A stretch of 33,761 nt of DNA from the NCBI GenBank assembly GCA_030626405.1, contig DAOUPA010000009.1, forward strand, positions 1-33,761. Direction: 5' to 3'. Made by a program: the position numbers and the translations under genes. Below, in pieces: positions 1 through 33,761 of this stretch. Each line of letters starts with the position of its first letter. Position 1 is the stretch's first letter. Below the pieces are notes generated by a model. It made no database searches. It saw only the letters and a program-made list of their open reading frames with translations, and was not told the origin of the DNA. This DNA is from Planctomicrobium sp. GTDB taxonomy: Bacteria > Planctomycetota > Planctomycetia > Planctomycetales > Planctomycetaceae.

Positions 1-1
1 A

Positions 2-418
2 GGGCGTGAGGTCTTCTTCAACGAAAAATCAAAGTGTGCGACCTGCCACCGAATTGGAGACAAAGGCGGCAAGATCGGCCCGGACCTTTCCGCGATCGGG
101 CGAATTCGTCGCGAGCGCGACTTGCTCGAAGCGATTTTGTTTCCGTCGATAACTTTCGCTCGCGAGTATGAGCCGTACTCGATTGTGACCGAAGATGGAA
201 AAGTTGTCTCCGGCCTCATCAGCCACGAAACCGCGACAACGCTATCGCTTCAACAAACAACCGGCGATCCGATTGTCATTCAACGAGACGAAATCGAAAC
301 AATGGTTCCGGCAGCGATCTCCGTCATGCCGCAAGGCCTCGAAACCGGTCTCAGCGAACAACAACTCGCCGACCTCGTCGCTTTTTTACGTTCGCTGAAT
401 TCGGGGCCGTCCAATTAG
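2..418 (+). CDS. C-terminal part of a Planctomycete-type cytochrome c / haem-binding domain protein (5' truncated)
   Basis: The reading frame is open from the window edge and ends at TAG 416-418. The first residues contain a CATCH sequence (positions 35-49), a c-type haem CxxCH site, followed by a GPDLSAIG segment that fits the distal part of the haem fold. This is the pattern of the putative haem-binding domain found at the C-terminus of large secreted planctomycete and verrucomicrobial dehydrogenase-like proteins, where the protein ends soon after an LADLVAFLRSL helix, as here. The role is presumably periplasmic electron transfer from a fused oxidoreductase domain lying outside the window. 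The upstream part, and so the substrate, cannot be seen. A bidirectional terminator follows at 491-523. Confidence 0.85.
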   Translation, partial: GREVFFNEKSKCATCHRIGDKGGKIGPDLSAIGRIRRERDLLEAILFPSITFAREYEPYSIVTEDGKVVSGLISHETATTLSLQQTTGDPIVIQRDEIETMVPAAISVMPQGLETGLSEQQLADLVAFLRSLNSGPSN

Positions 419-490
419 AAACAGGCTCGCAGTCAGTTTACAAAGTTGAAGCACGCTTGGTGCATAGAAAACAATGAGATGTTGAGCGAG

Positions 491-523
491 AAAAGCCCGG
501 CATTTTCAAAATGCCGGGCTTTT
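491..523. terminator. Bidirectional intrinsic terminator
   Basis: AAAAGCCCGGCATTTT, a single C, then AAAATGCCGGGCTTTT form a perfect 16-bp palindromic hairpin. The A/T flanks give a short U-run in both directions. It lies between the end of the plus-strand haem protein and the end of the minus-strand gene at 617-1135, so it can serve both convergent units. Confidence 0.85.
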
Positions 524-551
524 GATTCGGTCATTCAATCCAACACTTGCC

Positions 552-578
552 TTCGTGTTCTTTGTGACCTTTGTGGTG
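552..578 (+). repeat. Triple 9-nt tandem motif (TTTGTGNNN), copy 1
   Basis: TTCGTGTTC, TTTGTGACC and TTTGTGGTG follow each other with a 9-nt period. An almost identical triplet occurs at 24415-24441, also in an intergenic stretch and also followed by an AACAAA/ACAAAA tract. Function unknown; it is probably a dispersed intergenic element. Confidence 0.5.
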
Positions 579-616
579 ACAAAAAACTTTCCGGGCCGCA
601 GATCAGAGTTGCGGTC

Positions 617-1135
617 TCAAGCAGCGCGAGAGAGTGGTTCTGCGACTTCTCTTAAGCGTGGCGCCTGCTTCGTGAATCGGTGCGAGAATCTTCTGCCGCT
701 GGCAGTGATGAACTGGATTCGGAACACCGGATTTTCCGGAACAACAAAGTCTTCCGGAACATCAAAGAAACAGGCTGGGCTAAAAGCGATTGACGACTCC
801 GGACCGATGTTCCAGGGTGGTTTGTCATCGCCGGAATATCCCCAGTCGCCCTGAATTGCGCCTTGGTCAGTTTGCAGGAAGCAATCAAAGAGGACAATCG
901 AATTCTGCCGTGAACTGTGATTGGCAATCAGCACACCGCCAGTATCGAGTTGTTGCAAGCAGAGCCGTTTGAGTTCCGGATTATCGGGATGGCGACGACA
1001 AGCGGAACGATAATCACTGAGTTGATAGAACTGAAGATTCGGCTTCTCTCTGCGCGATTTCACAAACCAAAAGTAGGCAGTAAACAGAAACGAGCCTCCA
1101 CTGAGAATCATTTGCAATTCGATTTCACCTTCCAT
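617..1135 (-). CDS. Hypothetical protein with one N-terminal membrane segment
   Basis: This 172-residue product is not recognised. The start chosen is the ATG at 1135, preceded on the minus strand by an AAAGGTGAT element at good spacing; a longer in-frame version starting at 1180 lacks such a site. Residues about 6-26 (ILSGGSFLFTAYFWFV) form a single hydrophobic segment followed by KSRREK, suggesting an inner-membrane anchor with a positive cytoplasmic flank. The rest is soluble with no motif known to me. It is downstream of the permease gene on the same strand (about 150 bp gap). The terminator at 491-523 lies past its stop. Coding confidence is moderate. Confidence 0.6.
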   Translation of the reverse strand: MEGEIELQMILSGGSFLFTAYFWFVKSRREKPNLQFYQLSDYRSACRRHPDNPELKRLCLQQLDTGGVLIANHSSRQNSIVLFDCFLQTDQGAIQGDWGYSGDDKPPWNIGPESSIAFSPACFFDVPEDFVVPENPVFRIQFITASGRRFSHRFTKQAPRLREVAEPLSRAA

Positions 1136-1286
1136 GGCAATCACCTTTCCGAGAGAGAACAGGGTGAGTTTTAACAGCAACCGACTGCAAGGCCAATATG
1201 AATTTCAATTCAAAGCCTCAGTGTTCAGGCGAGCCGAACGGAATGCCCCTCGCACTTATCTCCGTGTCGAATCACAAGAGCCTCGG

Positions 1287-2840
1287 TCAGGTTCCTGCAA
1301 TCAGACGGATTCGTCGAGCTATCTCAAATTGGATCGCTGCGCAAACAATCGCCGTTGCGTAAATCAAAGGACTCGTTTCGGCAAGCTGCCCTTGATCGGC
1401 GGAAGAGATCAGGCGCATCGCTCCGGTAACGAACGGGGCGAGAATCATTCCCAGAATCAGCATCGTTCCAATCGCAAGTGGCAAAGCTCCCCACTTGGAG
1501 ATCAATGAACAAAGAACGGTCAAGTGGCTGAGAACAAGTAAGACTGAAACACCAAAGGCCATTTTCTTTGTATAGACAATCAATTCGCCAGTCCCTGATT
1601 TCGTGAGAAAGTGTTCAGTAACGAGTAGAGCAATCACCGTGGGAAGAACAGCAATCGAGCAACCCAAAAGTTTTGAATAAGAAATCTGCCCCACAGACTG
1701 TGGCAGCATCAGCAACGTTGGCAATGTTCCCAACTTGCGTTCGGTGTTGAAGAACTGAGATGCAAAGAGCAACACCTCGACAATGAGGATAATGAACAGT
1801 GAATCTCTTGCAAACTGTTCGCCTGATGCCATCGTGACTCGCCGAATTTGCTGCGAATAGTAATAACAAAGACATATCCACAAAGGGAGAATGACAACCT
1901 TTGCGATCACTAGAAGTCGTCCCCCACTGATGAAATGAAAATCTTTCCATGCCAGAGCAATTTTCCAGGGTCGAGAAATAAACGGAGACCACCTGCGACG
2001 TCGGGACACAACCACCATTCGTTGCGGTTCGACCGTCTCTGGTGTCCAGACAACTTGGCGGAACCTCAACCAGGCGAGCAGAAAAAAGAAGGTTCCCATG
2101 ACGACCGAAAAGAGAAGCTGCATTCCGAAAATGGAGTACTCTCCGTTCGGTTCAAAAATCCTGGAGACCTGCTGAATCACTGACGTCTGTTCATGGAACT
2201 CGTTCAAGCTTTCCATGGTTGCACCAAGGCTTCCTGACGAAGAGAGATAACCGAAGGAGACGAGATCGTTGATGGAATGGTCGAGAGCAGGAATCATCCC
2301 CAGAACAATCGATGTCAGCAGCACCATCAGGGCGCCGGCTTCGCTGGATCGCCGCGAGACGACGGATGACAACAATGCCAGGTTCGCAATCAAAAAGAGA
2401 AAAGCCGCTAGAGAAATGTATGTTGCAATAATCTGAGTGATCGTGATCCCACCCAATGTGATCGAGAGCAAGGCAAAAGGGAATTGCGCCGCAAAAATCA
2501 AGATCGCAGAAAGGACTCGATTCGTTGACTTCCCCAGCAAAATCGCCAGCGGTGAGATATTCGCCAAGAGCAGCAACCCGAGAGTTCCTTCTTCTTTTTC
2601 TTCTGTCACCGAGTTTGCAAAATGCCCCACACCAGCAAGGCAGATGAGCGCGATTCCGAGGTGGGCCATCGAGCGAAAAAAATCAAGGCCTGGCGTGACT
2701 GCGTAAGTTGATCGAAAGTGAGCAATAAAGAGCAAAATCAGCAGAATAAACACGCTGAGAAGACGAGCCCAATGCGCATGCGACTTCAACGCGTCGCCGC
2801 GTATTGATCGATTAAGTAGTGTCAGCGTACCATGAATCAT
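1287..2840 (-). CDS. ABC-2-type transporter permease-like membrane protein
   Basis: A 517-residue polytopic membrane protein with about a dozen hydrophobic segments in two halves, separated by a hydrophilic stretch near residues 255-290 (PQRMVVVSRRRRWSPF). The motif VTEEKEEGTLGLLLLANISP near residue 80 is the EKExGTLelLL signature of ABC-2 permeases, in which a conserved acidic coupling helix precedes TM3. These proteins export a substrate together with a cytoplasmic ATPase, but no ATPase gene is adjacent, so the partner and cargo are unknown. The start at 2840 is the first ATG after the hydrophilic N-terminus begins. An upstream ORF ends in an ATGA overlap with it but does not look coding. 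Confidence 0.8.
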   Translation of the reverse strand: MIHGTLTLLNRSIRGDALKSHAHWARLLSVFILLILLFIAHFRSTYAVTPGLDFFRSMAHLGIALICLAGVGHFANSVTEEKEEGTLGLLLLANISPLAILLGKSTNRVLSAILIFAAQFPFALLSITLGGITITQIIATYISLAAFLFLIANLALLSSVVSRRSSEAGALMVLLTSIVLGMIPALDHSINDLVSFGYLSSSGSLGATMESLNEFHEQTSVIQQVSRIFEPNGEYSIFGMQLLFSVVMGTFFFLLAWLRFRQVVWTPETVEPQRMVVVSRRRRWSPFISRPWKIALAWKDFHFISGGRLLVIAKVVILPLWICLCYYYSQQIRRVTMASGEQFARDSLFIILIVEVLLFASQFFNTERKLGTLPTLLMLPQSVGQISYSKLLGCSIAVLPTVIALLVTEHFLTKSGTGELIVYTKKMAFGVSVLLVLSHLTVLCSLISKWGALPLAIGTMLILGMILAPFVTGAMRLISSADQGQLAETSPLIYATAIVCAAIQFEIARRIRLIAGT

Positions 2841-3155
2841 GCAGAGAACTGTAAAAACGAGATGGACAATGCGTCCGAATTGTTCCCAAACGTACGAAGC
2901 AATATAGGGATGTGTTGGGAGAATGTCTCTTTCGCGAAAGATTTCACAATGTTGAATTTCCTGACTACAAATCGGTAATTCTCAGACACTGCTTCATCGC
3001 CAACTCGACCTGCGATCCCGATGAAGTTCAACCTGACCCTCAAACGGGGCGATTCACACAATGACCACTCCAAAGTCGCCGCTGATTCCCTACAATAGGC
3101 AGCGACCTTCCGTCGTGGTTCGATATCCCTTGCGATTCCCTAACGAAAAACTGAC
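2841..3155. other. Divergent intergenic region between permease and ExbB-like genes
   Basis: These 315 bases separate two divergently transcribed units and must hold both promoters. I see no convincing sigma-70 hexamer pair, hairpin, repeat or RNA gene. A 78-codon minus-strand ORF (2837-3073) has no recognisable protein character. Confidence 0.4.
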
Positions 3156-3815
3156 ATGAACGAACTGCTGTCGTACCTTTCGACTCTCTCCACGATGATC
3201 ATCGGGATGTTTTGCCTGGTACATTTGTTCCTGTTCTTTGTGCTTTGGATCTGGTCACGCAGAGATTTGAAGAAGATCGCGTCGGCATTGTTTGATTTCA
3301 CTCGTGGATTGAAGAACCAGAGCCTGCTCGACTCAACGGCGCATCTGTCCGATCAAATCGATGCGTTTCTTTCGGATGTGAATGACGTTCTCGATGAAGA
3401 AGGCAGGCAAGCCGACCGAAAGGCATTGCTTGAACGAATGCGGGTTCTGGATGAGAAACGTCGCTATCTCAGTTCGATGTTTTTTGAAACAACCTACAAC
3501 ATGGCCCGCACCATGATTGAAGCTTATCCCCTGGCAGGAGTGCTCGGCACAATTCTGGCAATTGGAGTTGCCCTGCAAGCTGGTGACGCCACGCAGGGAA
3601 CCGCCACGGTCGGATTGATTCTCGGTCGATTCGGAGATGCCATCTGGTCAACAGCCGCAGGACTGCTGGCTGCGATGGTCTTGATGTTCATCAATAGTTG
3701 TCTGGAACCTCCGTTCGGACGCCTCTCAGAAAACCGTCGCCACGTCCGGGAAACGGTCTCTCGTGTCAAACGAGAACTCGCCTTCGTTCAAGCAGAATCG
3801 GGGGCCAATGAATGA
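3156..3815 (+). CDS. MotA/TolQ/ExbB-family proton channel-like protein
   Basis: Residues about 10-35 form a first membrane helix. A coiled hydrophilic segment follows (about 40-105), and then the family core: a helix AYPLAGVLGTILAIGVALQ (about 123-141) and a second, FGDAIWSTAAGLLAAMVLMF (about 159-178). The P-L-x-G-x-x-G-T turn and the A/T-rich last helix match the TolQ/ExbB/MotA channel signature. Such proteins form a pentameric proton-driven stator around a dimer of an ExbD/TolR/MotB partner. The next gene overlaps by the ATGA at 3812-3815 and encodes such a partner, supporting translational coupling. What the motor drives here is not evident. Confidence 0.8.
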   Translation: MNELLSYLSTLSTMIIGMFCLVHLFLFFVLWIWSRRDLKKIASALFDFTRGLKNQSLLDSTAHLSDQIDAFLSDVNDVLDEEGRQADRKALLERMRVLDEKRRYLSSMFFETTYNMARTMIEAYPLAGVLGTILAIGVALQAGDATQGTATVGLILGRFGDAIWSTAAGLLAAMVLMFINSCLEPPFGRLSENRRHVRETVSRVKRELAFVQAESGANE

Positions 3816-4561
3816 TTGTTCCTCGCAAAATGTCATTACAGTTGACGCCGTTGCTCGACCTGTTATTGATCGTCATCTTCGCTCAATACATGGAGGTGCA
3901 AGAAACGCAAGTCACGATCGTTGAAAAAGCGGCGACAACAACAATCGAACGAGATGCCGCACTTGCAGCTCTGTCTGAGAAAGAAGCAGATTTACAACAG
4001 GTGCAAGATGAACTGAAAACGACGATTCAGCAAGAGCAAGTCATAGCGAGTCTGCTAGTGGACCTCTTTGACGTGCCTGAAGAAGAAGTTCAGGCGATTC
4101 TTGATAAAAACGTTCCACCGGGCGGGCGAACAGCGATGGAAATCGAACGCCTGAAAGAACGATTCAAGCAAACAACAGTCGAGCAATCGGGTCGAGTAAT
4201 TGAACACCTGCTTACGTATGACGAAATTCGTAAACGCTGCGACATCTGGGATGTCCATGTCACTCCGCAAAATTTCCTGACTCTCTCAAGTGGTGACAAA
4301 ACGTTACAGATACAAATTCCACTTGATATTGATGAAGAATTCGTACAGCAAACATTTGTCGAAAAATTCATCGAAACAGCACATACACTTCCAGAACCGA
4401 AAAGCTTAGTCATTACGATGTTAACTTATGACCGTCGGTCACAGCGATGGGCAGTTCAAGGAGTGCGTGAGGCACTTCCTCAAATTTCCCTCAGATTGAA
4501 CTCAGAAAGTGATGCTCGCACTCGTTATGATTACGCAGATCTCGGTTTTCGAATTGAATAA
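3812..4561 (+). CDS. ExbD/TolR-like stator partner with coiled-coil periplasmic part
   Basis: The N-terminus MIVPRKMSLQLTPLLDLLL is a short cytoplasmic piece followed by one membrane helix carrying a single Asp (about residue 17), as in ExbD/TolR and MotB, where this Asp is the proton carrier. After the helix there is a charged coiled coil (about 35-80) and then an alpha/beta domain with no peptidoglycan-binding OmpA signature that I can see. The start codon overlaps the stop of the ExbB-like gene (ATGA), so the two are almost certainly co-translated. At 249 residues it is longer than a typical ExbD. Confidence 0.75.
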   Translation: MIVPRKMSLQLTPLLDLLLIVIFAQYMEVQETQVTIVEKAATTTIERDAALAALSEKEADLQQVQDELKTTIQQEQVIASLLVDLFDVPEEEVQAILDKNVPPGGRTAMEIERLKERFKQTTVEQSGRVIEHLLTYDEIRKRCDIWDVHVTPQNFLTLSSGDKTLQIQIPLDIDEEFVQQTFVEKFIETAHTLPEPKSLVITMLTYDRRSQRWAVQGVREALPQISLRLNSESDARTRYDYADLGFRIE

Positions 4562-4645
4562 CCAGACCTGATTCAAGTATCCTCAACTTACACAAACAGC
4601 AGGTTAGCCGCACACTTTAAGCGTGCGAGTCAAGGAGAGTCCCTC

Positions 4646-5158
4646 ATGAAGAAACGAGCCACAGGCGGATTGGCAATCGGGATTTTTGCCCTCGGTTTTA
4701 TCTTGAGTCAGTTCTGGAATTTTGGAGGTCTGGGGACAGGTGAAAATGAAGACTCCAGCAACTCGGAATCGAGTGCCTCGGCGAATCCTTCTGCTGCCGA
4801 CGAAACAAATTCAGAAGCAGATCTGAGCAAGGTGTCAGCGGGTGGAACTTTACAAACATCCACCGCAGGTCCATCGACATTGAATGCCGGAAGCACTCAG
4901 AAATTTATCACAATCTCAATTCACGAAGACCATTATCGCCTCACTTCAGAAGAAGACCCCAAAGCAGGTGTTGATGTCTCTCTCGACGAAGTTGTCCGCA
5001 GAGCGAAACAGGCAACCGGTGGTGAACAAGGGATCAAGTTGCGAATTCTGTTTCAGAAAAACGCTCAAGAAGGTGCACTCGCTGATCTCCATGCTGCCAT
5101 GGCTGATCAAGGAGTGAAGCGGGAAGAGATTCAGGAAATCTCCGGATATGTCGATTAG
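4646..5158 (+). CDS. Membrane-anchored protein with TolR/ExbD-like periplasmic domain
   Basis: 170 residues. An N-terminal signal or anchor (KKRATGGLAIGIFALGFILS) is followed by a Ser/Asn/Glu-rich low-complexity linker (about 33-85). The C-terminal domain (about 88-170) has the strand-helix-strand-helix order of TolR/ExbD periplasmic domains: ITISIHEDHYRL, GVDVSLDEVVRRAKQ, IKLRILFQKNA, ALADLHAAMADQGV. The channel-proximal Asp is not evident in the anchor. A likely RBS (AAGGAGAG) lies just upstream. It sits 84 bp after the ExbD-like gene, so it is probably a third component of the same machine. The domain call is by eye. Confidence 0.55.
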   Translation: MKKRATGGLAIGIFALGFILSQFWNFGGLGTGENEDSSNSESSASANPSAADETNSEADLSKVSAGGTLQTSTAGPSTLNAGSTQKFITISIHEDHYRLTSEEDPKAGVDVSLDEVVRRAKQATGGEQGIKLRILFQKNAQEGALADLHAAMADQGVKREEIQEISGYVD

Positions 5159-5297
5159 GAAAGAGAGCAACGACAACAACGGTTCGGCGAGATGGATTTG
5201 GCGACTACAAAGTCCCCCAGTTTGCCCTCTTTTGTTCATGCGAAGATTCTGAATACCGTTCAACGCATCAAGACGAACCGAATGAAGTCTGGGTCAC

Positions 5298-6206
5298 ATG
5301 GTGTCGATTTTTCCGAAAGAGGTTCGTTTTCTTTCTCTTGACACCAGAAATCATATGTCGTTGCATCAAGACTCCAACACCCAAGAAGTCGAACAACTCC
5401 AGAAAAGAGTTGAAGAGTTGCAGGAGCAACTACTGGTGTCTCAGAAAATGGGATCTCTGGGAGAGCTCAGCTCGTCGATTGCCCATGAGTTCAACAACAT
5501 CCTGACGACGGTTATCAACTACGCGAAGCTCGGTTTGCGTCAAAATGATCAGGATGCCAGGACGAAGGCGTTCGACAAAATCCTGAGTGCCGGTCAACGT
5601 GCTGCAAAAATCACGACAGGAATGTTGACATATGCTCGCTCCAGTGCTGATAGGCGCGAGTCGCATAGTCTCGCCACATTACTCGCAGACCTCCTGATCC
5701 TGGTTGAAAAAGACTTAAAGGTCCATCGCATCGGACTGGATTTGAAGATCCAGTCGGAACCCTACGCATCAGTCAATGCGGGACAGGTTCAGCAGGTGCT
5801 CCTGAATTTGATCGTCAATGCTCGTCAGGCAATGCAGCCGGGGCGCGTGCTTACGATTGTTGTCTCTGAAAATCTTGACGATGGCATGGCGGAAATTTCG
5901 GTCAAGGATGAAGGAACAGGAATTCCAGCAGACGTGCTGCCGCACATCTTTGAGCGATTCTTTACAACAAAGAAATCTGACAAGAATGGTCAAGGTGGAA
6001 CTGGACTCGGTCTCGCCATGTGCAAAGATGTGATGGAATCACACGGCGGGCGGATTCGAGTAGAAAGTGCCATCGGTCGTGGAACAAGATTCACGTTGCG
6101 ATTCCCGAAGGTCGCTGCACCAACGTTCGGATTGAAAACCAACGCAAGCCCCAAAAGAACGTCTCAACAGGATGCCTCCGCTGTTGCCGAAACGCCTCTC
6201 GTCTGA
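5298..6206 (+). CDS. Cytoplasmic sensor histidine kinase
   Basis: 302 residues with no membrane segment. A coiled coil (about 28-50) leads into the dimerisation box SIAHEFNNILT with phospho-acceptor His at about residue 63. The ATPase domain follows: N box LLNLIVNARQAM, G1 DEGTGIP, F box HIFERFFTTK and G2 GTGLGLAMC. There is no PAS or GAF input domain, so the signal probably comes through a partner or the short N-terminus. No response regulator gene is adjacent (orphan kinase). The start is uncertain: ATG 5298 or the in-frame ATG 5355, neither with a clear Shine-Dalgarno. Its 3' end overlaps the next gene by 35 bases. Confidence 0.88.
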   Translation: MVSIFPKEVRFLSLDTRNHMSLHQDSNTQEVEQLQKRVEELQEQLLVSQKMGSLGELSSSIAHEFNNILTTVINYAKLGLRQNDQDARTKAFDKILSAGQRAAKITTGMLTYARSSADRRESHSLATLLADLLILVEKDLKVHRIGLDLKIQSEPYASVNAGQVQQVLLNLIVNARQAMQPGRVLTIVVSENLDDGMAEISVKDEGTGIPADVLPHIFERFFTTKKSDKNGQGGTGLGLAMCKDVMESHGGRIRVESAIGRGTRFTLRFPKVAAPTFGLKTNASPKRTSQQDASAVAETPLV

Positions 6207-7524
6207 CCACTGGATTCTCCTCAGCATTCTGCTGTGCTGTGTCGGTCTGCGATTCGGAGTGGTCGTTCTACGGTTTGATGAGTTGAATAACGATCCCGAT
6301 TCCTATCTGGGAATTGCTCGTAACCTCAGTTTAGGCAACGGGTATTCCACTCCTGGAACCGACACTCCGACCACCTTTCGCCCGCCGCTCTACCCGGTAT
6401 TAATCACCGCAATCTCAAGCGAAGAACTGGCGTGGGGACGTGGTCTACTGAACTTACTGGCGGCGGCGGGTAGTCTTGTTCTAATCTGGAAATCTGCTGA
6501 ACACCTTGGTCTCTCGAGAAGTGGTCGCATTCTTGCCGCTCTCATTTATGGTCTCGACCCACTGCTGCTGAGGTATTCGTCTCTGTCGATGACGGAAACC
6601 ATCGCGTCGTTCATGTCTGCGTTATTGCTCTGGCGATTAACCGTGCCTGCCGGGGCAACTGATGTGAGACTCGCTCACTCATCGATTTGGCGTGATGCGT
6701 TTATGACAGGCATCATCTTCGGGCTGTGCGTTCTCACACGACCGACCTATTGGGTTTTCGCAGCTCTGTATTCTGCATACCTCGGCTGGCAATTTTTGCG
6801 TTTCCGATCAGTCGAAGCTTCGACTTTTCTCCGACGAAGTTTCGCTGTCGTGGTTGGTGTTGCTCTTGTCGTCAGTCCCTGGCTCGTACGGAACTTGATC
6901 GTCCTTGATGCTCCAATCCTGATGACGACCCACGGTGGCTATACGATATTGCTTGGCAATAACGAGGCGTTCTACGAAGAAGTCGTCAATCAGCCTTTTG
7001 GCACGGTCTGGGATGGATCAAATGGTCCTGGTCAGGCTGTCTGGGCAAACAACATCAATCTAAAGATGGATCAAATCGGCTTAAAAGCCGAAGTGGATCG
7101 TGATCGTTGGATGTCCAGTCTCGCCAAAGAAACCATTCGCAATCATCCAGAACTCTTCCTGAAAGCATGCTTGCTACGTTTCGCTCGCTTTTGGAATGTC
7201 GTCCCAAGTGGTCCGGCAGCGGAACACGTCCATGGAAGTGTTCTCTACGCTGTTGGAATTTATTACACCGTCATCTGGTTTTTACTGGTGACTGGTAGCG
7301 TCAGTCTCTTTCGTGAAGAGACGAATTCCCGGCAGCGTTGGGTTCCGATCGTGATACTTGTCATCTCATTCACGACATTGCATCTCGTCTATTGGAGCAA
7401 CGTTCGCATGCGGGCTCCGATCGTCCCTGCCCTCGCACTCATTGCAGGTGCCGTCACAACCGGTACGACCAGTATGATGGCGCACCGTTTGAAACGCTTG
7501 TACCAGCGCTCCTCAATTTCCTGA
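6172..7524 (+). CDS. Glycosyltransferase family 39-like integral membrane protein
   Basis: 450 residues, about ten hydrophobic helices. After the first helix comes a loop with NNDPDSYLGIARNL and TTFRPPLYPVLI, the acidic loop plus RPPLYP pattern of ArnT/PMT-like GT-C enzymes, which transfer sugars from polyprenyl-phosphate donors on the outer face of the membrane. A large periplasmic loop sits near residues 250-320 (GGYTILLGNNEAFYEE). The acceptor is unknown. It starts inside the kinase gene (ATG 6172, 35-base overlap), so the two are probably co-transcribed. Confidence 0.8.
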   Translation: MPPLLPKRLSSDHWILLSILLCCVGLRFGVVVLRFDELNNDPDSYLGIARNLSLGNGYSTPGTDTPTTFRPPLYPVLITAISSEELAWGRGLLNLLAAAGSLVLIWKSAEHLGLSRSGRILAALIYGLDPLLLRYSSLSMTETIASFMSALLLWRLTVPAGATDVRLAHSSIWRDAFMTGIIFGLCVLTRPTYWVFAALYSAYLGWQFLRFRSVEASTFLRRSFAVVVGVALVVSPWLVRNLIVLDAPILMTTHGGYTILLGNNEAFYEEVVNQPFGTVWDGSNGPGQAVWANNINLKMDQIGLKAEVDRDRWMSSLAKETIRNHPELFLKACLLRFARFWNVVPSGPAAEHVHGSVLYAVGIYYTVIWFLLVTGSVSLFREETNSRQRWVPIVILVISFTTLHLVYWSNVRMRAPIVPALALIAGAVTTGTTSMMAHRLKRLYQRSSIS

Positions 7525-7628
7525 ACGGAACGATCTCTCCGGTTCGATCAGGAGAGAAGAGTCTGTCGGCTTATGATGAGTTGACAGAGTTTCCATTAGA
7601 CGCGATTCCCCATGGATGAGGTGCCTCT

Positions 7629-9344
7629 GTGTACGAAGGCTTCTTCGGTCTTTCGAAACGTCCTTTTTCGGCTGTTCCCAATCCTGAATCATTCATTGGA
7701 TTGGCACCAGTTCAAGAGTCGCTCGATGCGCTGCTCACTTGCGTCACTCAGTCGCGTGGCATTGCTGTGATCACCTCAGCTGCAGGTCTGGGAAAAACGT
7801 TGCTCTGCAAACGTCTGGCAGAAGTCGCCGAATCTCAGTTTCAAGCTCTGTACTTAAGTACATCTGCTTTCAGCACACGCCGCGCGTTGTTGCAAGCCAT
7901 TCTCTACGAATTCGGAATTGAATACGAAGGGCTGACTGAGCAGGAAGCACGGCTGAAAATTTTAGAAGCCGCCAGAGCCATCGCCGGCGAAGGACACAGG
8001 CTCCTTGTAATCGTTGACGAAGCTCACCTCTTGAATGCTCGCCTCTTTGAAGAATTACGAACTCTGACTGACTATGCCCCAGAGGGTGACACTCTCATTC
8101 GATTGGTCCTAAGCGGTCACTTCGAACTGGAAGAGAAACTGACCGACCCGTCGATGTCGGCCTTCAATCAACGCATTGGCTGTCAAATTTGTCTGGAACC
8201 GCTGACACTAGAACAGTCCGTAGAACTGATTATTGAGCGATTGCTTTGGGCCGGCGCCTCAGACATCGAAACGATTCTCACCGAGCCAGCTTTAGAGGCG
8301 ATCTGTCGTGCAGGTGATGGGAATCCTCGCTGTCTCTGCCAACTCGCAGACCACAGTTTTCTGCTCGCATTCGCAGAAGAACAAAAACCTGTCGAACGAG
8401 CAACAGTCGTCGCTGCCCTTGATGATTTGAAAGAGCTGCCCCTGCACTGGAACGATTTGCCCGACGAAAACTTCGTTGTTGAGACAGTGACGCTGCCAGA
8501 AGTCTTGGAGGTCGATCAAACAGACTCCCTGGAGATCTCCGAAGCCAATGAGTTGAAACTGGCCGACCGCTTTCCACTCACTGAAGAAGACAATCTCGAA
8601 GAAGAGGTTGAAGACGAAGGCATCTCCGGAGTCCATGTGCTCGCCGAAGAACCGGAACTGGAAGAAACGAAAATCTTTCATCAGGTAGAAGAGCCAGAAG
8701 TGGAGTACGCAGTCATCGAGGTCGGAGCAGGCATTGATTCCGATAGCATTTCTCACGCAGAGGAAAGTGCAGAGAATGAGAGTTGTCCACCCAGCGACAG
8801 CACCGAATCTGAAGAGCCTGTCATTTCACTTCATATCGAGACGTTACCGATTTCAATTGGCGAGCCACTTGAAGAAAGCGTTGACGAACCGGAGATGACG
8901 GACGAATCAGTTGTCGACAAATATGCAGAACTTGATCGTACTGCAGAACTTGAACCGGTGGCACAAGTTTCAGTGGAACCTCAGAATGAAATCGGTGAAG
9001 ACTCAGAAGAGTCTGTCTTTGATCCAGTCGATCTTTCTGACGCCGACCACGGGCAGAAAATCCTGGAAACCATCGAAGAACTGCGGCGAGAAATCGGCAG
9101 CGCCGTTGATGAATCTAAGGAACGTCTCGCGTCTCGACACGTGGACGACAACCTGGAAACGCGACACGAGCGAGATATCGTTGAGCCAGAACTCAAACCG
9201 CAAGCAGAAGAAAAATCCGCTCCGCAGACGCCAATCGATGCAGAGGACTCCTTCGATTCGGAACTCTCTCACCGATTCGCTGGACTCTTCACCCGACTCC
9301 GCCAACGCCGCCGACAGATTCAGGAGCAACAGCAAGCTCAGTAG
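7629..9344 (+). CDS. ExeA-like AAA ATPase with long acidic C-terminal extension
   Basis: The start is GTG 7629, giving MYEGFFGLSKRPF, the conserved beginning of the ExeA family. Walker A is SAAGLGKT (about 50-57) with Ser in place of the first Gly; Walker B is LLVIVDEAH with D130/E131. A winged-helix-like lid (about 205-275) includes GNPRCLCQLADHS. ExeA proteins are AAA ATPases that help assemble type II secretion secretins or act in transposition-like complexes. Residues about 290-520 form a strongly acidic, low-complexity tail rich in EE/EP/DE, ending in a basic segment (RLRQRRRQIQEQQQAQ). No secretin gene is nearby. The 3' end overlaps the convergent next gene by 7 bases. Confidence 0.85.
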   Translation: MYEGFFGLSKRPFSAVPNPESFIGLAPVQESLDALLTCVTQSRGIAVITSAAGLGKTLLCKRLAEVAESQFQALYLSTSAFSTRRALLQAILYEFGIEYEGLTEQEARLKILEAARAIAGEGHRLLVIVDEAHLLNARLFEELRTLTDYAPEGDTLIRLVLSGHFELEEKLTDPSMSAFNQRIGCQICLEPLTLEQSVELIIERLLWAGASDIETILTEPALEAICRAGDGNPRCLCQLADHSFLLAFAEEQKPVERATVVAALDDLKELPLHWNDLPDENFVVETVTLPEVLEVDQTDSLEISEANELKLADRFPLTEEDNLEEEVEDEGISGVHVLAEEPELEETKIFHQVEEPEVEYAVIEVGAGIDSDSISHAEESAENESCPPSDSTESEEPVISLHIETLPISIGEPLEESVDEPEMTDESVVDKYAELDRTAELEPVAQVSVEPQNEIGEDSEESVFDPVDLSDADHGQKILETIEELRREIGSAVDESKERLASRHVDDNLETRHERDIVEPELKPQAEEKSAPQTPIDAEDSFDSELSHRFAGLFTRLRQRRRQIQEQQQAQ

Positions 9345-10438
9345 TCGTAGTCGGGGCAAACGTAAACTGTCGCTTCAATCGGATCGCTAACCGTGCCACG
9401 TTTCTCGAATCTTCTGGTCAGGTGAAACTCTTCCAAGACTCGGTCAAACGCATCTGCCCCGGATTTCCCATCACAGATTCTACGAATCGTAGACATCATC
9501 TGCTCCCAGGCATCTTCCTCTTCGTCATCATCGTCTAAAATCGCATCTCCAATTTGCTCCGCAATATATGTTGCGGTAGTGAATTGATGCGCGAAGAAGA
9601 GTCGGTCACGAATCTCTTCCCATTCGCTGGCAGAATGGTCGCTTTGAGTCAGATAGTTTTTCTGCAACGCTTCCTCATATTCGTAGGACGCCTGATTCGC
9701 CCAAGCGTCTTGTATTGATGAAACCATCTGCGGATTGAATTCCGTCCCATCCTGTTGTGCGATCCGTCGAATTTCTGCTTCCGTTGGTCCGCCTCGTTTG
9801 ACTCGCCAGTCCATCTCGTCTGCGTATGCTTTTTCGAAACGTGGAACAAACTCACCTGCTGAGACTTTTGACCAGTCGCGTTGTGGTCGATCTTTGAGAA
9901 ATTTCTCAAACGCTTTTGCAGGCGTCGTGATTGCGGTCACGCGAACATTCGGATGCTCTTCGCGGTGGTCCATTTGGTTCTTCTGATCGGTAGTGATCGT
10001 AAATGACGCCTGCCCATCTTCCATCAAAGATGTGATATCAAACCACGTCCCGACCATGGGATGCTCGTATAAGACAGCGTATGTGGAAGACTCGACATGC
10101 AGCATCGCCCGAAGTTCCATCATCATCGGAGAGACATCAAAATCTCCGATTTGGTCAAATCCCTGTTCTTCCAGGTTCTTTGTCCATTCTTCGATTTGCT
10201 CTGCGTTTCCCCATTCGTGCCCTTCCAAACGCATCAACTGAATGCGAAGCGACGGAACATTTCCAGCGGCAAGAGCACTGCCGATGCCTTCGAATGCCTC
10301 GGCCAGTTGGTCCGTAAGATTCCCGGCCAGATTTTTAATTTTCCAGCGAACCCAAAAATATCCACCTACGACGAGGACTACGAGTGCGACGACAATTGCC
10401 ACAACAATTGCACCAACGAGTTGTAAAAACGCACTCAT
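9338..10438 (-). CDS. Hypothetical membrane-anchored protein
   Basis: 366 residues. An N-terminal helix (about 7-30, VGAIVVAIVVALVVLVVGGY) is followed by WVRWKIK, suggesting one anchor. The body is soluble and acidic, with a run DDDDEEEDAWEQ near residue 305 and a conserved-looking end EATVYVCPDYDY. No family is recognised. It is a single minus-strand gene, convergent with the ExeA-like gene (overlap 9338-9344) and divergent from the gene at 10603. Confidence 0.65.
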   Translation of the reverse strand: MSAFLQLVGAIVVAIVVALVVLVVGGYFWVRWKIKNLAGNLTDQLAEAFEGIGSALAAGNVPSLRIQLMRLEGHEWGNAEQIEEWTKNLEEQGFDQIGDFDVSPMMMELRAMLHVESSTYAVLYEHPMVGTWFDITSLMEDGQASFTITTDQKNQMDHREEHPNVRVTAITTPAKAFEKFLKDRPQRDWSKVSAGEFVPRFEKAYADEMDWRVKRGGPTEAEIRRIAQQDGTEFNPQMVSSIQDAWANQASYEYEEALQKNYLTQSDHSASEWEEIRDRLFFAHQFTTATYIAEQIGDAILDDDDEEEDAWEQMMSTIRRICDGKSGADAFDRVLEEFHLTRRFEKRGTVSDPIEATVYVCPDYDY

Positions 10439-10602
10439 TTATCGCTCCAGTAATAAACAAACCACTGTCAATCTTCACGAAGGATCATAACTGCACAAGA
10501 AGAGGCTCGCCATGAAGCGTTGAGACGGGTCCCGGATGCCTCGCTTCATTTCACTCGATTTCTTATGGAGGATACCGACGAACTTCGTTACCCTGAGAGT
10601 AG

Positions 10603-11724
10603 ATGTTCGTACGTTGTTACAAAAGAATGCTCTCACTCCTGTGGACTTCGCTGTTTGAACTTCACCCTTTGGACGATCCTGTGCAATTCCAGAAAGAATC
10701 CTCGCCAACACCCTACTTAAACCGTCGCGACCAGTATCGCATGTTGGGGCTTGTCGGTTTGCTCTTCCTGATCGTGCTTTCGATTGACTACACCCGCAAG
10801 CCTGAAAACTGGGCCTGGTTCTTTTCTCTTGATAAAAAGCAAAGCGACACGGAACTCAAAGAGTATTCTCTGGACGATCTCGATTTCCGTGTGAAAGAGC
10901 CTGAGCGCGGTGCACTCCCCGCTGACACTTTTGTTGTCGCGGACTCTGCAACAACGATTGATCTCGACGAGTTGGGATTCGATGTTGCACAAATCCCTCC
11001 TGAACTCCTCGAAGGTGTGCAAGACAAACGTGTGGGACTGTTGCGGATTGATCAGGAAGCAATGGACCGTGTCCTTAAACGGGTTCGTGCTCTGAAGCAA
11101 ACAGAACTCGAAGATGCTGCCGTTCATGATGTCGGCTTTCGCGTTGTTTTTACCGATGCAGAAAAACATCGCGGGCAATTAATTACCGTCGAAGGAACTC
11201 TGTGGAGATTTCAGAAGTACCCGTTCGGAGACCCAGAGTCAGAGGCTGACGATCTTTGGCAGGCGTGGTTCTTCAGTTCGGACTCCGGCAATAATCCCTG
11301 GGTTGTCTTCCTGACAGAAAAACCGCAAGGGCTCGCGACAGGGACCGGGCTGTCAGTCAATCGCAAGATTTCCCTTGCTGGTTACTTCTTTAAGAACTAC
11401 GGATATGCAACCGAAGAAGGATTGCATGTCGCACCGATGCTCATCGCCAAAACAATGACACTGAAACCGATCCCTGTCGCGACAGATACGAAAACCGAAA
11501 ACCTGAGCCTCTACATCTTCCTGATTCTGATGACGATTGGTCTGCTGTTCGGGCTGATGACCTGGTGGTTCGTCCGCAGCGACCGCAAGTTCGACAAAAG
11601 TCACCTCGCCGAAATCGCCGCTTCCCGACACGATGCCTCCCCAGAATTCATTTCCAGCCTAGCTGACCAACCTGCGAATGACCCGAACCAGCTTGTTTTT
11701 CCAGAGACTGAAAAGGAGCAGTGA
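10603..11724 (+). CDS. Hypothetical protein with two membrane segments
   Basis: Up to 373 residues. One hydrophobic helix lies at about 47-64 (MLGLVGLLFLIVLSIDY) and a second at about 305-325 (LYIFLILMTIGLLFGLMTWW). Between them is a soluble domain of about 235 residues including GQLITVEGTLWRFQKYPFG, possibly an OB-like barrel. The start is ambiguous: ATG 10603, ATG 10627 or GTG 10681. The last gives MQFQKESSPTPYLNRRDQYR and is attractive because the sequence becomes protein-like there. Not recognised; probably an envelope protein. The next gene begins 40 bases downstream. Confidence 0.65.
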   Translation: MFVRCYKRMLSLLWTSLFELHPLDDPVQFQKESSPTPYLNRRDQYRMLGLVGLLFLIVLSIDYTRKPENWAWFFSLDKKQSDTELKEYSLDDLDFRVKEPERGALPADTFVVADSATTIDLDELGFDVAQIPPELLEGVQDKRVGLLRIDQEAMDRVLKRVRALKQTELEDAAVHDVGFRVVFTDAEKHRGQLITVEGTLWRFQKYPFGDPESEADDLWQAWFFSSDSGNNPWVVFLTEKPQGLATGTGLSVNRKISLAGYFFKNYGYATEEGLHVAPMLIAKTMTLKPIPVATDTKTENLSLYIFLILMTIGLLFGLMTWWFVRSDRKFDKSHLAEIAASRHDASPEFISSLADQPANDPNQLVFPETEKEQ

Positions 11725-11764
11725 CAGGCCGATTTATTCACCCAAGGCCACACCCCATTCATCA

Positions 11765-12454
11765 ATGAACCTCGAAGCCGCAAAACTCGCACTCCGCCGT
11801 CGTGCGATTGTCCTTGAAATCGGCGGCTTTCGTCCGCCTGATAATGCTGATGCTAGCTGGTTCGGTCGGGTCAATTTGGCTCGCGAAGGCGAAGTGTGGC
11901 CTAAATCCGGCGACAGCCCAATGCAATCGCTCTGTCAAATCAATCTGACAGAAATGCCGTTCCGTCCTCCACGCCTAGACGACATCGAGTTCATCACCCT
12001 GTTCGTCGGGCCGGACGAACTGCCCGACAATACGCCCAGTGGAACAAACTGGTGCCTGCGAACTTATTCATCTCTCGATGAACTCGTACCTCTACAACAA
12101 AAAGAAACTGGAAGTCATATCAAGCAGTTTCCGATGCGTCCTCGCGTAGTCGAAGAAGATTACCCAAACTGGGAAGACGTAGAGATCGAACTGGATAAAG
12201 ACGTAGAAGACAACTACTACGACTATTTCACAAATGTCGACGGGTTAAAACTTGGTGGTTGGCCGACACTGATCCAATCCGAGATCTACTGGGCACCTTG
12301 GAACAAGCATCCAGCTCAACCGGAATATGTTCTTCAGGTCGATGCGACCGAAAAGGGGAACTGGATGTGGGGCGACAATGGCGTCGGCTACTTCGGTCGT
12401 GGTACAACACCCGACCACGAGAATGAATGGGCGTGTGAGTGGCAATGCTACTGA
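11765..12454 (+). CDS. DUF1963 (YwqG-like) domain protein
   Basis: 229 residues from ATG 11765; the open frame continues upstream but would overlap the previous gene. Family features: a WPKSGDSPMQSLCQINL block (about 44-60), LGGWPTLIQSE (about 165-175) and LQVDATEKGNWMWGDNGVGYF near the end, matching the DUF1963/YwqG pattern (W-P, F/L-x-Q-I, G-G-x-P-x-x-I-Q, G-D-x-G). The fold is known from YwqG but no biochemical role is established. Cytoplasmic, no signal peptide. Confidence 0.8.
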   Translation: MNLEAAKLALRRRAIVLEIGGFRPPDNADASWFGRVNLAREGEVWPKSGDSPMQSLCQINLTEMPFRPPRLDDIEFITLFVGPDELPDNTPSGTNWCLRTYSSLDELVPLQQKETGSHIKQFPMRPRVVEEDYPNWEDVEIELDKDVEDNYYDYFTNVDGLKLGGWPTLIQSEIYWAPWNKHPAQPEYVLQVDATEKGNWMWGDNGVGYFGRGTTPDHENEWACEWQCY

Positions 12455-12469
12455 ATCGCATGCCAACAT

Positions 12470-12503
12470 AAAAAAACGCTCCACCGCAGTAGCGGTCGAG
12501 CGT
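12470..12503 (-). terminator. Intrinsic terminator for the DUF1080 gene
   Basis: On the minus strand ACGCTC-G-ACCGC, loop TACT, GCGGT-G-GAGCGT forms an 11-bp stem with one internal mismatch, followed directly by a T7 run. It lies about 70 bases past the stop of the minus-strand gene 12576-13232. Confidence 0.85.
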
Positions 12504-12575
12504 GGGATTTGGGCGCGAATGGCTCTGACAGCCATTCGATGAACTCAGACGATCCTTAAAACGAAGTTGATAGAT

Positions 12576-13232
12576 TCAGTTCAGTTCCTTAATACGAAGG
12601 TTCCGCCAACTGACGTCGTACGGACCAGCCTCTTTTCCGATCCCATGAACTTGCAGGCCGATGAAGCCTTTTGAGTGTGTTTCATAAATCGGTTCGTCAG
12701 TTAAGTCTTCAATCGGTTGACCGTTGATGAACGTTTGAATTCGCGACCCTTTGGCAACGATGCGGAACTTATTCCATTCTCCGCTTTTCATGTTGTCGTG
12801 AGGTTTGAGGCGTTCCTCAGGTGTGAGCCAACCGCGACCGGTCGCTTCTCCGTAGACATAACCAGCTTCCGCCACGCCTGCTTCAATCTCAACTTGCGGA
12901 CCGTAAACGCGACCGAATTGATGGTCCCCCTTCTCTGGTGCTTTGGTCTTGGACCGAATCTGCACGCCAGAATTCAGAGCGTCGTGGACCTTGACTTCGA
13001 ATTCCAGTTCGAAGTCTCCATATCTCTTGACCGAACATAAAAAAGAGTTCGGACTGCCTTCTGCGGTACGTCCGACAATCGCGCCATCTTCGACGGCATA
13101 GCTGGCCCAGCCATTTTTCTGTGTCCAGCCCTCAAGAGATTTCCCATTGAACAAGGAAACCCAACCTTCCTCCGCCGCTACGAAATTCGAGGAAACCAGA
13201 AGTATAGATAGTGTCAACAGAATGCGTTTCAT
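12576..13232 (-). CDS. Secreted DUF1080 (3-keto-disaccharide hydrolase family) protein
   Basis: 218 residues with a signal peptide (KRILLTLSILLVSSNFVAAEE, cleavage about residue 20). The mature protein starts GWVSLFNGKSLEGW, the hallmark opening of DUF1080 proteins. It continues with YGDFELEFEVKV, SGVQIRSK, GPQVEIE, GEWNKFRIVAKGSRIQTFIN and GFIGLQVHG, in the order of this concanavalin-like beta-sandwich. Some members hydrolyse 3-keto-glycosides; planctomycetes carry many copies. The substrate is unknown. A sulfatase lies upstream on the same strand (gap about 115 bases), suggesting joint work on a sulfated glycan. Confidence 0.9.
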   Translation of the reverse strand: MKRILLTLSILLVSSNFVAAEEGWVSLFNGKSLEGWTQKNGWASYAVEDGAIVGRTAEGSPNSFLCSVKRYGDFELEFEVKVHDALNSGVQIRSKTKAPEKGDHQFGRVYGPQVEIEAGVAEAGYVYGEATGRGWLTPEERLKPHDNMKSGEWNKFRIVAKGSRIQTFINGQPIEDLTDEPIYETHSKGFIGLQVHGIGKEAGPYDVSWRNLRIKELN

Positions 13233-13347
13233 GGGTCTCTTTCTTGGTTTTTTGAAGCAGCCGCGATTGCGATCTGCAATTATTTAGAATCACACGAAAA
13301 GAAAAATGCAATGTGTCCATGTTGTGACACACGAAGATGAGCTTGCC

Positions 13348-14679
13348 TTAGTCCACCGACCACCAGCCATTGATTTTTTTCGTCAATAGCTCAACTTTGT
13401 CCAGATGTTCCATCGCGAGATCATTGTTTTCGTCTGGATCGTCACTCAAGTGGAAAAGTTCCGTCTTTGCGTCGGGCTCGCGACCGGGATGCGGCACGAT
13501 ACATTTCCAATCGCCATCGATCACCCAGCGAAAACGGAGACTGGCGACTGGATTCGTCATTGACTGAATGTCGTGTTCGAGGATCTCACCATAGATTGCC
13601 TTGCGATTGTCGACAGCTCGCTCATCGAGAAGGTTGATTCCGTCCAGGTTTTTCGGAACTTTGATACCGACAGCGGAAAGTACGGTCGGGACGATATCAA
13701 TTGAACTGGCGAGATGTTCGGTGTCCATTTTCGGCGTGACGTGGTTTCGCCAGCGAATCATGATTGGCGTACGAATTCCACCTTCGTATTGGGAACGCTT
13801 GGAGCGGGGGGCGTAGCGGCTGGCATCTTCTTTGTTGATCCAGCCATTATCGCAAACGTAAACGATGATCGTATCGTCTCCGACTTTCTTTTCGTCGAGA
13901 TGATCGAGCAACTGACCGCAGGTTTCATCGAACCAATCGCACATCGCCCAGTATTTCGCAACTGGCAAGTGAGGTGTTTTGTCTTTGTATTTATTGAGCA
14001 ATCGTGCTGGCGGATTGTGTGGAGTGTGAGGCAGGAACGGGGCGTAGTAGACGAAGAAAGGCTTTTTGTTTTCGATGGACTCGTCGATGAAATTAAACAC
14101 CGGCTCCAGTCCTTGCCGACCAATTTTCAGCCCATTGTCTCCGTGCCGCCCACCTTTCGTGCGGTCGCCATGAGTCATTCCATGCGTGAAGCCACCACGA
14201 GAGAAATGACCTTCCCACCATTTTCCGGATTGATGCGAAACATATCCGAAGTTCTCATGGAGAAAATCGGCGAGTGTTGTTTCGTCGTCGATGTGTTCGA
14301 TGTACTTGTTGCGAATCGGAAGATAACGCGGGTCCGCAACGATTTTTCTTTTGGATGCGCCGACGAGATCACTCGGCGGAGGTGGGTCGTTGCCGACGAT
14401 TCCATGTTGATGTGGATAGCGACCAGTCACGATTGTCGTGAGTGATGGTCGGCACAAACTGTCCGGTACGTATCCTCGCTGGAACGTCAACGATTCGGCA
14501 GCCAGTTTGTCGAGATGCGGCGTTTGAATCTGAGGATGTCCCATAAACTTGTAATCGCCCCAGGCTTGATCATCGGAGATGATCAGCACCACGTTCGGTG
14601 GCGCGGCTTGAAGCTGCATTGCAAAAACAGTGAGCGAAAGGACGGCAAACGCGAATAGAACAGCTGAACGAAAAAACAT
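13348..14679 (-). CDS. Secreted sulfatase family protein with atypical CRPSL motif
   Basis: 443 residues with a signal peptide (residues 1-25, ending LQAA). The alkaline-phosphatase-like fold is shown by NVVLIISDDQAWGD (metal ligands D36/D37), TPHLDKLAAES, the active-site block DSLCRPSLTTIVTGRYPHQHG, and the distal metal site in IVYVCDNGW. The classic maturation motif C-x-P-x-R, read by formylglycine-generating enzyme, appears here as C76-R-P-S-L80, with Leu in place of Arg. It probably hydrolyses sulfate esters of polysaccharides in the periplasm if matured. The gene lies upstream of the DUF1080 gene on the same strand. Confidence 0.9.
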   Translation of the reverse strand: MFFRSAVLFAFAVLSLTVFAMQLQAAPPNVVLIISDDQAWGDYKFMGHPQIQTPHLDKLAAESLTFQRGYVPDSLCRPSLTTIVTGRYPHQHGIVGNDPPPPSDLVGASKRKIVADPRYLPIRNKYIEHIDDETTLADFLHENFGYVSHQSGKWWEGHFSRGGFTHGMTHGDRTKGGRHGDNGLKIGRQGLEPVFNFIDESIENKKPFFVYYAPFLPHTPHNPPARLLNKYKDKTPHLPVAKYWAMCDWFDETCGQLLDHLDEKKVGDDTIIVYVCDNGWINKEDASRYAPRSKRSQYEGGIRTPIMIRWRNHVTPKMDTEHLASSIDIVPTVLSAVGIKVPKNLDGINLLDERAVDNRKAIYGEILEHDIQSMTNPVASLRFRWVIDGDWKCIVPHPGREPDAKTELFHLSDDPDENNDLAMEHLDKVELLTKKINGWWSVD

Positions 14680-14825
14680 TGATCACCTTTTAAATGGTGT
14701 TTAGGAACGGACCTCAGCGATTTTGATGCTCGCGACCTGCATTCTTATCGATCATGACTCATTCGCCAAGTCGGAGGCCACACACTTTAACTGTGCGTCT
14801 AAAAATACGTAACAAGAGACGCCGC

Positions 14826-15698
14826 TCAAGTATCTTCTTCGAATCCGGGTTCGGGCAGAATGATTGGATCCTGCTCTTTGTATGCGGTCATCCAAAAAGT
14901 GAGCACAGCCAGTGGAGCACCAGCACTGGCAATTCGAATAAGCGTCGAATCGTAGCCTTCGAAACCGTATGCAAAGGTATAACTGGCAGCTGTTGTCAGG
15001 CCCCAAAGCACTAAGAGGAATGCAACGAAACGATTTCGTGAACTCATCAACGACACGGCAGCTACGATATCGACAACCCCAACAACTGCGAGGACTTGCC
15101 GTGCCTGGGCTGGCTCAATGGCTTTATCAAACAGATTCTGGGCAGAAAGAGTGACCAGCTCGACGAATTCACCGCCATTCTGAAACTGATATAACGCCAT
15201 CAAGCCCTGACCCAGGAACGTGACGGCGGTCGCCAACCGTAACATGCGAATAGAAGAGAGACAAAACGCGAGCGTAGGTTTCACTCGCGGTGGCCAGAAG
15301 TCGATGGCCAAAAGCGAAGTCGGGACGACGAAACGAACCGACTGCTCTGCCATTTCTAGCTGAGATTGAATTCCCGGTTCCAGAACAAGAAGCGAAACCG
15401 CCATGCCTGTTTGCCAAATGGTCAGTGGCATCAGAATCAACCACATCGGCCGAAAGAGCGTCACCACTCCGTATCCGATCAGGAAATAGGCAGCGTAATC
15501 CGTAAAGAGAACGACTTGCTCGTCAGACAAGTTGTAGTTGGATTTCAGCAACTTGAGAAAGATGTAGCTTTTCCCATGATGCAAATGGCTGGCGGCATAC
15601 CCCCAACATTGAATCGCAACGATGACCCGCAGCGTTGCCTGGACGAGGCGTATTCCTTTGGGAGAAGGTGTTTCGAATGGATTTTCTTGCTGCGACAT
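14826..15698 (-). CDS. DoxX-like polytopic membrane protein, function unknown
   Basis: 290 residues with about seven or eight hydrophobic helices. The first half (ATLRVIVAIQCWGYAASHLHHG, YFLIGYGVVTLFRP) and second half (RMLRLATAVTFLGQGLMAL, VVGVVDIVAAVSLM) look like two related four-helix units, as in DoxX-like proteins. No catalytic motif is seen. It begins 78 bases after the stop of the retron reverse transcriptase on the same strand, so co-transcription is possible. The family is otherwise ordinary in planctomycetes, so a retron effector role is only a hypothesis. Confidence 0.6.
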   Translation of the reverse strand: MSQQENPFETPSPKGIRLVQATLRVIVAIQCWGYAASHLHHGKSYIFLKLLKSNYNLSDEQVVLFTDYAAYFLIGYGVVTLFRPMWLILMPLTIWQTGMAVSLLVLEPGIQSQLEMAEQSVRFVVPTSLLAIDFWPPRVKPTLAFCLSSIRMLRLATAVTFLGQGLMALYQFQNGGEFVELVTLSAQNLFDKAIEPAQARQVLAVVGVVDIVAAVSLMSSRNRFVAFLLVLWGLTTAASYTFAYGFEGYDSTLIRIASAGAPLAVLTFWMTAYKEQDPIILPEPGFEEDT

Positions 15699-15776
15699 CG
15701 AACCGACAGAGTCCTTTCAACGAGGTTCTGCCGATTCTGAAGAGAGCGCCCGAAATTGTCTACAGTGAATTGAGGG

Positions 15777-17102
15777 CTACCAGCGAATCTTTTCATAGAT
15801 CGAGAGTAATTTTGCTCCGCGCGCTGGATTCAACTGCTTCACATGGGCGATCCGCCCACGTAGATGAGAAGCGAAATCGGGGAGCTTGTCCCGATTCTGA
15901 GTTTGTGGACCGAGCTTCATGCAATTGTGAAGGATCGCTTTCAATCGATCATAATCTTGCCGCGAGATATTCACTTTTTCATTCACGACAACACCTGTGA
16001 CGCACTGTCTTTGGCTGTTGCGAATGATTTTTCTCTTCCGCTTGTTCGCGCTGAATCGTTCACTGGTAATGATTTTGTTTGTCAGCGGAATAAAGTCGTT
16101 CAACGCCGGAATCGAAAGCCCAGGGCCGGAGAATGTGAGGTCGTCGGCGTAACGTGTGTATTTCAGGTTGTAGGCTTTTGCGAGTCCAGAGAGGCGCACA
16201 TCCAAGCCAAAGGCAGAGAGGTTCGCAATCGCCGGAGAAGTCGGTGCTCCCTGTGGCAGGTGGTGCGTCATGAACTGCCAGAGTTCCCAGTTATTGATTG
16301 GAGTATCAAGCCCCCAGGGAGGAGCCGAAGTGGTGAGCCGTGCCAGCCAGATACTGACTTCCCGGCTAAATCCCAGGCTGCGGAAGATCGCCACAACGCG
16401 AGAATACTTGACAGACGGGTAGAAACTTTCCAGGTCCTGCTTGAGAATAAACTTGCTTCCGACGTGAGGGGCAGCATTTGTCACGATGGATCGACCGCGC
16501 AGAAATCCATGGGCCGCAGGATGGGCGGGGACCAGATCGAGAATTTCGTGCAGGATTTGATGCTGAACGGCTTTGAGTTCTTGCTTAGGAGCTTCAATCA
16601 GTCGCCAGCCGCCAGAGCGTTTCTTCTTCCAGATGAAATGATAGTGCGCATCGTGTTCATCTTTGGGGCGATTCCCCTCACGCATACGATGCGTCAGCCA
16701 GACCAGTCTGCCGAGGGGAATGCCCAGCCATGCAGCAAGATCATCAGGAGTCTTTAAGTTTGGCAACCCATAGTATTCGAGCCAGCGCGGGTCAGCGTCT
16801 TGACTCAGGTCGAGAAACTGTCCACTCCGAGGTGAACAACTTGCGAAGAGATAGGGTTTGGTGGGGACAATTTCCCGGCTTATTGGCGTCTGAATCGAAT
16901 TGGGACGATATTCCAGTGGCCGTAGGGAAACTTTCGGTCGAACTTTTCGCTCTCGATAATCACGCGACCGGGTAGAAGACCGGGGCGTTTGTTGTCCGTA
17001 AGCAGTTGTTTCTATCTCGGAAGCAGGAGATTGGTGATCACTTGCGGCAGAACCGCTCGAAGAGCCGCCGAAGACGCCACGGATGAAATCAAACAATCCC
17101 AT
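15777..17102 (-). CDS. Retron reverse transcriptase with N-terminal extension
   Basis: 441 residues. RT motifs in order: RLIEAPKQELKAVQHQIL (167-184), GFLRGRSIVTNAAPHVG (199-215) with the retron-specific NAxxH (N209-H213), KQDLESFYPSV with catalytic D223, LPQGAPTSPAIANL (282-295), YTRYADDLTFSG with D320/D321, and CVTGVVVNEKVNISR with the retron VTG motif (368-370). NAxxH and VTG separate retron RTs from group II intron and DGR enzymes. Residues 1-115 are a low-complexity Ser/Arg/Pro-rich extension, reminiscent of the longer N-termini of myxobacterial retron RTs. The RT uses the RNA at 17158-17321 as primer and template to make branched msDNA. Start: ATG 17102, 55 bases after a2. No effector fusion or clear effector gene. 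Confidence 0.95.
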   Translation of the reverse strand: MGLFDFIRGVFGGSSSGSAASDHQSPASEIETTAYGQQTPRSSTRSRDYRERKVRPKVSLRPLEYRPNSIQTPISREIVPTKPYLFASCSPRSGQFLDLSQDADPRWLEYYGLPNLKTPDDLAAWLGIPLGRLVWLTHRMREGNRPKDEHDAHYHFIWKKKRSGGWRLIEAPKQELKAVQHQILHEILDLVPAHPAAHGFLRGRSIVTNAAPHVGSKFILKQDLESFYPSVKYSRVVAIFRSLGFSREVSIWLARLTTSAPPWGLDTPINNWELWQFMTHHLPQGAPTSPAIANLSAFGLDVRLSGLAKAYNLKYTRYADDLTFSGPGLSIPALNDFIPLTNKIITSERFSANKRKRKIIRNSQRQCVTGVVVNEKVNISRQDYDRLKAILHNCMKLGPQTQNRDKLPDFASHLRGRIAHVKQLNPARGAKLLSIYEKIRW

Positions 17103-17157
17103 ATTTCAGTGGCTTCCAGGCAATGGCAAACGTTCGAGTATTTTCAACGTCAAAAAA

Positions 17158-17179
17158 TGATGACCCGTGGGCTGCACAA
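17158..17179 (-). repeat. Retron a2 inverted repeat
   Basis: On the minus strand this is the 3' end of the retron RNA. Its 22 bases pair with a1 at 17300-17321 along the full length: 19 Watson-Crick pairs and three G-U wobbles. In retrons this stem brings the priming guanosine next to the template 3' region. Confidence 0.9.
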
Positions 17180-17192
17180 CGCATCCTGTGGC

Positions 17193-17234
17193 GAGAGAAC
17201 GGCACGGGAACTAGGCTTGCCGTGCCGTTCTCTC
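17193..17234 (-). repeat. msd hairpin (perfect 15-bp inverted repeat)
   Basis: GAGAGAACGGCACGG at 17193-17207 and its exact reverse complement at 17220-17234 flank a 12-nt loop, GAACTAGGCTTG on the plus strand. After reverse transcription this becomes the long stem of the msDNA. Confidence 0.95.
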
Positions 17235-17299
17235 ATCCATCGAATCTCGAACAACGTTTCTCCCATGGGGTAACCCCACAGTGTCCTTGCGGACCAAGC

Positions 17300-17321
17300 T
17301 TGTGCAACCCACAGGCCATCA
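17300..17321 (-). repeat. Retron a1 inverted repeat
   Basis: This is the 5' partner of a2 (17158-17179). The pairing stops exactly at the A of the AGC whose G (17299) is the expected 2'-OH branch point. The three non-identical positions are all G-U compatible, as expected for an RNA stem rather than a DNA repeat. Confidence 0.9.
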
Positions 17322-17332
17322 ACGTACTCTTG

Positions 17333-17362
17333 ATTATGATTCGGCCTGTAGTGATCCGTCAA
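17333..17362 (-). promoter_or_regulatory. Sigma-70-like promoter of the retron RNA
   Basis: On the minus strand TTGACG (17362-17357), an 18-base spacer and CATAAT (17338-17333) match the -35/-10 consensus at 5/6 each. The expected start, about 7 bases downstream (17325-17328), falls a few bases before a1, where a retron transcript should begin. Confidence 0.7.
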
Positions 17363-17544
17363 TACAGCCTGTTTTTGCGGAAAATGCAGTTTGTCCTGAA
17401 TGAAGACAAAATCCGAGCCCCCAAGACCCACTGTACAAATAGTCGCTATTGTCCATTTTTTGTTCGATACGTAAAATTTCACACTGAAATGCCGATGATA
17501 GGTGTATAACCTTACTGAAACGACTCTTTTCGTAGGCTGATACA

Positions 17545-18120
17545 GTGCCGCTCGTGGAAACAGATCGACAAATTCTCAACCGTTGTCTCGAAAGAGAACC
17601 CGGGGCCTGGGAGGATTTCGTAGATCGATTCCTAGGTGTTTTCATACACGTCATCGGTCACTCTGCTTACGCTCGGAGCGTGAAAGTGACTCAGGCGGAT
17701 ATCGAGGACCTCTGTTCCGAGATCTACGTCACACTTCTCAAAAACGAATTCGCGGTTCTGCGCCACTTCAAGGGACGCTCTTCACTCGCCAGCTACCTGG
17801 TCGTCGTTGCTCGTCGAATTGTGGTCAAGTCTCTCGTCAAACGTAAACAGCTCGCTGCAATGGGGCATGTCGATGCCCATCAGGCTGCGCTGAGTGTTGG
17901 TGGAGCAGACCACGTTCAACGTCTTGCCGATTCAGAAGAAGTGAAAATGATGCTCTCTCAACTTCCCGCCTCAGAAGCAAACATCGTGCGACTGTACCAC
18001 ATGGAAGGGAAGAGTTATCGAGAAATCAGTAGTGACCTCGGAATCCCGGAGAACTCCGTTGGCCCGACTCTACACCGTGCTCGTGAACGAATGAAGCAAC
18101 TCAGAGTTACCAGTGAGTAA
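17545..18120 (+). CDS. ECF-like RNA polymerase sigma factor
   Basis: 191 residues from GTG 17545. Region 2 is ADIEDLCSEIYVTLLKN with the following HFKGRSSLASYLVVVARRIV (about 50-95), the core-binding and -10 recognition part. Region 4 is the helix-turn-helix in SYREISSDLGIPENSVGPTL (about 155-175), which reads the -35 element. It directs RNA polymerase to specific promoters. No anti-sigma gene is next to it: the downstream neighbour is convergent. It is divergent from the retron, with the two starts separated by about 440 bases that hold the retron RNA and both promoters. Confidence 0.85.
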   Translation: MPLVETDRQILNRCLEREPGAWEDFVDRFLGVFIHVIGHSAYARSVKVTQADIEDLCSEIYVTLLKNEFAVLRHFKGRSSLASYLVVVARRIVVKSLVKRKQLAAMGHVDAHQAALSVGGADHVQRLADSEEVKMMLSQLPASEANIVRLYHMEGKSYREISSDLGIPENSVGPTLHRARERMKQLRVTSE

Positions 18121-18220
18121 AGAACGCACTCTAGAGGTCGCGTTGAAAGTCAAAAAAATCAGCGAGGGGGGAGCGTCAGTTCGATGGTATCTACTTTGAT
18201 GCCCCACGCCATGAGTACGC

Positions 18221-18298
18221 GCTAGCGTCGGGCGTCTTACGAGAAAGCTTGCCCCGCGCGAGGCCCGTGGCTAGCGCCATCGGCTCACAAAACGGGCC
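18221..18298. repeat. GCTAGCG-containing palindromic intergenic element
   Basis: The element has GCTAGCGTCGGGCG at 18221, then GGCCCGT (18262-18268) enclosing GGCTAGCGCC and closing with ACGGGCC (18292-18298), a 7-bp stem with a small inner palindrome. It sits between two convergent genes and resembles short palindromic repeats I associate with planctomycete intergenic DNA (memory, not verified). It may also act as a terminator without a U-run. Confidence 0.45.
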
Positions 18299-18312
18299 CA
18301 AAGTACACGGCG

Positions 18313-19272
18313 TTAGACTGGCGTCGTTCCGCTCGCGATTTTCTTCGACTCGCTTCCTGCCTGCTGAACAAAATCTACTCCGATGGCTCCTGCCCATGTG
18401 CTGGTCAGTTGCTGCGTGATCTTCCCGGGTACTTCATCGCCGATTTTATTACCATTCAAAGTTGCGACTGGCATGATGCAGTAAGTCGATGACGTGAGGA
18501 ACACTTCTTCTGCGTTGTAGACATCAAGCTCCGTTAAGTCCGTAAACGCCATCGGAATGTCAGCATCATTACAAAATTCAATCACATGGCCACGGCTGAT
18601 TCCGTCGAGAGTGCAAGAGACGCGAGGAGAGAGAACCACACCATCGTTTACAAGCATCAGATTCCCGCTGCTGGTTTCAGTCAGATTGTCATTTTCGTCG
18701 AGCAACAACGCCCTCGCGCGCGGGTTTTGTTCTCGCACCATTTGATCGGCCATTTGCCAATGTAGGCGGCTTCTCATCTTGATCCTGGGATCAAGGCTTG
18801 TGCGGGGGATTTGCCTGATTCCCGGTATGATGAGATCAACACCTTTGAGGTAGCCGTCTGCCCAGTTTCTAAATGGATGCGGAGCGGTGTACACGCAAAT
18901 CGTCGGCTTGCTGGAATCAATCAATCCGTTGGCATCACCGACAGCTTGACCAGCCGAAATGAAGATCACGATTGAAAGATCAGAGGTTTTTGGGATGAAC
19001 TGACAATTGTGTTTCGCGATCTTGTTGACCACTCTTTTGAGAGACTTGAGGCTGGGCAACCCTTTCCATTTGACCAAGGTAAGCGACTGCTGCAAGCGAT
19101 CCAAGTGTGCATCGACATCGTACGGTCGATGACCAAATGTCCGCAACCGCTCCGTGATTGTGGCACCTTGCATGATTGCGAGGTCATAGACAGGCAGCCG
19201 AGCCTGCTCAAAGGGGATGATTTCTCCGTTTAAGGAACAGACGATCCCTGGTTCGTCACTTAGTTGAGGCAT
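18313..19272 (-). CDS. Class IV PLP-dependent aminotransferase (branched-chain / D-amino acid type)
   Basis: 319 residues. Fold-type IV features: YDLAIMQGATITERLRTF near the N-terminus, the PLP lysine in DPRIKMRSRLHWQMAD (K165), the E199 region NLTETSSGNLMLV that contacts the PLP pyridine nitrogen, and SPRVSCTLDGISRGHVIEF and EVFLTSSTYCIMPV for phosphate binding. Family members are branched-chain aminotransferase, D-alanine aminotransferase and aminodeoxychorismate lyase. The exact substrate cannot be read from the sequence. Cytoplasmic and monocistronic, convergent with the sigma factor gene. Confidence 0.85.
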   Translation of the reverse strand: MPQLSDEPGIVCSLNGEIIPFEQARLPVYDLAIMQGATITERLRTFGHRPYDVDAHLDRLQQSLTLVKWKGLPSLKSLKRVVNKIAKHNCQFIPKTSDLSIVIFISAGQAVGDANGLIDSSKPTICVYTAPHPFRNWADGYLKGVDLIIPGIRQIPRTSLDPRIKMRSRLHWQMADQMVREQNPRARALLLDENDNLTETSSGNLMLVNDGVVLSPRVSCTLDGISRGHVIEFCNDADIPMAFTDLTELDVYNAEEVFLTSSTYCIMPVATLNGNKIGDEVPGKITQQLTSTWAGAIGVDFVQQAGSESKKIASGTTPV

Positions 19273-19398
19273 TATCGAGGTCTGCTTCTGAAATTTTCCC
19301 GTAGAGTCGTCACCTGATGATGAGAAATGGTATCATGCCAGCCTACAAAATTCTTCGCATGAAACACTTTGACCTCATTCGACTAACAGATCGTTACC

Positions 19399-19926
19399 AT
19401 GAAAATTGCACTCGTTCGATACGGAGCCGTTCCAGAAGTGGCTCGTTGCGGGGTTCCGGAATCGCTTCCGGTGAATCGCGATGATGAAGTGATCGTCCGG
19501 ACGCATCGTGGTCTTGAAGGAGGTAGAGTCCTCGAATTCGCAAAACCTGTTCAGGAGCCTGGGCAAACTACACCAGAGCCATCGTTTCAGATCGAACGCT
19601 TGAAAACAGACGCGGACCGTCAAGAGGAACTGAAGTTGAGAGAGCGAGTCCAGTCGGAGTTCGACGTCTGGAACGACCGGATTATTGAATGGGATCTCGA
19701 CTTGCAACTGATCGAAATGGACTGGACCATCGACGGCGAGAAGTTGGTTCTTTATGTCCTCAACGAACGCGGACCCGAATGCACAAAACTCGCCCTGCAA
19801 GCCGCTGCCGCTGGTTTAGGGGTGGTCGAAGTGCAGCCTGTTTCGTCAGAAGGTCCTGTCGCATTGCCATTAGCTGGCGGAAGCTGTGGTACTGGGGGAG
19901 GTTGCGGTTCTGGCGGATGCCATTAA
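19399..19926 (+). CDS. PSP1-domain-like protein with Cys/Gly-rich tail
   Basis: 175 residues. The N-terminus [17 protein letters not shown] resembles PSP1/RicT-type openings. The C-terminal half (about 75-150) has the helix-strand pattern of the PSP1 C-terminal domain: [49 protein letters not shown]. RicT relatives act in RNA maturation complexes in Firmicutes; a role here is inference. The protein ends [16 protein letters not shown], three cysteines and a terminal His in a Gly-rich tail, which could bind metal. The yidD gene follows after 13 bases, so they are probably co-transcribed. Confidence 0.65.
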
Positions 19927-19939
19927 GCGAGCGTGCGTA

Positions 19940-20233
19940 ATGACTTCCGAAGAGCCCAAAACACCAACAGCCCCAGGGAACGCTAGTTTGCGCCGCTTGT
20001 TCACCTGGAGAACCTTATGGCAACTTCCATCAACCCTGCTGATTCTCTCTGTGAAGCTGTATCAAATCACTTTGGGACCGTTTTTAGGTGGTCGTTGCCG
20101 ATTTGAACCCTCATGTAGTCATTACTTCATTCAGGCAGTCAGAAAATACGGGGCAACCCGGGGAGCCATGAAAGGTCTTTTTCGGATTTGCCGTTGCCAC
20201 CCATTTCATCCGGGTGGCTATGATCCTCCGTAA
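19940..20233 (+). CDS. yidD: Membrane protein insertion efficiency factor YidD
   Basis: 97 residues from ATG 19940 (an upstream in-frame extension would overlap the previous gene). The family signature is complete: [55 protein letters not shown]. YidD is a small membrane-associated protein with an amphipathic N-terminal helix that assists YidC-dependent insertion. It is often near rpmH/rnpA/yidC, none of which is present here. It follows the PSP1-like gene closely. Confidence 0.95.
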
Positions 20234-20622
20234 TTCCTGAACTCTCTATCTGCCATAATCGGTATAGTCGATGTCAATTCACACGGACTGTGAAGCATCA
20301 TTGAAAGTCGAGTACTTCTGTCTCCACTCTGGTCAAAGAATGCCGAAAACTGTCGATAAGGAAGGATCATTGCGAAAGGTGTTCCTGTACAATCGACTCT
20401 GTTCAACGAGTTTTGATGTGATTTTTCGCTCTACTTGTTGACAGTAGGAATTGTGCGTTCGTAGTATCGGCAGTCAGATCATTTCCCTTACGTCGTCGTA
20501 TTCTCAAAACGACTACCGGAAGGTTAAGAGGTTTCCCCTCAAAAGCTTTCGGATCCGTTGATCGTTTTGAGAGTGTTTTCAAGATATTTTCGTCCAGTCA
20601 ATTGATCCGGAATACTTCTGGT
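20234..20622 (+). other. Intergenic leader upstream of the coiled-coil gene pair
   Basis: This 389-base gap holds a good promoter (20438-20467) and so a predicted leader of about 150 bases before ATG 20623. A short GAGGTTTCCCCTC repeat near 20528 is the only structure seen. No riboswitch or RNA gene is recognised. Confidence 0.4.
20438..20467 (+). promoter_or_regulatory. Sigma-70-like promoter
   Basis: TTGACA (20438-20443), an 18-base spacer, then TAGTAT (20462-20467). The -35 is a perfect consensus and the -10 matches 4/6. It probably drives the genes at 20623-22419. Confidence 0.55.
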
Positions 20623-21282
20623 ATGACGAAATTTAGCAAAATTTTAACAGTCTTTGTGGCTGTCGCCAGTCTCGCATTTGTCGGTTTCGCCATTGCGTCC
20701 ACGTTCGGAGGTCCGGACTGGTCAGATGTGATGAATGCCGACTACTTCGATGGTTATAAAATCGCGAAGTCAGAAGGTGCGGAGCCTGTTTGGCAGGCAA
20801 CTCGCGGAAGTGACTCCGAGCAAGTTGCGAGCTCCAAGGTTCTGCCAGAAGTCCTCACTAAAGTGATGGATGAAGTTCAGCAGCAGAACCAACAAGAGTT
20901 ACAAGATCTTCAAGCTCGAGAACCTGTACTGAAAGAACGCATCAAAGTTCTTGAACAGAAGAAAGTCACCGACGAAAAAGCTCTTCAGCAACACATTGAA
21001 AGTTTACGCAAGCGGTTGAGTTCACTCTCGGATCAGGAAAGCGAGTTGACCTCAAAAGTCACTGCGACTGCTGTGGAAGCCCGAAAGATTGAGCGGCAGA
21101 TCAAATCTCGTCGAGAAGACATTTTTCGCCTCAACCAACAGGTCGAAGAATTGAAGGCGGATCTGTTTCGATTGAATGAAATTCGAGCACAGCTTCGCGA
21201 TGTTGACTTCCAGTTGAAAGAACACCTCGACCGTGCTGAACAACGCAACAATTTGCTAAACTATAATCCACCTGCGAAGTAA
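20623..21282 (+). CDS. Membrane-anchored coiled-coil protein
   Basis: 219 residues from ATG 20623; an upstream in-frame TTG at 20602 is less likely. One N-terminal helix (KILTVFVAVASLAFVGFAIAS, about residues 6-26) anchors a periplasmic or cytoplasmic coiled coil from about 80 to 205, rich in Q/E/K/L heptads (VLKERIKVLEQKK, IKSRREDIFRLNQQVEEL). It ends NNLLNYNPPAK. No family is recognised. It is followed after 54 bases by a second anchored coiled-coil gene with a similar N-terminus, suggesting an interacting pair. Confidence 0.7.
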   Translation: MTKFSKILTVFVAVASLAFVGFAIASTFGGPDWSDVMNADYFDGYKIAKSEGAEPVWQATRGSDSEQVASSKVLPEVLTKVMDEVQQQNQQELQDLQAREPVLKERIKVLEQKKVTDEKALQQHIESLRKRLSSLSDQESELTSKVTATAVEARKIERQIKSRREDIFRLNQQVEELKADLFRLNEIRAQLRDVDFQLKEHLDRAEQRNNLLNYNPPAK

Positions 21283-21336
21283 ATCCTTGTTATTTGAGTG
21301 AACCTGCTTTTACAGAGATCACTTTCGGAGTTTGAA

Positions 21337-22233
21337 ATGTCATATGTCGGTAAGATTCTGGTTGTCGTCCAGGTGGTGCTCAGCCTGTTGTTCATGGCGT
21401 TTGCGGGAGCAGTTTTCTCCATGCACCAAAACTGGAACGATAAGTACACCGCTGAAAAAGAATCAACGACACGCCTTCAGGCGAATCTCGGTGAGGTTCA
21501 AAATCAGTTAGAACTTGCCCGTTCAGATTTTGACATCAAATTCAAGCAAGAAGAATCACGAGCAACACGCTTTCAGGCTGAAAACGATGGCCTCAAAGCA
21601 CAAGTTCAACGTTTGACTACTGACGTAGAAAAGAAAGAAGCACAGCGAGAAGAACAAACAGGGCTGGCAGAATCCAAAAGTCTGGAAGCGAATTTTCGGC
21701 AGGCAGAAGCTGAAAAGCAACGAATCGAAAACGATAAGCTGCGTGTTGCTCTCGATGTCGAATCCTCCAAAGTCAGGGATCTTCAGGATCAAGTGTTCAC
21801 TCGTGATGTGACGCTCGAAGAACTGCGTAAGCAGTACAAAGGCATGCTGACGAAGATGGCATACCTTGAGCGTGTTGTCGCTGCACACAATCTGGAAACC
21901 GACCCTGACAAAGTTGCGAAGATGAAGCTTCCACCGCCTCCGGTCGATGGGCTCGTCATTGCGATCAGCAAAAATCGTGCAAACCGTGTTGAGTTCGTAG
22001 AGATTTCCATTGGTAGCGATGATGGCTTGATCGTCGGTCACGAACTTGATGTCATCCGACTCAATGCTAAAGAGAAAAGCTCAGATTGGCTCGGCCGCGT
22101 ACTCATCGTCGACGTCCAACCTGATAGCGCCGTGGGTCGTGTCGTGGTGCCAGCCAAGAATGGAATTATTGCCAATGGTGACACAGCGACATCAAAACTT
22201 GGGCAACCTGCTGTCACTCAACTTAAGAACTAA
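21337..22233 (+). CDS. Membrane-anchored coiled-coil protein with C-terminal beta domain
   Basis: 298 residues from ATG 21337 (the open frame starts at a GTG 39 bases earlier). The N-terminal anchor is KILVVVQVVLSLLFMAFAGA, like its upstream neighbour. A long coiled coil spans about 35-180. The C-terminal domain (about 205-290: NRVEFVEISIGSDDGLIVGH, GRVLIVDVQPDSAVGRVV) looks like a small beta barrel of the kind seen at the end of MreC-like envelope proteins. The function is unknown; an envelope or scaffold role is inferred from the architecture. Confidence 0.7.
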   Translation: MSYVGKILVVVQVVLSLLFMAFAGAVFSMHQNWNDKYTAEKESTTRLQANLGEVQNQLELARSDFDIKFKQEESRATRFQAENDGLKAQVQRLTTDVEKKEAQREEQTGLAESKSLEANFRQAEAEKQRIENDKLRVALDVESSKVRDLQDQVFTRDVTLEELRKQYKGMLTKMAYLERVVAAHNLETDPDKVAKMKLPPPPVDGLVIAISKNRANRVEFVEISIGSDDGLIVGHELDVIRLNAKEKSSDWLGRVLIVDVQPDSAVGRVVVPAKNGIIANGDTATSKLGQPAVTQLKN

Positions 22234-22290
22234 CTTCGGATCGACGATCCGCTTTCCTTCGCACACACATTCACTTTGGGAATCATAACA

Positions 22291-22419
22291 ATGGCACGTG
22301 GAGAAGACCCAGCACCTGATATCTACGTCGGACTCCTGTTCGTCGCTGTCGCTTCGTTGCTGTGCGGATGCATATTCCTCGCCCTCGAACTCAACAGCTA
22401 CGGCTGGAAATTCAACTAG
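22291..22419 (+). CDS. Small (42-residue) single-pass membrane protein
   Basis: ATG 22291 to TAG 22419. The sequence begins MARGEDPAPDIYVGLLF, has one hydrophobic helix (VGLLFVAVASLLCGCIFLAL, about residues 13-32), and ends ELNSYGWKFN. It lies 57 bases after the second coiled-coil gene on the same strand and just before a hairpin at 22447-22469, so it is the natural last gene of that operon. Short and easily missed by gene finders. It may be a subunit or regulator of the coiled-coil proteins (inference). Confidence 0.7.
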   Translation: MARGEDPAPDIYVGLLFVAVASLLCGCIFLALELNSYGWKFN

Positions 22420-22446
22420 ACGATCATATTGGTGAGTTCTTGTTTT

Positions 22447-22469
22447 GCAGCACACGATGAGTGTGCTGC
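22447..22469. terminator. Hairpin between convergent genes, likely terminator
   Basis: GCAGCACAC, loop GATGA, GTGTGCTGC: a perfect 9-bp stem. It is followed on the plus strand by TTGCATTT, an imperfect U-run, and lies just after the small membrane protein gene and before the end of the minus-strand mazG-like gene. Confidence 0.65.
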
Positions 22470-22475
22470 TTGCAT

Positions 22476-22793
22476 TTAAGGCTTCTCTTCAATCCCGCAC
22501 GCACAAATCATCTCGCCGCACCCCGGACAACCACGTCCATATTTGTCGATAACTGCTTGCCCTAAATCGATGTTCGCAACATTCGCAATGGTTGCCAGCC
22601 ACGCCAGAACGTCAGCAAATTCTTTGGCAAGCTCTTCCGGCGTCCCCTCTCGCAAAGCCGCTGCAAGTTCCCCCACTTCTTCCATCAGCCACATAAACGT
22701 CCCGTCGATCCCACGTTGCTCATCCTTGGACGAGTACATTGTTTGAATCAATTGTTGAAGTTCCGTCAGGGTCATCGAATTCTGCTCGCTCAT
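22476..22793 (-). CDS. MazG-like nucleotide pyrophosphohydrolase
   Basis: 105 residues from ATG 22793. The longer in-frame version starting at 22943 adds a non-protein-like stretch. Family motifs: WLMEEVGELAAAL (EExxE) and KEFADVLAWLATIAN (ExxD), the Mg-binding helices of all-alpha NTP pyrophosphatases. The C-terminus carries CPGCGEMICACG, a four-cysteine knuckle often seen in the small MazG-like subfamily. It probably cleaves non-canonical or excess NTPs in the cytoplasm. Confidence 0.88.
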   Translation of the reverse strand: MSEQNSMTLTELQQLIQTMYSSKDEQRGIDGTFMWLMEEVGELAAALREGTPEELAKEFADVLAWLATIANVANIDLGQAVIDKYGRGCPGCGEMICACGIEEKP

Positions 22794-23038
22794 GAAACGA
22801 CTTTCTAATTTTAGGGAGACAAGTGGACGTAATATGAGCCGACCGGGCGTCGCCGTCAAATGGCAAGCCTGACTCTCTTCGTGAACTTCGACAGATCGTG
22901 AAGTACTCGTTCTTACCGTCACAGTTCGGCAGGACATCCCCACAGAAAGGAGACGCCCCTCTGTAGCGTTGCAGTCCGAGCCACCTCAGGACATGATATC
23001 GAAATAATCACCCCGAGACGTTCAGATGAGACCTACCG

Positions 23039-24307
23039 ATGCAACTCTCTTCAATACAACTTCAATTGACTTCAATTCTTGCAGTCATTTTATTCTGCTG
23101 CTCTACAGGTGCCGCAGAGGATGACTTTCAGAAATTTGTACTGACGGACACTTCGACAAACAAGTTTGTCGAGTCGGTCACTCTTTCACCAAAGGACTTC
23201 GGCAACGTGGCTGCTGATTTCAAGTGGAGAATCCACAAGGATGTCCTCCATGGTGGAAAGCAGGAAGGCGTTGACCTGATCACGATTGACAATGGAATGA
23301 TGAAGATTCGCGTGATTCCTACTCGCGGGATGAACATCCTCGACATGACCGTGGGTGACTTTCGTCTCGGTTGGGAATCCCCCGTGAAGGAAGTTGTCCA
23401 TCCTCAATACGTCGACCTTGATACGCGCGGCGGCTTAGGCTGGCTCGATGGGTTTAATGAATGGATGGTCCGTTGCGGTCTCGAATTCGCCGGTCATCCG
23501 GGAGTCGACAAATTCATTGACAACACCGGAGCCGAGGCGGAGATGAACCTCACTCTGCATGGAAAAGTCGGAAACATTCCGGCATCCATTGTCGAAGTCC
23601 GCATTCAGAAAGAGAAGCCCCATCGCATTACTCTTCGCGGGACGGTTCACGAACGCATGTTCTTCGGCCCCAAACTCGAACTGGTTACAGAAATCTCGAC
23701 AATCCCTGGATCAAAGAAAGTGACTGTCACGGATTGGGTCACCAACCGAGGTGCTGGCGATCAGGAAATCATGCTGATCTATCACACAAATTATGGCGCA
23801 CCACTATTAGAAGAAGGTGCACAACTCGCCGCGCCAGTCAAAACTCTTGCTCCGATGAGTGAAACAGCCATCGCCGGACTCGATCACTATGCAACCTATG
23901 CAGGTCCAACACCAGGATTTACCGAGCAAGTTTTCCTGACTGAACTCTTTGCCGACGATCACGATCAGACGCTAATTTGCCTTAAGAGCCAGAACGGCAA
24001 ACGCGCCGCTTCAATTTCGTACAGCATCAAAGAACTGCCGTACTTCACAGTTTGGAAAAACACCACAGCCAAAGCAGATGGCTACGTGACCGGACTTGAA
24101 CCGGGAACCTGCTTTCCTTTCAACAGACAAGTCGAACGACAATTCGGTCGCGTCCCAAAGCTTGCACCAGGACAGACGCGTCAATTCTCACTCACTTACG
24201 GTGTTCATCTCGGCGAGGAAAACGTCCAAGGCGTTCTCAGTAAAATCAAGAAAATCAAAAACGGTCGCAAGCCAGTCGTTTCACGTCAGCCACCTGAACA
24301 CGATTAA
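23039..24307 (+). CDS. Secreted DUF4432 (aldose-1-epimerase-like) protein
   Basis: 422 residues with a signal peptide (residues 1-25, ending STGAAED). The body has the galactose-mutarotase-like beta-sandwich pattern of DUF4432: LITIDNGMMKIRVIPTRGMN, LDMTVGDFRLGWESPV, GFNEWMVRCGLEFAG, LTLHGKVGNIPA, IMLIYHTNYGAPLLEEGA and LEPGTCFPFNRQVER. It probably acts on a sugar or glycan in the periplasm. It precedes the enolase-superfamily gene by about 155 bases and may belong to the same catabolic region. Confidence 0.85.
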   Translation: MQLSSIQLQLTSILAVILFCCSTGAAEDDFQKFVLTDTSTNKFVESVTLSPKDFGNVAADFKWRIHKDVLHGGKQEGVDLITIDNGMMKIRVIPTRGMNILDMTVGDFRLGWESPVKEVVHPQYVDLDTRGGLGWLDGFNEWMVRCGLEFAGHPGVDKFIDNTGAEAEMNLTLHGKVGNIPASIVEVRIQKEKPHRITLRGTVHERMFFGPKLELVTEISTIPGSKKVTVTDWVTNRGAGDQEIMLIYHTNYGAPLLEEGAQLAAPVKTLAPMSETAIAGLDHYATYAGPTPGFTEQVFLTELFADDHDQTLICLKSQNGKRAASISYSIKELPYFTVWKNTTAKADGYVTGLEPGTCFPFNRQVERQFGRVPKLAPGQTRQFSLTYGVHLGEENVQGVLSKIKKIKNGRKPVVSRQPPEHD

Positions 24308-24414
24308 GAATCACTTTTCATACAGTTGCGGACATGAAAATGAATTTTTCGCGGTCTTCTCTCCGCAGAACGACCCGCCTTTCGCGGCCTCCAACTCATC
24401 GTTCACTCAACATC

Positions 24415-24441
24415 TTTGTGCTCTTTGTGAACTTTGTGGTT
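24415..24441 (+). repeat. Triple 9-nt tandem motif (TTTGTGNNN), copy 2
   Basis: TTTGTGCTC, TTTGTGAAC, TTTGTGGTT, followed by AACAAA. It matches the triplet at 552-578 in 22 of 27 positions and lies just before the start at 24464. Confidence 0.5.
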
Positions 24442-24463
24442 AACAAATTCAAAAACCCAAACC

Positions 24464-25885
24464 ATGCTGACCGTTCATAGCGTTCGCTTCTATCGACAGG
24501 AACTCAAAACGCGATTTCCGTTTCGTTACGGTATCGCGAGCATGTCCGAAGTGCCGCATCTGTTTGTTCAAGCCGAGGTCACGTTCAACAACGTCCGTTC
24601 AGTCGGAATGAGTGCCGATCTGCTGCCGCCGAAGTGGTTCACTAAGAATCCCACTTCGGACTACGAAACCAAAGACTTGCCAGAGATGCTAAGCGTGATT
24701 CGTCATGCGGCGAATCATGCGACGTCAATAAAGAAAGCACCAACATTTTTCGGCTGGTGGCGCAACCTCTATCGCTCTCAAATGAAATGGGCAATCAAGA
24801 ATGAAGTAGCACCACTGCTGGCGAGTTTTGGAGTGAGCTTGATCGAACGCGCCGTTCTGGATGCGATCTGTCGTGGCAGCAACTCAACGATACATCAACT
24901 CCTTCGTGAGAATCGATTCAACATTGACCTCGAATCCGTTCGACCGGAATTGAAAGGCATCTCTCCCAGTGACGTTGTCGTGTCGCAACCCAGCAACCAC
25001 ATCCATTTACGCCACACGATTGGCATGGGTGATCCACTGACCGATGCTGAAATCGCAGACGAAGACCGCATCGACGATGGTCTGCCGCATTCGCTCGTCG
25101 CCAACATTCGTGCGTACGGCCTCACATACTTCAAAATCAAACTTTCCGGTGAGGAACAAAAGGACCGCGACCGACTTGTGTCTATCGCCAAAATCTTAAG
25201 CAAAGAGGTCACTGGGCGCGTTCAATTCACGATGGATGGTAACGAGAACTACGCCCACATTGAAGATTTTCGAGATCAATTCGAATCCCACCTCAGCAAT
25301 CCAATATTGAAACCATTCTTCATGCAAGGCTTGCTCTTCGTCGAGCAGCCACTGCATCGCGACTTCGCTCTGGATGATTCAGTGCAAGATGCCCTATCGA
25401 ATTGGTCCGCAGCGCCGCCGATCATTATTGATGAATCCGACGCCGATCTAAGTAGTCTCCCCAAGGCACTCTCCCTCGGCTACTCAGGCACTAGTCACAA
25501 GAACTGCAAAGGTGTCATCAAAGGGGTGATCAACGCAGCAACATTGATGCACGCTCGCGAAAATGGAAGGAACACAATCCTCTCCGGTGAAGACCTGGCA
25601 AACATCGGCCCCATTGCCCTGCTCCAAGACCTCGCAGTCGTTTCAGCATTCGGAATCAAGCACGTCGAAAGAAACGGTCACCACTACTTCGCCGGCCTAA
25701 GCCAGTTTCCTGACGCCGTTCAGGCTCAAACTCTCAAAAACCATTCAGACCTGTACCAGCAAGCCGATTCTGGATTTGTTGCGTTGAACCCGCAAAACGG
25801 TCAACTCAATGTCAAAAGCGTCACCGCCTCACCGTTCGGAATGCAGGAACTTCCAGACGTGTCACTCTTCGAAGAATGTAATTAA
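24464..25885 (+). CDS. Enolase-superfamily (mandelate racemase / muconate lactonizing-like) enzyme
   Basis: 473 residues from ATG 24464 (the longer frame from 24434 reads through the repeat and is unlikely). The barrel carries the expected catalytic set: YFKIKLSG with K224/K226, TMDGNENY with D258, FVEQPL with E294, IIIDESDADL with D323/E324, and a distal lysine in SHKNCKGVIKG. This is the two-lysine arrangement of the MLE/dipeptide-epimerase/OSBS branch rather than the His-Asp type. It abstracts an alpha-proton of a carboxylate. The substrate is unknown and the insertion near residues 90-110 is unusual. First gene of the catabolic cluster. Confidence 0.82.
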   Translation: MLTVHSVRFYRQELKTRFPFRYGIASMSEVPHLFVQAEVTFNNVRSVGMSADLLPPKWFTKNPTSDYETKDLPEMLSVIRHAANHATSIKKAPTFFGWWRNLYRSQMKWAIKNEVAPLLASFGVSLIERAVLDAICRGSNSTIHQLLRENRFNIDLESVRPELKGISPSDVVVSQPSNHIHLRHTIGMGDPLTDAEIADEDRIDDGLPHSLVANIRAYGLTYFKIKLSGEEQKDRDRLVSIAKILSKEVTGRVQFTMDGNENYAHIEDFRDQFESHLSNPILKPFFMQGLLFVEQPLHRDFALDDSVQDALSNWSAAPPIIIDESDADLSSLPKALSLGYSGTSHKNCKGVIKGVINAATLMHARENGRNTILSGEDLANIGPIALLQDLAVVSAFGIKHVERNGHHYFAGLSQFPDAVQAQTLKNHSDLYQQADSGFVALNPQNGQLNVKSVTASPFGMQELPDVSLFEECN

Positions 25886-25896
25886 AGAAATCAGCC

Positions 25897-26030
25897 GTAG
25901 GGTGGGTGCAGCTTGATGAAAGGTGGGTTACGTATGCAAGTTGAACTGTGAACTACACCGCCACGATACTTTTTATCCTGGACTTGCGTAACCCACCAAC
26001 ACTGGGACACGCATACCTCACCCACCCTAC
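25897..26030 (+). repeat. Dispersed hairpin repeat (MITE/REP-like), copy 1
   Basis: The ends are inverted: GTAGGGTGGGTG at the left and CACCCACCCTAC at the right. An inner inverted pair GGTGGGTTACG / CGTAACCCACC lies inside. The reverse complement of the element at 30197-30327 aligns with it, strongly at both ends and poorly in the middle. No ORF. A non-autonomous mobile or REP-type element is likely. Confidence 0.8.
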
Positions 26031-26127
26031 TTTATCTTTGTCAGCACCATTCGATTGCACATTTCCTCCCGGTTCAAGACACTGTTGTTCAACCCATCAA
26101 CGTTGAGCTAACAACCCTGAGTACAAG

Positions 26128-27489
26128 ATGAACGAAACTCCCAACGCCCGCCCCTGGTACACCCGCATCGGTCCCGGTTTGATTACCGCCTGCGTCGTGA
26201 TTGGTCCCGGGAGTATCATGACCAGTTCGACTGTCGGGGCGAACAAAGAATACTCAATGCTCTGGGTTGTGGCGATTTCCGTTGCATTTATGATGGTCTA
26301 CATGACGATGGGAGCGCGGCTGGGCGCGGTCGCAAAATCTTCCCCCTGTGATTTGATTCGAGAAAAGGTCGGTCGCTGGCTGGCGATTTTAGTCGGTGGG
26401 AGTGTGTTCTTCATTTCTGCCGCTTACCAATCGGGAAATAACATTGGTGTTGCAGCAGCTTTCCAGGCGTTCGTTGGTTCGAAAGAAATAGTCGCAGGGC
26501 TGATCATCGCTTTTAACCTCGTCGCAATTTCGTTTTTGTTTGCTTTCAAAGATATGTATCGCATGCTGGAACGAGTGATGATGACTTTCGTCGGCCTGAT
26601 GCTGGTCAGCTTTGCGATCAACCTCTTGCTCTTGCAACCGGATATTGGAGCTTTACTTTCAGGTTTCATCCCAAACCCGGATGCGATTGATTTGAGTGAC
26701 ACAGAAGGCAGCCTTGCTCTTCTTGGACTGATGGGAACAACATTTGTCATTTCCGCGGCATTTTACCAGGTGTATCTGGTCCACCAGAAAGGCTGGGGCG
26801 TGGAAGAACTCAAAAGCGGTCTCGTTGATGCCCGCGTTGGTTCGATCATCATGGCTCTCATTACAGTGATGCTCATGTCAACAGCAGCCGCAGGTTTATA
26901 CACCGGGGAGAAAGTCGCTCTCAAAGATCCGGTTGCAGTGGCAGATGCGCTGAAGACAACATTCGGACCGAGTGCGAAAATCATTTTCTGTCTGGGGTTA
27001 TTTTCTGCGGCCTATTCCTCCTTCATTGTGAATTCGATGATCGGCGGTTTTATTCTTTCTGATGGTCTTGGCATGGGCAGTAAGCCTTCAGACCCGGGTC
27101 CAAAAATTTTCACGACAATTGCTTTGCTCACCGGGATGTCAGTCGGCTTAGCAGTCATTATTATGGACTTCGATCGAGCACCGACGATCATTGCTGCTCA
27201 AGCAGTCACGGTGATAGGCGCTCCACTGATTGCCGGAGTTTTGCTCTGGCTGACAAGTCGAAAAGATATTATGGGCGAACATGTCAATGGACCTATCACG
27301 AACGCCTTGGCTGGATTAGGTCTCGTCTTGCTTCTCGCGATTGCAACGAAAGTTGCCTTTGTCGACATTCCTGCAAAGTATGAAAAGTACCGCAACCCAC
27401 CAGAGGAAACTGCCTCCGCTCAAATGAACTACGAGCGGCAACATCACTCTGGTCTATTCGATTTCCCTGTATTGAACAACCAATGCTGA
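26128..27489 (+). CDS. Divergent Nramp-family transporter
   Basis: 453 residues, about eleven membrane helices. The opening RIGPGLITACVVIGPGSIMTSSTVGA corresponds to Nramp TM1, and a further helix GTTFVISAAFYQVYLVHQKG corresponds to TM6. The metal-binding residues of true Nramp proteins (DPGN in TM1, MPH in TM6) are not present: TM1 reads GPGS and TM6 reads SAAFYQ. It may therefore carry something other than Mn/Fe, such as Mg-like NRMT substrates or an organic solute; the catabolic neighbours would fit the latter. Its stop overlaps the next gene start by 7 bases (27483-27489), implying coupling. Confidence 0.8.
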   Translation: MNETPNARPWYTRIGPGLITACVVIGPGSIMTSSTVGANKEYSMLWVVAISVAFMMVYMTMGARLGAVAKSSPCDLIREKVGRWLAILVGGSVFFISAAYQSGNNIGVAAAFQAFVGSKEIVAGLIIAFNLVAISFLFAFKDMYRMLERVMMTFVGLMLVSFAINLLLLQPDIGALLSGFIPNPDAIDLSDTEGSLALLGLMGTTFVISAAFYQVYLVHQKGWGVEELKSGLVDARVGSIIMALITVMLMSTAAAGLYTGEKVALKDPVAVADALKTTFGPSAKIIFCLGLFSAAYSSFIVNSMIGGFILSDGLGMGSKPSDPGPKIFTTIALLTGMSVGLAVIIMDFDRAPTIIAAQAVTVIGAPLIAGVLLWLTSRKDIMGEHVNGPITNALAGLGLVLLLAIATKVAFVDIPAKYEKYRNPPEETASAQMNYERQHHSGLFDFPVLNNQC

Positions 27490-28220
27490 CCGATTCGCAA
27501 ATTGAGACATTTCAAGAGACAGGTCACTTAACAGTTGCCGATGTCTTCGAGGAGTCAGAAGTCGCCGCCGCACTTGCGGACATCGACAAATGGAGCGAAG
27601 AGTTTCTTGCCGAAATGCAGGACGAGCAGCGCAAGTGGTATCTCGAAGGGAGTGGCACAACTCAGAAGTTGCGGAAGTTGGATAACCCGGCACATTACCG
27701 TGAGGTGTTTCAGCGAATGGCGAAGCATTCGCGGGTCGTGAAGATGGTCGAGCAATTGATTGGCGAAGGTGTCTCCGTTTTCTTCAGTCAGGTGTTCATG
27801 AAACCACCGGAAGGTGGTGGACCGAAACCGGTGCATCAGGATAATTTCTACTTCGGTCCCGACGACTTAAACGCCACGCTCACGGTTTGGATTGCACTCG
27901 ACACAGCGACCGTCGAAAACGGTTGCCTTTACTACGGGGACGGCAGCAACCACGAAGGCATCCTCGAACACTTCGCCCCGCCAGATGAGCCGTTCAATCT
28001 TCAGGTGCCCGATGAGGTCATGGAGAAATTCGAGATGACACCAGCACCAGTCCCCGCCGGTGGAATTTCGTTTCATCACGGAAACACATTGCACCAATCT
28101 TCGAACAATAACAGCCAACGACCTCGCCGTGCCGTTGCGTTTCATTATCTTCGTAATGATGCGAAGCTGGTCAATTCCGGACTTTCGTACGATGCGGAGA
28201 TGAACGTCAAAGTGAGTTGA
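27483..28220 (+). CDS. Phytanoyl-CoA dioxygenase (PhyH) family Fe(II)/2-oxoglutarate oxygenase
   Basis: 245 residues. The iron triad is visible: H118 and D120 in PVHQDNFYF, and H204 in HHGNTLHQSSNNNS, followed by the 2-oxoglutarate-binding Arg in RPRRAVAFHY. The order and length match PhyH-like hydroxylases, which hydroxylate small organic molecules in the cytoplasm. The substrate is unknown. Translationally coupled to the transporter upstream (7-base overlap), which suggests that the imported compound is its substrate (inference). Confidence 0.88.
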   Translation: MLTDSQIETFQETGHLTVADVFEESEVAAALADIDKWSEEFLAEMQDEQRKWYLEGSGTTQKLRKLDNPAHYREVFQRMAKHSRVVKMVEQLIGEGVSVFFSQVFMKPPEGGGPKPVHQDNFYFGPDDLNATLTVWIALDTATVENGCLYYGDGSNHEGILEHFAPPDEPFNLQVPDEVMEKFEMTPAPVPAGGISFHHGNTLHQSSNNNSQRPRRAVAFHYLRNDAKLVNSGLSYDAEMNVKVS

Positions 28221-28298
28221 GGCGATTTGCTTGCTACACACTTTAGCCACTTACTTAAAGTGTTCGGCCAAACACGATACTGAAAGAACAACGAGTTC

Positions 28299-29351
28299 AT
28301 GCTCAACAACTATCTCCCGCAACGCGTCAACTCCGGCCCGTGGATACCGGCGTACACGCTTTATCATCTGCGAAGCTTGCCAGCTAAAACTCAGTTCGTG
28401 CTACCGATCTGCTCGCTCGCAACGCCTTATTCCGAGATCGCGGCACTTGGTGAGTATGTGCTGCCGCCGCTGTTTCACGAAGCTCTCACTGATGATCTCA
28501 AGCAAAAACTTGTGGAACGTATCACTCGATGCTTTCCGATTTATGACTCGGATGAAAACTTAAAACGCGTCAAAGTCATTGAGCTTCCGGAATTAGAATT
28601 GCCGAAACGAGAATCACCCCGCGTGTTGGCATTCAGTGTTGATACCGCCATCGAAGAGCATGGTCCTCACCTGCCGTTAGGGACTGACACAATCCAAAGC
28701 TACAACGTTCTGCGACATCTTGCAGAGGAATTTGATGGATTCGAACTTGGTCGACCACTGGAATATGGTCAACTGACCTGGGGGCTTCCGTTTGGATTCA
28801 GTGTCGACATTACGACTGAGTTGCTCACTCAGTATGTGACCAATTACTGCAATGCGGTGACGCACTGGTTGCAACCGGATGCGTTATATGTCGTCGATGT
28901 GCATGGTTCGATCACGCATCGACAGGCAATTGTTGATGGAATCGAGCAGAGCGATGCGAAGCGTTGGGCGTTCCGCTGGCTGTACGATCCGCTGGCAGAG
29001 TATTCCTTCCAGCGCAGCGATCAACATGCTGGAGGCGTCGAGACAATTCTCGTCGAAAACGTAAGTGAAAATCTTCTCGATTCAGACTGGTGGCCGCAGC
29101 GGCTTGATGATATCGCGGAACATCAAATGTCGTTCGAGAAAGCAGTCGAACTAACGCCCGACCTCGACGGTTTCTGCGATTACGTTCAGGAGCAAAACCC
29201 GAACGGTGTCATTGGCGATATCACGAATTACCGACGACTCGACCTGTCGCAAGTGTTCGGACGTATGCTGGATCTCGCTCGGAGCGACGTTCAGCAACTT
29301 CTCGATGGAGATCAATCGCAAACTCAAAATGCAGGTCAAGATTTGTGGTAG
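28299..29351 (+). CDS. Creatininase-family amidohydrolase
   Basis: 350 residues. The family core starts near residue 108: VDTAIEEHGPHLPLGTDT (metal ligands E120/H121 region and D130), VVDVHGSITH (H202) and DQHAGGVETI (H243, E248). Creatininase relatives are binuclear metal enzymes that open cyclic or linear amides. Residues 1-105 are an extra N-terminal part (PAKTQFVLPICSLATPY) that may be a degenerate first half. It follows PhyH by 78 bases, and its end overlaps the GNAT start by 7 bases. Confidence 0.85.
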   Translation: MLNNYLPQRVNSGPWIPAYTLYHLRSLPAKTQFVLPICSLATPYSEIAALGEYVLPPLFHEALTDDLKQKLVERITRCFPIYDSDENLKRVKVIELPELELPKRESPRVLAFSVDTAIEEHGPHLPLGTDTIQSYNVLRHLAEEFDGFELGRPLEYGQLTWGLPFGFSVDITTELLTQYVTNYCNAVTHWLQPDALYVVDVHGSITHRQAIVDGIEQSDAKRWAFRWLYDPLAEYSFQRSDQHAGGVETILVENVSENLLDSDWWPQRLDDIAEHQMSFEKAVELTPDLDGFCDYVQEQNPNGVIGDITNYRRLDLSQVFGRMLDLARSDVQQLLDGDQSQTQNAGQDLW

Positions 29352-30166
29352 CAGAAGGTTTCACGATTCGAGAAATGACCACCGGCGACGTCGATTTTGG
29401 TTTAAGCCTGGGAGAAATGTCCGGCTGGAATCAGGTGCGTACCGACTGGTTGCGGATCGTGAATTACGAACCGCAGGGCTGCTTTGTTGGCATGATCAAC
29501 AGGACACCTGTCTCGACAATCACGACTACAACGTACGGGACCGAACTCGCATGGATCGGAATGATGCTCGTACATCCCGATTATCGTCGTCAGGGAATCG
29601 CCTCCGCATTGATGAAACACGCAATCGCATGGCTGGATGAACGCCAGATCCAATGCATCAAACTCGACGCAACACCCGCAGGCGCGCCGGTCTACGAACA
29701 ACTTGGATTCCAAAACGAATGGAATTTCCATCGGTACTCGCGAGAGGGCGAACCCTCAGAGACTTTCGTTGAGGCAACCTCAAGCACGTTTGAGATTCAC
29801 TCGATTGATGAAGCCGCATTCGGCGTGAACCGCTCTAACTGGTTACAGCGACTCGCCGCCGATTCGCATGCCGAAACGTACGACAGTGATTTCGGAATGC
29901 TACGATCCGGTCGGCTGGCAACCTACCTCGGTCCCGTCATTGCGGAGAAGTCATCAACGGCGGAAGCCTTGATTGGTCAGCTCCTTGCGAAAACAAACGG
30001 TCCCGTTTTCTGGGATGTCCCTGGCCCGAACGCTACGGCTGTTGAACTGGCCGAGCAATTCGGTTTTCAACAAGTGAGACCGTTGACCAGAATGTGGCGA
30101 GGGAAGAAACTCGTCCCTGGATTGGTCGAACATCAGTTCGCCTTGGCCTCACCAGCGACCGGTTAG
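29345..30166 (+). CDS. GNAT acetyltransferase with second C-terminal GNAT-like domain (YitH-like)
   Basis: 273 residues from GTG 29345, overlapping the creatininase stop. The first GNAT domain has FTIREMTTGDVDFGL (strand 1), AWIGMMLVHPDYRRQGIASA (acetyl-CoA pyrophosphate loop RRQGIA) and GAPVYEQLGFQ. The second half (about 150-270), with YLGPVIAEKSSTAEALIGQL and FGFQQVRPLTRMWRGKK, resembles the second acetyltransferase-like domain of YitH-type proteins. The acceptor is unknown. Confidence 0.85.
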   Translation: MVAEGFTIREMTTGDVDFGLSLGEMSGWNQVRTDWLRIVNYEPQGCFVGMINRTPVSTITTTTYGTELAWIGMMLVHPDYRRQGIASALMKHAIAWLDERQIQCIKLDATPAGAPVYEQLGFQNEWNFHRYSREGEPSETFVEATSSTFEIHSIDEAAFGVNRSNWLQRLAADSHAETYDSDFGMLRSGRLATYLGPVIAEKSSTAEALIGQLLAKTNGPVFWDVPGPNATAVELAEQFGFQQVRPLTRMWRGKKLVPGLVEHQFALASPATG

Positions 30167-30196
30167 CGACTTGGTAGCGAGCACGATAGATAGACT

Positions 30197-30327
30197 GTAG
30201 GGTGGGTGAAGTATGCGTGTTTCAGAGTTGGTGGGTTACGCAGGTCCAGGTGAAAACATCGTCCAACTTGAATCTCAGTTGAGTTCGCATACGCAACCCA
30301 CCTTTCACCAAGCTGCCCCCACCCTAC
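30197..30327 (-). repeat. Dispersed hairpin repeat (MITE/REP-like), copy 2
   Basis: Same element as 25897-26030 in opposite orientation: GTAGGGTGGGTG at the left, CACCCTAC at the right, and inner GGTGGGTTACG and CGCAACCCACC. The terminal 40-55 bases differ from copy 1 at only about 4-5 positions on each side; the centre is diverged. Confidence 0.8.
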
Positions 30328-30372
30328 AGCATGAATGCGCGAGTGCATAACAAAAACAGACAGGTTTGAAGA

Positions 30373-31413
30373 ATGACGAACGAATTGCCCGAATCGATTC
30401 GGGATGTAGAACAACTTGAGGAACTTCTCAGCGAACCGACCGACGGAGTTGTTGAGGCACTTAAAAAAGTCGACGGAGACATCATCCTGCTCGGAGCGGG
30501 CGGCAAGATGGGACCGTCGCTGGCGAGAATGGTTCGCCGCGCAGCTGATGCAGCCGGAACCGAGCGACGCGTGATCGCCGTCAGTCGATTCTCCGATGCA
30601 TCTCTGCCTCAGCAACTGAACGAAGCCGGGATTGATACGATCGCTGGCGATTTACTTGACGAGGAGTTTATCGATTCGTTGCCTGACGTTCCAAATGTCA
30701 TTTTCATGACTGGTGCCAAGTTTGGTACATCCGGCGATGCTTCGCTCACCTGGGCGATGAACGTTTGGTTGCCGTCGGTGGTCTGTCGGAAATACCGCAA
30801 CAGCCGGATCGCTGCGTTTTCCACTGGAAACGTCTATCCATTGGTCCCAATTGATTCTGGTGGGTCGGTTGAAAGTGATCGACTCGAACCAGTCGGTGAA
30901 TACGCAAACACCGCCGTCGGGCGTGAGCGGATGTTCGAATACTTCTGCAATCGCCATGGAAATCCGACCAGCCTAGTGCGATTGAACTACGCAGTGGAAC
31001 TTCGCTATGGAGTGCTGGTCGATCTGGCGAAACAGGTACTCGCAGGCACTCCCGTTGATCTTTCAATGGGCTACGCGAATGTCATCTGGCAAGCCGACGC
31101 CAACGCGATGACGATTCAATCTCTGGCCGATGCTTCATCGCCTGCGTTTGTTGTGAACGTTTCCGGGCCAGAAGTTTTCTCAGCAAAAGACGTCTGTGAA
31201 CGATTCGCTGAACTCTTTGAGGCCTCGGTAGAATTCACTGGCGAACCGGCAGCGACGGCACTGCTGAACAACGGATCGATCGGACATCAGCGGTACGGGA
31301 ATCCAAGAGTGAGTCTGGATCAACTTCAAATCTGGATTGCCGACTGGTTGAAGCGCGATCAGCCCACACTCGGAAAACCGACACACTTCGAAGTCCGAGA
31401 CGGAAAATTCTAA
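30373..31413 (+). CDS. NAD(P)-dependent epimerase/dehydratase (extended SDR)
   Basis: 346 residues. The Rossmann opening is DIILLGAGGKMGPSLARMVR (about 36-55), preceded by a 35-residue leader. DLLDEEFIDSLPDVPNVIFM gives the strand 3-4 region. The SDR active-site segment is FSTGNVYPLVPID with a later EYANTAVGRERMFEY, where the usual YxxxK is not clear (Y at EYANTAVGRE has no lysine four residues on). NAD binding is therefore better supported than classic SDR catalysis. Probably converts a sugar-like intermediate, together with the DapA-like aldolase next to it. Confidence 0.75.
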   Translation: MTNELPESIRDVEQLEELLSEPTDGVVEALKKVDGDIILLGAGGKMGPSLARMVRRAADAAGTERRVIAVSRFSDASLPQQLNEAGIDTIAGDLLDEEFIDSLPDVPNVIFMTGAKFGTSGDASLTWAMNVWLPSVVCRKYRNSRIAAFSTGNVYPLVPIDSGGSVESDRLEPVGEYANTAVGRERMFEYFCNRHGNPTSLVRLNYAVELRYGVLVDLAKQVLAGTPVDLSMGYANVIWQADANAMTIQSLADASSPAFVVNVSGPEVFSAKDVCERFAELFEASVEFTGEPAATALLNNGSIGHQRYGNPRVSLDQLQIWIADWLKRDQPTLGKPTHFEVRDGKF

Positions 31414-31480
31414 CTTCGATTCATCGCTTCGCCATCAATTTCAAACGTGCTGTAAAAACTGCAGTGAGCAAAGTCATTTC

Positions 31481-32527
31481 ATGAATACTGAAGAACTTCG
31501 AAGAATCCTGCTCGACGGAATCGCGATCCCGGCGCATCCGATGGCACTCGATGTAAACCTCAAATTGGATGAGCGACGGCAGCGGGCGCTCAGTCGCTAC
31601 TACCTTGCCGCCGGCGCTAGCGGCTTGGCAGTCGGCGTTCATACAACCCAGTTCGCGATCCATGACGCGAGCGTCGGTCTGTACGAACCGGTTCTGGCAA
31701 TCGCCGCTGAAGAGATGGATCGTGCAACAGACCGTTCCATCGTGCGCGTGGCTGGTATTATCGGTAATACGAAGCAAGCCGTTCGCGAAGCAGAACTTGC
31801 TCGCAAACTTGGCTACCACACCGGCTTGCTTGGTCTGGCTGCTATGAAAGGTTCCAGCGAAGATGAAATCATCGCTCATTGCCGAGCTGTCGCAGACGCC
31901 ATTCCGGTCTTTGGATTTTATCTTCAGGAAGGTGCAGGCGGCGTTGACTTGCCTTATTCGTTCTGGAAGAAATTCGTCGAAATCGAAAACATTGTCGCGA
32001 TTAAAATCGCCGCATTTGATCGATACAAAACCATCGATGTTGTTCGTGCGTTAGCAGAATCAGGGCGTGAAGACATCGCCCTGTACACCGGCAACGATGA
32101 CAACATCGTTCAGGACTTGATGACGACCTATCGTTTCATAGTGAGTGGAAAGCCGGTCGAGAAACAATTCTCCGGAGGCTTGCTCGGACACTGGGCAGTT
32201 TGGACGAAGAAGTCCATCGAACTTTTCCAACAGGCCAAAGATGAAAAAACAAAAGGGTCGATCTCACCGGAAATGATGATCTGCAATAACGAAGTGACCG
32301 ACTGCAACGCCGTCTTCTTCGATGTCGCAAATCAGTTCCGTGGCTGCATCCCTGGCTTGCTGGAAGTTCTTCGTCGGCAAGGACTCCTCGAAGGCATCTG
32401 GTGTCTTGATGAAAACGAAGTTCTCAGCCCAGGCCAATCCGCAGAAATTGATCGCCTTTATCAAGACTACGCACATCTGGCAGACGATGAGTATGTCAAA
32501 GAAAACCTTAATTCCTGGCTCGCATAG
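31481..32527 (+). CDS. Dihydrodipicolinate synthase (DapA)-family aldolase/lyase
   Basis: 348 residues. The Schiff-base lysine is K175 in ENIVAIKIAAFDRY and the proton-relay Tyr is in VFGFYLQEGAGG (about Y147). The barrel start GIAIPAHPMALD and GASGLAVGVHTTQF replace the usual GTVTPF and GTTGE motifs, so lysine biosynthesis is unlikely and a sugar-acid or keto-acid aldolase is more probable. A longer C-terminal part (about 290-348) is added. Last gene of the catabolic cluster. Confidence 0.85.
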   Translation: MNTEELRRILLDGIAIPAHPMALDVNLKLDERRQRALSRYYLAAGASGLAVGVHTTQFAIHDASVGLYEPVLAIAAEEMDRATDRSIVRVAGIIGNTKQAVREAELARKLGYHTGLLGLAAMKGSSEDEIIAHCRAVADAIPVFGFYLQEGAGGVDLPYSFWKKFVEIENIVAIKIAAFDRYKTIDVVRALAESGREDIALYTGNDDNIVQDLMTTYRFIVSGKPVEKQFSGGLLGHWAVWTKKSIELFQQAKDEKTKGSISPEMMICNNEVTDCNAVFFDVANQFRGCIPGLLEVLRRQGLLEGIWCLDENEVLSPGQSAEIDRLYQDYAHLADDEYVKENLNSWLA

Positions 32528-32627
32528 CATCGTAAAGCATTTTGTCACTTAACGAGTCCGCCATAGAAAGCGGCTGGATGACTCAGACCAACGCTTTCAA
32601 AGCCACCTGAATGAGTGTCTAAACGCT

Positions 32628-32819
32628 TCAGTGCTTGACATGTGTTCCGCCCAAGCCATGGGCACTGACATCGTCGAATCTGTGAAACATTCTATGGCCG
32701 AGTCTCTCAATCGCGGTAATACAGACGAGAACGATCAATGCGAGCATGACAGCATACTCAACCGCAGTTGGACCATTTTCCTCACGCAAAAAACGTTTCA
32801 CCCACTGGATCGAATTCAT
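32628..32819 (-). CDS. Flp-family type IVb pilin
   Basis: 63 residues from ATG 32819 (the longer frame from 32882 is less likely; AAGGTTAAGAAA precedes the chosen ATG). The prepilin site reads EENGPTAVEYAVMLALIVLV: cleavage after Gly, with Glu and Tyr at mature positions 5 and 6, as in Flp/Fap pilins, followed by the hydrophobic helix. It forms Tad-type adhesive pili when exported. No tad genes are seen in the window, so this is a detached pilin gene. Confidence 0.85.
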   Translation of the reverse strand: MNSIQWVKRFLREENGPTAVEYAVMLALIVLVCITAIERLGHRMFHRFDDVSAHGLGGTHVKH

Positions 32820-33177
32820 TTTCTTAACCTTGTAAAAACTCTTTCTGATGAATCGATATCTGCGATAAGACACCCTGCACAAAGACTACGTCCCCGAAAA
32901 TTTCTAAATCGCAATTATTTAGATTCTGCTTCACAAAAGAAGTCTGTTTTTTCGGAAGAGGTCACATTAGAAAGTCATGATGACTTTCGGCATCAAAAAT
33001 GAATCGATTTAGAAACAGCAGGCTAGGTAGATCTCAGGAAAACTTTCATTCATCACAACACCTTTCTTCAATTGCTTGCTTCACTGGATGATTCCCGACA
33101 AGACGCCCCCCATCGCAAACCTCGACTGCACTCAGTGCTTCTACCTGTGCATTGCCTTCACGATGGTTCATCTGCGT
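32820..33177. other. Intergenic region upstream of the Flp pilin gene
   Basis: 358 bases. There is an AT-rich inverted repeat CTAAAT-CGCAATT-ATTTAG at 32904-32922. A minus-strand 41-codon ORF (33046-33171, beginning MNHREGNAQVEA) starts 6 bases after the stop of the pseudogene at 33178; it is too short to judge. No promoter hexamers are clear. Confidence 0.35.
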
Positions 33178-33505
33178 CTAATCTAAAGTTCTCGCGCGTT
33201 CCGTACCGGTGTCATGAAAGTGATCAAGGTATTCGTCAGGCGAGAAATCCGAATCCCGCATCAGCGAAAACACTTTCGTGCCCAGAACCGATCGGACCGT
33301 CGTCCAGTTCATAGACCATGTGATATCCAATACATTCTCCATCGTAAGCCTCGGCTTCCGTCTCACACTTTGCAATCGCGTGGTCTTCGTCGCAAGCAAG
33401 GAAAAGAAGGATGCGTTCTTCGTATGTGTATTTGTGCGGTGATGAAGCTGGTGCCTTGTGCCGCCAAACAGACCGAGACAGAAAGAGTTCGACATAACAC
33501 TCAAT
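33178..33505 (-). pseudogene. Frameshifted small conserved protein gene
   Basis: Two minus-strand frames carry complementary halves of one protein-like sequence. The first half, from about 33505, reads CYVELFLSRSVWRH, then YTYEERILLFLACDEDHAIA and YDGECIGYHMVYELDD, but hits a stop at 33238-33240. The second half is in another frame: LGTKVFSLMRDSDFSPDEYL then DHFHDTGTE, ending at 33178. Together they resemble a widespread small family with YEERI and EVFSLxRDSxxxPDEYL motifs (from memory). The shift lies around 33278-33290. No ATG/GTG/TTG starts the first half; ATT at 33505 is where one would be expected. A broken gene or a sequence error. Confidence 0.6.
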
Positions 33506-33570
33506 ACAGAGAATTGCTAGAATTTTGTTTTACAGTGGAAGGGATGTCAAGCAAAAGAATGAGAGCAAAA

Positions 33571-33761
33571 ATGTCCAAAATAAATCTCTCGCGTCGAGCA
33601 TGGATGCAAACGACATCCGGTTTCGCGGTTGGCAGCCTGTTGACTTCATCGGCACTGGCACAAACCCAAGGACGCTCGCCCATTCAGATTACTGTCGTCA
33701 CAGACACTCACCTGGGGCGTAAAGACAATGACTCTGCCGAGCGGCAATGGGAGAAAACCGC
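33571..33761 (+). CDS. Tat-exported metallophosphoesterase (3' truncated by window)
   Basis: Open to the window edge. The start of the protein is MSKINLSRRAWMQTTSGFAV then GSLLTSSALAQ, a twin-arginine signal peptide (SRRAWM) with an AxA-like cleavage site. The mature part begins IQITVVTDTHLGRKDND, where D-x-H is the first metal-binding motif of calcineurin-like phosphoesterases. Two further in-frame ATGs exist upstream (33544 and 33559); 33571 is preferred for spacing from GAGAG. The substrate is not visible. Confidence 0.75.
   Translation, partial: MSKINLSRRAWMQTTSGFAVGSLLTSSALAQTQGRSPIQITVVTDTHLGRKDNDSAERQWEKT

Follow-up and report, generated by a model that had tools for sequence, protein, structure and literature searches.

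The window, a 33,761-nucleotide stretch of DNA from Planctomicrobium sp., almost certainly contains a retron locus as judged from its sequence, in which an msr-msd RNA gene is followed on the same strand by the gene for a retron reverse transcriptase (RT). That this retron makes msDNA is highly probable. The current view of most retrons is that they are patchily distributed tripartite toxin systems; the novelty of this locus lies in combining, at the scale of a family, mostly vertical inheritance, the lack of a linked effector and an RNA family supported by covariance. On balance we favor the reading that the locus is a linked RNA-RT retron which would produce branched msDNA, bears a hydrophobic helix that would tether it to a membrane, is inherited mostly vertically, and acts either as a guard with its effector elsewhere in the genome or by some activity at the membrane. 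Four points go beyond the first-pass annotation of this DNA: that inheritance is vertical, that no effector is linked, that the RT begins with a hydrophobic helix and that the msd hairpin is hypervariable. The features of the locus are as follows.

17357..17362 (-): -35-like hexamer TTGACG, read directly
17333..17338 (-): -10-like hexamer CATAAT, after an 18-nt spacer
17158-17321 (-): msr-msd RNA gene, with a retron RNA fold
17300..17321 (-): a1 arm, 22-bp pairing with a2; the helix covaries over 100 homologues
17299 (-): predicted branch guanosine in an A-AGC context after a1, read directly
17283..17294 (-): msr hairpin 1, GTCC-GCAA-GGAC, of varying length among relatives
17263..17281 (-): msr hairpin 2, CUGUGGGG-UUA-CCCCAUGG (GGGG-TTA-CCCC), best conserved of all parts of the RNA
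17180..17250 (-): predicted reverse-transcribed region (msd), placed from retron architecture, with an approximate outer limit
17193..17234 (-): msd hairpin, arms 17234-17220 and 17207-17193, 15 bp, loop of 12 nt
17158..17179 (-): a2 arm, partner of a1
15777..17102 (-): retron RT, 441 aa, motifs NAxPH, QGAPTSP, YADD and VTG
17067..17102 (-): hydrophobic helix at the RT N-terminus, MGLFDFIRGVFG, conserved in 77 homologues with a start assigned partly by this motif

The msr-msd RNA and its reverse transcriptase

The coordinates and strand given for the RNA parts in the first-pass annotation proved exact to the base. A pairing check returned the 22-bp a1/a2 stem with three G-U wobbles that it had described (19 Watson-Crick pairs and 3 G-U; 17321-17300 against 17179-17158), the AGC at the end of a1 and its branch G could be read directly at the claimed position, the msd hairpin is the perfect 15-bp helix it was said to be, and the ATG of the RT gene at 17102 lies the expected 55 nt past a2. 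Of the three msr hairpins proposed, the GCAA hairpin and the GGGG-TTA-CCCC hairpin are supported, while the third is a 3-bp helix present in the MFE structure only and missing from the centroid and the RNAalifold consensus, leaving two. Folding of 17125-17330, a check the annotation had called for, gave -102.3 kcal/mol; 200 shuffles averaged -65.9 (z = -8.4), and none of them folded as well. Rfam contained no match to this RNA at gathering thresholds, and a single chance-level one at a permissive threshold.

The RNA structure is directly supported by its homologues. A MAFFT alignment of 30 sequences yielded a consensus of 34 pairs, from which a covariance model was built, and 24 of these 34 pairs show double changes. 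When 100 RNAs were aligned by fitting to the model, a procedure biased toward the structure, 95.9% of cells pair, double-change cells that keep their pair number 514 compared with 135 in shuffles, and pairing drops to ~40% if the partner is slid by one to three columns; the MAFFT alignment of 30, which is independent of model fitting, gives the same answer on covariation. Covariation in the a1/a2 and msd stems among homologues had been set in advance as a test and was strongly passed, and the excess of compensated double changes bears out the view, first based on G-U compensation, that this is a functional RNA. In msr hairpin 2, 98.8% of cells are paired across the 100 aligned RNAs and both sides have changed in 4 of 8 pairs. 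The A, A and G of the AAGC branch context are each conserved in at least 90% of 30 sequences, and the msd hairpin is hypervariable in sequence with its structure kept.

A promoter-like pair, TTGACG-N18-CATAAT (17362-17333), precedes the RNA gene and predicts a start at ~17326, at the foot of a1. Of 99 homologous loci, 73% have a pair resembling TTGACA/TATAAT just 5' of a1, compared with 3.6% of shuffled controls.

PADLOC, NCBIfam and PDB matches agree that the downstream protein is a retron RT. The best PADLOC profiles are RT_other (423 bits) and RT_outgroup (399 bits), followed by RT_XIII (353 bits), NCBIfam likewise assigns a retron RT, and the PDB matches are retron RTs with the Ec86 RT first (1e-37). 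RT_other/RT_outgroup is a catch-all without a defined effector; the planctomycete group is set apart by a covarying RNA family and synteny. The retron RT clade has regions X (NAxxH) and Y (VTG) along with YADD: across 21 homologues YADD, QGA-SP and the N-A-H of the X region are invariant, and the VTG of the Y region is nearly so. The conserved, covarying RNA with its msr-msd parts lies beside the RT. Pfam detected RVT_1 only, with no known effector domain fused to the RT.

The N-termini of these RTs form a distinct extension. The 77 homologues start with a short hydrophobic helix, consensus MGLFDFLRRLFG (MGLFDFL..LF), which is followed by a P/S/R-rich linker; about 17 RTs were left without such a start assigned, and since start codons were picked partly by motif, the apparent conservation is inflated. 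Mean hydrophobicity of the helix is 0.95 and its moment 0.57, versus 0.36 and 0.30 for random 11-mers from the RT core. Two relatives, L099 and L100, have longer hydrophobic stretches in place of the MGLFDFL-type helix. In the window RT a low-complexity linker runs from the helix to about residue 80, and an AF2 model from 8 sequences, which is poor (mean pLDDT 57), places a helix at residues 3-11 and disorder after it. The helix and the disordered basic linker suggest that the RT is tethered to the membrane. An RT from Phycisphaerae that is 39% identical (L010) is encoded by an ORF that also begins MGLFDFIRSLFGG, followed by a zinc-ribbon-like pair of CxxC motifs.

We infer msDNA synthesis along the following lines. 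A promoter of its own would drive transcription of the RNA from a1 onward; the RT would bind the msr and prime from the 2'-OH of G17299; and copying of the template would begin at about 17180 and run through the 15-bp hairpin to yield a branched msDNA of roughly 60-75 nt. The RT-msDNA complex would probably be held at the membrane by the N-terminal hydrophobic helix.

Distribution and inheritance of the element

Linkage of the RNA to the RT and the distribution of the pair were observed directly. Of the 170 genomes of the family, 108 gave a match to the covariance model (87 of the 130 good ones), spread over 43 of 58 genera; two weak matches (G249 and G271) represent a second RT lineage at 44-46% identity, and with these set aside the RNA of the window-RT lineage is found in about 106 of the 170. 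An RT lies just downstream of 94 of 100 RNAs. Most genera of the family have an orthologous RT with at least ~50% identity, and the regions upstream of these RTs fold alike. Genomes with the element have one copy; some genera, such as g53, lack it altogether, as does nearly all of g42. In genus g4, the RNA and RT are on different contigs in all three genomes (G008, G276 and G277; loci L103, L153 and L156 with L102).

Within a sample of the phylum, the covariance search limited the RNA to the same family and, weakly, to family f54, where a same-shaped RNA precedes the RT at two loci (L202 and L203) and the RT has MGLGFL..LFGG near its start. No description of a planctomycete retron RNA was found in the open literature searched, the main retron surveys lying outside that search. 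As far as searched, the covarying RNA family and its synteny are specific to planctomycetes.

Several genera share a gene order in which a divergent M50 protease gene is followed by the RNA, the RT and a membrane protein that we call cluster 1. Both flanking genes belong to the core. Seven genomes without the RT were examined, and in them M50 lies next to cluster 1 with a gap of roughly 200-300 bp, an empty site that by itself cannot tell insertion from loss. In the window's genus the element has a different position, flanked by genes for an ECF sigma factor and a DoxX-like protein. RT and rpoB trees compared over 29 genomes gave a Mantel r of 0.445 (1 of 5000) and shared 8 of 26 splits versus 0.2 expected at random, and each of three strong conflicts involved a single RT clade with G033. 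This agreement is far above chance yet incomplete, indicating that inheritance is mostly vertical with some transfer. Among RT pairs with finite dS, dN/dS was 0.02-0.19 in all but one (0.27 in L082/L088), and by these ratios the RT is under strong purifying selection. Phages and plasmids held only distant relatives of the RT, with <45% identity among those listed.

Myxobacteria aside, this family is a second natural setting in which retron roles beyond simple toxin guarding can be tested on a large scale. Several of its genera include genomes in one contig, relatives with the empty site can serve as controls, genus g4 separates the RNA from the RT, and msd hairpins have been swapped naturally while the msr stayed constant.

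Replacement of the msd hairpin

Comparisons within genera separate the two halves of the RNA. In g56 the msr has a mean within-genus identity of 0.92 and the msd hairpin one of 0.55, with shuffled hairpins at 0.48; in g1 the two values are 0.87 and 0.60. The window and its relative L071 share 90% identity in the RT and 96% in the msr compared with 48% in the msd, which is at about the shuffled level. Between L150 and L152, 28% of fourfold sites differ, compared with nearly half of msd positions. The hairpin remains 36-41 nt long throughout. At one locus (L021; G040:C274:3932-4082 and 4251-4401), two tandem msr-msd genes lie upstream of one RT, and their msr parts are near-identical while their msd hairpins are unrelated. 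By these comparisons, several genera have swapped the msd hairpin wholesale and kept an almost unchanged msr. A phage origin of the window hairpin was tested by searching viral contigs for a 20-mer from the window msd, and the result was negative.

Such rapid swaps in some lineages fit an antagonist, such as a phage factor, that reads or cleaves the hairpin. Unlike g56 and g1, g38 has a conserved msd, so an arms-race reading would not be general. The natural swaps on a constant msr show that a different msd hairpin can be accommodated, a property of interest where retrons are used to produce DNA.

Effector, function and related retrons

The absence of a linked effector was directly observed. 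Among the window genes tested, none beside the RT matched a PADLOC effector, and over 40 loci no co-travelling gene was common to different contexts; the locus thus lacks the linked or fused effector gene that characterizes tripartite types I-XIII. JetC-type matches to a coiled-coil-like protein at 20602 were weak and unconvincing. Because there is no dedicated neighboring effector, the retron would act as a guard through an effector encoded elsewhere, which is the most likely course, or through an activity at the membrane. By analogy, a guard with an unlinked effector is the most economical function, and our confidence in it is evenly balanced. Retrons without an apparent effector are known as single cases, such as Retron-Bth1 (PMC12548924).

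We give limited credence to a related possibility, that a membrane-tethered, effector-free and near-core retron of this family works by means of msDNA and RT, with or without host proteins encoded elsewhere, its msd being swapped under attack by an antagonist. The main rival to the unlinked-effector guard is a domesticated housekeeping role, in which the msDNA would have a normal planctomycete function (in DNA repair, in stress or in DNA work at the membrane) instead of one in phage defense. We regard this as rather unlikely, although the element's presence in most genera of the family, its mostly vertical and strongly purified inheritance, its single copy per genome and the lack of a linked toxin all speak for it. 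Wholesale msd swaps in several genera would be odd for a housekeeping nucleic acid, and the clean absence from g53 and nearly all of g42 indicates that the element is not essential.

A precedent for vertical inheritance, which also favors a housekeeping role, comes from myxobacterial retrons, found in 27 of 28 strains tested (PMC6868368). The window element resembles Mx162/Sa163 (Retron-Mxa1 and Retron-Sau1) in the extended RT N-terminus, vertical inheritance, wide spread within its group and AGC-type branch site (PMC6868368). It differs in phylum and in msDNA length, which is 162 nt in the myxobacterial case versus the 60-75 nt predicted here. Mx162 is probably the nearest precedent by likeness of described traits.

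A tripartite retron with cluster 1 or the window's DoxX-like membrane protein as effector is improbable. In 14 loci from several genera, cluster 1 directly follows the RT on the same strand, and the RT itself has a membrane-anchored look. Against this, cluster 1 is found in 147 of the 170 genomes, also in genera that lack the RT, and many RT-positive genomes, the window's included, have it at an unlinked position. As it is core with or without the RT, we rejected cluster 1 as the effector and consider it a neighbor; the DoxX-like gene was seen in the window's genus only, and neither protein matches PADLOC. A selfish or decaying retroelement without host function is very improbable, since movement of the RNA-RT unit between sites and the tandem RNAs of G040 are outweighed by dN/dS values under 0.2 for almost all pairs, conservation of the catalytic motifs, a covarying RNA, a kept promoter, one copy per genome and no high-identity RT among the phage and plasmid sequences listed.

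Related RTs with upstream msr-msd-like RNA were also seen in Arthrobacter (L009 and L011) and Tsukamurella (L211), the RT of the latter being flanked by polA and rpsA, without an evident effector. These RNAs, like those of other planctomycete relatives, have a comparable msr hairpin, and the form GGGG-NTA-CCCC is common to Arthrobacter and planctomycetes. The genome of the window encodes two further retron RTs. One (L205; G000:C37) is of type XIII (RT_XIII, 531 bits) and has a 17-bp a1/a2 of its own and two large same-strand genes, one with a SWIM-like C-terminus, neighbors of a kind that the window element lacks; this RT ends in KKKPWWKFW, a possible C-terminal membrane tail. The other (L204; G000:C451) is a second RT_other-type RT (439 bits), ~40% identical to that of the window and preceded by an RNA of similar architecture.
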